From the NCBI RefSeq assembly GCF_900573985.1, contig NZ_UWOK01000001.1:186001-250000 (forward strand): a DNA stretch of 64,000 nt. The letters run 5' to 3'. Position 1 is the stretch's first letter. Each line of letters opens with the position of its first letter. A program made the position numbers and the translations under genes. The notes below the pieces were generated by a model that did not search any database, had not been told where the DNA came from, and was given only the letters and a program-made list of their open reading frames with translations. Of this stretch, positions 1 to 64,000 are shown in pieces. The stretch comes from Campylobacter showae. Lineage in GTDB: Bacteria > Campylobacterota > Campylobacteria > Campylobacterales > Campylobacteraceae.

Positions 1-275
1 AACCGATGTTTACGACTAGATAAAAATAGGCCGAATTTGCGGGCTGCTTGTTTTCCTTGACGTAGTATTTTAGGCCGTTTGCTAGCTCGCCGCTCGCTAT
101 AGCGGGATCTTGGGCCAAATTTAGCTTTTGCGCGGTTTTATCTTTCGCCGTTAAATTTAACGCGCTCAAATTCGCGTCCGCCTGCTGCGTTTTAGCCACC
201 TGTCCGACCGGCGCTTGTTTAGCAAAAACGCTCGCTGCAAAAACGGCTAGAAATAAAAATAAAATTTTTCTCATC
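1..275 (-). CDS. M16 (insulinase-type) zinc peptidase, N-terminal part
   Basis: The gene runs off the left edge, so only the first 91 or so codons are present. The start ATG is at 275-273, preceded on its strand by a purine-rich AAAGGACG stretch. The product begins with a Sec-type signal peptide (MRKILFLFLAVFAASVFA), then a polar linker, then LANGLKYYVKENKQPANSAY, which matches the opening beta-strand of M16 peptidase domains (typically LxNGLxxxxxxN). The zinc motif HxxEH would lie beyond the edge and cannot be seen. It is divergent from dapB with a 141-bp gap. A periplasmic processing or protein-degrading role is inferred from the family and signal peptide. Confidence 0.75.
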
Positions 276-416
276 GTCGTCCTTTAAATTTAAAAAGCCG
301 ATTATATAGCGCGATTTTTAATATTTTTGCCCGCACGCGGCGAAGACGGCGGCCGTGCTAAATTTATTTTTTATAAAATTTATGCTAAATTTAGGCCAAA
401 TTTTAAAGGATAAATT

Positions 417-1184
417 TTGGTAAAAATAGGAATCCACGGCGCAAGCGGTAAAATGGGACGTATGATCATCGAGTGCCTAAAAAACGAACCAAACGCGAAA
501 CTCAGCGCGGCTTATACGATAGAGCCGCTTGACTTTGCGCTGCCCCAGGACGCCATCCTCACGGATAAATTTGACGAGCTTTTCGCAAATTGTGACGTCG
601 TTATCGACTTTACGATCAAAGATGGCGCGATAAACCTGCTAAACTACGCCCGCACCGACCCAAAACCGCTAGTTATCGGCACGACGGGTCTTGGCGAGGA
701 CGGCGCGAACCTGCTCAAGCTCGCAAGCGCGGCGATGCCGATACTCTACGCCACCAACATGAGCCTTGGCGTAGCGGTTTTAAACCGATTGACAGCGCTT
801 GCGTCAAAGGCATTGCGCGAATTTGACGCCGAGATCGTCGAGCAGCACCACAGGCACAAAAAAGACGCTCCAAGCGGCACGGCGCTGACACTTGGTGAAC
901 GCGTAGCAGCGGCTAGAGGATTAAATCTAAAAGACGTTTTAGTAACGGGCAGAGACGGGCTAGTCGGAGCTCGCAGCAAGGACGAGATCGCGATCCTAGC
1001 CGCGCGAGGCGGCGACGTCGTGGGCAGGCATACGGTCGGATTTTACAACGAGGGCGAGTTTATCGAGCTAAATCACACCGCAACTAGCCGTGCGACCTTT
1101 GCCAAGGGTGCTATAAAGGCGGCTATTTGGGTTGCAGGACAGCAAAGCGGGTTGTACGGGATAGATGATTGCCTTGGGCTGTAA
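417..1184 (+). CDS. dapB: 4-hydroxy-tetrahydrodipicolinate reductase
   Basis: DapB carries out the NAD(P)H-dependent reduction step of the diaminopimelate/lysine pathway in the cytoplasm. The 255-residue product is the usual bacterial length. The Rossmann motif [11 protein letters not shown] is at residues 5-15 and the catalytic/substrate segment [19 protein letters not shown] is near residues 139-157. I take the TTG at 417 as the start because AAAGGA at 405-410 sits 6 bp upstream, and the next codons give the conserved VKIGIHG strand with no ATG available. A TATAAAAT stretch near 371-378 may be its -10 box. In C. jejuni dapB also neighbours purF, as here. Confidence 0.96.
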
Positions 1185-1224
1185 CGATAACGGCTTATCT
1201 CGCGAGCGGCCTTTGAAAGAGCTT

Positions 1225-1274
1225 GAAAATTCGGGCTTGCGGCAGACCGCACGTCTAGCCTCGCCCAAATTTTC
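1225..1274. repeat. Dispersed 50-bp hairpin repeat, copy A
   Basis: Imperfect inverted repeat with outer arms GAAAATTCGGGC and GCCCAAATTTTC and the inner core GGCAGAC...GTCTAGCC. The flank ATCTCGCGATATTTCACC downstream recurs beside other copies (19.3 kb, 30.0 kb, 34.5 kb), so the mobile or duplicated unit may be longer than the hairpin. It lies in the 310-bp dapB-purF gap together with copy B. Confidence 0.7.
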
Positions 1275-1388
1275 TGCGCAACTTTCAAATTCATCTCGCG
1301 ATATTTCACCTTATTTTTTATGTTAAATTTTAATATTTTCTTGAAAATTACAGAAAATCGGCGGCGATATTTTTGACTTAGGCGAGGC

Positions 1389-1450
1389 GAAATTTAAATT
1401 TTAAGCGCAGGCTAGACATAAAGTCTGCCGAGCTTGAAATTTAAATTTTA
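1389..1450. repeat. Dispersed hairpin repeat, copy B (flipped orientation)
   Basis: Outer arms are AAATTTAAATTTTAAGC and GCTTGAAATTTAAATTTT around GGCTAGAC...GTCTGCC, the reverse complement of the core seen in copy A. The two copies sit 115 bp apart in opposite core orientation. It ends about 45 bp before purF and could act on purF transcription, but nothing in the sequence proves that. Confidence 0.65.
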
Positions 1451-1494
1451 ACGAAGTATAAGACAGAAAATAACACCCCTAAAAAAGGAAAAAA

Positions 1495-2832
1495 ATGTGT
1501 GCGATAGTTGGAGTGATTAATTCTAAAGATGCGGCAAAAACGGCATATTATGCGCTATTTGCCATGCAACACCGAGGCCAGGAAGCAAGCGGCATCAGCG
1601 CATGCGAGAACGGCCGTATAGAAACCGTCAAAGGCCGCGGGCTAGTTACCGAAGTCTTTGACAAGACGAACCTCGAGAGTCTAAAAGGCGATATGGCGAT
1701 CGGCCACAACCGCTACGCCACCGCAGGCAAAAACTCCGCCGCCGATGCCCAGCCCATCGCGGCAAACTACTCGCTAGGCCAAGTCTCTATCGTGCACAAC
1801 GGCAACCTCGTAAACAAAGACGAAGTCCGCAACGCGCTGATCGCCGAAGGCGCGATATTTCAGAGCAATATGGACACCGAAAACATCGTGCATCTCATCG
1901 CTAGAAGTCGCAGCGAACATCTACAAGACCGCATCGTAGCGGCGCTAAAACAGATCAAAGGCGCCTACTGCCTACTCATCCAGTCGCGACATAAAATTTT
2001 TGCCATCCGCGACCGCTGGGGCGTGAGACCGCTCTCGCTGGGGCGCCTAAAAGACGGCGGCTATATCGTAGCTAGCGAGACGTGCGCGTTTGATTTGGTG
2101 GGCGCGACCTTTATCCGCGACGTGGAGCCCGGCGAGATGTTGGTTTTTGAGCAGGGCAAAAGCGAGTTTGAGAGCGTGCGCCTTTTTGAAGCCGAGCCTA
2201 GGGTTTGCGCGTTTGAGTATATCTATTTCGCGCGCCCAGATAGCGTAATCGAGGGCAAAAGCGTCTACGAAGTACGCAAAAAAATGGGCGAAACGCTAGC
2301 TAAAAAAAGCAAGATCGACGCGGACTTCGTCGTGCCGGTGCCAGACAGCGGCACTCCGGCGGCGCTAGGATACGCAAACGCCAGCGGGATACCGTTTGAG
2401 CTAGCCATCGTGCGAAATCACTACGTCGGCCGCACCTTCATCGAGCCGACTCAAGAGATGCGCAACCTCAAAGTCAAACTCAAGCTAAACCCGATGGCAA
2501 GCCTACTCAAAGGCAAAAGCGTAGTCGTCGTGGACGACAGCATCGTGCGCGGCACGACCTCTAAAAAGATCGTCGAGCTACTGCGTCACGCGGGTGCGAG
2601 AGAGATACATTTCAAGGTCGCCTGCCCCGAGCTAAAATACCCCGAGCGCTACGGCATCGACACTCCGAGCTTCGAGGAGCTAATAAGCGCAAACAAAACA
2701 CCCGAAGAGGTGTGCAAATATATCGGCGCGGACAGTCTCGAGTTTTTGGATGTGGACGAGCTGGTTAGCAGTATCGGCAGCGAGCGCAAATACTCGCTGG
2801 TTAGCTTTGACGGGGATTATTTTATCAAGTAA
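1495..2832 (+). CDS. purF: Amidophosphoribosyltransferase
   Basis: PurF catalyses the first committed step of purine synthesis, converting PRPP and glutamine to 5-phosphoribosylamine. The Ntn glutaminase domain starts directly at the nucleophile Cys2 (MCAIVGVIN) and includes MQHRGQEASGI and GHNRYATAGK. The C-terminal phosphoribosyltransferase domain carries the PRPP loop VVVVDDSIVRGTTS near residues 343-356. At 445 residues it is a short, propeptide-less form. ATG 1495 is preceded by AAAAAAGGAAAAAA. It appears to be a single-gene unit, with hairpin repeats upstream and a strong hairpin downstream. Confidence 0.97.
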   Translation: MCAIVGVINSKDAAKTAYYALFAMQHRGQEASGISACENGRIETVKGRGLVTEVFDKTNLESLKGDMAIGHNRYATAGKNSAADAQPIAANYSLGQVSIVHNGNLVNKDEVRNALIAEGAIFQSNMDTENIVHLIARSRSEHLQDRIVAALKQIKGAYCLLIQSRHKIFAIRDRWGVRPLSLGRLKDGGYIVASETCAFDLVGATFIRDVEPGEMLVFEQGKSEFESVRLFEAEPRVCAFEYIYFARPDSVIEGKSVYEVRKKMGETLAKKSKIDADFVVPVPDSGTPAALGYANASGIPFELAIVRNHYVGRTFIEPTQEMRNLKVKLKLNPMASLLKGKSVVVVDDSIVRGTTSKKIVELLRHAGAREIHFKVACPELKYPERYGIDTPSFEELISANKTPEEVCKYIGADSLEFLDVDELVSSIGSERKYSLVSFDGDYFIK

Positions 2833-2848
2833 ATTTGGCCTTTGCTAT

Positions 2849-2879
2849 TTCAAATTTGACCTATTTTGTCAAATTTGAA
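2849..2879. terminator. Hairpin downstream of purF
   Basis: Perfect 12-bp stem TTCAAATTTGAC / GTCAAATTTGAA with a 7-nt loop, 17 bp after the purF stop. There is no T-run, so it may be a transcript-end hairpin or just another of the paired CAAATTTG words that fill this genome. Confidence 0.4.
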
Positions 2880-3103
2880 CTCGTCAAATTTGAGCGGCAG
2901 AACCCACATCTTGAAAACGTGAAATTTTCTTTTTAGCGCTTTTGCCTCAAATTTGGATTTTTACAGATTTAAATTTGATGAAATTTGTGCTCAAAATTTG
3001 GTGAATCAAATTTTAAAATTTGATTTCGAGCGCCATACTGCGCAAAAATGAAAATATTTTATCAATATATAAGCAAACGTTGAATATAATTGCGAACTTT
3101 AAC

Positions 3104-3180
3104 GTCACGGTAGCTCAGCTGGTTAGAGCGCTGGTCTCATAAGCCGGAGGTCGGGAGTTCAAGTCTCCCCCGTGACACCA
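3104..3180 (+). tRNA. tRNA with CAT anticodon (Met elongator, or Ile2)
   Basis: The 77-nt cloverleaf can be drawn fully: acceptor GTCACGG/CCGTGAC, D-arm GCTC...GAGC, anticodon stem CTGGT/GCCGG around loop CTCATAA, T-arm GGGAG/CTCCC and an encoded CCA. The first acceptor pair is G-C, and the anticodon stem lacks the three consecutive G-C pairs of initiator tRNA. Elongator Met and lysidine-modified Ile2 both have a CTCATAA loop and cannot be separated by eye. Confidence 0.9.
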
Positions 3181-3643
3181 TAAATACCCTATTTATCGGT
3201 ATTTAAACCGCCTCTTTTGAAGTTTCCCTTTCTTTGAATTTTTTCTTAAACTATGGTACACTTTTGATAAAAAGTGGTACAATTTTTCAGAATTGTTTTA
3301 TTTTACTAAAAAGATCCTATAAAATTACTTTGGATTCATATTTAAAAATCTAGTCTTTATCTCTAATATCTTCTAATTAAACCAAAAGATCAAATTTATC
3401 CTATTGTTTATTGTTGGCAAATAATATCAAAAATAAAATATTTTGATATTTATATTAAGATAGTTCAATGCTTCACTCAAACCCATCTACATAAAACCCT
3501 ATATTGCTTATCGCTCTCACCTATGCACCACTTACAATTATGACCACATTTGTATCATTAAGATCAAATGGTATAAAATAGAAAAACAACAAATTTTCTA
3601 TCGTTATTGTGCACTTTTATCTTAAAAATTCTATAATAGCGAA
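3181..3643. other. AT-rich intergenic region after tRNA-CAT
   Basis: 463 bp with no convincing ORF and clearly AT-richer than the flanks. At about 3250-3290 there are facing copies of GGTACACTTTT and AAAAGTGGTACA. These resemble the GGTTACACTTTT integrase-arm repeats of the tRNA-Leu element at 37.8 kb. A long-lost insertion at this tRNA is possible but unproven. Confidence 0.4.
3632..3637 (+). promoter_or_regulatory. -10 box (TATAAT) directly in front of the kinase gene
   Basis: A perfect TATAAT ends only 6 nt before the ATG at 3644. Transcription normally starts 6-7 nt after the -10 box, which would place the first nucleotide at the start codon and give a leaderless mRNA. No ribosome binding site is visible, which agrees. 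The other kinase gene at 27554 shows the same geometry. Confidence 0.55.
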
Positions 3644-4534
3644 ATGAAATTCAAGCAAAATTATTTTTACATTTTATTAGTCGCCGTTGCTGTGGGATAT
3701 TTTTATCTAGTTTTTACAAACTATGATGAAAACAAACAACAAACATACGACTCTGCCGTCTCAAGCCAGATAAAAACGGTACAAAAATACAAAGCAATAA
3801 TAAACGAGCGTATCGAACAACAAAAGCGACTGCTTGAGGAGACTGCTAAATTTATAGAGACAAAAGACTACATAAAAGACTATGCTACGATAAAAGGCGT
3901 GCTTAGCATTGTTGCTAGAACGGGTAGCTTTTTAGCAGTCTATGCCGGTTATCCGGATAGCTACAAATTTGTCGCAAGCAACGAAATCGAGCCGCAATAT
4001 AATTTCTCAGACCGCCCTTGGTTTGTCGCGGCAAAAGGCAGTATGGCAACAAGTTTTACCGAGCCTTATATCGACCGCCAGCTTGGCATCTATGTCATCT
4101 CTGTCTCAACGCCGCTTTTGAAGGATGGCGAATTTATAGGTGTTTTGACGGCCGATCTCGACTTTGAAATTTTTCAAAAAGAGCTTGCCGCACTCTTTCC
4201 GCTTGCAAATGGCTCAGCGTTTTTAATGGTGGATGGCAAAAACATTCTTGATCAAACAGGGCAAATTTTAGATTTTTCAGACACTCAAACCAAAGAGGTA
4301 TTGCAAAAAATTTCAGTTAAAAAACAAGGAAACGAGCAAATTTTTATCAAAAATAAGCCTTATATTTTTGTATATGATACGCTCGCAAATAGCAAATGGA
4401 TGCTAGTTAGCGTGCTTGACAAGGGTATGATTTACAATCAGATTAACAAAAAAGCACTAAAAGATCTTGGTATTTTTTTGGCATTGGCATTTTTTGGTAT
4501 TTGCGCCTTTGCTACTCTTTATGTGGCGCAGTGA
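3644..4534 (+). CDS. Sensor histidine kinase, N-terminal sensing half (cut by in-frame TGA)
   Basis: This 296-codon piece has an N-terminal membrane segment (YFYILLVAVAVGYFYLVF), a periplasmic dCache-like double PAS domain (conserved FSDRPWFVAAKG, then GVLTADLDFEIF), and a second membrane segment (IFLALAFFGICAFATLYVA). It stops at TGA 4532-4534. The same frame stays open beyond the stop and encodes the PAS and kinase domains, so this is half of one gene, not a separate protein family. It could still be made as a membrane sensor without a kinase. The dCache fold suggests a small-molecule ligand. The neighbouring TorA-type reductase suggests an electron acceptor such as TMAO or DMSO, by inference only. 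Confidence 0.75.
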   Translation: MKFKQNYFYILLVAVAVGYFYLVFTNYDENKQQTYDSAVSSQIKTVQKYKAIINERIEQQKRLLEETAKFIETKDYIKDYATIKGVLSIVARTGSFLAVYAGYPDSYKFVASNEIEPQYNFSDRPWFVAAKGSMATSFTEPYIDRQLGIYVISVSTPLLKDGEFIGVLTADLDFEIFQKELAALFPLANGSAFLMVDGKNILDQTGQILDFSDTQTKEVLQKISVKKQGNEQIFIKNKPYIFVYDTLANSKWMLVSVLDKGMIYNQINKKALKDLGIFLALAFFGICAFATLYVAQ

Positions 4535-4819
4535 AAATTTTATAAAAACAAACACCTTCTAAATCTCTTTGCCAAAAACCCAATAGGCGGACTTGTCATC
4601 GTAGATAAAGCTGGCAATATCGCCTTTATCAATAAAGAATTCGAGAAAATTTTTGGCCTAAAATTTAAGGCAAATATTGGAAAAAATTTAAAAGAACTCT
4701 CTAGTATTTTTTGCTCGAATAAAACCACACAGAGTATATTTACGCAAATCAGCAGCAACCCAATTAAGAGCTTTAGTCTGACTTCAAAAAAGGGCGAGCT
4801 GTTTTATAAAACAGAGTTT

Positions 4820-5626
4820 TTGCCGCTGCTTGACAAGCAAGGCGTATTTGAGGGTGTTTTTATTATGTCGCACGATATCACGCATGAGGTGAGTTTGGAG
4901 CAAAATAGGCAAAAACAAGAGCAAATTTTACTGCAAAACTCCAAAATGGCCGCACTTGGCGAGATGATAGGCGTGATCTCACATCAATACAAGCAACCTC
5001 TAAATACGCTTTTGCTTCTTGCAAGCGATACTCATGAGCTGTTAAGCGGCAAGAATGGCGATAAAATGGCACTAAAAAACATTGAAAATATACGTATGAA
5101 CGTTGAGCTTATGAATGAAACTATCGATGTTTTTAGGGATTTTTACAAAGAGGATTTTTGTGAGAAAGAATTTGATCTAACCGACGTGCTAGATGATGTT
5201 TTATATATTTGCCGACCGCAGCTTCAAGTAAAAAATATCGAGTTATGCTTTACATACGACGAAGGCTCTTATAAGATCAAAAGCTATGCAAACTACATAA
5301 AACACGTGCTTATGAACCTTATCACAAACGCAAAAGACGAGCTGGCCAAAAAGGCAAAAAGTACCGACAACTTCATCCCTTATGTAGGAATAAATCTTCG
5401 TCAAGATGAGAGCAAATTTATTATCACTATTGAAGATAATGCAAATGGCGTAGATAGTGAGCTTTTAGATAAAATTTTTGAACCTTTTTTTACAACAAAA
5501 GGCGACGATGGCACCGGTATGGGGCTTTATCTTTGCAAGCTGATTTTTGAGAAAAAACTACGTGGCGACATAAGACTTGCAAATGCCAAAAACCCGACAA
5601 AATTCGAAATAGAGCTGTTAAAATGA
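4820..5626 (+). CDS. Sensor histidine kinase, catalytic half (PAS-HisKA-HATPase)
   Basis: The frame is open from 4535, directly after the TGA that ends the sensor half, and first encodes a PAS domain (NPIGGLVIVDKAGNIAFINK). The listed start is a TTG. ATG 4865 is another possible restart, and neither has a clear ribosome binding site. Kinase features are complete: H-box VISHQYKQPLN with the phospho-His near residue 55, N-box NLITNAKDEL, G1 IEDNANGVD, F-box PFFTTK and G2 GTGMGLYLCK. If the TGA is real, a soluble kinase could be produced only by reinitiation, otherwise the gene is a fresh pseudogene. The stop overlaps the regulator start (ATGA), so loss of kinase translation would also affect the regulator. 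Confidence 0.75.
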   Translation: MPLLDKQGVFEGVFIMSHDITHEVSLEQNRQKQEQILLQNSKMAALGEMIGVISHQYKQPLNTLLLLASDTHELLSGKNGDKMALKNIENIRMNVELMNETIDVFRDFYKEDFCEKEFDLTDVLDDVLYICRPQLQVKNIELCFTYDEGSYKIKSYANYIKHVLMNLITNAKDELAKKAKSTDNFIPYVGINLRQDESKFIITIEDNANGVDSELLDKIFEPFFTTKGDDGTGMGLYLCKLIFEKKLRGDIRLANAKNPTKFEIELLK

Positions 5627-6318
5627 ACGAAATTTTTAAAGAGTTAGCGCACCTAAATGTACTTTTGGTTGAGGATGACACGCAGCTGCAAGGAGTTTTG
5701 GCTGGACTTCTTGCACCATATGTAGGGCAAATTTACAAGGCGCAAAACGGGCAAGACGGTCTTGAGAGCTTTAGCAAAAACGACATTGATGTTATCACCA
5801 CCGATATAAATATGACCCATATGAGCGGAACGTCGATGGCAAAACGAGTTAGAGAGCTTGACGAGCGTGTGCCGATCATTTTTATTACAGCCTATGATAC
5901 CGATGAAAATTTACAAAACTCGCTCAACATACAAAATTCAAACCTGCTTAAAAAGCCATTTGATAAACAGCAACTTTTAATCATGATATTAATGGCCACA
6001 AAAAACGGTGCAAAAACTAGCAAGCGATTAAATTTAGGTCGTGGATTTAGCTACGATACACAAGGCAGATTACTTTATAAAGAGAGCGAAACTATCGTTT
6101 TAACTAGAACCGAACAGCGACTTTTGCATATCTTAGCGATAAATAAAGAGCGAGTCGTATCGTTTGATATGATAGAAAATTTCGCATGGAACGGTAAAGT
6201 AGCGTCATTTGAAACGATACGAAACTACATAAACAAACTACGCACCAAAACCTATACACAACTTATTAAAAACGTTCAAGGACTTGGCTACAAGCTCTCG
6301 CTTGATGACGAAGCTTAA
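5623..6318 (+). CDS. OmpR/PhoB-type response regulator
   Basis: The receiver domain has the acidic pair in VLLVEDDTQ (residues 13-21), the phospho-acceptor Asp61 in TTDINM, Thr in FITAYD and Lys111 in LLKKPF. The C-terminal winged helix carries LTRTEQRLLHILA and the terminal hairpin NVQGLGYKL. At 231 residues it is a normal OmpR-class DNA-binding regulator. It overlaps the kinase gene by four bases (ATGA), as in a translationally coupled pair. Its targets are unknown. The convergent TorA/cytochrome operon downstream is the obvious candidate. Confidence 0.9.
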   Translation: MNEIFKELAHLNVLLVEDDTQLQGVLAGLLAPYVGQIYKAQNGQDGLESFSKNDIDVITTDINMTHMSGTSMAKRVRELDERVPIIFITAYDTDENLQNSLNIQNSNLLKKPFDKQQLLIMILMATKNGAKTSKRLNLGRGFSYDTQGRLLYKESETIVLTRTEQRLLHILAINKERVVSFDMIENFAWNGKVASFETIRNYINKLRTKTYTQLIKNVQGLGYKLSLDDEA

Positions 6319-6422
6319 AAATTTGCCTTTAAAGCAGCGTGTAAAATTTAAATTTAAGCGCAAAAAGTCAAATTTGAAAAATAATAGTACCATGATTTAA
6401 TTTTCTAAAAGCGAGTTGTAAA

Positions 6423-6474
6423 GAAAATTTCGTCCTAAGAGTAGATATATAGTCTACCAAAGGCCGAAATTTTC
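6423..6474. repeat. Dispersed hairpin repeat, copy C
   Basis: Outer arms GAAAATTTCG / CGAAATTTTC enclose GTAGA...GTCTAC. It sits between the convergent response-regulator and cytochrome genes, where it could serve as a shared terminator. The core is a variant of the GGCAGAC...GTCTAGCC core of copies A, D and E. Confidence 0.6.
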
Positions 6475-6505
6475 TAGCTCATGCAAGACGATGCACAAAA
6501 TAAAG

Positions 6506-7063
6506 TTATTCTATTGGGGCTTTGCTTTGTAAAAATCTAGTCAAAGTTTGCGTTTCTGTCTCATCAAGTCCAGCGTTGCCAATCATAGTTTTTATGACAC
6601 TTGGCCACACGTTTACACTAAACTCATCGTATCCGTGTAGCGCATGGCACGCCCCGCATCGCTCTTTAAACAACTCTTCGCCAGGCTTATAAACCTCGTC
6701 TAAATTTGATTTTAAGGCCTTTTTGTCGACCGCTCCCTTAACGCTAACCTTGATCCACTCATTGTCATAGTCATCTTTTTGGACACCATTTTTCTTGAAA
6801 TTTTTATCGTTTTTAACGCTTATATCGCTCTCTAGGATACCTAGTCTAGCATAAGCTGTATTACCCTCGCCGGGCACAAAGCCGTTATATTCGACTTCGG
6901 CGAAATTGCCACTATCTTTTAATACCTTGACTTTTGCGCCCACAAAAAGCTGACCGATCTCTTTGCCGCCAACCTTATCTAAAATTTTAGCTGGCGTACC
7001 GACATAGGCATCGTTAGCAAAAAGCGCAGCACTAAGCCCTAAAAACATAACTATTTTTTTCAC
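6506..7063 (-). CDS. Periplasmic monohaem cytochrome c, partner of the TorA-type reductase
   Basis: The 185-residue product has a signal peptide (MKKIVMFLGLSAALFA), an SH3-like N-terminal half and one haem site CGACH at residues 136-140, with a candidate distal Met in the segment ending VIKTMIGNAG. It starts with GTG at 7063, three bases after the reductase stop, with AAGGAT upstream on its strand, so the two genes form an operon. C. jejuni has the same arrangement (Cj0265c next to the TMAO/DMSO reductase Cj0264c). The role is inferred to be passing quinol-derived electrons to the reductase. It is not the pentahaem TorC of E. coli. Confidence 0.85.
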   Translation of the reverse strand: MKKIVMFLGLSAALFANDAYVGTPAKILDKVGGKEIGQLFVGAKVKVLKDSGNFAEVEYNGFVPGEGNTAYARLGILESDISVKNDKNFKKNGVQKDDYDNEWIKVSVKGAVDKKALKSNLDEVYKPGEELFKERCGACHALHGYDEFSVNVWPSVIKTMIGNAGLDETETQTLTRFLQSKAPIE

Positions 7064-7066
7064 TTC

Positions 7067-9568
7067 TTATCCTTTTTTAGCAAATTTTGGCTGAGAAAAG
7101 ACCTCTAGGCTTGGCAATTCACCCTCAAATTTCTCGATTTGCACGAGTGCAGTTGCTTGATTTCCCATAGCAAGGCTTGAGCTTGGCTCGTTTGGTATTA
7201 AAACATTTACGTTTCCGTGTCTGCAAAGTCCGTTTTTATCTGGATCCCACCAGCTGCCCTCTTGCATTCTAACAACGCCTTGTTTTACGTTTTTAGTTAC
7301 GATAAGCCCTGCTAAAATTTGACCGCGATCGTTAAAAATTCTTACCACATCGCCGTTTCCAAGACCTCTAGCTTTTGCATCGTTTGGATGCATCCATACA
7401 GGCTCTCTGCCTTGAACTTCTTCAAGGTTTCTAAGCCATGTGTTGTTTAGTTGGCTGTGAAGGCGGTATTTTGGGTGTGGGCTGACCAAATTTAGCGGAT
7501 ATTTCTTGGTCTTTTCTGCATCCCCGAGCCACTCCATCGGCTCCATCCAAGTTGGATGGCTAGGGCAGTCCGCGTACATCGCTTTTGCGATCTTTTTGGA
7601 GACGATTTCTATTTTACCAGACGGCGTTCCTAGCCTGTTGATTATAGGATTTTTCCTAAAGTCTGCCATATTAACGTATTCGTAAGCATGATCAGGGATT
7701 TTAAACTCCACGTATCCTTTTTTCCAAAAATCCTCGAAACTAGGCATATTTAGGTTATTTTCATCGCCCTTTTTCTTTGAGGCATTATAAAACTGCTTGA
7801 TCCAGTCCATTTCACTCTTGCCCTCGCTAAATGCCATGTACTCTTTATCGCCAAATTCTTTTAAAATGCCGCAGTAAATTTGGTAGTCGTTTTTAGCTTG
7901 CTCGTATGGCTCAGCGATCTTGTGCATAGCTATAATAAATTTGTTCGTATGAGATTTTATGATGTCATCTCTCTCTTGCTCGGTGGTAGCCGGCAAAACG
8001 ATGTCAGCCATGCGAGCCGAAGCTGTCCAGAAGCAATCTTGCACGATAAACGTATCAAGCTTTTCAAAAGTTTTTGCCATTAAATTTGTATCTGGTGCAT
8101 GGTGGAATGGATTGCCGCCAGCCCAGTATGCCATCTTTATAGTTGGGTAGGTGATCTTTTTGCAGTTAAAATCAACTTCTTTGCCGGGGTTATTTATGCA
8201 ATCTAGAATCCTTGAAACCGGAATGGCGATATTTTCTCTATTTTTCCACTCGCCATCAATGCTTGGCATGATGCTCACACTGCCAAGACCCGGGAACGCC
8301 AAGCTAGACTGAGCCTTGCCGCTCGATAGACTTAGCGCATTGTTAACTACCGGAGCTGCAGGGCTTGGGCAACCGCCGTCACTGTAGTGATAGCCAAAAC
8401 CATACCCGCCGCCTGGTAGTCCGATCTGTCCGATAAACGCAGCAAGCGTTATCATCATCCAGTGAAACTGCTCACCGTGATGTGCGCGCTGTGGCCCCCA
8501 ACCGCCCATTAACATAGTACGTTTTGAGCCAAAAATTTTAGCTAAATTTACAATCTCTGCCTCGCTTACGCCGCAAATTTTTGCCGCCCAAGCCGCATTT
8601 TTTACAACTTTATCCTCGGCTTCGCCTTTTAGATAAGCAATAAATTGCTCTGAGCCGCTTGTATATTTTTTTAGAAATTTTTCATCTGCTACGCCAGCTT
8701 GCATCATCTCGTAGCATATCGCCATCATTAGCGCTACGTCGGTGGTAGGATTTACATAGATGTGCTCAGCGTTTAGATAGGCGGATGTATTGTTATAGAC
8801 GGGGTCTATTACGATAACCTTAACTCCTCGCTTTTTCATCTCTTGTTTTAGTTTTCTAAAATATATATAGCTCTCGTGATCAGGCACGCCCCATGCGATT
8901 TGGTTGGTATTTATCGGATCTGCACCCCAGATGACTACAATTTCACTCTCTTTTAGGATGGTCGGCCACGCCGTTTGTAGCGCACCACTCTCGTCCGTGC
9001 CGCTGACGTAAGGTGTGATGGCGCGTATGGCATGCGTAGAGTAAGTGAGCGTGCGCGTCGTGTAGCCGCCAAGGATGTTTAACATGCGGCCTAATAAGGG
9101 TTGTGGATTATTTACGCTACCCACACTATACCAGCCGTAGCTACCGCCGTATATCGCGCTACCGCCGTACTCTTTATATACGCGTTTTAGTTCGTCGGCT
9201 ACTAGTTTAAAAGCCTGCTCCCAGCTGATCTCGACCCACTCGTCCTTACCGCGCATTGATTTATCGCTTTGATAGCCTTTTTCTAGGTATCCTTTACGCA
9301 CGCTTGGACGTGCGATACGAGTTTGATCGTAGGTTCTAGCAACCACACCTTGAGTTAAACTAACTGGGTAAAAGTCAATCTCGCTGGCATCTAATACACC
9401 TTCAAATTTACCGTTTTTAACTAGCCCTTTGATAGCACCAAAATGGCTTGCGCTCATCTTTGCAGGCGTGTCGCTCATTAGGTTGTCACTTATGAGACTT
9501 GTTGCGTTTAAGCTACTTGCACCAGCGGCTGTAGCTGCTGCGGCTTTTAAAAAATCTCGTCTTTGCAT
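7067..9568 (-). CDS. torA: TMAO/DMSO reductase, molybdopterin enzyme (TorA/BisC type)
   Basis: A periplasmic terminal reductase of the DMSO reductase family with bis-MGD cofactor. The 833-residue form starts at ATG 9568, with AAAGGAG just upstream on its strand. An upstream in-frame ATG would add 32 residues of AT-rich leader and displace the Tat signal RRDFLKAAAATAAGA. The likely molybdenum ligand is the Ser in TYSTHA near residue 178, as in TorA and DMSO reductase. Other family segments are VVIWGADPINTNQ, GGWGPQRAHHGEQ and MAYWAGGNPFHHAPDTN. It is transcribed with the cytochrome gene. A decayed piece of a related reductase lies just upstream. The exact substrate (TMAO, DMSO or another S/N-oxide) is not decided by sequence. 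Confidence 0.88.
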   Translation of the reverse strand: MQRRDFLKAAAATAAGASSLNATSLISDNLMSDTPAKMSASHFGAIKGLVKNGKFEGVLDASEIDFYPVSLTQGVVARTYDQTRIARPSVRKGYLEKGYQSDKSMRGKDEWVEISWEQAFKLVADELKRVYKEYGGSAIYGGSYGWYSVGSVNNPQPLLGRMLNILGGYTTRTLTYSTHAIRAITPYVSGTDESGALQTAWPTILKESEIVVIWGADPINTNQIAWGVPDHESYIYFRKLKQEMKKRGVKVIVIDPVYNNTSAYLNAEHIYVNPTTDVALMMAICYEMMQAGVADEKFLKKYTSGSEQFIAYLKGEAEDKVVKNAAWAAKICGVSEAEIVNLAKIFGSKRTMLMGGWGPQRAHHGEQFHWMMITLAAFIGQIGLPGGGYGFGYHYSDGGCPSPAAPVVNNALSLSSGKAQSSLAFPGLGSVSIMPSIDGEWKNRENIAIPVSRILDCINNPGKEVDFNCKKITYPTIKMAYWAGGNPFHHAPDTNLMAKTFEKLDTFIVQDCFWTASARMADIVLPATTEQERDDIIKSHTNKFIIAMHKIAEPYEQAKNDYQIYCGILKEFGDKEYMAFSEGKSEMDWIKQFYNASKKKGDENNLNMPSFEDFWKKGYVEFKIPDHAYEYVNMADFRKNPIINRLGTPSGKIEIVSKKIAKAMYADCPSHPTWMEPMEWLGDAEKTKKYPLNLVSPHPKYRLHSQLNNTWLRNLEEVQGREPVWMHPNDAKARGLGNGDVVRIFNDRGQILAGLIVTKNVKQGVVRMQEGSWWDPDKNGLCRHGNVNVLIPNEPSSSLAMGNQATALVQIEKFEGELPSLEVFSQPKFAKKG

Positions 9569-9667
9569 CTTTTCTCCTTTGTGAAATTTTGTGGTTAGTT
9601 TAAAATATAAATGTAATTTTAAATAAAAAGCATAATAAAAGTATAATTTAAAAAAAATTTGCAAAAA

Positions 9668-9690
9668 AGTGTCCGAAAAGCTCGGACACT
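9668..9690 (-). terminator. Rho-independent terminator of the reductase remnant
   Basis: Perfect 9-bp stem AGTGTCCGA / TCGGACACT with a 5-nt loop. On the minus strand it is followed by six T. It lies 8 bp after the stop of the decayed reductase copy and upstream of the intact torA, so it probably served the lost gene. Confidence 0.7.
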
Positions 9691-9697
9691 ATAAGTT

Positions 9698-9890
9698 TTA
9701 TGCGTTAGGTTTTGAAAATACCTTTATTTTTGGGGCATTGCCTGTAAACTTCTCGATGTTTACAAGATTAGCATATCCTTCGCAGTCATCATAACTGCAA
9801 GAAGAGACCTTCTTAAAAAGGACCTGAATCCTGTCAGACGGAGTTTCTAGCTGATTTTCTATCGGATATTCGATGAATTTTCTTTAAAAA
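9698..9890 (-). pseudogene. Remnant of a second TorA-type molybdenum reductase (C-terminal pieces)
   Basis: The minus strand encodes two pieces in line. The first is PIENQLETPSDRIQVLFKKV, matching PIINRLGTPSGKIEIVSKKI of the intact torA product. The second is GYANLVNIEKFTGNAPKIKV and the tail FSKPNA, matching its extreme C-terminus (LVQIEKFEGELPSLEVFSQP). The roughly 150 codons that should lie between them are missing, and the piece before the first is out of frame. So this is an internally deleted relic of a paralogue with the same orientation as torA and its own terminator. It points to a former tandem pair of S/N-oxide reductases. Confidence 0.75.
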
Positions 9891-10077
9891 CCACATAATT
9901 ATCACACCTTTTTCCATTTTTGTAAATTTATAGTATTCCTTCCCCAAAATGCTTCAAATTTTGGCTTTTGAGGTAAAACTTAAAAGCTCAAAGTTTTTTG
10001 TCGTAGCTACCTCTTTTATTTTAATGCTATAAGGCTCAAGGTAAGTTAAAAACTTTCAAAGGAGTTTTTCTCAAAGA

Positions 10078-10409
10078 GTGTGCAAGCACAAGAGCGAATT
10101 AGACGAGAGTGTAATTTACTCTGATTGCAGGAAGGCTTATGATGGATTAGTGGATTATGGAGCCAAGGCACACTACAGAGTAAAACACTCTAAAAATGAA
10201 TTCGTTAATGGTAAAAACCATATAAATGGCATTGAGAATTTCTGGGGATATGCTAAACACAGATTATCTAAATTTAAAGGAATAAAAAAGAGAACTTCCT
10301 GCTTCATTTAAAAGAATGTGAATTTAGATATAATACTAAAAATACACAGAAAAACTTATATCAGAAACTATTAAAACTGATAAGAGAGAATCCGCTTAAG
10401 TTTAATTGA
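10078..10409 (+). mobile_element. IS1595-family (ISXO2-like) transposase remnant, left copy
   Basis: The C-terminal third of an IS1595-type DDE transposase is recognisable: VIYSDCRKAYDGL, HYRVKHSKNEFVNGKNHING, IENFWGYAKHRLSKFKGI, then in the next frame LLHLKECEFRYNTKN to the stop at 10407-10409. The N-terminal two thirds are gone. The frame breaks at an A6 run (10284-10289), where one more A would restore GIKKENFLLHLKECEF. No terminal inverted repeats were found. Confidence 0.8.
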
Positions 10410-10505
10410 GCCAAAGCCAATCCCATTTTCTTTTTTCATTTAAGTTTTAGATTTTATCGGATTATTTATAATGTCTCATATAGTTTCATTTATATTTTTT
10501 GCCAA

Positions 10506-10876
10506 TTATACATCTTTTATTTTACCTATATAAGGTATCGTAACATCATTATTCCTTAATCCCCCAATCTCTCTACCGGCCTGGACACTACCATTTTTAT
10601 TGTTCAAACTATGCTCGTTGCGCTTTAAATTGGCGTTAGAATTTACAATAGTATCACTATTTACATTATTTTCTTTTAAACTCTCATCAAATTTCTTATT
10701 TGCTTTACCTAAATTCTTAGCTCCTTTCATAAGAGCAAAAGGATCCGAGATTGCTAAATCGATACTAAAATCAGCTGAAACATCTGAAAGAGTATGGATG
10801 GCTTGTTTTTGAGTATTTTTCCAGTAATCCTCGTATTATTGACAACGGCGGCAAACTTCTTAGCAACTTTACTCAT
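10506..10876 (-). pseudogene. Broken small gene of unknown function
   Basis: On the minus strand an ATG at 10876 starts MSKVAKKFAAVVNN, then the frame shifts by one base near 10838-10845. It continues as EDYWKNTQKQAIHTLSDVSA and, further on, LKENNVNSDTIVNSNANLKR, ending GGLRNNDVTIPYIGKIKDV. The continuous amphipathic character across the shift argues for one former gene of about 120 codons. I do not recognise the family. It lies inside the segment bounded by two facing IS1595 remnants and has low GC, which suggests transferred DNA. Confidence 0.4.
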
Positions 10877-11053
10877 TTAAATCCAAATAACATAAATTTG
10901 ACCGTAAACCGATAGTAGCTTGAAAATCCGTAAAACCAAACAATTATAGTATTAAATCAAAAATCATCGCAATCAGTATTGAGTGCCAAGTATAGAATAA
11001 GCTAAGAAGTAGTATAATCATTTTATTTTTATTTATACTGGATTAGTTTGATA

Positions 11054-11713
11054 ATGCCAAATAACCCCAATAAGACATTAGAAGAAGAATATATTGAATT
11101 TAGAAAAAATAACTATTTCGGTAAATGTTTTATTTCTTCACTGTATGTGCACGTAGCTTTGTTGCTTATTATTTTTATTTTACCAAACCACATAATGAGC
11201 TTACTGCCTTTACTAAAATTTTTTACACACATCATGAAAAATGTTTTTCCAAATATAGAATATTATTCTAATGCAAGCAATTTACCTGAATTATGTGAAT
11301 TTTATTTTAGCTACTTATGGCTGGTATGTCTTATGATATCAATATGGTGTATTATGCAATCGCCACAATTAAATCATGAGGCTAAGCGGTTTTTTGGAAC
11401 ATATGAATATCTTAATAAAGGAATATTTCCTAAAAAGTTTATTAAAATTGAAAGCAGTAAAAAAGAGCGTATGATAACTATTTTTTGTGTTATATTTATT
11501 GGATATACTCTGTATATAAATTACAATGGCTACTTAATAAATAGCAGTATATTTTCAGAATGGCTAGCGGATAGACTCGGGATACTTGCTATGGGCGTTT
11601 TTCAAAATTTAACTATTCATATAGCAATAGTATATATTATGATTAGCATATATACCATCATACATATTAAATGGTTGAGTAAAAATACAAATATAAATTT
11701 TAGGCCCAATTAA
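11054..11713 (+). CDS. Multi-pass membrane protein of unknown function
   Basis: Open frame of 219 codons from ATG 11054. A TTG two codons earlier is also possible. Four hydrophobic segments are visible, near residues 26-48, 85-105, 145-165 and 185-210 (for example FISSLYVHVALLLIIFILP and IAIVYIMISIYTIIHI). Codon use is much AT-richer than the flanking chromosome. It lies between two inverted IS1595 transposase remnants, so it is probably horizontally acquired. No family is recognised and no partner gene is obvious. Confidence 0.6.
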   Translation: MPNNPNKTLEEEYIEFRKNNYFGKCFISSLYVHVALLLIIFILPNHIMSLLPLLKFFTHIMKNVFPNIEYYSNASNLPELCEFYFSYLWLVCLMISIWCIMQSPQLNHEAKRFFGTYEYLNKGIFPKKFIKIESSKKERMITIFCVIFIGYTLYINYNGYLINSSIFSEWLADRLGILAMGVFQNLTIHIAIVYIMISIYTIIHIKWLSKNTNINFRPN

Positions 11714-11724
11714 ACTTAAACGGC

Positions 11725-11830
11725 CCCTCTCTTATGAATTTCAACAGTTTATGATATAGTTTTCCTGTGCATTTTTAGTGTTATATCTAAATTCTTATTC
11801 GCTACGCTCATTACTTTTCAAGAATACAGT
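11725..11830 (-). mobile_element. IS1595-family transposase remnant, right copy (inverted)
   Basis: Read on the minus strand, this stretch is about 85% identical by eye to the last 75 bp of the left copy, for example AATTTAGATATAA[C/T]ACTAAAAAT followed by CATAAGAGAG. Only the region encoding ECEFRYNTKN and the following tail survives. With the left copy it brackets a 1.3-kb AT-rich segment with both transposase 3' ends facing inwards. Confidence 0.7.
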
Positions 11831-12057
11831 TCTAAACGCAACATACCGCTCCCTTGCGTGAGCCTAATTTAAAAATATATCCTTTCAGTCAATCTCAGCA
11901 AGCACTCAAAATAATTCAGTATAAAATATTTATATTTGTCAAATTTCGCAAAAATAATACAGATGAAGAAATCATTAAATTTATCCTAAAAATAACCTCG
12001 TTATTAGTAAAATATAGTATAACCAATAATAAACAAATTCCACACAAAGAGATCGCT

Positions 12058-13356
12058 ATGAAGAAACTAGTTTTTATCCTTTCTGTTGCGTTGTTTACAA
12101 TATCCGCTCATGCGGAAAGCAGTACTGTAATCGCAGAGCAACTAAGATCAGCCGGCAAAGCCGTAGAGTCTCTCGCCTACGATAAAGAAGGTTGCCTGAA
12201 AGAGAAAAGTTGGATATCTTGTGAGCGACTCGCGAAGCATTACGACACTACGAAACCGGATATGCCTTGCGATTCGGAAATGGTCACGGAGTACTACAAA
12301 AAGTGTTGCGACTATTCAAAAAATAAGGTCCAGCTATGCTGCGACAAGGGCTATCCAAAAGAGCTTGAGGAAAAACGCGATACGGCTTGCAAAGCAAAAG
12401 ATGCTAAAAGTTGTGGCACGCTAGCATCCATCGCACACAGACAAAAAAACTATGAGAAGTCGTTTAATTACGCAAAAAAGGCTGCGATGCTGGGAAAGAC
12501 GATACTTCTTGTAAACTTCTTGCCTATATGTATTATTACGGTCAGGGCGTAGAAAAGGATTATAAAAAATCGTTTAATCTATATGAAGGATTGTGTGATA
12601 GAGATATATACAATATGTGCACTATCCTGAGCCACTTCTATACGGACGGCGTAGGCATGAAACAAGACATCAAAAAGGGTAAGAAAATTTTAGAAAAACT
12701 TTGCTACGATAAATATCCGGAAGGCTGCGCCAATCTAGCCGCGCTCTATGAAAGCGATAAATACGGCATGAAAGACGATAAAAAAGCCACAGAGCTTTAT
12801 ACCATGGCTTGCAAACACAATCCAAAAGCCCCGACATGCGACAAGATAGGCGGCACGAGCAAGAGGCTTGAGTTTTTTGTACCGAAAAAAAGCGCGGTTA
12901 TAGTTGCGTTGAGCTGGCAGATACCTACTACAGAAACGATCTAGAAAAAAAGCTGTATTTTTATAACAAAGCTTGCGAATTCGGATTTGAACGTGCCTGC
13001 GGCCAGATTGCTAATATCGCCGAGCAAAAAGAAGCTTCAGAAAAACAAAAATCTACTTGCGACGAAAAAAGGACGGCGAAGCTTGCTTCCAGATAGCAAG
13101 CTCCTACAACTACGATCCGAAAAATCAGCTGTATTTTTTTGATAAAGGTTGCGAATACGGGCTCGCGTATACGTGCCTCTATGCCTTAGACCTCGTAAGG
13201 GGAGATAATAACAAAGCGATGGAATATGGATACAAAGCATGCAAACTAGGTGATACTGCAACTTGCAGAATGATTGAGGGAGTCGCTAAGAAGGCTTGCG
13301 ATGAAGGTGATCAGGACGGCTGCAAGTGGCTAGATACAATAAAAAATCGTAAATAA
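12058..13356 (+). pseudogene. Secreted Sel1-repeat (Hcp-like) protein gene with three frameshifts
   Basis: From ATG 12058 the product has a signal peptide (MKKLVFILSVALFTISAHA) and then cysteine-paired Sel1-like repeats such as CKAKDAKSCGTLASIA, YMYYYGQGVEKDYKKSF, GCANLAALYESDKYG and CKLGDTATCRMIEG. This is the pattern of Helicobacter cysteine-rich Hcp proteins. The frame moves by -1 three times: near the AAA at 12495-12497, the A7 at 12885-12891 and the A6 at 13065-13070. After three losses the last part returns to the starting frame. Adding one A at each point gives a continuous protein of about 430 residues. Either the gene is decaying through A-run slippage or the assembly undercounts A-runs. 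Confidence 0.75.
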
Positions 13357-13547
13357 ATTTAAATTTGAGCCGAGTTTAAATTTGCGCTCGGCTCAAATAA
13401 ACTAAAAGATTGCGAAATTTTTAGTTAAATATGCGACTTGAAATTTTCTACTAAAAACGGTTTTAGTTTAAGCAAGACACATGAAAGAAAGCAATCTAAT
13501 AAAAAAGAATCAGAAACCAATAAAATTTTCTATAAGGAGAGTGTTTT

Positions 13548-13628
13548 ATGGTTTGCAAACATTTTATTTTACCGCTTAAAATTCTTTTCGTTTTTACTGC
13601 TTTTTCCTTTAAGGAGGCGACCAGATGA
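13548..13628 (+). CDS. Small hydrophobic peptide ORF coupled to the metallophosphatase gene
   Basis: A 26-codon ORF, MVCKHFILPLKILFVFTAFS then FKEATR, with a good ribosome binding site (AAGGAG, 8 bp before the ATG). Its stop TGA overlaps the next start (ATGA at 13625-13628). The peptide looks like a signal peptide or tiny membrane peptide. One extra base would fuse it to the metallophosphatase, which itself lacks a signal sequence. But the next gene has its own strong AAGGAGG site, which lies inside this ORF. A coupled leader peptide and a detached signal peptide are both possible. Confidence 0.4.
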   Translation: MVCKHFILPLKILFVFTAFSFKEATR

Positions 13629-15097
13629 ATCCCACGCCAAATTTAAAAAAATTAACCCTACTTCACTCCAATGATTTGCACGGAGACTTTTTGGCTGAGA
13701 AAGTGGACGACAAGCTAGTAGGAGGCGTCTCTATGCTGTCCGGATATATAAATCAAGTCCGCCAAACCGAGAAAAACGTCATCTACGCTATCGCCGGCGA
13801 TATGTTTCGCGGCTCGATTATCGATTCGGAGTATAAAGGGATTTCTACGATCGAAATCATGAATGCTTTAGCGCCCGATATCGTTACGGTAGGCAATCAT
13901 GAGCTAGATTACGGTATTCCGCATTTGCTTTTTATTGAAAAGTGCGCCCAGTTTCCAATCATAAACACAAATTTGTTTATCAAAACCAATCACGCCCGTC
14001 TATTTCCGCCTTGCTATATCATGGAGCTTGACGGCATGAAAATCCTTTTTATCGGTATCATCACCGATGCAGTTTTGGCGCAAGCCAAGCAAGACCACCT
14101 AATCGGTTCTTTCATCGGAATCGAAGAGGCGGCACAAGAGGTCGGGCGAATCTGCAACACCTACAACCGAATCGATATCGATTTTACGGTTTTGCTAACT
14201 CACATCGGTTTTGAGGCTGATAAAGAGCTAGCCGCTATGTTGCGACCGGAATGGGGCGTCGATCTGATTATCGGAGGGCATTCTCATACCTTGATGGAGC
14301 AGCCTTGCGTCGTCAATGATATTTTGATTGCGCAAGCAGGCGTCGGTACCGACCAGATCGGGCGATTTGATATCGTGGTCAATACAGACACCAACAGCAT
14401 CGAAAGCTATAAATGGCAGTGTATCCCCATAAACGACAAGTACTGCCCAGTCGATGAACAAATAGAGAATTTGATTCGAAAATATAAGAGCGTAACCGAT
14501 CAAAAATATACTCGCGTCATCACCCGTTTTAGCTGTCCGCTAACGCACCCGCAGCGCAACACCGAAACGGCTTTGGGAAATTTGTTTGCCGATATCTTCA
14601 AAAACAGCCTAGGCATAGATATTATGTTGCTTGGCTCAGGCAGTATTCGGGGCGAAAAGCTAGGGCCGATCGTAGAGTATGGGGGCTTGGCCGAAATTTT
14701 TCCTTATGATGACGGCGTTTATATGCTCAGAGCGGACGGCCGAACCTTCCGCCAAATGATGCGCTATCTACTGCGAGACGACGCCTTTTTGGGAACAACG
14801 GAATTTTATAAGTTATCGCAGGGGCTAAAACTCGCCTATTCGCGCTCCAACCGAGAAATCATTAGCCTAACTTATCGTGGAATAGAAATAGCAGATGACG
14901 ATATTTTCACGATCGGTCTACAAAACTACCATTACTGTAATTTAGAAAGCTTTTTTGGCGTTAGCTTTGAACATGTAAAAACTTTCGGTACTCCCAAGAT
15001 GATTGCTACTTCTTGCTTAGATATTTTGGAAGAGTACTTAAGCACGCACAAAGCTATTCGGCAAGACGTAGAGGGGCGATTAACGATTTTGGATTAA
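13625..15097 (+). CDS. 5'-nucleotidase / metallophosphatase (UshA-type)
   Basis: A calcineurin-like metallophosphoesterase domain shows LLHSNDLHGD (residues 10-19), AGDMFRGS, TVGNHELDYG, LLTHIGFEAD and IIGGHSHTLMEQP, the full dinuclear-metal motif set. A 5'-nucleotidase C-terminal domain follows (near LGNLFADIFKNSLGIDIMLL to EGRLTILD). At 490 residues it is a normal two-domain length. It probably removes phosphate from nucleotides or similar esters. There is no signal peptide from this start, so it is likely cytoplasmic, as in many Firmicute relatives, unless the upstream small ORF supplies one. The start is fixed by AAGGAGG 8 bp upstream. Confidence 0.88.
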   Translation: MNPTPNLKKLTLLHSNDLHGDFLAEKVDDKLVGGVSMLSGYINQVRQTEKNVIYAIAGDMFRGSIIDSEYKGISTIEIMNALAPDIVTVGNHELDYGIPHLLFIEKCAQFPIINTNLFIKTNHARLFPPCYIMELDGMKILFIGIITDAVLAQAKQDHLIGSFIGIEEAAQEVGRICNTYNRIDIDFTVLLTHIGFEADKELAAMLRPEWGVDLIIGGHSHTLMEQPCVVNDILIAQAGVGTDQIGRFDIVVNTDTNSIESYKWQCIPINDKYCPVDEQIENLIRKYKSVTDQKYTRVITRFSCPLTHPQRNTETALGNLFADIFKNSLGIDIMLLGSGSIRGEKLGPIVEYGGLAEIFPYDDGVYMLRADGRTFRQMMRYLLRDDAFLGTTEFYKLSQGLKLAYSRSNREIISLTYRGIEIADDDIFTIGLQNYHYCNLESFFGVSFEHVKTFGTPKMIATSCLDILEEYLSTHKAIRQDVEGRLTILD

Positions 15098-15108
15098 AAG
15101 TATTTTCG

Positions 15109-15127
15109 GTCGCCCATGCGACTTTTT
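15109..15127 (+). terminator. Terminator after the metallophosphatase gene
   Basis: Stem GTCGC / GCGAC with a 4-nt loop followed by five T, 11 bp after the stop codon. Confidence 0.55.
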
Positions 15128-15144
15128 AATATTTACCATACAAC

Positions 15145-15440
15145 TGCGGCTATATTTCCGCCGCATTCAGCGATAAGCGCAAAAGAACCGTCAAATGACT
15201 ACAGGCTTGATTGCGGCAAATAAAGCCCCAATACTTAATGTCTAGGAGCTTTTTACGATCAACCCGGCTCTTATCGCAATTTAGTTCGAGATAATTCTTC
15301 GCGTTTTTTATTTTTGTTTTGATTTTAAAGGCTTATATTTAAGGATACTTTTTGCTTTGAATTATGAGAAAAACAGCGACGGTTTTAGCAAATACGCTCT
15401 TTTCGGACGGTATATAGATCGTGTCGTGGTCTATGAGTAA
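15145..15440 (-). pseudogene. Probable remnant of a small secreted adhesin-E-like protein
   Basis: The minus strand holds, in order, LIDHDTIYIPSEKSVFAKTV and then, after stops and a frame change, KIKNAKNYLELNCDKSRV followed by KYWGFICRNQACSH. The spacing and the DTIYI ... K.YLELNCDKSR pattern resemble surface-adhesin E-type periplasmic proteins, which pair an early TIYID strand with a later DC strand. No intact start or frame remains. The match is by pattern only. From 15441 to the aqpZ promoter, about 300 bp, I see nothing coding. Confidence 0.35.
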
Positions 15441-15738
15441 AATTTAACAACTTAGATGATAACTAATAAATATGCAAATAATCGGTTTAACGGTACGTAG
15501 AGAATAACAAAAATGTAAAAAATATGCGCTTACGCTAGGTGCAGCACGCCAAGCTCGGAGAATCTTGATATCGGTACTGCTAAGTTTTCAGCAAATTCGA
15601 GACGCGAGTTAAATAATCAGAACAAATACTAAAAAGCTCATGAGGCATTATGTTATAGATTTAGACTATAAAATATTTTGCAAAGTTACAAATTTATGCT
15701 AAAATCGCGCGCTTCTAAATTTACCTAAAAGGGAAGAG

Positions 15739-16449
15739 ATGAAAAAATATTTAGCCGAGTTTTTTGGTACATTTTGGTTAGTTTTTGGAGGTTGCGGCAG
15801 TGCAGTATTTGCAGCGGCTTTTCCAGAGCTTGGTATCGGATTTGTCGGAGTTTCGCTAGCGTTTGGCCTTACTGTTCTTACGATGGCTTATGCAGTTGGT
15901 CACATCAGCGGCGGCCACTTTAACCCAGCCGTATCGGTTGGCCTACTAGTTGGCGGAAGATTTGACAAAAAAGACTTCGTGCCTTACGTCATCGCACAAG
16001 TTATCGGAGCGATCGGGGCTGCTGCCGTGCTATATCTTATCGCTTCAGGCAAGGCTGGATTTGACGCTGCTGCGAGCGGTTTTGCTAGCAACGGATACGG
16101 CGAGCACTCACCAAATGGCTACAGCCTAGTTTCAGCGCTAGTTGCCGAGGTGGTTTTAACTGCGTTTTTCCTTATCATCATCCTAGGTACGACTGATGAG
16201 CGTGCGCCAAAAGGCTTTGCGCCGATCGCTATTGGCCTTGGTTTGACACTTATTCACCTTATCTCGATACCTATCACAAACACATCAGTTAACCCAGCTC
16301 GTTCAACTGGCGTTGCGATATTTCAAGGCGGTTGGGCGTTAGAGCAGCTTTGGCTTTTCTGGGTTGCGCCTATCGTTGGAGCGATCATCGGAGCTATCAT
16401 CTATAAAGTTATGGGCTGCGCATGTGGCTGCTGCAAAAGCGCAAAATAA
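15739..16449 (+). CDS. aqpZ: Aquaporin Z, water channel
   Basis: A six-helix inner-membrane channel of the MIP family with both NPA boxes, [11 protein letters not shown] (Asn62) and [10 protein letters not shown] near residue 186. The latter Arg is part of the selectivity filter of water-selective aquaporins. The 236-residue length fits AqpZ. GGGAAG precedes ATG 15739 and a TAAAAT box lies at about 15700. The C-terminus ends in an unusual cysteine cluster ([11 protein letters not shown]) that could bind metal or be modified. It is a single gene between decayed DNA on both sides. Confidence 0.93.
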
Positions 16450-16464
16450 TCACACTTTATACTT

Positions 16465-16485
16465 CAAGGGGCGATCTTCGCCCTT
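16465..16485 (+). terminator. Terminator after aqpZ
   Basis: Stem AAGGG(G)CGA / TCGCCCTT around a 3-nt loop, followed by a T-rich tail, 16 bp after the aqpZ stop. Confidence 0.6.
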
Positions 16486-16619
16486 TCTATTTTCATAAAA
16501 TTTTTAAAATTAAGATCAGTTAAGCGAATATAATAATCTATTTAACATATTACCGTTATTACATCTAACCACTACTTCGCTATCCTTATAGCTTCGTCTT
16601 AACAAACGGTAAGCGCATC

Positions 16620-16725
16620 GCAATTAAATTATTCTTTGAGTTCTTTGTGTCACTATAACCTCGTCTCCGCAATTCAACAAACCATCGTAAGCCTTCCGGT
16701 AATCAGAATAGATAGCGAGTGATTA
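16620..16725 (-). mobile_element. Third IS1595-family transposase remnant
   Basis: On the minus strand the sequence reads AIYSDYRKAYDGLLNCGDEV, a clear match to VIYSDCRKAYDGLVDYG of the left copy at 10 kb. Downstream codons are scrambled. It is older-looking than the other two. The rest of the 720-bp gap (16490-17212) holds no intact gene. A minus-strand stretch at about 17065-17195 encodes LLECDIKTPKELFVEGS in an open frame without a start, which I cannot assign. Confidence 0.65.
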
Positions 16726-17212
16726 AAGTCGCTACACCTAGGCGACATCGGCATCAATTCATTTGCAAAATAGTTTTAGGCTATAAGTACAAACTTGAAC
16801 GTCGCACTTTAGTATGCCGTTTTACTAGCAACTGCAAGCCAAGAAATGTTATAAAGTAGTAGGTTTTTAACCAAATAGGCATACGAGCCAGAAATCTATT
16901 CTAAAATTAAATATTGTATCATGCACGCCGGCCATAAAATTCTGATATTTTTGGTTATTTTATCGATTTTTTTATGAAATTTTAATAAACTCCGCTATTT
17001 ATACCACTTCCATATCGAGCTAAAAACACTATAAAATTTCTCTAAATTTCTTTTTCGGAATTTTTGAACGGACTATATATGTTTATTTTTTATCTCTACG
17101 CTTCTTATTTTTAAGAACATCGACAAGATCGTGATTTTTGTATTTATACTACCTTCAACGAAAAGCTCCTTTGGGGTTTTTATATCGCATTCGAGTAAAT
17201 TTGCCTGCCCCC

Positions 17213-17746
17213 CTACCTGCACTCCAGCTTCGTTATCGTTTGGGTATTGGCAAAGTACGATGGATACGGCATCGAAACGCTAAAATTTCGTATTTGTTTA
17301 GGCGCGATATTTTTAGCGACGCTAGTGGTGATCTCCGCGACGTTTGAGCGCTCGTCGCCGCGCGAAGATAGCGATAGTCCGCTAGGTTTAAAGATAGAGC
17401 CCGCGATCGTCTCCTTGCTTACGGGGTTGTTGATAAGTTTGACGGTAAGATCGCAGTTTGCGATGCTAAACTCGCCCGTATTTCGCAGCGAGCCCTTAAA
17501 CACGATTGTTTCGTTTCTTAGCACGCGGTGGCCGGAAAACTCCGTCAGCACGGCCTTTTTAGTGTATTTATCCACGATCATCATGAAAAAATATCCAAGC
17601 GTCAGCGTCGCTACGACGTTTATCGCGACGTAAATTTTAAAAAATTTCGGATTTTTCTCGTTGCGGGCGATCAGCGCGAAAAGCATTGAAAGTAGCGCCA
17701 AAACCGCAAGCGCGATGAGGTGAAATACGTTAAAATACCCTTCCAT
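17213..17746 (-). CDS. DUF2393 family membrane protein (second of pair)
   Basis: Two N-terminal membrane helices (FHLIALAVLALLSMLFALI and IYVAINVVATLTLGYFFMMIV) precede a beta-rich extracytoplasmic domain with FSGHRVLRNETIVFKGSLRN and the late motif ITKLECR. I take ATG 17746 rather than the GTG three codons upstream because the stop of the preceding gene overlaps it (TGATG) and GGAG lies 8 bp before it. The two tandem genes are related in layout. Function is unknown. The family is common in Campylobacter and Helicobacter. Confidence 0.8.
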   Translation of the reverse strand: MEGYFNVFHLIALAVLALLSMLFALIARNEKNPKFFKIYVAINVVATLTLGYFFMMIVDKYTKKAVLTEFSGHRVLRNETIVFKGSLRNTGEFSIANCDLTVKLINNPVSKETIAGSIFKPSGLSLSSRGDERSNVAEITTSVAKNIAPKQIRNFSVSMPYPSYFANTQTITKLECR

Positions 17747-18273
17747 CAAAAGCACTCCGAACTTGTCGTGATATTATAGTCCTGCGCGCGAAAGTTATTT
17801 ACCGCGTGCGTGATCTCGCGCGTCGCGTTTACGTCCAGCGCCTCTTTTAGCACGATATTTTCTCTCAAAAACGGCTTTAGCTCGTTTGCGTAACGGCGCA
17901 GCGTATTGCCCGAGTTTTTGTAAAAGCTAAGGCCGATTTCGCAATAGTTAAACGGTTTTTTGGAGAGATTTGTGAGGCGCAGATCCACAAGCAGCGTGTT
18001 TGAGTACTCAAGCTGCTTGGTTGAGACTAGCTCGAGCGAGCGAGTTCGCAAATTTTCATCTAAAAGCTTAGGCATAAAATACGCCCCGCATCCAAGCCCC
18101 GCGATAGTAACGATCATCAGCGCAAAGCCCGCAAAAAAGGACTTTGATGCGACGTAAACGCAAAGCGAAACGAGCGCTAAAAAGGTCAAAAACATCCATA
18201 TATAGGCGGCAAAATCCACCCAGCCAAGGTGCGTCAGATAGAAATTTAAGCCTTGTTTTAGTTCGTTTATCAT
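17746..18273 (-). CDS. DUF2393 family membrane protein (first of pair)
   Basis: A 175-residue protein with two hydrophobic helices (AAYIWMFLTFLALVSLCVYV and FAGFALMIVTIAGLGCGAYF), then a domain with LLVDLRLTNLSKKPFNYCEI and the C-terminal YNITTSSECF. The ending of the domain in an EC pair is shared with its downstream partner. ATG 18273 has a weak upstream AGGCAAG. The gene is coupled to the next by a one-base overlap. It is possibly co-transcribed with hisIE, which ends upstream at 18353. Confidence 0.8.
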   Translation of the reverse strand: MINELKQGLNFYLTHLGWVDFAAYIWMFLTFLALVSLCVYVASKSFFAGFALMIVTIAGLGCGAYFMPKLLDENLRTRSLELVSTKQLEYSNTLLVDLRLTNLSKKPFNYCEIGLSFYKNSGNTLRRYANELKPFLRENIVLKEALDVNATREITHAVNNFRAQDYNITTSSECF

Positions 18274-18352
18274 CTTGCCTCTTTGCTTCGTTTGCCTTGC
18301 GGCGAGCCAAATTTGAAATCCGCCTGCATAAAGCGTGCCAAATTTGACCGCT

Positions 18353-19231
18353 CTAGCCTTTTCGCGAGTTTTTTTCCTCGATACCGCTTAGCCCGAAACG
18401 GCGCGCGAGCTCGGCCTTGACGCGGTCAGGATGCACTCCGTGTAGCGCTAACGCAACGAGCGAGTGAAAGCATAAATCAGCCGCCTCGTAGATGATCTCC
18501 TCGGTCGGCGTTTTCGGCTTTTGGTTTTTAGGCGTCTCGGTTTGGCTGTTTTGGTTCGCGGCGTTTTCGTTTGAAATTTTAGCAAATTTTTCGTTTTGGG
18601 TTAAATTTGACGAAATTTGACCGCCATTTGCGGCAGAGTTAAACTGTGCAGTTTCATTTTTGCGCGCCGAGGCGTCCTTGCACGCCATCACGAGCTCCGT
18701 GGCCTCCTCGCCGACTTTTTTTAGGATTGCGTTTTCGCCCTTTTTAAACAGGCTCGCGACGTACGAGGTCTGCGGATCGGCGTTTAGCTTGCGGTCGATT
18801 ATCGCGTGATAAACCTCGTCGATTATGCCGTAGATCGGCTTTTTGGCTTGGTTTAAATTTTGCTCTTGCGTCAAATTTTGCCCATCATTGCTAGCTAAAT
18901 TTGACTCGCCGCCGTCTCCCGAAATCTTTCTAAAAAAGCATGATTTTGCGCCCGTGTGGCACGCTACGCCGCCGTTTTGAACGACTTTGAGCAAGATCGT
19001 GTCGTTGTCGCAGTCCAGGAAAATCTCGTCTATCACTTGCGTATTTCCGCTCTCCTCGCCCTTTTTCCAGATGCGATTTTTCGTACGCGAAAAATAGTGC
19101 GCAAAGCCCGTTTTTAGACTCAAATTTAACGCCTCTTCGTTCATATAAGCAAGCATTAAAACCTCGCCGCTCAAGCTTTCTTGAACGATGGCGGGCAAAA
19201 GGCCGCCCACTTTTTCCCAGTCTATTTTCAT
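18353..19231 (-). CDS. hisI: Phosphoribosyl-AMP cyclohydrolase / phosphoribosyl-ATP pyrophosphatase
   Basis: HisIE is the bifunctional enzyme for steps 2 and 3 of histidine synthesis. The HisI domain (residues 1-105) has [31 protein letters not shown] and the metal residues in FLDCDNDT and [10 protein letters not shown]. The HisE domain (133-285) has [16 protein letters not shown] and [18 protein letters not shown]. At 292 residues it is longer than usual. A 22-residue Asn/Gln-rich linker joins the domains, and about 55 low-complexity residues (188-243) interrupt HisE between its two metal-binding helices. The insert DNA is rich in AAATTT words. The reading frame is intact. Confidence 0.93.
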
Positions 19232-19423
19232 TTTTATTTCCTTTCGGCTACGGGTTTAGCTCGGCGCGCGGGCAAATTTTAAATCCCAAATTTGACTTCA
19301 AATTTGAGCATAAAAAATCAAGGCGAAGTATCGCGAGATAGATTTTTACTTCGCTATGATCGTAACGCTAAAGCAAGAAAGGGCTTTGTTTCCCTTTTGG
19401 TCGCAACTGCAAGCAGAAGCGAC

Positions 19424-19475
19424 GTAAAAATTTAGCATGGGCTAGACAAGGTAGTCTGCCGAGCTAAATTTTTAC
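19424..19475. repeat. Dispersed hairpin repeat, copy D
   Basis: Near-perfect outer arms GTAAAAATTTAGC / GCTAAATTTTTAC around GGCTAGAC...GTCTGCC. The upstream flank AGGCGAAGTATCGCGAGAT (about 19321) matches flanks of other copies, reversed. It lies between hisIE and the SPFH gene. Confidence 0.7.
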
Positions 19476-19521
19476 TAGCTCCGCTAAAGACGCTCGCGAG
19501 ACGAGCCGCTTTAAGAAAAAG

Positions 19522-20625
19522 TTATTGCGTTATCGCGCTTTGTTTTGCTTTATCCTTCGTGTCTACCCAGATATTCGGCACCGCTCCGCCGGGCGTTAAG
19601 AATATCTTCGCGTCGTTGTTTTCGCGTAGCGCCTCGTTAAATTTAGCCTGCGTTTCGATCTGCTTTAAATTTAGCAAATTTTGATCGAGGCTTTTTGCGA
19701 CCTCTTTATTTGCATAGGCCTGCGCGTCGGCTTCGATCTTAGCCGCATCCGCACGACCCTGAGCCTCGATGATAGCGGCCTTTGCCGTACCTTCAGCGAG
19801 GGCTGCTTTTTTGAGCGCCTCTTGATTTGCGCGCTCTACTTCGTATTTGGTTCGCTCGGCCTCTTGCTTAGCGATTTGTACGCGCTCGATCTGCTCTTTT
19901 ACCTTTTCAGGTAGGATAATCTCGCGTAGTTGCACGGTTAGCAGCTCGACTGGTTTGTTTGGCTGAGCGTCGATATCCTTTCGGATACCCTCGTCGATAG
20001 CCGTGGCTAGGTCGTTTCGCTTCGTCGGTAGCTCCTCGGCGGTGTATTTACCCGCGATGCTGCGCACGACGTCGCGTACGACGGGATCGACGATCTTGTT
20101 TTCCCAGCTAAGACCCCAAGACGCGATCGTTTGAGGCGCGTTTTCAGGATTTAAGCGGTACTGCACGGTGATGTCGATGCTAACAGGCAAGTTTCTCGCG
20201 TCCAAAACGGAGATCGAGTTTTTGCGTATGATGCCGGCTTGAGCCTGCGCGCCGTACTTTTGCGCCGCCTCGCCCATATCTTCGCCCGAAGTGTAGTTGA
20301 TGAGGCGTACGCGCGTATCGACTACGATGACTTTTTGCAAAAACGGGATAAAGAAGTGCAGACCCGGCTGCATCGGAGATGGGTCGTATTTACCCAAATT
20401 TGACTTGATGCCTACTTCGCCCGAGTTTATCGTAACGAAAGGCTGCGTGAGCGCAATCACGGCCACAAGCGCGATGATGACGTAGGCAAAGGCCGAAATT
20501 TTGCCGAACCCTTTAAAATCAGGCGTTTTAAAATTTACTTTCGGTCCTTTGCTCTCGTCGCCGCTATCGTCTCCGCCGCCGGAGCCTCGTTTTTTATTAA
20601 AATAATCGTTCAAATCCGCTGGCAT
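19522..20625 (-). CDS. SPFH/band 7 (prohibitin/HflK-like) membrane protein
   Basis: The 367-residue protein has a glycine-rich cytoplasmic N-terminus, one membrane helix (ISAFAYVIIALVAVIALTQ, about residues 43-62), the SPFH domain (VTINSGEVGIKSNLGK to LTVQLREIILPEKVKEQIE) and a long Ala/Glu/Lys coiled coil with EAQGRADAAKIEADAQAYAN. It fits the family represented by C. jejuni Cj0268c, also beside ilvE. Such proteins form oligomeric membrane assemblies. Here the client is unknown. It lies 8 bp downstream of ilvE in the same operon. Confidence 0.88.
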   Translation of the reverse strand: MPADLNDYFNKKRGSGGGDDSGDESKGPKVNFKTPDFKGFGKISAFAYVIIALVAVIALTQPFVTINSGEVGIKSNLGKYDPSPMQPGLHFFIPFLQKVIVVDTRVRLINYTSGEDMGEAAQKYGAQAQAGIIRKNSISVLDARNLPVSIDITVQYRLNPENAPQTIASWGLSWENKIVDPVVRDVVRSIAGKYTAEELPTKRNDLATAIDEGIRKDIDAQPNKPVELLTVQLREIILPEKVKEQIERVQIAKQEAERTKYEVERANQEALKKAALAEGTAKAAIIEAQGRADAAKIEADAQAYANKEVAKSLDQNLLNLKQIETQAKFNEALRENNDAKIFLTPGGAVPNIWVDTKDKAKQSAITQ

Positions 20626-20633
20626 TTCGTTCC

Positions 20634-21548
20634 TTAAATGTAAGTTAGCATCGAGGCGTATTTTGGATTGCGTCCGTAAACTATGTCAAAATACGCGTCT
20701 TGTAGGCGTTTGGTTACCGCACCGCGCTCGCCTGCGCCGATCACGCGGTTGTCGATATTGCTTATCGGAGTGACCTCGGCCGCCGTACCCGTGAAAAACG
20801 CCTCGTCCGCAGTGTATGCGCGGTCGCGAGTGATGCGCTCCCTGTGCACTTCGATACCTAGATCGTGAGCGATTTTGATGACGGTGTCTTGCGTGATGCT
20901 AGCTAGGCTGCTGTCGTTTGGAGGAGTGATTAGCGCGCCGTTTTCTACGATGAAAAAGCACTCGCCCGGCCCCTCTGAGATGTAGCCCTCGCTATCAAGT
21001 AGCAGCGCCTCGTCGTAGCCCGCCTCTTTGGCCTCGTAGTTTGCCATTTGCGAGCAGAGGTAGTTCGAGCTTGATTTTGCGCGGCTCATTTGACCGCCGA
21101 CGTTTAGTTTAGCAAAGCTTGAAATTTTCACACGGATGCCTTTTTTTAGCCCCTCTTCGCCTAGATACGCACCCCACTCCCATGCGGCGATCGCCGTATT
21201 TACGGGAGCTTTTGTGTGAGCTAGACCCATGATGCCGTAGCCTAGGTAAACGATCGGGCGCAGATAGACGTTTGATTTAAATTTATTTGCGCGAAGTAGC
21301 TCGACCTGCGCGTCTTCAAGCTCTTTTTGCGTGTATTTGACGTTTAGGATCGTCATTTTGGCTGATTTTAGTAAGCGCGCGGTGTGGTCGCTAAGGCGAA
21401 ATATCGCTAAGCCTTTATCCGTCATATAGGCTCTTGTGCCCTCAAATACGGCGTTTGCATAGTGAAGCGAGTGAGTTAGGACATGGACTTTAGCGTCCTC
21501 CCATTTGACTAATTTTCCATCCATCCAGATAAATTCGGAAGGGTTCAT
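20634..21548 (-). CDS. ilvE: Branched-chain amino acid aminotransferase
   Basis: A PLP fold-type IV aminotransferase that makes or degrades Leu, Ile and Val with 2-oxoglutarate. The 304-residue length is typical. Visible landmarks are FIWMDGKLVKWEDAKVHVLT, HYANAVFEGTRAY, the region around the PLP lysine SRAKSSSNYLCSQMANYEAK, EALLLDSEGYISEGPGECFF and AFFTGTAAEVTPI. ATG 21548 is preceded by AAAGGATACTAA. It leads a two-gene unit with the SPFH gene, an order also known from C. jejuni. Confidence 0.94.
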   Translation of the reverse strand: MNPSEFIWMDGKLVKWEDAKVHVLTHSLHYANAVFEGTRAYMTDKGLAIFRLSDHTARLLKSAKMTILNVKYTQKELEDAQVELLRANKFKSNVYLRPIVYLGYGIMGLAHTKAPVNTAIAAWEWGAYLGEEGLKKGIRVKISSFAKLNVGGQMSRAKSSSNYLCSQMANYEAKEAGYDEALLLDSEGYISEGPGECFFIVENGALITPPNDSSLASITQDTVIKIAHDLGIEVHRERITRDRAYTADEAFFTGTAAEVTPISNIDNRVIGAGERGAVTKRLQDAYFDIVYGRNPKYASMLTYI

Positions 21549-21663
21549 TTAGTATCCTTTTTTATAAAATTTGCTGAGTGTAGCTAAAATTTCTTTAAAA
21601 TTTTGTAATGTTTAAGATTTCGGTCTAAAATTTTGAGCTTGCGAGGCAAAATTTACCCCGACT

Positions 21664-22503
21664 TTAGAGCTCATCGGCTACGACGTCCTCGATGTTTTCA
21701 GCAAAAGGCAGCACAAGCGTCTTATTAGAGCCAAACGCACTATGCCACAGGGCTTTTTTGATCGCTTCGTAAGGCGTATCGTAAATTTTAGCCAGCTCTT
21801 GCAGTAGCTCCTCGGCCTTATCGTCGCTTAAATTTTCGCTGCGATAAAATAGCATTAACGTCGCGCCGATACCGATAAACTCAAACCCGAATCGCTCGTT
21901 CATCATCAAAATAAACGCATACGTCTGCTCAGGCTCAAAATCGTCCGTAAAATACCCCTGAATCATTCTCGCAAATACGTCCGTACTGCGCTCGCAAGGG
22001 CACAGATAAACGTCGATATCCTCGTCAAGAGCGTTGTAGTCGCGGGTATTTAGGTATTCTAAAGCCTTTAATTTATCGGGATAGTTTAGGCTAAATTTAC
22101 CGTAAAATTCGCTCACTTCAGCCTTATACTCGGGATCGTTTAGGATGTCCAGCATCAAACGAAACTCCGCAGCGGGAAAGTTGCGCGCATCCGGATTTTG
22201 CACATTATACTCCTCCTCGTCCAGCATCTCGAAACTAGAACTTGCGTGCATATTCGTGTATTCGCATTGCGGGGCGTTTTCGATGATAAAAAGCGGCTTA
22301 AATCCCGTATGCTGCTCGCACAAGCGATTATATGCGATCGTGACGGCGTTCATATTTTGATGAGCGTTAAGGACGCCGTATTTTAGGGTAAAATTCGCTT
22401 CGCGCGTGTAGCGCGGATCGGGCTTTTCGAGCCTAAACGAAATAAGCTTTTCAGGGCGACAAATCGTGTAAAAAGCTAGCTTTAATTTTTCAAAAAACGA
22501 CAT
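21664..22503 (-). CDS. Conserved-looking protein of unknown function
   Basis: A soluble, acidic 279-residue protein without signal peptide or membrane segment. Parts with regular helical character are FRLMLDILNDPEYKAEVSEF and SDDKAEELLQELAKIYDTPY. A CPC pair lies in VYLCPCERSTDVFARMIQ. I do not recognise a family. Codon use matches the chromosome and GGAAAAAAT precedes ATG 22503, so the gene looks real. It is monocistronic between ilvE and a DUF3737 gene. Confidence 0.7.
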   Translation of the reverse strand: MSFFEKLKLAFYTICRPEKLISFRLEKPDPRYTREANFTLKYGVLNAHQNMNAVTIAYNRLCEQHTGFKPLFIIENAPQCEYTNMHASSSFEMLDEEEYNVQNPDARNFPAAEFRLMLDILNDPEYKAEVSEFYGKFSLNYPDKLKALEYLNTRDYNALDEDIDVYLCPCERSTDVFARMIQGYFTDDFEPEQTYAFILMMNERFGFEFIGIGATLMLFYRSENLSDDKAEELLQELAKIYDTPYEAIKKALWHSAFGSNKTLVLPFAENIEDVVADEL

Positions 22504-22908
22504 ATTTTTTCCTTTTTAAATAATTTAATTCTTTAGTTTAAAGGGGCAATTTAAGCCAAAAACGGCTTAAATCTCAAAATTCGGCTTCATATTTAAACAT
22601 AGAGCGATAATGCCGCAAGCAAAGTAGATGGGCAAGGATAAAGGAGCTATATATAAGCGACTCTAGCCGGCGGCAAAATTTAAACGAAATAATAATTTCT
22701 TGTTTGGGGTCAAATTTGAAGCGTTGCTTGGATTTAAAAGCTAATTCCAAATTTGAGCGTAAGAAAAAAGGTGAAGCATCGCGAGATCATTTTTAACGTC
22801 GCTACGGTTTTTGTGGCCAAGGCTAGCTATGTAGGTTGCCGCAAAGACCTCTGCTTGCAGTTGCAAGTAAAACGAAGCAAAAACTCATAAAAGCCGCCGG
22901 CAAAACTG
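22504..22908. other. Intergenic region with a degenerate repeat
   Basis: 405 bp without a gene. It contains several AAATTT words and, at 22770-22870, a worn version of the dispersed repeat: AGGTGAAGCATCGCGAGATC followed by AAGGCTAGC...GGTTGCC and GCAGTTGCAAG. Confidence 0.45.
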
Positions 22909-23748
22909 CTATTTTTCTAAAATTATCCTAGTCGCGGCAGGATCTACGCACTCTTTTTGCATTATTATTTCGCCTATCTCCCTTGCTCTTATAATGCCTG
23001 AGAGCGGATTTTTCACGCTAGCTATGCCGCCTAAAATTTCGGCGTCCACGCTTGAATATTCAAAGGCTAGCGTGGTATCTAGCGTTTGGCAGCCGCGCAG
23101 TACGAGATTTTGCACGTAGCAAAGCCCTTGCAGGCTCTCTATCACGCAGTTTTCAAAGGTCACGTTTTTGCTGTTCCACGCGAGGTATTCGCCGCTGATG
23201 AAGCTGTTTCGCACGGTCACGTTCTCACAGTTCCAAAAGGCGTCTTTGCTAAGCAGCTTGCTATCCTCGACGAGCAGGTTCTTACAGCCGTCAAAACCGT
23301 AGTTCCCGTCCAAATTTAGCCCGTAAACGCGCACGTTTTCGCAGTTCATCGCAAAATAATCCCCGCGCGCGCAGACGTTTTTTATCTCCACGTCCGCGCA
23401 GCTCCACAGCGTCTCCTCGGCCTGGGTCAAATTTACGTTTTCTAGCTTCACGTTTTGGCACCTGCGGAAGGATTTTGGCGCCTGGATTAGCGTATCTTTA
23501 AAGCCCACGTCTCGCGCGTACCAGATGCCCGCACGCGCCATCTGCATCAAAAATCCGCCCTCAACGGCGACGTTTTTAGTGTACCACAACGGATATTTCC
23601 ACTCGAAAGTGCAGTTTTTTAGGCGCAAATTTTGCCCGTGCTTTAGCGGCGACTCGCCTGCTGCGAACCCGCACCGCTCAAACTCCGCGTCCTTTGCGCC
23701 AAACATCGCGCGCTCGCCGATAAATTTTTGCTCGACAAATTTTTGCAT
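22909..23748 (-). CDS. DUF3737 family beta-helix protein
   Basis: The 279-residue protein is built of short repeats of about 20 residues, each ending in a strand, such as CENVTVRNSFISGEYLAWNS, CKNLLVEDSKLLSKDAFW and CADVEIKNVCARGDYFAMN. This is a right-handed parallel beta-helix. The start MQKFVEQKFIGERAMFGAKD and overall layout fit DUF3737, which is widespread in gut bacteria and has no firm biochemical role. There is no signal peptide. GCGAAATATG at the start is a weak ribosome site. It is a single gene. Confidence 0.85.
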   Translation of the reverse strand: MQKFVEQKFIGERAMFGAKDAEFERCGFAAGESPLKHGQNLRLKNCTFEWKYPLWYTKNVAVEGGFLMQMARAGIWYARDVGFKDTLIQAPKSFRRCQNVKLENVNLTQAEETLWSCADVEIKNVCARGDYFAMNCENVRVYGLNLDGNYGFDGCKNLLVEDSKLLSKDAFWNCENVTVRNSFISGEYLAWNSKNVTFENCVIESLQGLCYVQNLVLRGCQTLDTTLAFEYSSVDAEILGGIASVKNPLSGIIRAREIGEIIMQKECVDPAATRIILEK

Positions 23749-23929
23749 ATTTCGCCTCCGTCGTTTTTGTTGATTATATCGGTTTTACGGCAACAAGGGT
23801 GTAAATTTTAAAAATCGGAGCGAAATTTATGAAGCAAACGGGTAAATTTAAGCAGCAGTAAAAATCCAAGCGTTTAGGCGTTGCTATTGTCTTTCGGAGT
23901 CCTATTTTCCCAAACGCCTGGCAGGAAAA

Positions 23930-23980
23930 GGTAAGATTTAGACTAGCGCAAAGGATGGAAACGCGAGCCTAAATTTTACC
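23930..23980. repeat. Dispersed hairpin repeat, variant copy G
   Basis: Outer arms GGTAAGATTTAG / CTAAATTTTACC, 51 bp in total like the other copies, but with a different core (CTAGCG...CGCGAG). The surrounding 394-bp gap (23749-24142) holds no gene. Confidence 0.45.
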
Positions 23981-24142
23981 TTTTGCAGTCAAATTTGCCG
24001 TATCCGAGCGAGTGCCGGAGGGCGTCAAATTTGATCTAAATTTAAAGCCTGCGACCAGCCAAATTTAACCCGGCCGCAAGCGCAAAAATCCAAACTTACC
24101 AAAAAGCGGCCCCGAAGCGCACCGGCCGAGAGCCGCTAAATT

Positions 24143-25990
24143 TTACTTCTCAAACGCCTTTTCTAGGCTAAACGGAAACGCCTGATAGCCCATCGCGTTG
24201 GTCATTTTGATTTCGATTGACGGCTCTTTTGCTCCCCACTCAAACTCGTTGATGTGAGGGCTAGGCACGCCGACCGGGCGACCTTTGGCGATGTCAAACT
24301 GCATGCCCGCGACCGCCGAGTAAACCATCACGCTATCAAGGTCGTCTTGATACTGCGCTAGCGAAGTGACCGAGCTGTACCACTCGCTACCGCGCTGTTT
24401 GCCGTACTCCCAGACTTGCTCGACGGTTTTAGCTTTTTCGTCGATTTTATAAACGACCGCGCGGGAGTATTTCATACCCGCCATCGCAGGCTGCTCCATA
24501 CCGCGTGTGTCGCCGTTGTCAAAGACGGTGAGATAAAGGGCGCCCTTTTTGGACTTGCTATCGATACGAAATGCCGTATGTTGCGTCCACTGCCAGTCAA
24601 ATCCGCCCTTCTCGCTCTCGTAGCCCGGGCATTTTGAATACTCGTCCTCGCAGACGATTTTTTTGCCGTCTTTATCTACAGGCTGGAGCAAGTAGCCCTT
24701 AAACTGATCCTTCCAGCCTTTGTGCGCGCCCATTATCCATTTGACTTTTTTGTCGCGGCCGATCTTGATGACGGCGTCTTGGTGGCGGCTGGAGATGATG
24801 ATACTATCGTCGCTTGGATCATAATCCACGCTATTTACGTGCGCCCAGTTGCGTCCGGGCCCCGAGCCCACGATGTCGCCCCATTTTTCGTTCGTATCCA
24901 TCGCGGCTAGTTCGTCCGTGCTCGCGGTGTGGCCCGCCTTGCTAGCGTCGATATTTAGGCACACAGCACCCTGATCGAGCGTTTTTAGCACGATGTCGCG
25001 GTAAGGATCTAAAATTTCATATAGCCTAAAGTCATCCACGACGTTGCCGTCACGATCGACCTCGACAATGACGTCGCGGACCGTGCGGACGTTTTTACCG
25101 TCGGCGCGCTTATAGTTGGCGTTTGCCGCGCGTAGGAAATAGTGCCCGTTTTGCGCCACGTCCATAGAGTGCGAGAAGTCGTTGTATCCCGCAGGTAGCT
25201 CGCGGTTAAAGATTTCGCGTCCCATTATGTCGTATTTTGCGTATCTTTGGCCGTAACCCCACGTCATCGCGCCGTCGTCGTTTTGTTTAAAGCCCATCAT
25301 AACGCCCGCGCTAAAAGGCTGCTTGAGGTCGTAAATTTTACTCGGCTCCAGATACCAGCGTACTTCGCCTTTGGTATCCAGCACGAAGTTGTTTGGGCTG
25401 TAGTTCCACTCGATCGCGCCGCCTGCGGGGTTGTTCCACACGACTTTGGTGCCCTTGCCGGTTTTATTTACGAAGTTATTTACGTAGTAGAGGCGGTTGG
25501 CAAATTTCGCGCTCGGAGCCTTCACGACTTCGATTTTATCAAACAGCGCGCCCTTTTGAGACGGCATGCCAGAGCTTTCTAGATAAATCGCGGGAGCGTA
25601 AATTTTATAGGTTTCTTTTACGTGCTCGGTTTGACCCTTGTAAATTTTATCGTACTCGACTTCGACGGTGTTTTGATAGTTAGGGTAAAGTCCAAAAACA
25701 GGGATTCCGCCGTGCGTGCGAAGGTGTTTATCGGCGACTTTATAGCTGATAACCTGACCGCCGGGCTTTGGCACGATAGCGACTTTTGCGTTTGCTAGCG
25801 TGTAGCCGCCGTTTTTGATGACCGCCGTTAGAGGCGCAATGTCGTATGGGTTTACGACTACTTCGCCGATCTTGCCCGGAATGCCGTAGTCTATGTGCGC
25901 GCCGCTAGGTCCGCCGATAGCGAGCGCAGCCGTGCTTAGACCGCCTAAAAGCGCCGCAGCTAGCGCAAATGAAGAAAGAGTTCGCTTCAT
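24143..25990 (-). CDS. astA: Arylsulfate sulfotransferase, module 1
   Basis: A periplasmic enzyme that moves sulfate between phenolic compounds without PAPS. The 615-residue product has a signal peptide (SFALAAALLGGLSTAALA) and a six-bladed propeller with the family segments GRNWAHVNSVDYDPSDDS, SSRHQDAVIKIGRDKKVKW, WQWTQHTAF (candidate catalytic His) and VFDNGDTRGMEQPA. Cysteine pairs such as those around GAVCLNID and KIVCEDEYSKCPG need periplasmic oxidation. The divergent dsbL/dsbI genes fit that need, as in the assT-dsbL-dsbI set of uropathogenic E. coli and the dsb-astA set of C. jejuni. GGAGAATAAG precedes the ATG. Confidence 0.92.
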   Translation of the reverse strand: MKRTLSSFALAAALLGGLSTAALAIGGPSGAHIDYGIPGKIGEVVVNPYDIAPLTAVIKNGGYTLANAKVAIVPKPGGQVISYKVADKHLRTHGGIPVFGLYPNYQNTVEVEYDKIYKGQTEHVKETYKIYAPAIYLESSGMPSQKGALFDKIEVVKAPSAKFANRLYYVNNFVNKTGKGTKVVWNNPAGGAIEWNYSPNNFVLDTKGEVRWYLEPSKIYDLKQPFSAGVMMGFKQNDDGAMTWGYGQRYAKYDIMGREIFNRELPAGYNDFSHSMDVAQNGHYFLRAANANYKRADGKNVRTVRDVIVEVDRDGNVVDDFRLYEILDPYRDIVLKTLDQGAVCLNIDASKAGHTASTDELAAMDTNEKWGDIVGSGPGRNWAHVNSVDYDPSDDSIIISSRHQDAVIKIGRDKKVKWIMGAHKGWKDQFKGYLLQPVDKDGKKIVCEDEYSKCPGYESEKGGFDWQWTQHTAFRIDSKSKKGALYLTVFDNGDTRGMEQPAMAGMKYSRAVVYKIDEKAKTVEQVWEYGKQRGSEWYSSVTSLAQYQDDLDSVMVYSAVAGMQFDIAKGRPVGVPSPHINEFEWGAKEPSIEIKMTNAMGYQAFPFSLEKAFEK

Positions 25991-26224
25991 CTTATTCTCC
26001 TTTGAATTGGTTTGATATCGTAATTTTAATCAATCTCGCTAACGTAGAAATCACGCGTTTATTAAGACTTGCTTAATTATAAAAAATAATTTCAAATTTT
26101 GGCTTTTGTACCAAAATTTAGTCGAAATTTTATAAATTTAATCTAAAATTTATCTTAGCGTGAGTTTTGCGGCGGCGAGAGGATATAAAATTAACGCAAA
26201 CGAAATCATTTTAAGGAGCACTCC

Positions 26225-26881
26225 ATGAACCTACTTTCTAAATTTACAAAAGGCTTTCTAGCTGTTGCGATGTTCGGCGCCCTTAGCGCGGCTGCGTTTA
26301 CCGAGGGCGAGGACTACGTAAAGCTACAAAAACCGCTATCCGTGGAGCAAAACACGCTAGTTAAGGTCTTTAGCTACGCATGCCCGTTTTGCTACAAATA
26401 CGATAAAACCGTCACGCCAAAGGTCGTAGAAAAGGTCGCGGGGCTAAAATACGTGCCGTTTCATCTAAAAACCAAGGGCGAATACGGCGAGCTCGGAAGT
26501 AAAATTTTAGCCGTTTTAGCCGTGATGGACGAGGAAAAGGGCGTTAGCCTGCTAGATGAAAACTCGCTGTTTAAAAAGGCTAAATTTGCCTACTACAAAG
26601 CCTATCACGATCAAAAGCAGCGCTGGAGCGATGGCAAGGACGAGGCTGCGTTTTTAAAGACGGGACTTGATGCGGCAGGCATCAGCGAGGCGGACTATCA
26701 AAAAAAGCTAGAGGATCCAAAAGTCGCCGAACTGCTTAAAAAATGGGACGAGAGCTACGACGTAGCGAAAATCCAAGGCGTGCCGGCGTTCGTCGTAAAC
26801 GGCAAATACCTCATCATGACGAAGTCCATCAGCTCTATCGACGGCATGGCGCAGCTAATTGAAGAGCTGCTCAAAAAATAG
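26225..26881 (+). CDS. dsbL: DsbA/DsbL-type thiol oxidase, module 1
   Basis: A periplasmic thioredoxin-fold oxidase of 218 residues. It has a signal peptide (FLAVAMFGALSAAAF), the active site SYACPFCYKYD (Cys53 and Cys56, CPFC) and the cis-Pro loop IQGVPAFVVNGKYLI. It starts at ATG 26225 with AAGGAG upstream and a TATAAAAT box at about 26184. It is divergent from astA (234 bp apart) and 10 bp before dsbI, so its substrate is most likely the sulfotransferase. A general DsbA role cannot be excluded from sequence. Confidence 0.9.
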   Translation: MNLLSKFTKGFLAVAMFGALSAAAFTEGEDYVKLQKPLSVEQNTLVKVFSYACPFCYKYDKTVTPKVVEKVAGLKYVPFHLKTKGEYGELGSKILAVLAVMDEEKGVSLLDENSLFKKAKFAYYKAYHDQKQRWSDGKDEAAFLKTGLDAAGISEADYQKKLEDPKVAELLKKWDESYDVAKIQGVPAFVVNGKYLIMTKSISSIDGMAQLIEELLKK

Positions 26882-26890
26882 GGCGCGGGC

Positions 26891-27514
26891 ATGAAATTTG
26901 CGGAAAAAATAGCGAAATTCGCAGATAGCCGCCTGCCGTGGGCGATCCTCATAGTGGTGAGCGTGGGACTCGTGATCCTCGCGCACTCGCTGTTTCAAAA
27001 CTACGTCTATATGCCCCCTTGCGAGCAGTGCGTCTATATCCGCTTTGCCTTTTTGTGCATGGCGCTGGGAGGCCTGGTCGCGATCATAAATCCCAAAAAT
27101 TTGCTCCTCGCGGCGGTCGGCTACCTGTTAGCCTTTTGGGGCGCGATTCAGGGCATAATGTATAGCGTCAAGCTCGCCAAGATCCACGACGCCGTGCACG
27201 GAGACGATCCGTTCGGCGTGCAGGGCTGCTCAACCGAGCCGCACTATCCGTTCGGCCTGCCGCTTGAGCGGTGGGCGCCTGATTGGTTCTTGCCTACGGG
27301 CGACTGCGGTTACGATAATCCGCTAGTGCCCGAGGGCGTCACGCTAGACGGCTTTCAGAAGTATCTGGTGGACCTTTATCAAGACGGCTGGTATCTGATC
27401 CCATCAAGTAAATTTATGTCGATGGCGGACTGCACGCTGATAGGCTTTGGCGTCTGCTTCCTCGTGCTTGCCGCGATGTCCGTTTGCAAAATTTTAACTC
27501 TGAAAAAAGCTTAA
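26891..27514 (+). CDS. dsbI: DsbI-type (DsbB family) membrane thiol oxidase, module 1
   Basis: A membrane protein that reoxidises the DsbA-like partner and passes electrons to quinone. Its 207 residues include four or five helices and the periplasmic pair PPCEQC (Cys44, Cys47). The second loop has its two cysteines in VQGCSTEPHYPFGLP and PTGDCGYDNP. This is the redox-complete arrangement of DsbI. It lies 10 bp after dsbL in the same operon. Its stop codon is inside a perfect 26-bp palindrome that probably ends the transcript. Confidence 0.9.
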   Translation: MKFAEKIAKFADSRLPWAILIVVSVGLVILAHSLFQNYVYMPPCEQCVYIRFAFLCMALGGLVAIINPKNLLLAAVGYLLAFWGAIQGIMYSVKLAKIHDAVHGDDPFGVQGCSTEPHYPFGLPLERWAPDWFLPTGDCGYDNPLVPEGVTLDGFQKYLVDLYQDGWYLIPSSKFMSMADCTLIGFGVCFLVLAAMSVCKILTLKKA

Positions 27515-27538
27515 ATCGGTCTAAATTTAGACCGATTT
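27513..27538. terminator. Perfect 26-bp palindrome, likely terminator after dsbI
   Basis: Self-complementary without mismatch, centred on AAATTT and followed by T-rich sequence. It begins inside the dsbI stop codon. It separates dsbI from the kinase promoter directly downstream. It could be a terminator or an operator for the downstream regulator. Confidence 0.55.
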
Positions 27539-27547
27539 TGCTATACT
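27539..27547 (+). promoter_or_regulatory. Extended -10 promoter (TGCTATACT) of the second kinase gene
   Basis: TG-N-TATACT ends 6 nt before ATG 27554, the same distance as TATAAT to ATG in the first kinase gene (3632-3644). No ribosome binding site fits between. A leaderless transcript is the simplest reading. Confidence 0.55.
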
Positions 27548-27553
27548 CGCCGC

Positions 27554-29203
27554 ATGAGAGCCTTACGCGAGCATAATTTTAAAATTTACTTCATCATCAT
27601 TTTCGCGAGCCTTTTCGTGGTGCTTTTGGGCGTGAAAAACTACGAGGACGCCAAGGCGCAGATCACGGCGCTTGCGGATAAAAACAAGATCGCCGCGAGC
27701 GAAAATATGGTCGGGAATTTCTCGTTTTGGCTGGATGAGCGACTGCACTCGCTGGTGCGCGCGGCTAAATTTATAGAAAACGCGGGCATCGCGCAAGATA
27801 GCGAAAAGCTGGGTGCCCTCATACGGCTTTTTAAAGAAAACTCAGTAGAATTCGACGCCTTGCAGTTTTTACGCGAGGACGGGGAGATCTTCGTGGACGG
27901 CAAGGAGCTGGGCGACGATGAAGCGATGCCAAAGAACCTGCGCACGGGACTTGTGTGGTTTGAGGAGACCAAAAGCACGCTCGCACCCACGGTAAATTTT
28001 ATGCAGCGCCATAAAATTTTAGGCGAGCCGACGCTAAATTTATGCGTGCCCGTGCTGGACGGCGGCTCGTTTGCGGGGGTGTTTTGCGGCGTAGTGAAAC
28101 TACAAAACATACTAAAAAATATGGAGAAATTTAAACTCGCGCCCGATTCCTACGCCTTTATCGTTACTCACGGCGGCGAAATTTTAACGCCAATGAAGGA
28201 CGCGGCGCTAAAAAAGCAGATCGAGGATAAATTTAAAGAGCTTTTCCTGCGCGACGAGGACATCACGAGCCTAAATATCGGCTCAAATTTCATCTCCGTT
28301 GCCGAGATCCCCACGCTAAACTGGTTCATAGGAGCCGGCACCGATAACGAAAAAGAGCTTGCCGCGCTGCTTAACTCCGTGCTAAAAAACGCCCTCATCT
28401 TGCTTTTTGCGTTCGCGGCGCTGGCGCTGGTGGCAAATTTCCTCCATAACTTTATGTACTCAAAAATCAAAAATCTGCAAGACGACTACGAAGCCCTGCT
28501 CAAGCACAAAGCCCGTATGAGCGAAGCCGGCGAGCTAATAAGCGGCATAAATCATCAGTTTATTCAGCCGGTTAATTCGCTAAATTTGATGATCTCAAGC
28601 CTGCTCATGCTGCAAAAAGACGGCAAGCTAGACGCCGCGACACTAGAGAGTATGCTGCAAAAGGGGCAGGCTGCGACCGTGCTTTTAAGCGATACGATCG
28701 AGATTTTTAGAAATTTTTACAAAAGTAGCGACAGCCCGCAAAAATTTAGCGTGCAGCGCTGCATAAAAGACCTGCTAAAGCTCATGCACACCGAGCTTAG
28801 CAAAGCAAACGTCGCGGTAAGCCTGAGTGAATTTAAAGACGAAGAGGCCACGCAGCGGATGGGCATCGTGCAGCAAATTTTACTCATCCTCATTCACAAC
28901 GCCAAAGACGCGGTCGTGGAGAGATACAAAGATGAGATCGCCAAGCGGCAGGTTTTTATTGACGTCAAATTTGAAAACGGCACGTGCAAGATAGCCGTCA
29001 CGGACTACGGCAGCGGCGTGAGCAAGGAGCTTCGGGATAAAATTTTGACCCAGCCAAAAACTACCAAAAGGCAAGGAAGCGGTATCGGGCTGTATTTTGG
29101 CAAAAAGCTCGCAAATGAAAAGCTCGCGGGTGATATCAAGCTACTAAGCGCGGGCGATCCGACGACGTTTGAGCTAAGCTTTGAGATAAATTTAAAGGAG
29201 TGA
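27554..29203 (+). CDS. Membrane sensor histidine kinase between the two sulfotransferase modules
   Basis: The 549-residue protein has a first helix (IYFIIIFASLFVVLLGVKNY), a periplasmic dCache-like domain (about residues 40-275, with LNLCVPVLDGGSFAGVFCGV), a second helix (ALILLFAFAALALVANFLHN), then HisKA with GINHQFIQPVNSLN (phospho-His about residue 333). The ATPase domain has LILIHNAKDAV, VTDYGSGVS and GSGIGLYFGKKLA. It lacks the PAS domain present in the 3.6-kb kinase but is otherwise its paralogue. Two bases separate it from its regulator. Its location between two astA modules suggests it senses aryl sulfates, phenols or periplasmic redox state. That is inference. Confidence 0.9.
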   Translation: MRALREHNFKIYFIIIFASLFVVLLGVKNYEDAKAQITALADKNKIAASENMVGNFSFWLDERLHSLVRAAKFIENAGIAQDSEKLGALIRLFKENSVEFDALQFLREDGEIFVDGKELGDDEAMPKNLRTGLVWFEETKSTLAPTVNFMQRHKILGEPTLNLCVPVLDGGSFAGVFCGVVKLQNILKNMEKFKLAPDSYAFIVTHGGEILTPMKDAALKKQIEDKFKELFLRDEDITSLNIGSNFISVAEIPTLNWFIGAGTDNEKELAALLNSVLKNALILLFAFAALALVANFLHNFMYSKIKNLQDDYEALLKHKARMSEAGELISGINHQFIQPVNSLNLMISSLLMLQKDGKLDAATLESMLQKGQAATVLLSDTIEIFRNFYKSSDSPQKFSVQRCIKDLLKLMHTELSKANVAVSLSEFKDEEATQRMGIVQQILLILIHNAKDAVVERYKDEIAKRQVFIDVKFENGTCKIAVTDYGSGVSKELRDKILTQPKTTKRQGSGIGLYFGKKLANEKLAGDIKLLSAGDPTTFELSFEINLKE

Positions 29204-29204
29204 G

Positions 29205-29885
29205 ATGCAAGAGCACTTAAAGCTACTTAAAGACCTAACCGTCCTCATCGTCGAGGACGACGAGATCGCAAGAGAGCTGCTAATAGGCGGGCTAAAGCCA
29301 TACTGCCTAAGCGTCTGGGGCGCGGGCGACGGACTAGAGGGGCTGGAGCGCTTTAAAAAGCTAGCTCCCGCCATCGTCATCACCGATATCCACATGCCCG
29401 CAATGAACGGCTTTGAGATGATGAAGGAGATGATGCGCATAAAGCCCGCGCAAAAATTTATCGTCTTTACCTCCTACGACACCGACGACAACCTCATCAG
29501 AAGCATCGAGCACGGCGCGGCATCGTTTCTAAAAAAGCCCGTCGATATCGCCGCCCTGTGCCGCCTGCTCGTGGCTCTAACCTACGAAAAAGACGAAAAG
29601 CTCGTGCGTCTGGGCCCGCAAACTAGCATAAATCTCGCTAAAGAAAAGATCTACAAAAACGGCGAGGAAATTTACCTCTCCTTTTTACAAAACAAGCTCT
29701 TTTGGCTCTTTGCGTATAATCTAAACAAGCTCGTGAGCTACGAGATGATCGAGGAGTTCGTCTACGAGGGCGAGCAAACTAGCAAGGGCGCGATACAAAA
29801 CGTCGTGCTAAGGCTGAAGCGGGAGCTGGGAGTTAAATTTAAAAACATCAGTGAAAGTGGGTACATACTGCTAAGCGGCGAGTAA
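29205..29885 (+). CDS. OmpR/PhoB-type response regulator of the sulfotransferase region
   Basis: The receiver domain has VLIVEDDE (residues 13-20), Asp61 in ITDIHMP, Thr/Ser in VFTSYD and Lys111 in FLKKPV. A shortened winged-helix output domain follows, ending LKRELGVKFKNISESGYILL. At 226 residues it aligns throughout with the regulator at 5.6 kb, down to the positions of Asp61 and Lys111, so the two systems are paralogues. The start ATG 29205 follows AAAGGAGTG. Targets are probably the flanking astA/dsb promoters, by position only. Confidence 0.9.
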   Translation: MQEHLKLLKDLTVLIVEDDEIARELLIGGLKPYCLSVWGAGDGLEGLERFKKLAPAIVITDIHMPAMNGFEMMKEMMRIKPAQKFIVFTSYDTDDNLIRSIEHGAASFLKKPVDIAALCRLLVALTYEKDEKLVRLGPQTSINLAKEKIYKNGEEIYLSFLQNKLFWLFAYNLNKLVSYEMIEEFVYEGEQTSKGAIQNVVLRLKRELGVKFKNISESGYILLSGE

Positions 29886-29929
29886 TCTAAATTTGGCGGC
29901 TTGTCTTTTGAGCGTCTTTGAATGAGTTT

Positions 29930-29979
29930 GAAATTTTAAGTCTGCGGCAGACTACTGTCTAGCCTTGACTTAAAATTTC
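29930..29979. repeat. Dispersed hairpin repeat, copy E
   Basis: Outer arms GAAATTTTAAGTC / GACTTAAAATTTC are perfect, with the core GGCAGAC...GTCTAGCC. The downstream flank ATCTCAAAATACTTCGCCTT and then GACCCGCATCTTGAAAACGT also recur (34.5 kb, and the latter near 2.9 kb). The 377-bp gap 29886-30262 holds this and no gene. Confidence 0.7.
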
Positions 29980-30262
29980 TGCACAACATTCAAATCCATC
30001 TCAAAATACTTCGCCTTATCTTTTGCGTTCAAATTTGAAGTCAAATTTGTAAATTTTAGCTCAAATTTTACTCGTCAAGACCCGCATCTTGAAAACGTCA
30101 AATTTGCAAATTTAGTAAGCTATGAGATAAATATTCCAGACGGATTGTGTGTAGTTTAAATAGTTTTTGGCGGATACGACGGGAGCGGACTGGTCGTCCG
30201 TGACCCGAGTATCCTAGCCGAAAACTACTTTTGAAATCCGTCAAGCGCGGGGAATCCCAAAT

Positions 30263-30784
30263 TTAAATTTGATTGATTTCGCTACTGCGCGCGTTATACA
30301 CAAACCAGCTTAGTATCATCACAAGACAAAACGCCCCAAACACCGCAAAAAACGCAAAATTCGCCCACGAGTAAATTTTGATAAATCCCGCCTCGTTTGC
30401 CGCGCTAAAATCAGGCGCAAAAAGGCTTGGGCAAATTTCATTTAACGGTAGCGCAAAAGGAAAGCCAATCTCGCTAACGCCGCTAAAATCGCTCGTAGAG
30501 TAATCAAGCCCAAATATCACGCCTAAAAAAATTAGGAAAAATCCCGCAAGCTTGACGCCAAAAACCTTAGGCGCGCACATCGCCACGCACACGCCAAACG
30601 CCGCAAATATCGTCGCAAAGCGTAGCTTCACAACAAGCGCGTCCGCAACCGCACCGCCCAAAAACAGCTCGCACAAGATAAATTTGATCGCCAAAACTGC
30701 AAGCAACGCCGCCCAAAATACCCGCCTTCGCTGCAAGTTATAAACAAAGCAGACAAAGCCCTTGTTTTCGATATTGTAGTCCAT
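30263..30784 (-). CDS. DsbI-like membrane protein without catalytic cysteines, module 2
   Basis: A 173-residue, four-helix protein that aligns with module-1 DsbI: LVVKLRFATIFAAFGVCVAM against CVYIRFAFLCMALGGLVAI, and GFPFALPLNEICPSLFAP against HYPFGLPLERWAPDWFLP. The PPCEQC pair is replaced by DALV-type residues, and both cysteines of the second loop are absent. It cannot run the normal DsbB thiol-quinone chemistry. The frame is intact and its start overlaps the dsbL2 stop (TAATG), so it is still co-translated. It may be a scaffold, a regulator or a gene early in decay. Confidence 0.75.
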   Translation of the reverse strand: MDYNIENKGFVCFVYNLQRRRVFWAALLAVLAIKFILCELFLGGAVADALVVKLRFATIFAAFGVCVAMCAPKVFGVKLAGFFLIFLGVIFGLDYSTSDFSGVSEIGFPFALPLNEICPSLFAPDFSAANEAGFIKIYSWANFAFFAVFGAFCLVMILSWFVYNARSSEINQI

Positions 30785-31434
30785 TATTTTGCTAGCAGCT
30801 CCCTCACTGCCGCCGCCATCGCGTCTACCGAGCCGATCGCCTTCACGTTGATCAGGTACCTACCGCCGACCACGTATGCAGGCACGCCCTGGATCTTGGC
30901 CACGTCGTAGCTATCGTCCCACGCTTTTAAAATTTCTTGCGCGCGCTGGCTGGCTAGGGCCTTGTCATAGTCTGCGTCGCTCACGCCCGCCGCGCTAAGA
31001 GCCGTCTGGATAAATCTCGCCTTGTCTTTGCCGCCGTTAAAATCATCATCCTTGTCGTGAGTGGCCTTGTAGATCGCAAATTTGGCCTTTTTAAATTTAG
31101 ACTTGTCGCTAAGCAAACTAACGTCGCTAGCCTCGTCTAAAACGATCATTGCGGCAAAAATTTTGCTCGCCGTTTCGCCGAGCTTGCCCTTGGTTTTTAG
31201 GTGATACGGGATAAATTTGACTCCGTCTAGCTCGCCAAATAGCTTTGGCGTGACGCTTCGGTCAAATTTGTAGCAGTGGACGCACTCGTAGCTAAAGACC
31301 TTTACTACGCTATCTTTTGGTACGTTTAGAGGCTTTTCTAGCGTTTGGTAGTCCGTGCCCTCCTCCAGCGCGTTTGCACCTACGCTAATCAAGCAAACGG
31401 CGGCTAAAATTCTTAAAAATTTAGCGATTTTCAT
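30784..31434 (-). CDS. DsbA/DsbL-type thiol oxidase, module 2
   Basis: A 216-residue periplasmic thioredoxin-fold protein with a signal peptide (FLRILAAVCLISVGANA), the active site SYECVHCYKFD (Cys51, Cys54, CVHC) and the cis-Pro loop IQGVPAYVVGGRYLI. It is clearly a paralogue of the module-1 protein (shared FIPYHLKTKGKLGE / YVPFHLKTKGEYGE and SYDVAKIQGVPA) but has a different CxxC dipeptide, so its redox potential probably differs. AAAGGAATTTT precedes the ATG. It lies 253 bp downstream of the second astA and overlaps the cysteine-less DsbI gene. Confidence 0.88.
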   Translation of the reverse strand: MKIAKFLRILAAVCLISVGANALEEGTDYQTLEKPLNVPKDSVVKVFSYECVHCYKFDRSVTPKLFGELDGVKFIPYHLKTKGKLGETASKIFAAMIVLDEASDVSLLSDKSKFKKAKFAIYKATHDKDDDFNGGKDKARFIQTALSAAGVSDADYDKALASQRAQEILKAWDDSYDVAKIQGVPAYVVGGRYLINVKAIGSVDAMAAAVRELLAK

Positions 31435-31687
31435 AAAATTCCTTTGCGGTAAATTTTAAAGATTGTATAAAAGAAAGGGTAAATTTGAGATTAAGCGAGC
31501 TAAGCCAGGCAAATTTGACGGGTTAAATTTGACGGCGCTGCGGATAAAATTTCGGCAAGCAAGTTAAATTTAAATAAAGCAGCGAGTCAAATTTCATTTC
31601 AAATTTAACTCGCCGCGTAATTACCGAATCCAGCCACACACCCGATTTTAGCGGCGGCTAGAAAAACTAAACCGGAAAGGTCAAATT

Positions 31688-33460
31688 TTAATACTCAAAG
31701 ATATTCGGATCGATCACCATCGCGCGGTAGGCCACGTCGTCTCTAGACGCAGACTCTACGTCCATTTCAAATTTGACGTCATTGCTCTTCGGATCGATCT
31801 CCACGAGCACCATTTTGATCGTCTTATCGGGCTTTAGCAGATAGACGTTCGAGCTTGAGATGAAGTACGTGCTTTTATCCTTTTGCCACTCGACGATACT
31901 AGTAACCGCGCTGTAAAAGTCAAATCCGCGCTCCTTGCCAAACTCCCACGTCTGCTCGACCGTGCCCTTTTTCTCGTCGATCTTGTACTCGACCGCGCGA
32001 GAGTATTTTTCCTCTTTTAGCGCAGGCTGCTCCATGCCGCGGCCGTCGCCGTTGTCAAATACGCTGATGTGCTTTACGCTGCCCTTGTTATCGTAGCGCG
32101 GAGTGAGCCACGCGGTGTGCTGCGTCCACGACCAGTCGAAGTCGCCCTCGCATTTTGAGTTTTCGCATTTGATTTTGTTGCTGTTTTTATCCACGGGCAC
32201 TAGCACTTTTTCTTTAAAGTCCGCACTCCAGCCCTCAGGACTTGCGAGGATCCATTTTACCTTTTTGTCGCGACCGATCTTGACGATACCTTGGTGGCGA
32301 AGCGAGAGGATGATACCGTCGTCGCTAGGATCGTATGAGATCGAGTTTACGTGCGCCCAGTTGCGTCCCGTGCCGGTCGAGGTCACGTCGCCAAACGGCA
32401 GATCGTCGCTAATTTTGATCTCTTTGGCGTCCATGTCGATATTTAGGCACACGGCGCGAGCGTCAAGAGCCTTGATGAGGTTGCTGCGGTAGACGTTTTT
32501 GCCGAAAATTTCATTCAGATCCCACTCGTCCACGACCTTGCCGCTGCCGTCCACTTCGATGATGTGATCTCTGATCGTGTGCGAGAGCCTGCCGTCTGCG
32601 TGGTGGTAGTTGTATTTACCGACGCGAAGCAGCAAGTGATCGCCTTTTAGCGGCATTACTTCGTGGCTAAGGTCGATGTAGCCGCGCGGCAGCTCGCGAT
32701 TATACACCTCTTTGCCCATCATATCGTAGCGCATATATCGCTGCGCCATACCCCAGCTCAGATCGCCGTTTGGCAGCTGATGAAAGCCCATCATCATGCC
32801 GCCGTCCATCACCCTGCGCTCGCTGCGATCGTAAAATTTCTGATAGTCCAGATACCATCTGACCTCGCCCTGCGTATCGACGACGAAATTTTCGGTGAAA
32901 TCATTCCAGCTAGCAGCACCCCCGTTTTTCCAATCAAGCGGTTTATAGACGCTCGTAATGGTGTTGTTGATGAGATAGAGCCTGTTTTTAAACGCAGGAT
33001 CGACCTTTTTGACCTTCATCTTTTGCATGTGGCTAAATCTATAATCTCGGCTATACGTCACGATCGGCTGAGCGTAAATTTTATACTTTTCGACCTTCTT
33101 TTCGCCGTTAAAAACGTAGCTCACTTCAACCTCGTTTAGATAGTCCGGATACAGCCCCCAGATCGGCACGCCGTCGTGCGTCAGCAGCGCATGCTCGGAG
33201 ACGTTGTAGGCGATGTCGATACCGCCGCCCGGTTTACCCAGCACCCGCACGTGGATATCCTTGATGTCCTTGCCCGCCCTATCGATAACGGCGGTCAGCG
33301 GCGCCACGTCGTATGGGTTGATAAACACCGAGCCGAGTTCGCCTTGCACCTTCACCTGATGCGCCAAAACGCCCGCACTCGCCGTCTGAGGCACCGCTAT
33401 AAACGCACCGCTTGCCAAGGCCGCAGCCAAAACGATTGAACCGAAAAAATTCTTACGCAT
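31688..33460 (-). CDS. Arylsulfate sulfotransferase, module 2
   Basis: A 590-residue paralogue of the 24-kb enzyme with a signal peptide (LAAALASGAFIAVPQTASA) and the same family segments: GRNWAHVNSISYDPSDDG, SLRHQGIVKIGRDKKVKW, WSWTQHTAWL (candidate catalytic His) and VFDNGDGRGMEQPA. Cysteines near AVCLNID and IKCENSKCEG are kept. It differs from module 1 in its C-terminus (ending VIDPNIFEY) and in lacking several loops. It is transcribed towards its own dsbL/dsbI genes, unlike module 1 where astA is divergent. AAAAGGAGCGAAT precedes the ATG. Acceptor preference may differ between the two. Confidence 0.9.
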   Translation of the reverse strand: MRKNFFGSIVLAAALASGAFIAVPQTASAGVLAHQVKVQGELGSVFINPYDVAPLTAVIDRAGKDIKDIHVRVLGKPGGGIDIAYNVSEHALLTHDGVPIWGLYPDYLNEVEVSYVFNGEKKVEKYKIYAQPIVTYSRDYRFSHMQKMKVKKVDPAFKNRLYLINNTITSVYKPLDWKNGGAASWNDFTENFVVDTQGEVRWYLDYQKFYDRSERRVMDGGMMMGFHQLPNGDLSWGMAQRYMRYDMMGKEVYNRELPRGYIDLSHEVMPLKGDHLLLRVGKYNYHHADGRLSHTIRDHIIEVDGSGKVVDEWDLNEIFGKNVYRSNLIKALDARAVCLNIDMDAKEIKISDDLPFGDVTSTGTGRNWAHVNSISYDPSDDGIILSLRHQGIVKIGRDKKVKWILASPEGWSADFKEKVLVPVDKNSNKIKCENSKCEGDFDWSWTQHTAWLTPRYDNKGSVKHISVFDNGDGRGMEQPALKEEKYSRAVEYKIDEKKGTVEQTWEFGKERGFDFYSAVTSIVEWQKDKSTYFISSSNVYLLKPDKTIKMVLVEIDPKSNDVKFEMDVESASRDDVAYRAMVIDPNIFEY

Positions 33461-33623
33461 ATTCGCTCCTTTTGGGTAAATTTATCTAATTTTACCACTA
33501 CCGAATCACGCAATAATCATACTAGATTTAAATTTTACTTAAATATCAAATTTAAAGATAAATATTAATATAAAGGCTTAAATTTTAGAATGAGGTCGAG
33601 TCGGATAACGAGTCAAATTTTGA

Positions 33624-33629
33624 TATAAT
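33624..33629 (+). promoter_or_regulatory. -10 box (TATAAT) of the tautomerase-bcp operon
   Basis: TATAAT lies 32 bp before ATG 33662. AAGGAGAAAAA follows as ribosome binding site. A normal leader, unlike the two kinase genes. Confidence 0.5.
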
Positions 33630-33661
33630 TAGCCCGATTTTATCAAATTTAAGGAGAAAAA

Positions 33662-33865
33662 ATGCCTTTCATAAACGTAAAAATGGCAGGCCCGGAGCCG
33701 ACAAAAGAGCAAAAGCAAAAGCTGGTCGAGGAGATGACCGACACCATGGTGCGCGTGCTGGGCAAAAATCGCGAGCGAGTGCAAATTTATATCGAAACAT
33801 ACGACGCAAGCTCGATAGGCTCGGGCGGCAAGACGCTTGAGGAGATTAGAAAGGAGCAAAAATGA
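33662..33865 (+). CDS. 4-oxalocrotonate tautomerase family protein
   Basis: A 67-residue member of the small tautomerase superfamily. After removal of Met1 the catalytic Pro1 is exposed (MPFINVKMAG), and the following EPTKEQKQKLVEEMTDTMVR helix and VQIYIETYDASSIGSGGKT strand/loop are typical. Small tautomerases of this length work as hexamers. The physiological substrate is unknown. C. jejuni Cj0270 occupies the same position next to bcp. The stop overlaps the bcp start (ATGA). Confidence 0.88.
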   Translation: MPFINVKMAGPEPTKEQKQKLVEEMTDTMVRVLGKNRERVQIYIETYDASSIGSGGKTLEEIRKEQK

Positions 33866-34359
33866 GCGAATTTTCAAAAGAGGATTTGGAGCGAAAAATC
33901 ACGCTAGCAGCGGGCGATACGGCGCCCCAGTTTAGCCTAGAAAACAGCGACGGCGTAAGCGTCAGCCTAAAAGACTTCGTCGGCAAAAACGTCGTGTTGT
34001 ACTTTTATCCGAAAGACAATACCCCGGGCTGCACGACCGAAGCATGCGAATTTAGCTCGCTTTACGACGACTTTATAGCCAAAGACACCGTGATCGTGGG
34101 CGTTAGTCCCGATAGCGTCAAGTCGCATGCGGGCTTTGCGCAAAAACAGAGCCTAAAGCACATCCTACTAAGCGATCCCGCGCACGAAGTCGCCAAACTC
34201 TACGGCGTCTGGCAGGTAAAGAAAAACTATGGCAAAGAGTATCTAGGCATCGCGCGCTCGACCTTTGTGATCGGCAAAGACGGCAAGATCGCGAAGGTGT
34301 ATAAGAGCGTGAAGGCGAAGGAGCATGCGGCAAAGGTTCTCGCCGATCTAGCGAAATAA
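33862..34359 (+). CDS. bcp: Thiol peroxidase Bcp/PrxQ
   Basis: A thioredoxin-dependent peroxiredoxin that removes organic and hydrogen peroxides. The 165-residue protein has DTAPQFSLENSDG, the peroxidatic site FYPKDNTPGCTTEACEFSSL (first Cys is peroxidatic, second five residues on is the usual PrxQ resolving Cys) and RSTFVIGKDGKI. It overlaps the tautomerase gene by four bases and is probably translated by coupling. It fits C. jejuni Cj0271 in sequence and position. Confidence 0.93.
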   Translation: MSEFSKEDLERKITLAAGDTAPQFSLENSDGVSVSLKDFVGKNVVLYFYPKDNTPGCTTEACEFSSLYDDFIAKDTVIVGVSPDSVKSHAGFAQKQSLKHILLSDPAHEVAKLYGVWQVKKNYGKEYLGIARSTFVIGKDGKIAKVYKSVKAKEHAAKVLADLAK

Positions 34360-34434
34360 ATTTGCTTGGCGACTTGCCTCGCGAGCGCTTTTAAATGATT
34401 TTTGCTTCGCTGCACTCGCAACTGTAAGCAGAAC

Positions 34435-34486
34435 GTAAATTTCGCCCTGCGACAGACTATATGTCTAGTCTTGGGACGAAATTTAC
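34435..34486. repeat. Dispersed hairpin repeat, copy F
   Basis: Outer arms GTAAATTTCG / CGAAATTTAC, core GACAGAC...GTCTAGTC, in which both inner-arm changes are compensatory (G to A paired with C to T). This suggests selection for the hairpin. Flank ATCTCACGATACTTCGCC follows, as in copies A and E. Confidence 0.7.
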
Positions 34487-34972
34487 TTCAAAACATTTAA
34501 AATCATCTCACGATACTTCGCCTTATCGTTTTATGTTCAAATTTGAAGTCAAATTTGTAAATTTCGGCTTCAAATTTTACCCGCCGAGACCCGCACCCTG
34601 AAAATGCAAAATTTAAACTCACGACGCTTTGCGTCAGCAAAGCAGTGTCGCCACCTCTAACGTGCAGTGGGGTTGGTGGGGGTTTGGGGGCGGAAGGGGC
34701 GACGCTTCGTAAGTAGAAACCCCTTCCGCCTCCAAAGAAAAAGAAAAGTCGGATATAAAAGGGAACTCTTTTGCTTTAGCTACGCTTCGCAACTGCTGGC
34801 AGAGCGTAATTCAAGCCCCTTCCCCCTTAATAAGAAAGATTAAATTTAATGCGCAATGCTAAATTTAGCCAAATCAAATTTAGCGCCGTAAAGATACAGG
34901 TCTCGGTGCGTCAAATTTAAAATATTCCCCGCAAATTTAACCTAAACCCCCGTCAAATTTCCGCTCAAATTT

Positions 34973-35000
34973 TTGATAACGATTATTTTCTAATTATCAA
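34973..35000. promoter_or_regulatory. Fur/PerR-like palindrome upstream of the aldehyde dehydrogenase
   Basis: TTGATAACGATTATTTTC followed by TAATTATCAA gives inverted TTGATAA/TTATCAA ends and an internal GATAACGATTAT close to the GATAATGATTAT half of Fur-type boxes. It sits 10 bp before the candidate -10 box, a position suited to repression. Not proven, since AT-rich sequence gives chance matches. Confidence 0.35.
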
Positions 35001-35058
35001 AATATTTATAATGAAGGAGTAATATTTCAGTTATTAAATAATCTTTCAAGGAGAAAAA

Positions 35059-36519
35059 ATGGTTAAGTTACAAGAAAAATACGACCTTTTTATAAATGGC
35101 GAATTCGTCCCCGCAAGCAGCGGCAAGACGCTAGACACCTTTGATCCCGCCACCGGCAAAAAGCTAGCCGCGATCGCGGACGCAAGCAAAGAGGACGTGG
35201 ACGCCGCGGTCAAGGCCGCTCGAGAAGCGTTTAAGACGTTTCGCCATAGCACGGTGAGCGAGCGAAGCAGAATTTTGCTCAAAATCGCCGATATAATCGA
35301 CGCAAACAAGGATTTTTTGGCCGCGGTCGAGACGATGGACAACGGCAAGCCTATCCGCGAGACGCTAAACGTGGACGTGCCGTACGCGGCGGAGCATTTT
35401 AGGTATTTTGCCGGCGTGATCCAGGGCGAAGAGGGCAGCGCAAACGTACTCGAGGAAAAGCACCTCTCGCTAATCTTGCGCGAGCCTATCGGCGTCGTAG
35501 CGCAGATCGTACCATGGAATTTCCCATTTTTGATGGCGGCGTGGAAGCTAGCTCCGGTCATCGCAGCCGGCGACACGAGCGTGCTAAAGCCGTCGTCTGA
35601 AACGAGTCTGAGCGTGCTCGAGCTAATGCGCCTCATCAAAGACGTGCTGCCAAAAGGCGTCGTAAACGTAATCACGGGCAAAGGCAGCGGCGCCGGAGCG
35701 TTTTTGCAAAAACATAGCGGCATCGACAAGATCGCATTTACCGGCTCGACCGAGATCGGACGCGAGATCGCTATCTCGGCGGCTGAAAAAATCATCCCCG
35801 CAACGCTCGAGCTAGGCGGCAAATCAGCCAACATCATCTACGCCGACGCGGACTTCGATCTGGCTCTAGACGGCGTTCAGATGGGTATTTTGTTTAACCA
35901 AGGGCAAGTTTGCTGCGCGGGCAGTAGGATATTTGTCGAGGAGAAAATTTACGACAAATTTATCGCCGCGGCTGTGGAGAAATTCAAAAATCTAAAAGTC
36001 GGCGATCCGCTCGATCCAAAGACGCAGATGGGCTCTCAGATCAACGCCAAACAAGCCGCCAAGATCGTCGAGTACATCAATATCGGCGTCAAAGAAGGCG
36101 CCAAAATCGCCGTCGGAGGCAAGCTCGCGGCTGCGGGAGATAGCTTCGTCGAGCCGACGCTGCTAGTGGACGTGAGCAACGATATGCGCGTGGCCAGAGA
36201 GGAGATTTTCGGCCCGGTAGGCGTCGTGATCAAATTTAAAAACGAGGACGAACTCATAAAAATGGTAAACGACAGCGAATACGGCCTAGGCGGCGGCGTC
36301 TTCACACAGGACATCACTCGCGCCATCCGCACCGCTCGCGCGATGGAGACGGGCCGCGTGTGGATAAACTGCTACAACCAGATCCCGGCGGGCAGCCCGT
36401 TCGGCGGCTACAAGAGCTCGGGCATCGGCCGCGAAACGCACAAAATCATCCTTGAGCACTACACTCAGATGAAAAATATCATGGTAAATTTGACGGGCAA
36501 GGTTAGTTCGTTTTATTAG
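35059..36519 (+). CDS. NAD(P)-dependent aldehyde dehydrogenase
   Basis: A 486-residue aldehyde dehydrogenase superfamily enzyme that oxidises aldehydes to acids in the cytoplasm. Key residues are visible: the oxyanion Asn in IVPWNFPFLM, the general base Glu in TLELGGKSANII and the catalytic Cys in FNQGQVCCAGSRIF. The terminal oligomerisation strand SPFGGYKSSGIGRE is present. The length and two-domain layout are normal. AAGGAG precedes ATG 35059. Substrate is not predictable. It is a single gene with a clear terminator and a possible iron- or peroxide-responsive box upstream. Confidence 0.93.
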   Translation: MVKLQEKYDLFINGEFVPASSGKTLDTFDPATGKKLAAIADASKEDVDAAVKAAREAFKTFRHSTVSERSRILLKIADIIDANKDFLAAVETMDNGKPIRETLNVDVPYAAEHFRYFAGVIQGEEGSANVLEEKHLSLILREPIGVVAQIVPWNFPFLMAAWKLAPVIAAGDTSVLKPSSETSLSVLELMRLIKDVLPKGVVNVITGKGSGAGAFLQKHSGIDKIAFTGSTEIGREIAISAAEKIIPATLELGGKSANIIYADADFDLALDGVQMGILFNQGQVCCAGSRIFVEEKIYDKFIAAAVEKFKNLKVGDPLDPKTQMGSQINAKQAAKIVEYINIGVKEGAKIAVGGKLAAAGDSFVEPTLLVDVSNDMRVAREEIFGPVGVVIKFKNEDELIKMVNDSEYGLGGGVFTQDITRAIRTARAMETGRVWINCYNQIPAGSPFGGYKSSGIGRETHKIILEHYTQMKNIMVNLTGKVSSFY

Positions 36520-36540
36520 AATTTCGCTTAATGCAACTTT

Positions 36541-36569
36541 GGGTCGGGCGATTTGCTCGGCCCTTTTTT
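36541..36569 (+). terminator. Rho-independent terminator of the aldehyde dehydrogenase gene
   Basis: Nine-pair stem GGGTCGGGC / GCTCGGCCC with a 5-nt loop and six T, 21 bp after the stop. Confidence 0.8.
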
Positions 36570-36709
36570 GGATTCGACAAAATTCTTATAAATTCGCACA
36601 AATTTAAAACTGATTTTTATCTACTTTCGTTTTAAATTTAATATCAAGCCGGTGATTTTACGCCAAACGGGATCACTCATCTATCCCGCAAATTTGACTA
36701 AATTTAGTT

Positions 36710-37437
36710 TTATGCATTCGGATCGTTAAATTTCCAAATTTTAGAAGTCGAACTCTCACGACTCATTACGAATTTTTCCGCAAATTTGCCGAAAAAATGA
36801 TACCCCGAGCCAGCCTGCGCGATCACGTCTAAAAGCTCGTCCGCATGCGTAGTATAGACGCCGCCCACATAGCTCACACCTCTATCAAAAAGAGTCTTAG
36901 GCGACATCGAAACCGTCGGTCCGACGACGATGACTTCGGCCCCGCCCCTTTTTAGACTCAAGATCTCCTCCAGCGTGTCGTTTAGTAGCGTGACGCCGGT
37001 TATGATGATATTATTAGCCGTTCTGATCGCATCCGCAGCCTACCCCTGCAGGACAGAATACTCAAGCTCGTAACATTTTAGCGCGCCCTTATCAAGCTTC
37101 ATAACGCAAAAATCAGGCCATTTTTTATTATAAATTTAACGCAAGACGCCAGCACGCCCGCGATCACGCTAAACGAGCTGCGCTTGATAGCTAGCTCATC
37201 AAATGGATCAGCCTTAAATTTGGTCGCATACGAACTACCAGAGCGCTCATAACATGTCTGCGAAAGCGCGTTTAGAGCAGCTACGGCGATGGTTTTTTTG
37301 ATAGGGCTATCGCTAGATAAATCTTTTAGAAGAGTTTTTATGTTTTTGCCGCAGATGTTGCCGGAATTTGGCATTACCGCGGCTTGCGACGGACAGCAAA
37401 CGGCCTCCGAAAAGGACTTTAGCAGAGTGTAACTCAC
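36710..37437 (-). pseudogene. Broken DUF364/DUF4213 (putative heavy-metal chelation) gene
   Basis: The minus strand encodes an N-terminal part (KTIAVAALNALSQTCYERSG). The frame shifts at an A-run (T6 at 37121-37126), where one extra base gives KKWPDFCVMKLDKGALKCYE. It then meets an amber stop at 37040-37042, after which TANNIIITGVTLLNDTLEEI and LKRGGAEVIVVGPTVSMSPK follow to the C-terminus. The C-terminal Rossmann-like domain of DUF364 proteins is clear. A further frame change at a T8 run may hide the true start at about 37487. At least two independent lesions make this a pseudogene unless the sequence is faulty. Confidence 0.75.
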
Positions 37438-37641
37438 GTCGCAAATACCGCTACTTAGCTTTATGTCCGAAAAAAAACAACCCGGACATAACGCACTGCA
37501 GCGTAAATTTAGTCAAATTTGGTACAAAAATTTAAAAGTAAACAATGTGGCGTACATAAAATAAATCGGAAAGCTTTTAAACAAATAAACTGTATTTTGA
37601 AAAGGGATTGATATTGAAAAGAAAATTTAAATAGATTTTGG

Positions 37642-37665
37642 ATGGTGCGGATGAAAGGACTTGAA
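37642..37665. repeat. Left attachment site (att) of the element
   Basis: 24 bp identical to 47967-47990, corresponding to the 3' end of tRNA-Leu (read on the minus strand). The match ends at the following base on both sides. The intact tRNA is retained at the right end. Confidence 0.88.
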
Positions 37666-37812
37666 AAAGCGGTTTTATAGCGTTTTCTTAAAATAATAAA
37701 AAATAATTTTAAAAAGTGAGTTTATGCCCATAAATACGGGCTTTTAAAAGAGTGTATTTTTAACAAGTTAATAAAGAATAATTTGTTTTTAAAATAAATA
37801 ATAGCATTTTTT

Positions 37813-37836
37813 GGTTACACTTTTGGTTACACTTTT
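37813..37836 (+). promoter_or_regulatory. Probable integrase arm-type sites, left end
   Basis: Two adjacent copies of GGTTACACTTTT, 27 bp before the integrase start. Closely related copies occur only near the right end (47691-47712 and 47871-47891). This pairing at both ends is the usual layout of arm-type binding sites for tyrosine recombinases. Confidence 0.6.
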
Positions 37837-37863
37837 GAAAAATACAAGCCAAAAAAGGTAAAA

Positions 37864-38979
37864 ATGAGAGACATAAAATCAAAACGTTACGCCGGCGTTT
37901 ATTACAGATTGCTAGACGACGGAAGCAAGACGTATTACATCATTTATAAGCACCCAATCGAGGACAAAAACGTCAGATTAAAAATCGGAAGCGACAAAGA
38001 CGGCTTTAATGAGGCATATTGCCACAACAAAAGAGCGGAAATTTTAACAAAACTTAGGCTGGGCGAGGATTTGCGCATACCAATCATAGCCAAAAAACAG
38101 CACAAAACAACGCTTAACGAGATAGCAGAGCTATATTTTGAGAGCAAAGCGATAGCTGGCGAAACTATCAGTATAAAAGAGCGCAAAAGCAAATATAACA
38201 GGCACTTGCGCGAGACGCTGGGCGAAAAAGCCTTAACGTCTATCAAAAAAGAGGACGTTATAAGACTACAAAGAGAGCTTATAAAAGCAGACTACGCAAA
38301 CGCCACGATAGGCAATATTTTACAGCTGGGCGCGACAGTGTTTTATTATGCGATACGTCAGGGGCTTTATAATTCGGCAAATCCTTTTATAAGCGTGGAG
38401 CACAAGAAAACGCCGAACGCCCGCATAAGATATCTAAATTTAGACGAGTTGCAAAGGCTCAAAGACAGCGTTAAAAACGATGAGGTTTTATATCTTTTCG
38501 TTTTGATTTCGGTTACTACGGGCGCGAGGCTAGAGGGCGTTTTAAACATCCAAAATAAAGACATAGACTATAACGCGGAGCTAATCAACATTTACGACTT
38601 TAAGAGCAAGGACAGATACGCCGGAGCTTTGACGGATGAGGTTAAAAATATACTAAAAAGCCGAAAACGGGCTAAAGATAACAACTACGTTATCAGCTAC
38701 GAGGACGGCGAAAAGTTGGATAAAAAGCGAATACAGCGCAGATTAAAGCCAATACTAGACAGGCTTTTTAATAAAGACCTAGCGAGGAGCGACAGAGATA
38801 ACCGCGTAGTAATTCACACTCTACGGCACACATTTGCAAGCCTTTTAGCCATACAGGGCACGCCGATTTATACCATACAAAAGCTTTTAAATCATAAAGA
38901 TATAAAGCAAACTTCGCGCTACGCTAAGCTATCGCCAAAAAGCGGAGCGGATGAGGCTAAAAAGCTATTCGATAAGTAA
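37864..38979 (+). CDS. Tyrosine-type site-specific integrase
   Basis: A 371-residue phage-type integrase. The N-terminal arm-binding region (KTYYIIYKHPIEDKNVRLKI) is followed by a SAM-like core-binding domain (TTLNEIAELYFESKAIAGE) and the catalytic domain with TTGARLEGVL (Arg), HTLRHTFASL (His-x-x-Arg), KLLNHKDIKQ (His) and TSRYAKLS (nucleophilic Tyr). All catalytic residues are present, so it should be active. It lies beside the left att and reads inwards. Its targets are the 24-bp core in tRNA-Leu and the GGTTACACTT arm repeats. Confidence 0.93.
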   Translation: MRDIKSKRYAGVYYRLLDDGSKTYYIIYKHPIEDKNVRLKIGSDKDGFNEAYCHNKRAEILTKLRLGEDLRIPIIAKKQHKTTLNEIAELYFESKAIAGETISIKERKSKYNRHLRETLGEKALTSIKKEDVIRLQRELIKADYANATIGNILQLGATVFYYAIRQGLYNSANPFISVEHKKTPNARIRYLNLDELQRLKDSVKNDEVLYLFVLISVTTGARLEGVLNIQNKDIDYNAELINIYDFKSKDRYAGALTDEVKNILKSRKRAKDNNYVISYEDGEKLDKKRIQRRLKPILDRLFNKDLARSDRDNRVVIHTLRHTFASLLAIQGTPIYTIQKLLNHKDIKQTSRYAKLSPKSGADEAKKLFDK

Positions 38980-38996
38980 ATTTTAAAAGGTTAAAA

Positions 38997-39527
38997 ATGA
39001 CAAACGAGAGACTAAAAGAGCTATTTTCGGCTAAAAGAATAAGCGGATACGCAAGCGAGGCAGAGCATAGGGATAATTTTTTACTTATGCAAAGAATAGC
39101 CCCTAAAATCGGCATTTTAGAGATTATCACGCGCAACAAAGTGGCCGAAATTTTAGACATTACGGATGATGATTTTATCTCAAAACAAAGCTTAGGCTAC
39201 TGGGTTAAGACTATCGACGCGGAAAAAATACATAATGCGCTAATCAACCTAAGAGCCGTTGATTTTCGCAAATATTCAAGTTTTAACAGGCTGGGTAAAA
39301 GCGATATTCCAAACTTTAAAAAAGTGGGCGCGTGCTACTGGCTTATTTTGACGATAAGAAACCGCGCTTTTCATTTTGAAAATCTATACAAGCTAAACGA
39401 TAACGGCGCACCGCGCATTATAACGAAGCTAAACAACGAAATTATAGGCGTAGCCCCCGAGATGATTGAGGCGTTTATTAATGACTTTTTGGCTTGTTTC
39501 GGCGATGATGTGTCGGAGTATTTATAA
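38997..39527 (+). CDS. Abi-like protein with HEPN RNase motif
   Basis: A 176-residue protein following the integrase by 17 bp. The layout matches Abi_2/AbiF-type abortive infection proteins: an N-terminal helical region with YASEAEHRDNFLLMQRIAPK, the segment DAEKIHNALINLRAVDF, and near the C-terminus LILTIRNRAFHFENLYKLN. The last contains R-x4-H (RNRAFH), the catalytic signature of HEPN ribonucleases. It may protect the host or the element from competing phages. It could also act inside the element's own control. Carriage next to an integrase is typical of element-borne defence genes. Confidence 0.65.
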   Translation: MTNERLKELFSAKRISGYASEAEHRDNFLLMQRIAPKIGILEIITRNKVAEILDITDDDFISKQSLGYWVKTIDAEKIHNALINLRAVDFRKYSSFNRLGKSDIPNFKKVGACYWLILTIRNRAFHFENLYKLNDNGAPRIITKLNNEIIGVAPEMIEAFINDFLACFGDDVSEYL

Positions 39528-39533
39528 GAAAGC

Positions 39534-39552
39534 GAGGCCGATAAGTGGCCTC
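39534..39552 (+). terminator. Hairpin after the Abi-like gene
   Basis: GAGGCC / GGCCTC with a 7-nt loop, 7 bp after the stop; only a short T-rich tail. Separates the integrase-abi unit from the monomer cluster. Confidence 0.45.
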
Positions 39553-39619
39553 TTGAATGTAGGCGTATTATAACAAATAAGCGTTAAAATGTCAATTAGT
39601 GGGAAATAGTAACCACTAG

Positions 39620-39756
39620 CGACAAGACGTAACCGGCTTGAACAAGAAATAAGGCCTGTAGCAAGAAATCCGGCCGGCGCAACAGAATAAGGCCAACTGT
39701 AAGAAATCCGGGAACTTGCATAGAATAAGGCCTGTAGCAATAAATCCGGAGCTTAG
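39620..39756. repeat. Small cluster of 19-bp monomers in front of the zinc-ribbon gene
   Basis: Contains, in order, CAAGAAATCCGGCCGGCGC, AACAGAATAAGGCCAACTG, TAAGAAATCCGGGAACTTG, CATAGAATAAGGCCTGTAG and CAATAAATCCGGAGCTTAG, plus worn copies to the left. The first four are monomers 1-4 of the 190-bp satellite at 46 kb in the same order. The last monomer ends one base before the TATAAT box at 39758, so the repeats cover the -35 region. They may be operators. Confidence 0.85.
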
Positions 39757-39757
39757 A

Positions 39758-39763
39758 TATAAT
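39758..39763 (+). promoter_or_regulatory. -10 box (TATAAT) of the zinc-ribbon gene
   Basis: TATAAT 24 bp before ATG 39788, with AAAAAAGG as ribosome binding site between. The 19-bp monomer cluster lies against its upstream side. Confidence 0.6.
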
Positions 39764-39787
39764 CCAAAACAAAAAAGGTTTAATACA

Positions 39788-39991
39788 ATGTGCCCTAAAT
39801 GCAAAAGCGAGAACGTCGCTACGGTTGCGACTATTAACGGGTTGTGGGTAGAGCGGTTTAAAAAGTGTCGCGCGTGCGGGCATAATTTCCAGACTTGCGA
39901 GCTGGTGCGAGTTGATATAAAGCTAGTCGAATATCAAAAAGAGGTTTTGAGCATATTACAAAGGGGTCACAGGAGACAAACGCGGGCGTAA
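39788..39991 (+). CDS. Small zinc-ribbon protein (Ogr/Delta-like or NrdR-like)
   Basis: A 67-residue protein with two CxxC knuckles, MCPKCKSENVATV and FKKCRACGHNF, then a basic C-terminal tail (RGHRRQTRA). Knuckle spacing and the ERFKKCRACGHNFQTCELV strand resemble phage Ogr/Delta activators and the NrdR zinc ribbon. I take ATG 39788 because a -10 box and ribosome site fit it, whereas earlier in-frame codons would read through the repeats. A regulator that binds the adjacent 19-bp monomers is a reasonable guess. Confidence 0.65.
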   Translation: MCPKCKSENVATVATINGLWVERFKKCRACGHNFQTCELVRVDIKLVEYQKEVLSILQRGHRRQTRA

Positions 39992-40100
39992 ATTTAGCTT
40001 TTAAGTCCGAAACGATACAAACATCATCAAAAAGCCAAACGGCTCACAGCGCGCCTTAAAACGCCAGCAAAGGCTCAATTTGTCAAAAAGCGTAAAACGA

Positions 40101-40174
40101 ATGTAAAAAAATGTAAAGAAAATGTAAAATTTTGTAAAGTTTTTTCATTCGTCCGTAACCTTATCTTTTTCTTA
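40101..40174. repeat. Helically phased TGTAAA repeats and hairpin, possible replication origin
   Basis: TGTAAA occurs at 40102, 40112, 40123 and 40133, spaced 10, 11 and 10 bp, so all copies face the same side of the helix. A TTCATTC word (start of the epsilonproteobacterial DnaA box) follows at about 40144 and a TTATCTT/AAGATAA hairpin at about 40152-40174. The surrounding 292 bp (39992-40283) has no gene. Iterons of an origin or a cooperative operator both fit. Confidence 0.45.
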
Positions 40175-40283
40175 AGATAAAGCCCATTAAATCAACATTT
40201 AAACTAACTTCAAACCTAAAAATTCACTAGACAAAACTTTACACTTTTAGCTTTTTTGATTTTCATCCTTTTAAACGTCTTTT

Positions 40284-40655
40284 ATGGATAAATTTTACGG
40301 AACTGGCAGGCTATATTTATTACTATTAAGGGCGGTGCGTTTTGGCTTGCGGAATACAAGAGACGAAAACGGAGCTAAATTTTGGGCGAACCGGACGCGA
40401 AGCGAGATGATTAAAAAATGTCGGATTTCAAAAACGCTTTACCGCGCGAAGCTGACAAACGGCGCATTTAAGGGGCTTAGGAATAAACGGGCAAAAATCG
40501 GAGCTAAAAGTGAGCGAGAAATGCGAGCGAAATTAAAAATAAAAAATGTCGGAATTGAGACAAAAAAAGAGATTAAAAAATGTCGGAAATGGATGTTTTT
40601 AAAAATGTCGGAATTGACAAAAGCGGAAAAAGGAGCGATAGACGACGAGCCTTAA
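40284..40655 (+). CDS. Small very basic protein, unknown
   Basis: A 123-residue frame from ATG 40284, with high Lys/Arg content (KKCRISKTLYRAKLTNGAF, KGLRNKRAKIGAK) and no recognised domain. The DNA contains AATGTCGG at four places (near 40418, 40546, 40580, 40606), encoding repeated KKC/KNV/KMS segments. So the ORF may simply be carried by a repeat region. The ribosome site is poor. A basic DNA- or RNA-binding role is possible but unsupported. Confidence 0.35.
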   Translation: MDKFYGTGRLYLLLLRAVRFGLRNTRDENGAKFWANRTRSEMIKKCRISKTLYRAKLTNGAFKGLRNKRAKIGAKSEREMRAKLKIKNVGIETKKEIKKCRKWMFLKMSELTKAEKGAIDDEP

Positions 40656-41021
40656 GCGTTATTTAAAATATTAAATTATATTAAAATGTATTAAATAGCG
40701 TATTTGGGATAATTTTGCCGTAAATAGTAGCTCGCAAATCGCCTATTTTATGGGCTTTGCGCGTGAGACGAGGCGCAGAGCGTCGGGAAAATCGGGAAAA
40801 ACGGACGATTTGGGAAAAAAATTTAAAAGCGCGGAATGCCTAAAAAATGCACGGATTTTGCAAATTTTGCATTTTATTTTCTCATTTTAAGCAAAGCGAG
40901 ACGGGGCTAAAATATCGTTTTTATCGGCGTTTAGTAGATAAATTTTAAAAATCTTATTTTTTACGTTTTGCAAAGGACATACGGGGATTTTTGCGGGGAA
41001 CGGAAGTACCCCCCCCCATTA
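40656..41021. other. Gap with a C9 tract
   Basis: 366 bp without a gene between convergent units. At 41009-41017 there is a run of nine C, four bases beyond the stop of the XRE regulator. In Campylobacter such G/C tracts are hypermutable. Here it lies outside any reading frame. Confidence 0.5.
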
Positions 41022-41828
41022 TTACAGGTTTTGTAGCTTTTGCATAGCTTTAAGTTTTGCGATGATTTCATCAGTGAAGCTATCGGGCGCGAAACGAAGC
41101 AGGCTTAAGAGCTCTTGATGTTTAGGTGAGATGTTTTCGGGTGCATTAAGGGGCGTGATAGTTTCGGGGTTATTGCGTTTTTTAATAATGCTTGCGTAGT
41201 ATTCGGGGGTTATGTTTAAGCCGCTTGCGTTAAGTAAGTCGATTTCGCCTTTAAACTGCATACTCTCTTTAATATCATCATAAAAGCTTTTATAATGGCT
41301 ATATTTTTGATAGCCCTCATCATCTGTTACGGCTTGAATATCATCAATGAGCCTAAACTCACTTAAGCAGTCATACGTAACATTTAAGGCTTTAGCTATC
41401 CTTATAATATTATCTGCGAGGTCAGATATTCTCCCATACTTTTTAAAATCGTTGTAGCTTATTTGTTTCATCTTATAGCGATTTTCTTTCTCGTCAAAGT
41501 TATCCATATCGGTAACAAAAAGAGCTCCTTTTAAGAGTTTTTGCATTTTGTCATCTGTGTAATTAAAAATACTTTGATACATAAGCAAGGTATTAACTAT
41601 TTTATCCATTTTTTCAAGCTTAGGGGTTTTATCGTCCAGTATGCTATCTTTTGTATAGCCGAAGTAGAGGCTTACAAAATCCAAATATTCATTAGAGGGT
41701 TGATTTATCCCTTTTTCATAGCTCACTATTGTAGGTTGTTTAAACCCGCTTATATCGTGTAGCTCGCGACGGCTTATTTTGCGCTCTTTGCGTATTTTTT
41801 CCAGTTTTTCACTTACTAAAGTTTTCAC
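41022..41828 (-). CDS. XRE-family (CI-like) transcriptional repressor
   Basis: A 268-residue protein with an N-terminal helix-turn-helix (LEKIRKERKISRRELHDISG, then FKQPTIVSYEKGINQPSNEY). The long C-terminal region has no recognisable S24 peptidase site, so release by RecA-type autocleavage is not indicated. It starts with GTG 41828, preceded by AAAAGGTG. It is divergent from the HTH gene at 41974, and the AT-rich gap between them has repeated TGATATTATAT words. This is the layout of a lysogeny-type switch. It probably keeps the element quiet. Confidence 0.8.
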   Translation of the reverse strand: MKTLVSEKLEKIRKERKISRRELHDISGFKQPTIVSYEKGINQPSNEYLDFVSLYFGYTKDSILDDKTPKLEKMDKIVNTLLMYQSIFNYTDDKMQKLLKGALFVTDMDNFDEKENRYKMKQISYNDFKKYGRISDLADNIIRIAKALNVTYDCLSEFRLIDDIQAVTDDEGYQKYSHYKSFYDDIKESMQFKGEIDLLNASGLNITPEYYASIIKKRNNPETITPLNAPENISPKHQELLSLLRFAPDSFTDEIIAKLKAMQKLQNL

Positions 41829-41849
41829 AATGACACCTTTTATTTTTTA

Positions 41850-41945
41850 TATTAAGGTAAATTTTATTTGATATTATATAAAATTAGATTTGATATTATA
41901 TTAAATAAATATATTCTATTTTTTATATTATATCACATTTTACTT
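41850..41945. promoter_or_regulatory. Divergent operator/promoter region of the XRE switch
   Basis: TGATATTATAT occurs at 41869 and 41891 (22 bp apart, about two helical turns), and the similar ATATTATATCA lies inverted at 41925-41935. Together they are likely binding sites for the adjacent repressor and overlap probable -10 elements in both directions. Confidence 0.5.
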
Positions 41946-41973
41946 ACAACTAATCCACACTAAAGGAGCTTAT

Positions 41974-42222
41974 ATGCTACAAAAGGACACATACGACGAG
42001 ATTTTAAAAAATCTACGCGGTAAATACAAAAAGCAGGCCTTATCCATTTTCGAGCTTGCCGACGAACTAGGCGTAAGCGCGTGGACGATAAGAGCCGGCG
42101 TAAAAAACGGCAAAGGCGTGCCTAACTTTAAGATTGTAGGCGGCGGCGTAATGCGTAAGCGCGTATTATTCGCTATTCACGACGTGGCAAAGTTTTTAGC
42201 CAATACGCAAGAAGTATTTTAA
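41974..42222 (+). CDS. Small winged/helix-turn-helix DNA-binding protein (excisionase/AlpA-like)
   Basis: An 82-residue protein with ALSIFELADELGVSAWTIRAG, a typical helix-turn-helix followed by KNGKGVPNFKIVGGGVMRKR, the wing seen in MerR/excisionase-type small proteins. AAAGGAG precedes ATG 41974. As the first gene opposite the repressor it may control excision or start the element's replication genes. Exact family is uncertain. Confidence 0.6.
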   Translation: MLQKDTYDEILKNLRGKYKKQALSIFELADELGVSAWTIRAGVKNGKGVPNFKIVGGGVMRKRVLFAIHDVAKFLANTQEVF

Positions 42223-42231
42223 GGTTTGGGC

Positions 42232-42732
42232 GTGAGAGGGTTAAATTTAACCGCCACTTTAAAGGCGGACGGCAAAAGTTACGCAGTGCTTTGTCTTGAC
42301 CTCGCAAGCGATGAGGTAAGGCTATTTAATGATGAAAATCAAACGGATTTTTACGTAAATTTAGGCGCAGTTGAGCTTAGCGGACTTGACCTCATATCGC
42401 GGGTTTTTGCGTGGAATAAATCGCGCGGACTACTCGAAAAAGGCTATAAAAAGAGCCGTGAAGCGTCATTTATAGCCGAGGAGCTAAGCGAGCTTTTAAG
42501 GGGCGACGAGCCGGCGGGGGATATCGACGCTTATATAGATAGCGTTATATTTCAAATCGGAGCTTTGAGCAAGATTTTAAAAGACGAAAACAAGGTTAAA
42601 AGGTGCTTTGAGGCGGTGCTAAACGCAAACGAGCGCAAAGGCGAAGCTACGGACGCAAACGGCAAAATCATCAAAGACAAGAGCGTTTTTATCGAGCCAA
42701 ACGAGATTATAAAAGCGGTTTTGGATGAGTGA
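42232..42732 (+). CDS. MazG-like nucleotide pyrophosphohydrolase
   Basis: The all-alpha NTP-pyrophosphatase signature is visible: FIAEELSELLRGDEPAGDID followed by DAYIDSVIFQIG (ExxE...DxxxD metal residues). A C-terminal VLNANERKG...DANGKIIKDKSVFIEP matches the AN..K...GK.IK tail of phage MazG-like enzymes. I choose GTG 42232 because AAGG lies 7 bp upstream; a TTG two codons earlier is too close. Such enzymes trim dNTPs or lower ppGpp in phages. About 166 residues. It overlaps the next gene by 8 bp. Confidence 0.6.
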   Translation: MRGLNLTATLKADGKSYAVLCLDLASDEVRLFNDENQTDFYVNLGAVELSGLDLISRVFAWNKSRGLLEKGYKKSREASFIAEELSELLRGDEPAGDIDAYIDSVIFQIGALSKILKDENKVKRCFEAVLNANERKGEATDANGKIIKDKSVFIEPNEIIKAVLDE

Positions 42733-43294
42733 GAAAGATAAAATAATGAGGGGCGAAACGCATAAATCAGCGTATTGCGACCAAATTATAACACATTTTT
42801 CTACAAAGTCAAGCTGCGTTTTTGTATTTTTCGGCTTAGAATGCGCGGATTTTACCCGCCAAACGGGGCTAAATTTCGTAATAACAAAGGACGCACAGAC
42901 GCTAAAACGCGAGGCGACGAGCGAGCTAAAAAGTAAGTTAAGAGGTAAAAACGTTTTTATATTTTGCCGTGAGCTTATAAGCGACGTCAGGGTTTTAACG
43001 GGCTTTAAAGAGGCGTTAAAAAACCTAAAAGCTAAGACGTATTTTATAGACTACGGCACGCTTAAGTATTTTTTGCTCATTCAAAAATCGGAGCGAGAGC
43101 GCAATGAATGCGCCGTAACCTTACCGACAAAAAGCGGAAATATAAAAGATTTTGCGCTTAGCGATATAGCGGATTTTTGCGGGTGTGACGCCGACAAGAT
43201 AGCCGAAATAACGGCTAACTTTTTACGCATTACGGCGCGCGAGCTTACGGCAAAAGCACGGAAACAAACGGTAAAAGGGGCTAAAAATGACTAA
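42725..43294 (+). CDS. Element-encoded protein of unknown function
   Basis: A 189-residue soluble protein. It opens with MSEKDKIMRGETHKSAYCDQ and includes a Rossmann-like alternation (CVFVFFGLECADF, KNVFIFCRELISDVRVL, AKTYFIDYGTLKYFLLI). The C-terminal part is helical (IADFCGCDADKIAEITANFL), possibly a helix-turn-helix. No family recognised. It overlaps both neighbours by 8 bp, so it is part of one operon from 41974 onwards. Confidence 0.6.
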   Translation: MSEKDKIMRGETHKSAYCDQIITHFSTKSSCVFVFFGLECADFTRQTGLNFVITKDAQTLKREATSELKSKLRGKNVFIFCRELISDVRVLTGFKEALKNLKAKTYFIDYGTLKYFLLIQKSERERNECAVTLPTKSGNIKDFALSDIADFCGCDADKIAEITANFLRITARELTAKARKQTVKGAKND

Positions 43295-43484
43295 ATTTGG
43301 GCACGGATTTTTATACTACAGCTTAGACAAAGACGAACGAGAGTATCAGGCGGAGCTACTAAAAACGCAAAAAGAGCGAGACAAGGAGCGACGAACGCAA
43401 GAGGACACAGAGCGCGAGAGCGAGCGTCAAAGAGCCTTAACGCGACTAGCCGGCATAAGAGCAAGAATAAACGCAAAGGCTTAG
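43287..43484 (+). CDS. Small coiled-coil protein of unknown function
   Basis: 65 residues, dominated by a charged helix (LKTQKERDKERRTQEDTERE). ATG 43287 overlaps the preceding gene. AAAGGGG lies upstream. No function can be assigned. Overlap and codon use support it being expressed. Confidence 0.5.
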   Translation: MTKFGHGFLYYSLDKDEREYQAELLKTQKERDKERRTQEDTERESERQRALTRLAGIRARINAKA

Positions 43485-43492
43485 CGGGCGCA

Positions 43493-43681
43493 ATGGCAAA
43501 CGCTAGCAAGATGTTTTATACATATAAGGAAATAGCGCATATTCTTGGCATAAGTCAAGAGCGAGTGAGACAAATAGAAAACATCGCACTGGCAAAGCTG
43601 GCGCACCCAAAAAACGCGCAAAAATGGCGAAACATCAGGGAAACTATAGAGGAAATGGAAAATCAAAAGGCTAAAGAATGA
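43493..43681 (+). CDS. Small sigma-70 region-4-like HTH protein
   Basis: A 62-residue protein with YTYKEIAHILGISQERVRQI then ENIALAKL, which is almost exactly the -35-recognition helix-turn-helix of sigma-70 region 4.2, followed by a helical tail. A free-standing region 4 could act as an activator, anti-sigma or late-gene switch of the element. The nearby textbook TTGACA-17-TATAAT promoter makes promoter recognition relevant. Confidence 0.6.
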   Translation: MANASKMFYTYKEIAHILGISQERVRQIENIALAKLAHPKNAQKWRNIRETIEEMENQKAKE

Positions 43682-43705
43682 GAGCGGAAAACGAGACGCG
43701 AGCAA

Positions 43706-43924
43706 CTATTTTTTATTTACGTAAGGCTCAAAAATGGCTACGGCTTTGTCTAAGTCGCGAGCTTTGGCGTAATTTTCAAGCCACGAGGATACCCACGACG
43801 GAACAGGCTTTACTTCGTCGCGCCAATTTGAAACAGAGCTATACGCAAGACCCGTCAAGTCGCAAAAATCTTGCCTGCTCAACCCAAGGCTTTTTAATTT
43901 TTTATCAAACTCTTGTTTATTCAT
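43706..43924 (-). CDS. Small Cro/XRE-like phage regulator
   Basis: A 72-residue protein with FDKKLKSLGLSRQDFCDLTG and LAYSSVSNWRDEVKPVPSWV, a helix-turn-helix of the type found in small phage regulators. AAAAAGGATAGCAGA precedes ATG 43924. It is divergent from the operon at 44093, with repeated AGAGTAAAT words between. I prefer this strand over a plus-strand frame at 43678-43977, whose protein has no sensible composition or start site. Confidence 0.65.
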   Translation of the reverse strand: MNKQEFDKKLKSLGLSRQDFCDLTGLAYSSVSNWRDEVKPVPSWVSSWLENYAKARDLDKAVAIFEPYVNKK

Positions 43925-44013
43925 TCTGCTATCCTTTTTATAAAGATAGTATCAAAAATTACCTAAAGAGTAAATAAAAATGCCAATAAGTTATCTAAAA
44001 AGTAAAAATAGTC

Positions 44014-44042
44014 TTGACAATCTTATCAATAGAGTATATAAT
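44014..44042 (+). promoter_or_regulatory. Consensus sigma-70 promoter of the replication operon
   Basis: TTGACA (44014-44019), exactly 17 bp, TATAAT (44037-44042). Such a complete -35 box is unusual in Campylobacter, whose housekeeping promoters generally lack one. CTAAAGAGTAAAT (about 43962) and CTCAAAGAGTAAAT (about 44058) flank it and are probable operators of the small regulator at 43706. Confidence 0.75.
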
Positions 44043-44092
44043 TACGCCTATAAAATACTCAAAGAGTAAATAATAAATATGAGGAGCAAAAA

Positions 44093-44407
44093 ATGAGCGA
44101 AGCAAACCTAACGGCAAACGTGAGCCAAAAGCACGTAAATCAAGACAACGCGGGCGCGATAGTCTTTTACGCCGATTACGGCCTAAAAAACGCAACAGCT
44201 AGAATAGACGGCTTAGGCGCGATGATATCGGCTTATTTAAAAAATTTAGCAAACGTCGGCGTATTGTCAGAGGACGACCTATTTAAAAATGAAATTTTAG
44301 GTGTCCAGGACGTGTTTTTAAAGGCTATAAACGAGGAAATAGACGAGCTTACGTCTATAAAAAACGGCATATTGTCGGCTATAGGACACACCAAAAGCGA
44401 GGCGTAA
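44093..44407 (+). CDS. Element operon protein, unknown (first gene)
   Basis: 104 residues, soluble, mostly helical after residue 35 (LGAMISAYLKNLANVGVLSE, VFLKAINEEIDELTSIKNGI). AGGAGC precedes ATG 44093. First gene behind the consensus promoter and leading to the probable replication initiator. Function not recognised. Confidence 0.55.
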   Translation: MSEANLTANVSQKHVNQDNAGAIVFYADYGLKNATARIDGLGAMISAYLKNLANVGVLSEDDLFKNEILGVQDVFLKAINEEIDELTSIKNGILSAIGHTKSEA

Positions 44408-44409
44408 AA

Positions 44410-44622
44410 ATGGATAATACGGACAAAATCGAAATACTTAATCAGGCTTTAGAAAATTTGCAGGGCGCACAGACGCTTTTACTGGCTTTGGCACGGTATC
44501 TGCGCGAGAACGCAGACGAGACGGCAAACGCGCTTTTTGTTATCGAGGGCACAATTTTTCAAAACGTGAGCGATTTAAAAAGCGTCTTTGAGGACGAATT
44601 AACAGCATACGCCAAAATATGA
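44410..44622 (+). CDS. Element operon protein, unknown (second gene)
   Basis: 70-residue acidic helical protein (KIEILNQALENLQGAQTLLL, ARYLRENADETANALFVIEG). It follows the previous gene by two bases and is presumably co-translated. Composition fits a small adaptor or antitoxin-like helical protein, but no family is recognised. Confidence 0.5.
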   Translation: MDNTDKIEILNQALENLQGAQTLLLALARYLRENADETANALFVIEGTIFQNVSDLKSVFEDELTAYAKI

Positions 44623-44638
44623 AAGCGAGGGGCGAATA

Positions 44639-45043
44639 ATGATTAATCAGCTGGAAATCGACAAGGCTTTTTATAAGAGTATCGAGCGTTTTAAATCGAG
44701 CGACGAGCAAAGCAAAACGAAGCAAGAACGCGCGAGCTGGAGCGAATACGACCTATTAAATCAAATAATCAATGAGGCCATAGCAAACGAGGCGCAAAGA
44801 ATACAAAGGCGAGAGCGACCAAGCGAAAACGGCTTTATAGGGCGAATATTAGAAAACGAAACGACGAAAATCAAAGCCTTAAGCGCGCTTGTAGTCGCGT
44901 TTTTATCTCAACTGGAAAACAACGAGAACGTAGACGAGCCGTTAAAATCGGACGCTAGAGGCATTAAGCAAGTAGCGCGCGAGAGCATAGGCGAGCATTT
45001 GCGAGAACTTGAGGGCATACGCGCACGGCTAGCGAATATCTAA
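44639..45043 (+). CDS. Element operon protein, unknown (third gene)
   Basis: 134 residues, charged and helical (YDLLNQIINEAIANEAQRIQ, then RRERP). A more hydrophobic helix follows (IKALSALVVAFLSQLE), then ESIGEHLRELEGIRARLA. AGCGAGGGGCG is the upstream ribosome site. It lies directly before the probable initiator gene and could be an accessory replication or copy-control factor; this is positional inference only. Confidence 0.5.
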   Translation: MINQLEIDKAFYKSIERFKSSDEQSKTKQERASWSEYDLLNQIINEAIANEAQRIQRRERPSENGFIGRILENETTKIKALSALVVAFLSQLENNENVDEPLKSDARGIKQVARESIGEHLRELEGIRARLANI

Positions 45044-45058
45044 AGAGGGTTAAATTTT

Positions 45059-46018
45059 ATGATATTTAGCGTGGAAAACACCATTTTTAATAATCGCGGT
45101 ATCGATACAGTGCGTCAAGTCGCGCACTATTCCACGCTAAAAAATATCATAGTCAAACACGGGCTTACGATACGAACAGAACTTAAAAATTTACCTATAA
45201 ATCCGTATTTGGCGAGCATAGAACAGAGCCTAAAAAATGACCCGAAAAACAGATACAAAAAAGAGGCTTTTAAGCCCGTTATCGAATATGTCAAAATCTC
45301 ACAGGGTAGCGGACTAAGTAACTATATCATCATTATTAAAAATATCCCGCTACTCTTTGAACACGCGCTTGCACACAAAAAAGCGAAAGACACGTTTTGC
45401 TTAGTCGTATATACGGGGCTACATCAACCGACAAAGCACATCAGCAACGAAGCCGTAAAACTAATATCGAAACTTTTAAAACGCAAGACCTTTACGCTTT
45501 TAAACTGCGACGTAGCGACGGACTATAAAGACGCAAAAGATATCGACTACAGGCGCAAAGAGGAGTTTAAAAGCAGGCTAGGCGAAGTATGCGACAACAG
45601 CTATATTATTAAACAAAATAGCCTATACTGCAACCAAACGACGCTAAAAGGCGTTGATAAAATACTACTTTATGACAAATACAAAAAGCAAACCGTGCAC
45701 CAAAAACAAAGGCTACACGTAAGCCTTAAGGAGTGGAAACGCCTCGAAATAACATTAACACCCAAAGGCAAAACGGACTTTATGAGCTTTATAAAAACCG
45801 AGCTTGACGAAGCTATCCAAAAAGCCGACGTAATCGCTAAAGGGCTACGGATAGCGGGCTTTAAGGATGATTATTTGCTCTATCAAATCAAAGCTTTAAC
45901 GGACGCGAGAACGCTAAATAAAAAGCCGGCGACCGCGCGTTTTAACTCAAAGCAAGCATTAGAGAGTTTTATTGTCTCGCGCAGGCGCAAGAGCCTAGCG
46001 CAAACGGACGATTTTTAG
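45059..46018 (+). CDS. Probable replication initiator of the element
   Basis: A 319-residue basic protein. The segment KILLYDKYKKQ...LKEWKRLEITL resembles the YDK...RxE strand pair of Rep_trans and filamentous-phage gpII/X-type initiators. An N-terminal region (TIRTELKNLPINPYLASIEQ) and a basic tail (SRRRKSLAQTDDF) complete it. I cannot place the catalytic Tyr with confidence, so a theta-type iteron-binding initiator is the main alternative. A large inverted repeat covers its first codons, and 19-bp monomers begin within 12 bp of its stop. Both are what one expects around an initiator gene. Confidence 0.5.
   Translation: MIFSVENTIFNNRGIDTVRQVAHYSTLKNIIVKHGLTIRTELKNLPINPYLASIEQSLKNDPKNRYKKEAFKPVIEYVKISQGSGLSNYIIIIKNIPLLFEHALAHKKAKDTFCLVVYTGLHQPTKHISNEAVKLISKLLKRKTFTLLNCDVATDYKDAKDIDYRRKEEFKSRLGEVCDNSYIIKQNSLYCNQTTLKGVDKILLYDKYKKQTVHQKQRLHVSLKEWKRLEITLTPKGKTDFMSFIKTELDEAIQKADVIAKGLRIAGFKDDYLLYQIKALTDARTLNKKPATARFNSKQALESFIVSRRRKSLAQTDDF
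45061..45148. repeat. Large inverted repeat at the 5' end of the initiator gene
   Basis: GATATTTAGCGTGGAA (45061-45076) pairs with TTCCACGCT(AAA)AAATATC (45130-45148). Inside the loop GTGCG / CGCAC (about 45110-45126) can form a second stem. A cruciform here could be a nicking origin or an mRNA structure that limits translation of the initiator. Confidence 0.6.
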
Positions 46019-46029
46019 CCAGCCAACAG

Positions 46030-47177
46030 CAAGAAATCCGGCCGGCGCAACAGAATAAGGCCAACTGTAAGAAATCCGGGAACTTGCATAGAATAAGGCT
46101 TGTAGCAACAAATCAAGCGAGCTCAACAGAATAGAGCCAACAACAAGAAATCAAGCAAATTTAACCCAATCCGGGAGCTTGAACACAGCTCGAGCTTGAG
46201 CAGGAAATAAGGCCGGCAACAAGAAATCCGGCCGGCGCAACAGAATAAGGCCAACTGTAAGAAATCCGGGAACTTGCATAGAATAAGGCTTGTAGCAACA
46301 AATCAAGCGAGCTCAACAGAATAGAGCCAACAACAAGAAATCAAGCAAATTTAACCCAATCCGGGAGCTTGAACACAGCTCGAGCTTGAGCAGGAAATAA
46401 GGCCGGCAACAAGAAATCCGGCCGGCGCAACAGAATAAGGCCAACTGTAAGAAATCCGGGAACTTGCATAGAATAAGGCTTGTAGCAACAAATCAAGCGA
46501 GCTCAACAGAATAGAGCCAACAACAAGAAATCAAGCAAATTTAACCCAATCCGGGAGCTTGAACACAGCTCGAGCTTGAGCAGGAAATAAGGCCGGCAAC
46601 AAGAAATCCGGCCGGCGCAACAGAATAAGGCCAACTGTAAGAAATCCGGGAACTTGCATAGAATAAGGCTTGTAGCAACAAATCAAGCGAGCTCAACAGA
46701 ATAGAGCCAACAACAAGAAATCAAGCAAATTTAACCCAATCCGGGAGCTTGAACACAGCTCGAGCTTGAGCAGGAAATAAGGCCGGCAACAAGAAATCCG
46801 GCCGGCGCAACAGAATAAGGCCAACTGTAAGAAATCCGGGAACTTGCATAGAATAAGGCTTGTAGCAACAAATCAAGCGAGCTCAACAGAATAGAGCCAA
46901 CAACAAGAAATCAAGCAAATTTAACCCAATCCGGGAGCTTGAACACAGCTCGAGCTTGAGCAGGAAATAAGGCCGGCAACAAGAAATCCGGCCGGCGCAA
47001 CAGAATAAGGCCAACTGTAAGAAATCCGGGAACTTGCATAGAATAAGGCCTGTAGCAACAAATCAAGCGAGCTCAACAGAATAGAGCCAACAACAAGAAA
47101 TCAAGCAAATTTAACCCAATCCGGGAGCTTGAACACAGCTCGAGCTTGAGCAGGAAATAAGGCCGGCAACAAGAAAT
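46030..47177. repeat. 190-bp higher-order satellite array built from 19-bp monomers
   Basis: Six complete 190-bp units start at 46030, 46220, 46410, 46600, 46790 and 46980, followed by 8 bp of a seventh. By eye they are identical except for one T to C change in unit 6. Each unit divides evenly into ten 19-bp monomers with the rough consensus CAAGAAAT followed by a GGCC-type segment. Neither 190 nor 19 is a multiple of three, and no frame stays open, so it is non-coding. The monomers within a unit are far more diverged than the units are from each other, meaning an old 19-bp array was recently amplified in blocks of ten. Confidence 0.92.
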
Positions 47178-47966
47178 TAAAGAACTTTAATACACATAGC
47201 TTATAAAATTTCAATATTAAAAAATGCTTGTGTATCAAAAAAGAGTAAAATTTTATACACAAAACAGCAAAGCAATCAAAAGTAAAATATATTTTCAGCT
47301 CAAAAGCATTTCAAAACTTAAATTAAGAAATCGCAAATTGTAAAATATATTTTTCGTGAAACTTAAAAAAAATGGCTCAAAACTTAAAAAATACAATCAA
47401 AAAATATCATTTTTCACACGCTTAAGTTTCACGGGATTTTTTACTATTGAAAACAGCGGGCTATATGCGCCGAAAGTGCGGTAAAATCGATGTTTTAAAA
47501 AAAGTAGTATTGAAAACAATTATTTTCAAGACAAGAACAGTTTTTTTGGATAACCTTAAGTAAAAATATTAGTATATAAAGGCATATTGTTTCAAGACGC
47601 TATTATAATATCTTTTTTGCTTAAAATAACTTGAAATATGTTTTTAATGAGATATAGGCGCAAATCGACTTTAAAAATATAGGCTTTGCAGGTTACACTT
47701 ATTTACACTTTTAAAAATCCTACGTTCTACAGCTTGATTATCGCGCGCGTAAAGAGGCGGTTAAAATGCATATAATCTTGTATTTTCTCGTTTTGGCTTG
47801 TGAGTTACAAAAAGCCATATATTAGCAAAACGCGACTATATCAGCTTTTTAAGGGGCTTTTTACTCCATTTTTTACACTTAGGTTACACTTGATATATTT
47901 TTCAATTCTTAAGAGGTGTTTCAAATGCCATATTTTAGGGGTTTTAAAGGGGATTTTTAATAGTAA
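47178..47966. other. Right end of the element, AT-rich, with integrase arm sites
   Basis: About 790 bp without a gene. GGTTACACTT and TTTACACTTTT lie at 47691-47712 and again TTTTACACTT-AGGTTACACTT at 47871-47891, matching the tandem sites before the integrase. An inverted TACACAAGC/GCTTGTGTA-type pair lies at about 47192-47240. Otherwise only homopolymer-rich sequence. Confidence 0.55.
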
Positions 47967-47967
47967 A

Positions 47968-48052
47968 TGGTGCGGATGAAAGGACTTGAACCTTCACGCC
48001 GTGGGGCACCAGATCCTAAGTCTGGCGTGTCTGCCAATTTCACCACATCCGC
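47968..48052 (-). tRNA. tRNA-Leu (TAG anticodon)
   Basis: An 85-nt class II tRNA with a long variable arm, anticodon stem CCAGA/TCTGG around CTTAGGA (anticodon TAG) and encoded CCA. Its 3' end is the integration site of the 10.3-kb element. The gene is intact because the element brings or restores the 3' end. First of five clustered tRNAs on this strand. Confidence 0.93.
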
Positions 48053-48067
48053 ACAACAATAATAAAA

Positions 48068-48144
48068 TGGTACGCCCATCAGGATTCGAACCTGAGGCCT
48101 ACGGCTTAGAAGGCCGTTGCTCTATCCAGCTGAGCTATGAGCGC
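48068..48144 (-). tRNA. tRNA-Arg (TCT anticodon)
   Basis: 77 nt with acceptor GCGCTCA/TGGGCGT, anticodon stem ACGGC/GCCGT around CTTCTAA and encoded CCA. Confidence 0.93.
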
Positions 48145-48156
48145 ATAAAAACAAAG

Positions 48157-48233
48157 TGGCGCGCCCGATAGGAGTCGAACCCATAACCTACAGATCCGAA
48201 GTCTGTCGCTCTATCCAATTGAGCTACGAGCGC
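48157..48233 (-). tRNA. tRNA-Arg (TCG anticodon)
   Basis: 77 nt with acceptor GCGCTCG/CGGGCGC, anticodon stem ACAGA/TCTGT around CTTCGGA and encoded CCA. Reads CGN codons through wobble. Confidence 0.9.
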
Positions 48234-48238
48234 CCAAG

Positions 48239-48316
48239 TGGGGTGAGTGATGGGAATCGAACCCACGACCCTCAGGACCACAATCTGATGCTCTAACCGA
48301 CTGAGCTACACTCACC
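48239..48316 (-). tRNA. tRNA-His (GTG anticodon)
   Basis: Acceptor GTGAGTG/CACTCAC with the extra G at -1 opposite C73, as tRNA-His requires. Anticodon loop contains GTG; CCA encoded. Confidence 0.92.
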
Positions 48317-48326
48317 ATCTAACAAA

Positions 48327-48404
48327 TGGTCGGGGTGAAAGGATTCGAACCTTCGGCCCTCTGGTCCCAAACCAGATGCGCTAACCAGCCTGCGCTACAC
48401 CCCG
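48327..48404 (-). tRNA. tRNA-Pro (TGG anticodon)
   Basis: 78 nt, acceptor CGGGGTG/CACCCCG, anticodon stem TCTGG/CCAGA around TTTGGGA, CCA encoded. Last and most upstream member of the cluster. Confidence 0.92.
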
Positions 48405-48512
48405 AGGCATTGCGAGTTTAGCCTACTTATTGAAAAGGCGCATTGTAGCCAAAAAAATGCGCTATGTCAAGAAAAATAAGCTTAAATTTGAAAATTTGCA
48501 AAATTTTTTGCT

Positions 48513-49838
48513 TCAAGCCGCGCAAACTCGGCTAAGAACAAATTTGGTGTAAAAGAAAAAAGTTAGCCCGATCAGCCAAACGTTAAAAAACATCGCCTTA
48601 AAAATATCTTGCAACTCGCCGCCAAAAACATATGCCACGAGCGCGTAAAGCGCTATTTGTAGCACTATCTGGCGAGTAAAATTTAAAACAAAAACCGCCG
48701 CGGGCCTTTTTACGCCTTGAAGCGTCGAGCCGGAGAGATTTATGAGCGCGTAGCCTATAAACGCTAGCGAATTTACCGCAAAATAGCTTTTTGCCGCGTT
48801 TACGACTTCGGGCGTTTCGTCAAAAAAGCCGACCAAAATCCCGCCGAGCCCAAGGCAAAAAGCCGCCGTTAATATGCAGTAAAGCGCTAAAAATTTGACT
48901 GCATAGGCGTAGCAGCCGCGCACTCTAGCGTATTCGCGCGCGCCGAAGTTTTGCGATACGATACCAAGTACCGCCGACGCGATGCCAGTCGTGGGCAGCA
49001 TGACGATCTGCTCGATGCGAAGAGCTAGGCCATAACCTGCGACCGCATGCGTGCCGTAACGGCTGATAAAATGCATAAGCACGAGCCCGCCAAGCGACAT
49101 CGATAGGTAGTTTAGGCACGCGGGTAAGGCTTGGGCTAAAATTTTACGGTAGATGGCAAGCTCGGGCGCAAATGAGCGTAAATTTAAAAAATTTATCATA
49201 CCCGTTTTTGCGACCTTGACGCCTAAAAAAAGCGAACCAAGAAGCTGCACCGAAGCCGTCGCCAGCGCTATCCCGCCGATACCCAGCCCGCAAAAATCCA
49301 CGCAAAAAAAGCAAAAGCCCAAATTTATAAAAAGTCCCGCAAAAAGCCAGTTTCGCAGGCTCTTCGTATCGCCCGCGGCTACTAGCACGCCGTTTAGCGA
49401 TTTTATGAGTAAGAAAAACGGCGAAGCAAGAAATATCACGCGGTTATACGCCATGGCTTCGCGTAAAAACTCCTCGTTTGCGCCTAAAATTTTAAGCAAA
49501 TGCGGCGTAAAAATAAAGCCTGAAAGCCCCATAAAAAGCGCGCAAAGAAGCACGAAAAACACGCCCTTTGCGGCGTAAATTTTAGCGAGTTTTTCTTTGC
49601 CGCCGCCAAGCGCGTTGCCCACAAGCGCCGTTAGCGCCGAGCCAAAGCCAAGCCCTACGCCAACGACGCTGATATAGAGCAAAAAACTCATCGAAAAGCC
49701 CGCCAGCGCCTGAGTCGAGATGCGCGCGGCAAAAAATACGCCCGTCACGTTGTAAAGCGTGTTAAAGCTCATCGCGACGCCCGCGGGCGCGGCTAGGCGC
49801 AGTACGAGCTTATCTATGGGCTCTTTTGTGAGATTCAC
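48513..49838 (-). CDS. MATE family multidrug/cation efflux transporter
   Basis: A 441-residue inner-membrane protein with twelve hydrophobic segments in two similar halves. Examples are APAGVAMSFNTLYNVTGVFF, ALTALVGNALGGGKEKLAKI and GIASAVLGIVSQNFGAREYA, the last two being the typical G.(A/S)(L/V).(G/S)..(G/Q).... segments of MATE proteins. Export of cationic compounds in exchange for Na+ or H+ is expected. The start GTG 49838 overlaps the stop of the AlkD-like gene (GTGA), so they form an operon. Confidence 0.9.
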   Translation of the reverse strand: MNLTKEPIDKLVLRLAAPAGVAMSFNTLYNVTGVFFAARISTQALAGFSMSFLLYISVVGVGLGFGSALTALVGNALGGGKEKLAKIYAAKGVFFVLLCALFMGLSGFIFTPHLLKILGANEEFLREAMAYNRVIFLASPFFLLIKSLNGVLVAAGDTKSLRNWLFAGLFINLGFCFFCVDFCGLGIGGIALATASVQLLGSLFLGVKVAKTGMINFLNLRSFAPELAIYRKILAQALPACLNYLSMSLGGLVLMHFISRYGTHAVAGYGLALRIEQIVMLPTTGIASAVLGIVSQNFGAREYARVRGCYAYAVKFLALYCILTAAFCLGLGGILVGFFDETPEVVNAAKSYFAVNSLAFIGYALINLSGSTLQGVKRPAAVFVLNFTRQIVLQIALYALVAYVFGGELQDIFKAMFFNVWLIGLTFFFYTKFVLSRVCAA

Positions 49839-50503
49839 TTGATTTTGAGCTCCAAAAGCGCATCTTTTACCTCTTTTGGCACGCGGTAGCTGTCGCGGAT
49901 CTTTGAGATCGTTTTGTTGTGGGTAAATTTACTCAGTCGCCCACTCTCTAGCAGCTGCTGCCCTGCGCCGTCAAATTTAATAAAAATCTCAGCTAAACAC
50001 CAAGCAGCCGCCATTTGCACGTAGTATCGCTCATCCTTTTCCTCGGCGCAAATTTCAAAAAACCGCTCCAGCGAAACCGCCCCAAAATTGCGCATAAAAT
50101 AAACGTAGAAAAAGCGCTTTTCGTATTCTAAATTTGAGCTGAGAGCCTGCTTTAGTAGCGCATCCACGTAGCGCGCATCGCTGAATTTAGGCTCAAAGCC
50201 GTCCGTCACAGCCCAGTTTGGCATCGTTTTGATAAACTCGCTAGCTAGCTTAAATTTAGCTTCGTCGTCTTTTATGAGCATTATCAAAAAGCCCTTTAGC
50301 ATAAACTCCTCGTGAAAAAACGGCTCATAAGCAGCGATCTGTTCTAAATTTAGCCGAGCAAAATTTTGCTTTGCCAGGCGTCTTAGCTCGGGAGTTTTTA
50401 CGCCTAAAATTTCGGGGCTTTTGATGAGTTTTTGCGAAAATGCCGCCAGCTTTTCGCTCTTAAGCCCCTCTAAAATCTCTAAAAATTCGCCTTTTACGTC
50501 CAC
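49835..50503 (-). CDS. AlkD-like DNA alkylation repair protein
   Basis: About 222 residues of all-helical HEAT-like repeats, with VKTPELRRLAKQNFARLN, MLKGFLIMLIKDDEAKFKLA, NWAVTDGFEPKF and YVQMAAAWCLAEIFIKF. The NWAVTD and QMAAAW segments match AlkD proteins, which excise bulky or cationic N-alkyl purines. I take GTG 50503 as start because AAAAGGAG lies 5 bp before it. The in-frame TTG seven codons earlier overlaps that ribosome site. The gene couples to the MATE gene, perhaps combining repair with export of toxic compounds. Confidence 0.85.
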   Translation of the reverse strand: MDVKGEFLEILEGLKSEKLAAFSQKLIKSPEILGVKTPELRRLAKQNFARLNLEQIAAYEPFFHEEFMLKGFLIMLIKDDEAKFKLASEFIKTMPNWAVTDGFEPKFSDARYVDALLKQALSSNLEYEKRFFYVYFMRNFGAVSLERFFEICAEEKDERYYVQMAAAWCLAEIFIKFDGAGQQLLESGRLSKFTHNKTISKIRDSYRVPKEVKDALLELKIK

Positions 50504-50628
50504 GCTAGCTCCTTTTCTTTTCAAATTTACTGCTCAAATTCGTCCTGCTTAAATTTGACGCCCCAAAAAGCCGAAGCGTCAAATTTGCCGCCCTGCGCGC
50601 CTAAAAGCAAATTTTAAAGGCTCAAATT

Positions 50629-51366
50629 TTACTTTTGAGCCTCTTGCGCGCGTTTTGCCGACTTTTTGCGAGCGTAGATGTTGATGAGCTCCACGCCCAA
50701 AGAAAACGCCATCGCAAAGTAAACGTAGCCCTTAGGCACGTGCATACCGAGCCCCTCGCCTACTAGCGTAAAACCAATCAGAATCAAGAAAGCAAGCGCT
50801 AGAATCTTGATCGTCGGGTTGTTGTCGACGAAATTTGATATGCCCTTAGACGCGAACATCATCACGCCCACCGCAAGTATCACGGCTAGAATCATGATCT
50901 CGATGTGATTTGCCATGCCCACCGCGGTGATGACGCTATCGAGCGAAAAGACGATGTCAAGTACGGCGATCTCTGCGATAACGACCCAAAAACTCGCATG
51001 TCCTTTGCTCGCCGAGTGCTCCTCATGCTCGCCGCTGACGCTTGAGTGGATCTCGAGCGTGGACTTGCCGATGAGGAAAAGTCCGCCTAAAATCAGCACC
51101 AAATCGCGGCCAGTGATCGTAAAGTCAAACACGCTAAATAGCGGCTTGGTAAGCTTCATAATCCAAAATAGCGAAAGCAAAAGCGCAATCCTCGTTAGCA
51201 TCGCGAGCGAAAGCCCTAAAATGCGGCCTTTGTCGCGCTGCTCAGGCGGGAGTTTGCCGACTAGGATCGCGATAAATATGATGTTGTCGATACCAAGCAC
51301 GATCTCAAGCCCCGTTAGCGTCACGAGCGACAGCCACGCCTCGGGCGAAAAAATCCAATCAAACAT
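50629..51366 (-). CDS. TerC family integral membrane protein
   Basis: A 245-residue protein with about seven membrane helices. The conserved acidic motifs are GLEIVLGIDNIIFIAILVGK and IAVLDIVFSLDSVITAVGMA, with the short acidic/His loop SGEHEEHSASKGH between the halves. TerC/Alx-type proteins export manganese, often for the proper loading of secreted proteins. The original tellurite link is not general. AAAAAAGGAAAAAA precedes ATG 51366. It is a single gene. Confidence 0.9.
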   Translation of the reverse strand: MFDWIFSPEAWLSLVTLTGLEIVLGIDNIIFIAILVGKLPPEQRDKGRILGLSLAMLTRIALLLSLFWIMKLTKPLFSVFDFTITGRDLVLILGGLFLIGKSTLEIHSSVSGEHEEHSASKGHASFWVVIAEIAVLDIVFSLDSVITAVGMANHIEIMILAVILAVGVMMFASKGISNFVDNNPTIKILALAFLILIGFTLVGEGLGMHVPKGYVYFAMAFSLGVELINIYARKKSAKRAQEAQK

Positions 51367-51692
51367 TTTTTTCCTTTTTTATAATTTAGGGCGCGATTAT
51401 AGCCAAAACGGGTTTAAATTTGATTGAGCGAGCGGGAGTGGGCATTTGGGAATCAAATTTGACGATTTTAGCGCACGAATATTTGCGTTTTGAGGCGATT
51501 AAATTTGACGGATTTTGGTTTATTTGGCAGCGGTTAAATTTGCCGCGATTAAATTTGATTTTGCAAAATACGCCGCAAACGGCTCTGCGGATAAATTTTT
51601 AGAAAAACCAAATTTAAAAAATTATCTTAAATAAAGGGCGTTTAAGCGATAAGCGGATAAAATTAAAATCTTTTGTGAAATTTAAAATGAAG
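51367..51692. other. Intergenic region rich in AAATTT words
   Basis: 326 bp with seven or more AAATTT and TTAAATTTG words and no plausible gene. A 60-codon open stretch at 51420 has no start site and a composition dictated by these words. Confidence 0.5.
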
Positions 51693-51767
51693 TGGTGACC
51701 CCTACGAGACTCGAACTCGTGTTACCGCCGTGAAAGGGCGATGTCCTAACCGCTAGACGAAGGGGCC
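51693..51767 (-). tRNA. tRNA-Glu (TTC anticodon)
   Basis: 75 nt with acceptor GGCCCCT/AGGGGTC, anticodon loop containing TTC, T-loop TTCGAGT and encoded CCA. Confidence 0.93.
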
Positions 51768-51836
51768 ACAAATTAGCGGAAATGGGATTTTACATTAAAG
51801 ATAATAAAAAATAGCTTAAACCAAGGATAAGAAATC

Positions 51837-52316
51837 ATGAAAAAATTTTCAAACTTCGCTTTAGCTGCGCTCGCATGCCTTGCATTTAGCGGCTGTGCCG
51901 CGCTACAAAGCCAAAAATCATCAGACAAATTTACCGTCACCATCCTCACTCCGCCGTTAAAAATCAACGATGTGGGCTTCCTACACAAAAGCGCAAACCA
52001 GCTAAATTTGCAAATTTACAGCTCGGGCGTAAATACGGTAAATCTCAAAATAAACGACAAAATTTGTATGAACGGCGCGTGTTTTGAGAAAAAAGAATTT
52101 AACAAAAAGTTCTTTTTGGAGGAGAGATACGACGACTTTTTCGCGGAAATTTTGGAGCGCAAACCGCTATATGACGGCATAAATGTAATGACAAATTCGT
52201 GCGGTTTTATACAAGATATAAGTAAATATTCAATAAAATACGAAGTTTGCGGTAAAAATATCAGCTTTTTCGACGCTAAAAACCGCATAAAAATCATCAT
52301 AAAAGAGCTTCAATGA
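51837..52316 (+). CDS. Lipoprotein of unknown function
   Basis: A 159-residue protein with a lipoprotein signal [20 protein letters not shown] (lipobox FSGC, Cys20). The mature part is a small mixed alpha/beta domain with four cysteines ([31 protein letters not shown]). It resembles the short HP0838-type lipoproteins of Helicobacter, from memory of the pattern. Its stop overlaps the nfo start (ATGA), so it is co-translated with a DNA repair enzyme, which may only reflect shared transcription. Confidence 0.82.
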
Positions 52317-53152
52317 AATTTATCGGCGCGCACGTCAGCATCGCGGGCGGCGTAGAAAACGCTCCGCTAAATGCGGCAAATATCGGCGCGAACGCCTTTG
52401 CGATGTTCGTCAAAAATCAGCGTCAATGGGAAGCCAAGCCGCTAACCCCAGAAAATATCTCCAAATTTAAACAAAATTTAAAAGCCGCCCATATCGAGCC
52501 CAGGCACGTTTTGCCGCACAATGGCTACCTTATAAATTTAGGCCATCCGAGCGCCGAGCAGCGTCAAAAGTCCATTAACGCCTTTTTGGATGAAATTTAC
52601 CGCGTAGAAGCGCTAGGTCTAGTGATGATAAATTTTCATCCGGGCTCGTATCTAAACGAAATTTCGCCCGAAATTTGCCTCGAAAATATCGCAAATTCCG
52701 TAAATTTCCTACTCGAAAACAGCCAAAACGTAAAGCTAGTCATCGAAAACACCGCAGGTCAAGGCTCAAATTTGGGCTTTAAATTTGAACACCTAGCCTA
52801 CATCATCAAACGCTGCATCGATAAAAGCAGGATCGGCGTGTGTCTGGATACCTGCCATACGTTTGCCGCAGGATACGACATCAGAGACGACTACCGGCGC
52901 GTGATGAGCGAATTTGACGAGATAGTCGGGCGCGATATGCTGTGCGGCATGCATATAAACGATACGAAATTTGACCTAGCCAGCAAAAAGGACCGCCACG
53001 AGAGCCTGGGCAAGGGCTTTTTGGGCTTAAAAACATTTGAAAACATCATAAACGACCCCCGCACGGACGATATCCCGCTAGTTTTAGAGACTATCGACGA
53101 GAGTATCTGGGCGGATGAGATAAAAATTTTAAGAAACTTTAAAGGAGCATAA
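52313..53152 (+). CDS. nfo: Endonuclease IV
   Basis: A zinc-dependent AP endonuclease of base excision repair. The 279-residue TIM barrel shows the signatures [69 protein letters not shown] and GKGFLG, which contain the metal-binding His, Glu and Asp residues. The gene overlaps the lipoprotein gene and abuts the FadL-type gene (TAA directly followed by ATG). Confidence 0.95.
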
Positions 53153-54400
53153 ATGAGAAAATATATCGGCGTTTGCCTAGCGGCTTGTTGCTGCCTAAAT
53201 GCGGCGGGCTTTAAAATCCCCGAGCAAAGCGGCGATAGCATCGCGCTTTTAAACTCAAACGTCGCGACGAGCTTCGGACCCGACGCAGCCTATAACAACC
53301 CGGCAAATATGATATTTTTAGACGGCGGACACTACCTAGAGAGCTCGCTAACCTATCTGCGCATGTCAAAGACGAAGTATAGACACTTTAACGGCGACAA
53401 ACTAACGTCTAGAAGAGCGACCGCGCTCGTACCTACGTTTCACTTCGTGACGCCGCATTTTGGCGACTGGCGCTTTGGCCTCTCGGTCGTCGTGCCTGCG
53501 GGAATGTCGATGAGATGGGACGAAAATTTGCCTAAAGCCACCTCTAAAAAATTCGACCTAAAAGTGATCGAGGTAAATCCTAGCGTCGCCTACGCGCTAA
53601 CCGACAACTTTGCGTTAGGCTTTGGCCTTCGCGCCGTTTACGCTAGAGGAGAGGCCGTGCAGGAGGTGCCTGGCGCCCTGCCCGCCTCGCAAGACATCAA
53701 AGGCGACCGCGTAAATTTCGGCTATAACGCGGCGATCACCTATAAACCGACTTCAAATTTGAGCCTAGCGGCCACCTACCGCTCGAAAGTAAATATGAAT
53801 CTAAAAGGCGACACCGACATCAGCGCGCCGGCGCACCCGAGAGGGGTATTTCCGAGCGGCTCTTATAGCGGTAGCGCAAAGCTATCCGTACCGCTACCTG
53901 CGAGCTTAAATTTAGCCCTATCTTACAAAATCGCAAACACCACGCTGCTATTTGACTTTGAAAGAACCTATTGGTCGGCGTGGAAAGAGCTTGACTTCAA
54001 CTACCCGGGCGCCTCGGCCGCTCACTACCGCAACCCGTTTTTTGCGGCATTTGACGCGTCTAAAAAGCGCGACTGGAAGGACAGCAACGCCTACCGCATC
54101 GGCATAGCGCACGACGCGACGGATAAGCTCCGCCTGATGGGTGCGGTTACGTTTGACGAGGCCGCCTCTAGAGCCGATACTACGGGCTTTGACCTGCCAG
54201 ACACCAAGGCCGTCATCTATGCAGCGGGCTTTAACTACAAATTTACGGACGCTTTGGAGCTGGGAGCTAGCTACTTCTACCAAGACAGAAAGGCGCGCGA
54301 CGTGCACTACTACTCAAACGCGTCGGGACTTTATCCAAACGGCAAATTTGAGCGCGGCAACGCTCAAGCTATAAATTTGAACGTGAAATATAAATTTTAA
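53153..54400 (+). CDS. FadL/OmpP1/TodX-type outer membrane transporter
   Basis: A 415-residue outer-membrane beta-barrel for hydrophobic substrates. It has a signal peptide (IGVCLAACCCLNAAG), the N-terminal hatch sequence GFKIPEQSGDSIALLNSNVA with the typical NPA segment (AYNNPANMIFLDGG), paired strands through the protein and the terminal NLNVKYKF ending in Phe. It starts right at the nfo stop and is followed after 9 bp by an acyl-CoA ligase gene. Uptake followed by CoA activation of fatty acids is the likely role. Confidence 0.9.
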   Translation: MRKYIGVCLAACCCLNAAGFKIPEQSGDSIALLNSNVATSFGPDAAYNNPANMIFLDGGHYLESSLTYLRMSKTKYRHFNGDKLTSRRATALVPTFHFVTPHFGDWRFGLSVVVPAGMSMRWDENLPKATSKKFDLKVIEVNPSVAYALTDNFALGFGLRAVYARGEAVQEVPGALPASQDIKGDRVNFGYNAAITYKPTSNLSLAATYRSKVNMNLKGDTDISAPAHPRGVFPSGSYSGSAKLSVPLPASLNLALSYKIANTTLLFDFERTYWSAWKELDFNYPGASAAHYRNPFFAAFDASKKRDWKDSNAYRIGIAHDATDKLRLMGAVTFDEAASRADTTGFDLPDTKAVIYAAGFNYKFTDALELGASYFYQDRKARDVHYYSNASGLYPNGKFERGNAQAINLNVKYKF

Positions 54401-54409
54401 GGCGCGGCC

Positions 54410-55954
54410 ATGAATTACCCTTACGAAAATTTCGAGGATATGCTAAACGCCGCGGTCGATAAAAACGGCGGCGGCATCGCGATCTATACAGAAACTGGCA
54501 AGATTAGCTACAATCAGCTACGCACAAACGCCTTTACGCTGGCTGCGTTTTTGCAAGGTATGGGCGTGAAAAAAGGCGACCGAGTCGCGATGATCGTAAA
54601 CAACTCGCCGGAGTTTATCGCCAGCTACTTTGCCACCACGCTACTTGGCGCCGTGGCGGTGCCGATAAATACCTTTTTAAAATACGAAGAATTCGAATAC
54701 ATCATAAACGACTGCGGGGCGAAATTTCTCTTTGCTTCGGTCGAACTCGCAAAAGAGATAAAAGGGCTAGATAGCAAAACGGCGATCAAAAAGATCGTCT
54801 GGATCGGAGATAGAGCCAAATTTGACGAAAACAACATCAGCTACGCGCACGCTCTAAACTGTAAAATCGAGCTAAATTTGACCGACCGACCGAGTATCGA
54901 CGACCTAGCCCACATCATCTACACCTCAGGCACCACGGGCAAGCCAAAGGGCGCGATGATCAGCTACCGCAACCTCATCTCAAACGTCCAGGGCGCGCAA
55001 GAGGTCTTTCACGTACGCACGAAGGATAGATTTGCCGTGTTTTTGCCGATGTTTCACAGCTTTACCCTCACGGCGATGGTGCTGCTACCGATATTTTCGG
55101 CGTGTTCGCTTATTTTAGTAAAGTCCATTTTCCCGTTTTCAAACGTCCTAAAACAAGTCCTGCTCAAGCGCGCGACCGTATTTTTAGGCGTACCGGCGAT
55201 CTATACGGCTATCGGAAAAGCTAGAATCCCGTGGTATTTTCGCTGGTTTAACTGCATTAGGATTTTCATCAGCGGCGGAGCGCCTTTGGCCGAGCAGACT
55301 ATTACCGATTTTCGCGTCAAATTTCCGCGCGCAGTGCTGATAGAGGGCTACGGCCTTAGCGAATGCTCGCCTATCGTATCGGCAAATACGATGCAAAAAC
55401 AAAAAATCTCAAGCGTCGGCTTGCCGCTGCCGGGCTATGAAGTAAAATGCATAAACGACGAGATGATGGAGCTGCCCGCAGGCGAGGTCGGCGAGCTAAT
55501 CGTAAAAGGTGACTGCGTGATGCAGGGCTACCTAAATATGCCAGACGCCACCGACGAGACAATCGTAAACGGCTGGCTGCGCACGGGCGACCTTGTTAAG
55601 ATCGACGAGGAGGGCTATATCTTTATCGTCGACCGCAAAAAAGACCTCATCATCTCAAAGGGTATCAACATCTACCCGCGCGAGATCGAGGAGGTGCTAT
55701 TTAAGCTGCCAGAAGTCGAAGCCGCCGCGGTTATCGGCGTCAGAGACGAACACGCGGACGAGGAGGTTACGGCGTTTATCCAGTTTAAAGAAAATATGAG
55801 CTTGGACGAAAAAGATATCCGCGCGCACCTCAAAAAGCACTTGGCGAATTTTAAAATTCCAAAGACGATTTATTTTAAAGACGAGCTGCCTAAAAACGCG
55901 ACGGGCAAGGTGTTAAAGCGCGTTTTAAAAGAGCAGATAAAGGATGAAATTTAG
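54410..55954 (+). CDS. Acyl-CoA synthetase (long-chain fatty acid-CoA ligase type)
   Basis: A 514-residue adenylate-forming enzyme. Landmarks are the AMP-binding loop IIYTSGTTGKPKGAM, EGYGLSECSPIVSAN, GWLRTGDLVKID, VDRKKDLIISKGINIYPREI and the catalytic Lys in KNATGKVLKRVL. It has no membrane segment and should be cytoplasmic. It follows the FadL-type gene, so fatty acid activation on entry is expected. No beta-oxidation genes are in the window, and incorporation into phospholipid may be the purpose. Confidence 0.92.
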   Translation: MNYPYENFEDMLNAAVDKNGGGIAIYTETGKISYNQLRTNAFTLAAFLQGMGVKKGDRVAMIVNNSPEFIASYFATTLLGAVAVPINTFLKYEEFEYIINDCGAKFLFASVELAKEIKGLDSKTAIKKIVWIGDRAKFDENNISYAHALNCKIELNLTDRPSIDDLAHIIYTSGTTGKPKGAMISYRNLISNVQGAQEVFHVRTKDRFAVFLPMFHSFTLTAMVLLPIFSACSLILVKSIFPFSNVLKQVLLKRATVFLGVPAIYTAIGKARIPWYFRWFNCIRIFISGGAPLAEQTITDFRVKFPRAVLIEGYGLSECSPIVSANTMQKQKISSVGLPLPGYEVKCINDEMMELPAGEVGELIVKGDCVMQGYLNMPDATDETIVNGWLRTGDLVKIDEEGYIFIVDRKKDLIISKGINIYPREIEEVLFKLPEVEAAAVIGVRDEHADEEVTAFIQFKENMSLDEKDIRAHLKKHLANFKIPKTIYFKDELPKNATGKVLKRVLKEQIKDEI

Positions 55955-57681
55955 TGCGGTTTTTGATAGAGTTTATCGGCGGCGAGCAAAATTCTAAAAT
56001 TTCCTCGCTCATAAAATGCAGCCAAAACGAGGCGAAAATTTTACGCCATCTAAGCAAAGGCTACGTCGAAGGCACTCCGCAAAGTAGCGTCTACGACGTA
56101 CTTTGCGCGGTTTTTGGCAGCGAGGAGTATAAATTTCTAGCAGGACTTGCAGACGTAAAAAATCTACTGGAAAGCGGCTGGATCGTGCAAGGCTTTTCTA
56201 TATTTAAAAACCAGGGCGCAGACGGCGCAGGCTCAAATTTACTAGGCCTACTTCACAGTGAGATCTCGCTATCGCCGCTTTTTCTTAAAATTTTAGAAGA
56301 GGGCGAGTTTGGGCTCATGCTGCCAGCAGTCGCGCCCTACGCCGATCACCTCGACTACCTAAAAGATCAGTTTTTGCGCGTGGAGCTTTACGGCAAGCTC
56401 TCGTTTTTTAGCAAAAACGTATCAAGCGACGCCAAAAGCCGCCTCGAAAAAGACGTAAAAGAGCTAGAAACCATCATCGAAAAACGGTTAAATTTAAGCA
56501 AAATTTCGATTTCCGTCGAGCAAATTTTCAAAGATAACGCGCTAAACGATAAAGAGCAGCTGATTTTCCTCGCGCTTTTAAAGGAAGAGTATGTCGGCGA
56601 AACGGACGCCAACCGCGATCTAAACGCGCTTGTGGGGATTTTAAGCGCGGACGAATTTGAACGAATAAAAAACCGCGCCCTACTGGATGAAGGCTCAAAA
56701 CTAATCGAAAACGGCCTCATCGACTACGACGAGTCGCTAAACGCTTACGGCGGCTTTAGCAGGACGTTTTACATAACCGACGAAATTTTACAAAGCGTAA
56801 TGCACCCCAAAACCGAGAGCAAAAGTAAAAAACTAGCGCTAGAAACTCTCGTAAAAGAGCAGGAAATCTTTGAGCTCATCGAGCCATCGACCGACATAAA
56901 CGACGTCGTGCTGGACGTCAAGGTAAAGGAGCTCCTGGACGCGATCCTAAAGCAAGTAGATCGCCGCGTGCTGGCGCGTCTATCTAGCTGGGGGATCAAG
57001 TCGCGCAAAAACGTAGACGCCAAAATCATCTTTTACGGACCGCCGGGTACGGGCAAAACCATGAGCGCGCTAAGCCTCGCAAAGAGCCTAAAAAAGCAGG
57101 TTCTTAGCTTTGATTGTTCTAAAATTTTGAGCAAATACGTCGGCGAAAGCGAGCAAAACGTGCGTAAAATTTTCGACACCTACAAAGAAATCTGCGCCAA
57201 AAGCAAGAGCGAGCCAGTGCTACTGCTAAACGAGGCCGATCAGTTTCTAAGCACGCGCGTCGAGGGCGGAAGCGGCGCGGATAAAATGCACAATCAAATG
57301 CAAAATATATTTTTGGAGCAAATCGAGCGATTTGAGGGCGTACTCATCGCCACGACGAACTTCTTGCAAAGCCTAGATATCGCGTTTTCTCGCAGATTTG
57401 ATTATAAGATCGAGTTTAAAAAGCCCGACCTCGCCGCTCGTCTTGCGATCTGGCGCAAAGTGCTGCCCGAAAATGCGAGCTTTGAGGAGAATTTTGACGT
57501 CAAACAGCTGGCTAAATTTGAGCTAAGCGGCGCGCAAATCATGCTGGCGCTTAAAAATACCGCACTAAAAGTCGCCGTGCGCGAGGATGGGATATTTACG
57601 ATGAGCGATTTTGAAAGCGAGATCAAACGCGAGATGAGCTCAAATTTCGGCGAGGATAAAAAGGTCGGGTTTGACGGATAA
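55954..57681 (+). CDS. AAA-family ATPase
   Basis: A 575-residue protein with an unknown helical N-terminal half (about 330 residues) and one C-terminal AAA module. The module has Walker A YGPPGTGKTMSALSLA (about 359), the pore-like KYVGESEQNVRKIF, Walker B LLLNEADQF (about 424), sensor 1 ATTNF and the arginine-finger segment FSRRFDYKIEF. Walker B has Asn instead of the usual Asp before the catalytic Glu, as in a subfamily with NEAD. GTG 55954 shares one base with the preceding stop (TAGTG). Possibly a protein remodeller; its link to fatty acid genes is positional. Confidence 0.85.
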   Translation: MRFLIEFIGGEQNSKISSLIKCSQNEAKILRHLSKGYVEGTPQSSVYDVLCAVFGSEEYKFLAGLADVKNLLESGWIVQGFSIFKNQGADGAGSNLLGLLHSEISLSPLFLKILEEGEFGLMLPAVAPYADHLDYLKDQFLRVELYGKLSFFSKNVSSDAKSRLEKDVKELETIIEKRLNLSKISISVEQIFKDNALNDKEQLIFLALLKEEYVGETDANRDLNALVGILSADEFERIKNRALLDEGSKLIENGLIDYDESLNAYGGFSRTFYITDEILQSVMHPKTESKSKKLALETLVKEQEIFELIEPSTDINDVVLDVKVKELLDAILKQVDRRVLARLSSWGIKSRKNVDAKIIFYGPPGTGKTMSALSLAKSLKKQVLSFDCSKILSKYVGESEQNVRKIFDTYKEICAKSKSEPVLLLNEADQFLSTRVEGGSGADKMHNQMQNIFLEQIERFEGVLIATTNFLQSLDIAFSRRFDYKIEFKKPDLAARLAIWRKVLPENASFEENFDVKQLAKFELSGAQIMLALKNTALKVAVREDGIFTMSDFESEIKREMSSNFGEDKKVGFDG

Positions 57682-58013
57682 ATTCGGCTAAATTTGGAGT
57701 GCAGCGGATTAAATTTAGTCAAATTTTGTCTAACATTTTTGTCAAATTTGACTGGACTTTATAGCGCTTGCACTAAATTTGGGCTACCTACTCTGCTTTG
57801 CCGCGCGTTCTTGCGAATTTGAGCGTTAAATTTGTAGCTCGACGGGTGCAAAATTGGCAAGCGATTCAAATTTTGCGATTCTTGCAACTCAATTTCAGGG
57901 AATTTAATCAAACACGGGCAAAATTTACCACGCAAAGCCAAGCCATTTTTAGGTGTCGCAGCCGTTTGCGCGGCGTAGCGTGCAGTTGTCTACTTCAGTA
58001 TTTCGACTAGATT

Positions 58014-58154
58014 TTGGTCGGCGCTTTCGTCCTTTACGCCGTTTTACTCGTCATTTTTATTTTTAAATTTATCAAACTGCTATTAGGTTTTAAAAACAAC
58101 GACAAAAAGCCCGTTTGGGAGCAAATTTTAACTTGGCTGTCAAATATCGCTTAG
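58014..58154 (+). CDS. Possible 46-residue membrane protein
   Basis: From TTG 58014 a frame encodes VGAFVLYAVLLVIFIFKFIK, then LLLGFKNNDKKPVWEQILTW and LSNIA. It has one strong helix and a polar tail, which is protein-like composition. There is no convincing ribosome site and an in-frame TAG stands just upstream, so it could be the end of a lost gene. The rest of the 496-bp gap 57682-58177 holds AAATTT words and nothing else that I can assign. Confidence 0.3.
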   Translation: MVGAFVLYAVLLVIFIFKFIKLLLGFKNNDKKPVWEQILTWLSNIA

Positions 58155-58177
58155 ACCCCCGCGCTCAAAGCAGGATT

Positions 58178-60013
58178 TTACCCACCAAACCCTTCGTCCG
58201 CTTTTAAAATTTCATCCCTTAGTTTCTCGTGCTCTGCCGATAGAGCTGCGATTTTAGCTAGTTTTTCGTCCTTTATCTGCGCAAATTCGCTCTTTAGAGC
58301 CGATAAAATTTTATTTAAAAACGACGCATTACCAAGCATCTCGTTTTCAAATTCGTATAAATTTAACGACAACAAAACGCGATCTTGTACCTCGTCAAAG
58401 CTCGGGATAAAGAGCGCAAAGCCGTTTTGCTCATGAGCACGCATCGAGCCCGCTATCTTTTCTTTTAGAAAATACACGGCGATCTTGACGGCATTTTCGT
58501 AATTTGCGGCGACTTTGAGGTTTAGCTTTTCAAAAAACAGCGCCGTCTTTTGCAGTCCTTTAAATTTCGCCGTCTCATAATCTCGCAAAAACGTCCTATA
58601 CACCTGCCCCGCATACGTCCTAACGTCGGCAAACAGGGTATCGGAGTGCGTTTCGTCCTCTTTTTGCGCGTTTTCAAATTCTGATTTATAAATCATAAAC
58701 TCGCGCTCCAGCCGAGCGTAAATTTCATCCAGCGCAGCGCCGATTTCTTCTTGCAACGCGCTTAGGCCGCGCTTATACGTCCTAAAAAATTTGGCAAATT
58801 TCACGTCGTTGTAGATGAGTTTTGAAAACACATCTTCGCTATCAAAATCCACCGCCTCATACGAGCTAGCTTCAAAATACTCGCCCTTTAGCAGCGTTTT
58901 TCGCGGCGAGTATTTATACTTTTTCACGCTTTTTAGGCTGGCTAGGATCTCGTCTGCGACGAGCTTTGCGACGTGCTTTAGCTCGTTAAAGGCTAGCTCG
59001 ATTTTCGGCTTAAAATTTTCTTGCACGGCTCTTAAATTTGACTCCAGCTCGGCGTCAAATTTAGCGATTATCTCGCCAGCTTTTTCGTAAATTTTAGCGA
59101 TTTGCTCGTGCTGAGCAGCGTTTACGGCAACCAGCCTAGCGCACTTTTCACGCACGAATTTTTCCTTTATCTCTTCTCCGCCAAAAAGCTCGCGGATAGC
59201 GCTTATCACCGCGCCAAAATTCGACTCTGCTAAAAGCGCCGCATCGCCTGCGGCTTGCGCCGTTACGGCCTGCTTTGCAGAAACCGCGATGATGCGCTCA
59301 AAAAATCGCCCGTAGGTCGTTTGCGCGTGAGTTTTGAGGTGCTCAAGCTCGCCCTTGCTTAGCTTATCTTTTTGATTTAGCAAGCAGATCGCCGTTTTGC
59401 CCCCATCTGCTAAAAACTCCTCGATCTGCGCGGCTTCGCTAGCTCGCGCGGCATTATCGGCCAGGCTTAGCCAGATGACGCCTGCGACGTCTTTTAGCAC
59501 CTCGTGCGTGACGGCGGTGTCGGTCTTTGAGAGCGAGTTTAGCCCAGGCGTATCGACGAAATTTACCAGCTTTAAAATTTCAGAGGGCGCGTAAACGCAA
59601 AGTCTACTCACATCATCGCCAAACACGCGCTGATCGACGAAGCGCCCTATCTCCTCGACGCCCAGATACAACTCTCTGCCGTTTTCGTAAAGCACGCTAA
59701 GTCCGGGCGCGGCGCCGTATCTGATAAAGGTCGGCTTTGAAGTCACGGGAGTTAGGCCTGATGGCAAGATTTCGCTACCCAAAAGAGCGTTTAAAAACGT
59801 CGATTTGCCGCTAGAAAACTGGCCGACGATGGCGACAGTAAGCGGGCTGGATAAAAACAGATCGAGTTTATTTAGCTCCTCTTTTAGCTCGGCGCTCGGG
59901 TGAAATTTAGGCTCGGTTAGTTCGTTTTGCAGCCGCCTAAATCGCCCGTGAAAATCGTCCGAAAATATCTTAAAATACCGCGTTTTATACGCGTTTATAA
60001 ACTCCTCAAACAC
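58178..60013 (-). CDS. Dynamin-like GTPase, second of tandem pair
   Basis: A 611-residue bacterial dynamin-like protein. The GTPase domain has P-loop VGQFSSGKSTFLNALLG (about residue 63), switch-1 Thr in SGLTPVTSKPTF, G3 VDTPGLNS and G4 LLNQKDKL. Long helical stalk regions follow, with a hydrophobic tip likely to touch membrane. C. jejuni Cj0411/Cj0412 form a comparable pair whose products assemble together and tether membranes. The start GTG 60013 overlaps the upstream partner by 8 bp, so equal production is likely. Confidence 0.9.
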   Translation of the reverse strand: MFEEFINAYKTRYFKIFSDDFHGRFRRLQNELTEPKFHPSAELKEELNKLDLFLSSPLTVAIVGQFSSGKSTFLNALLGSEILPSGLTPVTSKPTFIRYGAAPGLSVLYENGRELYLGVEEIGRFVDQRVFGDDVSRLCVYAPSEILKLVNFVDTPGLNSLSKTDTAVTHEVLKDVAGVIWLSLADNAARASEAAQIEEFLADGGKTAICLLNQKDKLSKGELEHLKTHAQTTYGRFFERIIAVSAKQAVTAQAAGDAALLAESNFGAVISAIRELFGGEEIKEKFVREKCARLVAVNAAQHEQIAKIYEKAGEIIAKFDAELESNLRAVQENFKPKIELAFNELKHVAKLVADEILASLKSVKKYKYSPRKTLLKGEYFEASSYEAVDFDSEDVFSKLIYNDVKFAKFFRTYKRGLSALQEEIGAALDEIYARLEREFMIYKSEFENAQKEDETHSDTLFADVRTYAGQVYRTFLRDYETAKFKGLQKTALFFEKLNLKVAANYENAVKIAVYFLKEKIAGSMRAHEQNGFALFIPSFDEVQDRVLLSLNLYEFENEMLGNASFLNKILSALKSEFAQIKDEKLAKIAALSAEHEKLRDEILKADEGFGG

Positions 60014-62267
60014 TTTGCAGCTCCAAATTTATAGCATTTATCGCCTCGCTTTGCGAGTTTAGTCGCTCTAGCTCCCGCGAGCTCGCTCCGCTAGTTTTTG
60101 CTAGCTGGGCAAGCTTGTTTTTTAGGGCTTCTTCGCTGATTGCGAGCGCCTTTTCTTGCTCTTTTAGCGCGGCTTCGATACGCTTTTTAAACTCGCTTTT
60201 TTCAAATTCGCTAAGCTCGAAAACGAAATTTTTGATCCGCTGGGCGCCCAAAAACTCCTCCGCAGCTACCTTGGCAGCCTCGGATACGGCTTGCGCGCCC
60301 GAGTTTGCCGCGCTAGTCACCGCGTCCGCGACCTGGGCGCACTCTAAATTTATCCCTTTTGATTGTAGATAGTCGTTTATACTAAAGATCTCAGCGGCCG
60401 CCGTTTTACCATCAAATTCGCCAAATTTTAGCGCGATATTTTGCGCGCACGCGGCGATTTGCCGCACGATTTCGTTGCGATTTTGACGCATCAAGGCGGC
60501 AACGCCGTCTTTGATCGTCGTTTGCGCGATGCGCGAGAGGCGTTGCGGATCGATCTTTTGTTTTTTAGAGGCCGCGTAGTTTACGTCATCCGCGACGCGC
60601 TGCTTTAGCGTCTGGACTAGAGATTTTAGCCCAAGCTCGTAGCTAGCTGCGGTCTTAGCCGTATCTAGGCGCCCTAGCTCCTCTTTTACCGCGTCTCTCA
60701 CGTCCTCTAGGCGGCTAGCTAGCGCGGCTTTTTGCTCGTTTAGCTCAGAAAGCTTTTGCGACAAGCTCAAATTTGAGTCCGTTAGCTTTAAAATCTCGCT
60801 TTGCGTATCCGCCGCAAACTGCGCGCAGACGCGACCGAGTTCCTTTTTATATGCCTCGATGCCAAGGCGCGATTTTTGGCTGCTAGGGCCAAAAAGCGTT
60901 TCGTAAAGATACTGCTTAAACTCCTCGACGCCGCTGTTTTGCCTACCCTCAAAGTAGCTTTTAGCGCTCACGGCGAAAAACTCCGCCCCGATACCCAGCT
61001 CCCGCGTGCGCTCCTCGACGCTCTTTTTGGCGTAGGCAGCGACCTCGTTTAGCTCGCCTTCTTTTAGCACGTCGGCGTGAGTTAGCAGCACGGCGAGCCT
61101 CACGGCGTGCGAGTTTTGCAAGCTTGAGACGATAAAGTCCAGATCCTTTTGCGTAGCACTTTGCGAGACGTTCATAAGGTGCACCATCAAGTCGCACTCC
61201 CGCATAAACCTCCGCACCAGCTCCTCGCGCAGAGCCACCGCGTCGTCGATGCCGGGCGTATCGATGATGCGCACGTTATCCTTTAAAAGCTCCAAATTTT
61301 CGTAAAGCTCGACGCTTTTTACGAATTTGGCGTATTTTGAGTCCGCCGAGGTGTAGCGCTTGATCTCGTCCGTTTTGACGGTCTTGCTAGCCGGCGGTTC
61401 GGAGCAAATCTCACTCACGCTAGAGCTTTCAAATTTAGGTTCCGATTCACCCTCCGCGTTAAATTTGACGTTTAAATTTTGCGCCGTTTCGCTCTCAAAT
61501 TTGACGCCCGCGCCGCCGTAAATTTCGGCTATTTCGTCATCTTGATCTTGCGCTATACCAAGCTCTTTTAGCTCCGCCTTACTCCAAAAATTTACCCTTG
61601 CAAAAGGCTCGGGTGCATACTTTAGCACGGTTAAATTTACAGTTTCGGGTACGTTTGAGGCGCCTAGGATTTTCTTGCCCAGTAGCGCGTTTAGCAGGGT
61701 TGATTTGCCCGCATTTATGACACCCGTAACCGCGACATTAAACTCTAGCTCGTGCACTTTTTGGCGCGCTTTTGTCGCCGCATTTGCTACGTGCGCATAC
61801 GGGTTTAGTGACAAAATACGCTTGCAGATATCGTTTAGCGCGTCTATTTTTTGATGAAAGACGTCTGATTTTTTAAAATTTGCGTCCTCTTGTTCGTTCC
61901 CTGCGGGCAAATCTGCGCCAAGAGAGCGCAAAAACTCCGCAAGCCTGCTAAAATGCGCGGCGGAGATTATGTTTTCGGTTTGCAGGATTTCTAATGCGGC
62001 GAGGAGTTTTGATTTTGAGATTTTTGCGGATTTTAGAGCGTTTATCGCGCCTAGCTGGGCACACTGGAGGCTGTATATGTCGGCCTTTAGCCCAAGCGCG
62101 TGAAGGATATCCCTAAACTCCTTTAGCGCCATAAATCTATCGAAATTTTCAGCATCTGCCGCGAGTAAAACGGCGAGGCTTCGCTCGTCTGCGATAATTT
62201 GCGTCTTGGGGTCTAAAAATAGCTTAAGAGCGCCCCAAATTTCGCTTAAAAATTTATCCGTGTCCAC
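60006..62267 (-). CDS. Dynamin-like GTPase, first of tandem pair
   Basis: A 753-residue dynamin-like protein with a helical N-terminal domain (about 1-165), P-loop TGVINAGKSTLLNALLGKKI (about 181-200), switch-1 Thr in SNVPETVNLTVLKY, G3 IIDTPGIDD and G4 LLTHADVL, then long coiled coils. An acidic/Ser-rich insert of about 48 residues (251-298) lies in the GTPase domain before G3, and its DNA is packed with AAATTT words. GTG 62267 has AAAGGCGAAGCG upstream. It is translated just before its partner. Confidence 0.9.
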   Translation of the reverse strand: MDTDKFLSEIWGALKLFLDPKTQIIADERSLAVLLAADAENFDRFMALKEFRDILHALGLKADIYSLQCAQLGAINALKSAKISKSKLLAALEILQTENIISAAHFSRLAEFLRSLGADLPAGNEQEDANFKKSDVFHQKIDALNDICKRILSLNPYAHVANAATKARQKVHELEFNVAVTGVINAGKSTLLNALLGKKILGASNVPETVNLTVLKYAPEPFARVNFWSKAELKELGIAQDQDDEIAEIYGGAGVKFESETAQNLNVKFNAEGESEPKFESSSVSEICSEPPASKTVKTDEIKRYTSADSKYAKFVKSVELYENLELLKDNVRIIDTPGIDDAVALREELVRRFMRECDLMVHLMNVSQSATQKDLDFIVSSLQNSHAVRLAVLLTHADVLKEGELNEVAAYAKKSVEERTRELGIGAEFFAVSAKSYFEGRQNSGVEEFKQYLYETLFGPSSQKSRLGIEAYKKELGRVCAQFAADTQSEILKLTDSNLSLSQKLSELNEQKAALASRLEDVRDAVKEELGRLDTAKTAASYELGLKSLVQTLKQRVADDVNYAASKKQKIDPQRLSRIAQTTIKDGVAALMRQNRNEIVRQIAACAQNIALKFGEFDGKTAAAEIFSINDYLQSKGINLECAQVADAVTSAANSGAQAVSEAAKVAAEEFLGAQRIKNFVFELSEFEKSEFKKRIEAALKEQEKALAISEEALKNKLAQLAKTSGASSRELERLNSQSEAINAINLELQSV

Positions 62268-62434
62268 CGCTTCGCCTTTGGTAAAATTTGCGCCCGCAAG
62301 GTCGCTTTCGGTGCGAAATTTAGCATAAATTAAATTTAAACAAGCTTGGGCGGCGGGTTATTTTCGCGATAAATTTAAGGCAGTTCGCAGGAGAGATAAA
62401 TTTGACGGCAAAATCGCGTCAAATTTACTCAAAT

Positions 62435-63799
62435 TTACATAGCGGCTCGCGGCTGAATGATGTTTTGTTCAAATTTTTGCTCGGTGTCTTCGCTCATGAT
62501 GCGAAGCACTTTGCTACGTTTAATCTTCGCGTCATTCTTAAATATCGCGCGCACCTTATCCATGCCCGCGTAAAAGTCGCGCATGAGTACGACGCAGATG
62601 TATTCGCCGAAAAACGTCGGTTTGATAACGCCGTTTTCTTCGTAGATCGCGTTTACTAGCTTTAGCAAGCTAAGCTCGACAAACAGATCTTTGTTGATGT
62701 TTGCGTCGTTTTGCTCGTTGTAGGTTTTGATATCCACGGCACCGTCAAAAAGCCTTGTTAAAAATGTATATTTTAGTCTCTCTTTCTTGCTAAATGCGCA
62801 TTTTGCGATGACCGGACTTTGCCTACCCTTGATCTTTCTGCCGTAATCAAGTAGGTTAAATGCGTTTATCACAAGCTCGCCGTCAAGAAAGCTAAATGCC
62901 CCGCTGCCAACACCAACGTACTCTAAATTTGAGCCCACGTATTCGTCGCGAAGGTCTGCGCTTTTTTCGTTTGAAAATGCCCAAGCGTTGCTTTGCTTAT
63001 ATCCGCCTTTGGCAAATTCGCTCACGATGATCTCGTAAAATTCGCGCTCGTTATCGACGTTTGAGACGCCGAGCGAGCGAGCGATGTTCTCTCTCGTTAG
63101 CTCCGATTTCATGAGCGGATAGAAGGTGATCTGCTGCGGAGAGATCGATTTTGCGACGTTTATGTCGTTTATTAGCTGCTCTTTTGTTTGGTTTGGTAGG
63201 TTAAAGATGAGATCGAGGCTTATGACCGGGATTTTGCCCAGAGCTTTCTCGAGCTTTCTTTTCGTCTCTTCTGCAGAGCCGAATTTCTCATACCTGCCGA
63301 CTCTTTTTAGCGTCTCGTTATCAAAGCTTTGCACGCCTACGCTTAAGCGGTCGATAAGCCCGTCAAAACGGCTTAGACTCTCCGGCGAGATGTGGTTTGG
63401 ATCGCTCTCGGCCGAGATATCTTCGATACTAAAGAGCTCTTTTGCAAGTTTTAGGGTTTTTTCAAGCTCGGGTTCGTTGATAAGCGTCGTGCCGCCGCCG
63501 ACATAAAGCGAGCTAAAGTCAAAGCCGGCCTCCTTGACCTGCCTCATCTCCTCGCGTAAATTTTCAAAGTAAATTTTCGCAAGCTCCTGTTCGTAGTGAT
63601 ACTTGTGAAACGAGCAATACGGGCAAAACGTATGGCAAAAAGGCACGTGAGCGTAGAGCATGTACTTTTTGTCTTTTTTTGGAGTTTTGGTGTAAGTTGT
63701 GGTCAAAATATCTATGTTAAATTCGTTGTATAGTGATTTTTGAATAGAATTATGTGCGTAATTTACCGCAAATTTTTCTATAATATTCTTAAATCCCAC
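62435..63799 (-). CDS. HemN-like radical SAM protein (coproporphyrinogen III oxidase family)
   Basis: A 454-residue radical SAM enzyme with the [4Fe-4S] motif VPFCHTFCPYCSFHKY (CxxxCxxC), the SAM-binding glycines in SLYVGGGTTLINEP and the HemN-type segments DRLSVGVQSFDNETLKRVGR and ISLDLIFNLPNQT. It could be the oxygen-independent coproporphyrinogen oxidase or a haem chaperone/degradation relative such as HemW or HutW. C. jejuni Cj0363c is a comparable protein. The start is GTG 63799, preceded by AAAAGGAATTAATT. It is a single gene. Confidence 0.82.
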   Translation of the reverse strand: MGFKNIIEKFAVNYAHNSIQKSLYNEFNIDILTTTYTKTPKKDKKYMLYAHVPFCHTFCPYCSFHKYHYEQELAKIYFENLREEMRQVKEAGFDFSSLYVGGGTTLINEPELEKTLKLAKELFSIEDISAESDPNHISPESLSRFDGLIDRLSVGVQSFDNETLKRVGRYEKFGSAEETKRKLEKALGKIPVISLDLIFNLPNQTKEQLINDINVAKSISPQQITFYPLMKSELTRENIARSLGVSNVDNEREFYEIIVSEFAKGGYKQSNAWAFSNEKSADLRDEYVGSNLEYVGVGSGAFSFLDGELVINAFNLLDYGRKIKGRQSPVIAKCAFSKKERLKYTFLTRLFDGAVDIKTYNEQNDANINKDLFVELSLLKLVNAIYEENGVIKPTFFGEYICVVLMRDFYAGMDKVRAIFKNDAKIKRSKVLRIMSEDTEQKFEQNIIQPRAAM

Positions 63800-63883
63800 A
63801 ATTAATTCCTTTTCTTAATTTTTATCGCGTATTTTACTTAGGTTTTGCTTAAAATAAAATTTTAAGGCCCTAGTCTAACCTAT

Positions 63884-64000
63884 TTAAATAAATTTAACGT
63901 AAATTTTGCCAGAGAAATTTACGTTTGCGCTTATATATCTTTTTATATAAGCTGCGTTAATTTTATCCCAAAGCTTAAGGATTTTACTCCTTAGCCCTTG
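63884..64000 (-). CDS. Possible C-terminus of a gene cut by the right edge
   Basis: A minus-strand frame open from the edge encodes QGLRSKILKLWDKINAAYIK, then RYISANVNFSGKIYVKFI and a stop at 63884-63886. It has a plausible protein composition, but only 38 codons are visible and no family is recognisable. It may be chance. Confidence 0.25.
   Translation of the reverse strand, partial: QGLRSKILKLWDKINAAYIKRYISANVNFSGKIYVKFI

Follow-up and report, generated by a model that had tools for sequence, protein, structure and literature searches.

A tandem array of 19-bp monomers (array B) lies directly behind a putative replication initiator gene in an element of about 10.35 kb of Campylobacter showae, inserted in tRNA-Leu between 24-bp repeats at 37642 and 47967. 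On balance we favour the reading that array B is a cis-acting, origin-associated array of predicted protein-binding sites, of the iteron or "bind locus" type, and that it grew recently in a single lineage through tandem duplication. All positions refer to the window, the whole stretch of 64,000 nucleotides that was analysed, and the main features are collected in Table 1. Three observations are new here: a second array in the same element (array A), overlooked in the original prediction, a decayed sister element in another Campylobacter genome (G432) without the 190-bp order of array B, and a 93% identical block beside the array.

Table 1. Positions of the arrays and associated features in the window.
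Feature	Position	Strand	Remarks
attL core	37642-37665	+	24 bp identical to the tRNA-Leu 3' end at attR (longest common substring)
TTACACTT copies, attL	37815, 37827		
Tyrosine integrase	37864-38979	+	Phage_integrase 1.1e-21, phrog_1 2.6e-54
Promoter TTGACA-17-TATAAT (12/12)	39567-39595	-	Leftward, 47 bp from array A
Array A	39643-39756	+	Five clear 19-bp monomers and one weaker; matrix scan, phasing
TATAAT	39758-39763	+	Rightward, one base past array A; by eye, without matching first hexamer
Promoter TTGACA-17-TATAAT (12/12)	44014-44042	+	Ahead of gene run 44093-46018, initiator last
Putative initiator, Rep_trans rolling-circle kind	45059-46018	+	319 aa; alignment, fold match
Array B	46030-47177	+	Six 190-bp units, each of ten 19-bp monomers, plus 8 bp
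Conserved non-coding block	47178-47333	.	Adjoins array B; candidate origin core
Inverted repeat TTGTGTATCAAA / TTTTATACACAA	47228-47262	.	12-nt arms, 92% complementary, 11 nt between
TTACACTT copies, attR	47693, 47703, 47873, 47884	+	Within 47693-47891
attR core	47967-47990	+	Within tRNA-Leu (tag anticodon)

The original prediction described six 190-bp units differing by one base, each built from ten strongly diverged 19-bp monomers. In the assembled sequence the units were borne out by Tandem Repeats Finder (period 190, 6.0 copies, 99% match, 46030-47177) and by direct comparison, in which units 1-5 were mutually identical and unit 6 differed by a single T to C change. Autocorrelation within the 190-bp unit verified the shorter period: the mean self-match at multiples of 19 was 0.476. 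In 2000 dinucleotide shuffles it averaged 0.282 (sd 0.017) and never exceeded 0.353, and no shuffle scored above 0.397 at any period from 10 to 40. The multiples of 19 tie (0.490 at period 38, 0.478 at period 57). The monomers match each other at about 48%, a divergence as strong as that claimed. The count of ten monomers per unit holds for nine, which score 13.7-18.6 bits with the monomer matrix, but the tenth, AACACAGCTCGAGCTTGAG, is degenerate (3.5 bits); over the whole of array B this amounts to 54 clear and 6 degenerate monomers. Within the unit, A occupies positions 2 and 6 in 10/10 monomers, and one letter is found at positions 7, 8 and 12 in 9/10. Array B starts 11 bp after the stop codon of the preceding gene. 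A coding array was ruled out by stops in all frames, the longest stop-free runs being 37 codons (+ strand) and 59 codons (- strand).

Five monomers of array A score above 15 bits, and the sixth is weaker. A run of 79 bp is identical between array A and unit 6 of array B (39662 and 46980, respectively) and includes the private base of unit 6, which argues that the two arrays recently exchanged sequence; with the other units the identical runs measure 70-72 bp. The start of a gene for a zinc-ribbon protein of 67 aa, weakly NrdR-like (39788-39991), is located 32 bp past array A.

The gene before array B had been taken for an initiator, and this was supported by Rep_trans residues, by a fold match and by Pfam Rep_trans matches in 4/65 members of its family. 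On this evidence of alignment and modelling, its product is probably a Rep_trans rolling-circle initiator with putative nicking activity. The 65-sequence alignment revealed conserved D16, D151, Y190, Y205, K207, W226, R228 and E230. These include the catalytic tyrosine of the motif III YxK (Y205 in 65/65, K207 in 98%) and three metal-binding acids (D16 100%, D151 92%, E230 100%), the latter placed by the published Rep_trans motifs. Of the motif letters RxD, T/SxY/ExG and YxKxxE the family keeps D, S, Y, Y and K. It resembles the Rep_trans initiators (RepD/RepDE, RepSTK1) and the MOBT relaxases in the tyrosine, the three acids, a WxRxE motif and the fold, but differs from them in all three motifs: the R of RxD is missing from motif I, the G of motif II is replaced by N, and the E of motif III by K. 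In the structure model the crescent fold is present, and the closest matches are Rep_trans initiators. For the window's own protein, Pfam gave no Rep_trans match at E 0.1, and solved structures searched iteratively by sequence yielded no match. A total of 170 relatives were obtained at E 1e-3, epsilonproteobacterial prophage proteins called "hypothetical"; those in CJIE4 and Helicobacter prophages are likewise annotated as hypothetical proteins, one as a transcriptional regulator.

The host is Campylobacter-like, with an endonuclease IV 80% identical to that of genome G266. Six of the seven window copies of TTACACTT lie within 280 bp of an att core, and the copies are probable integrase arm sites. 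The element encodes an excisionase-like protein (phrog_66, 4.2e-5) and an HTH repressor whose RstR-type match is below the cut-off (6.3e-11; 42.5 bits, cut-off 80). The AT-rich repeats of 22 and 27 bp that separate the two genes (41847-41909) are likely an operator. In 43706-44042 a small leftward HTH protein (phrog_8898, 4.1e-25) faces the perfect promoter of the initiator gene run, with AT-rich repeated words between the two, and this region is a probable second switch of the element. A 62-aa protein (43493-43681) gave a match to only region 4 of sigma-70 (4.4e-11). All four + copies of AAAATGTCGGA in the window fall in one stretch (40415, 40543, 40577, 40602), and one copy is found in the sister (L204), directly behind the end of its initiator.

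The sister element of G432 is decayed and occupies the same tRNA-Leu, with the same order of tRNAs. Ahead of its array remain a piece of the integrase, 74% identical at the protein level, and the C-terminus of the initiator (55%, residues 275-312). The sister array is a single occurrence in that genome and consists of about seven monomers of the same family, in phase with those of the window: the two consensus monomers agree at 15/19 positions, and the conserved positions coincide in phase only. No 190-bp order was detected in it. The satellite-like order claimed originally is real in this element, but the one sister found has the 19-bp monomers without the 190-bp unit, and the comparison between elements is one with a single decayed sister. 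A six-fold tandem duplication that took place recently, in a single lineage, would explain the 190-bp order.

The strongest conservation between the two elements lies next to array B. An 80-bp stretch of the adjoining block (47240-47319) is 93% identical in window and sister, compared with 74.8% for the integrase fragment, 64.5% for the initiator end and 28-68% for windows from 47360 to 47879. Among 153 genomes of the family the block (47178-47333) is present in one, G432. Its inverted repeat starts 51 bp past array B, is nearly unchanged in the sister and contains a DnaA-box-like TTATACACA at 47253. The TTATNCACA box occurs three times in the window, once in the block; the 18-kb sister locus has a single copy, at the corresponding place. 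The epsilonproteobacterial DnaA box may differ from the box scored here. The region 47001-48000 has 31% GC. The direct repeats adjoin the initiator gene, as in iteron origins.

Because the core positions, phase and strand of the monomers are kept in both species, and because the initiator gene and the inverted-repeat block are adjacent, we read array B as a DNA-binding origin array. Among the roles proposed originally, a DNA-binding, replication-linked one fits best, judging from monomer conservation in the sister and the adjoining 93% block. The arrays would be cis-acting DNA of a small integrated replicon, and the 19-bp monomer a protein-binding site with core A at 2, AAT at 6-8 and a G/A-rich 11-12. 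Array B and the inverted-repeat block would form the origin of the element, or its direct flank, behind the Rep_trans initiator gene. The likeliest binder would be the initiator itself, as in the rolling-circle "bind" part or in iterons, although another element protein may serve. An ancestral array of about 7-10 monomers would have undergone six-fold tandem duplication as a 190-bp block in this lineage; the added binding sites could buffer the initiator, and hence copy number. The 190-bp order may have been selected, for example to ration the initiator. The two arrays, the Rep_trans signature, the sister array without the 190-bp order and the conserved block are observed; binding, the position of the origin, a rationing of the initiator through titration, and slippage in replication or recombination as the route of duplication are inferred.

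Several described origins resemble this arrangement. The oriV of SGI1, as far as presented in the consulted part of PMC7433901, also belongs to an integrated excisable element and has iterons directly downstream of rep, a DnaA box and AT-rich flanks, but it has four 17-bp repeats instead of about 60 diverged 19-bp monomers in 190-bp blocks behind an initiator of Rep_trans kind. The double-strand origin of pMV158 combines initiator-binding tandem direct repeats with a nearby inverted repeat; the consulted sections of PMC9943647 give three 11-bp repeats and an HUH initiator there. In the PLE satellite, a satellite-type island, initiator-bound iterons vary by duplication between isolates, but these are three semi-palindromic iterons of about 30 bp with a RepA_N initiator (PMC8263062, consulted in part). 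To our knowledge, long iteron arrays are not known for Rep_trans initiators.

Array B could alternatively serve copy control or titration, as do P1 incA and the ori2-inc repeats of the Vibrio chromid, with the true origin elsewhere, which we consider unlikely. Such a locus would account for 19-bp direct repeats behind an initiator gene and for two unequal arrays (5-6 against 60 monomers), and iteron replicons are known to use repeats of this sort for titration and handcuffing, according to the part of PMC6090056 consulted. However, a Rep_3-type initiator was not seen, and the conservation peak right beside array B favours an origin there. The original likening to P1 incA stands for the 19-bp direct repeats behind a rep gene and as analogy, not membership: in P1 the nine iterons resemble one another and RepA belongs to a different family, whereas the initiator here carries the Rep_trans signature and the monomers are strongly diverged instead of closely similar.

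A wider circuit is conceivable, and we regard it as quite unlikely. One protein would bind arrays A and B as a copy-number sensor coupling replication to an abortive-infection toxin. The few sites of array A would be flanked on one side by the promoter of a candidate antitoxin RNA of AbiF type and on the other by the rightward -10 of the zinc-ribbon gene, while the 60 origin sites of array B would be a sink growing with copy number. The state of replication would then set the restraint of the toxin, and satellite-like expansion would tune the threshold. If true, this would be a copy-number sensor made of higher-order repeats.

It seems to us very unlikely that the 190-bp order arose neutrally, by slippage or recombination acting on a functional short array, or that its copy number is an error of assembly. 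Identity of 5/6 units and a sister without the order are as recent passive expansion predicts, and the 79-bp run in array A and unit 6 implies that the arrays exchange sequence. However, with the monomer family and the neighbouring block conserved, only the expansion could be neutral, and a short-read assembly would presumably sooner collapse six copies than create them.

The element also carries an AbiF-like HEPN gene (38997-39595), which precedes array A; it has a fold match to 8vz6 and R-N-x-A-F-H in 44/44 aligned sequences. The opposite strand carries, at the 3' end of this gene, a convergent promoter and a small conserved stem-loop (39552-39534). The stem-loop is present in 17/18 loci displayed, including the window, and its stems vary yet remain paired across Campylobacter loci. 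It differs from the Rfam abiF RNA, which in C. difficile is upstream of the gene. A HEPN search of viral contigs gave none.

We find it distinctly improbable that the arrays are RNA antitoxin repeats of this toxin, comparable to the tandem RNA repeats of type III systems. The + strand of the 190-bp unit folds below most column shuffles (6/400 and 3/400 as low in two runs) and has z -2.0 against dinucleotide shuffles; for a longer segment surrounding array A z is -2.3, but that segment includes the AbiF hairpin. Shuffling the order of monomers, however, gave folds as low in 93/400, and the - strand folds no better than controls. RNA structure is not a common property of the arrays, because array A and the sister array (both + strand) fold like column shuffles, with 71/400 and 167/400 as low. 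Relatives of the gene occur in 16/48 Campylobacter-group genomes, and the flanks examined contain no such array; nearly all displayed loci have the opposite-strand stem-loop instead, which is a better candidate antitoxin RNA than the array. Near the arrays Rfam gave sub-threshold matches only and no abiF match. The structured RNA suggested originally was rejected as the main function, since the fold is not conserved, which does not account for the + strand signal of the 190-bp unit.

That array B serves in packaging, or in partition like a centromere, is highly improbable: some plasmids use long iteron arrays as centromeres, and two small HTH proteins have weak terminase-small-subunit matches (phrog_141 0.003; phrog_7067 0.0086), but no ParA, ParM, TubZ or ParB-like family was recognised among 14 scanned element ORFs, in which three small proteins ahead of the initiator were assigned no family.

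The monomer was looked for in other Campylobacter elements, as originally proposed. Searches with the initiator and the integrase supplied 45 loci, some of them duplicates and five having the integrase alone. Loose tandem-repeat finding recovered the array family in two of these, both the G432 locus; the search gave one sister array, but none in the other loci scanned. In a further locus (L004) an AT-rich stretch of period 19 lies 415 bp downstream of the initiator relative, its sequence not comparable to the array monomers. Array DNA had no match in phage and plasmid records, and in 398 Campylobacterales genomes nothing reached E 1e-3 (the lowest value was 0.00124; the 264/398 at E 1 are chance-level). 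Viral contigs yielded no match to two array patterns and at least 120 chance-like matches to a 14-base pattern, which were set aside. These DNA searches are insensitive, because the array A query missed the diverged array of G432 among 48 genomes.

Near-identical large units of diverged monomers recall the higher-order repeats of alpha satellite, but scale and context differ and the analogy is one of form only. None of the titles listed in a literature search dealt with bacterial higher-order repeats, a result of little weight. Large arrays of higher-order repeats, a hallmark of centromeres in eukaryotes, are here represented on a bacterial mobile element, beside a putative initiator gene and a block of conserved sequence. 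Since the sister is without the higher order, the step from a short functional array to a satellite-like one would be directly testable in a 10-kb system. For the family at large, many epsilonproteobacterial prophage proteins now called "hypothetical" are probably rolling-circle initiators.
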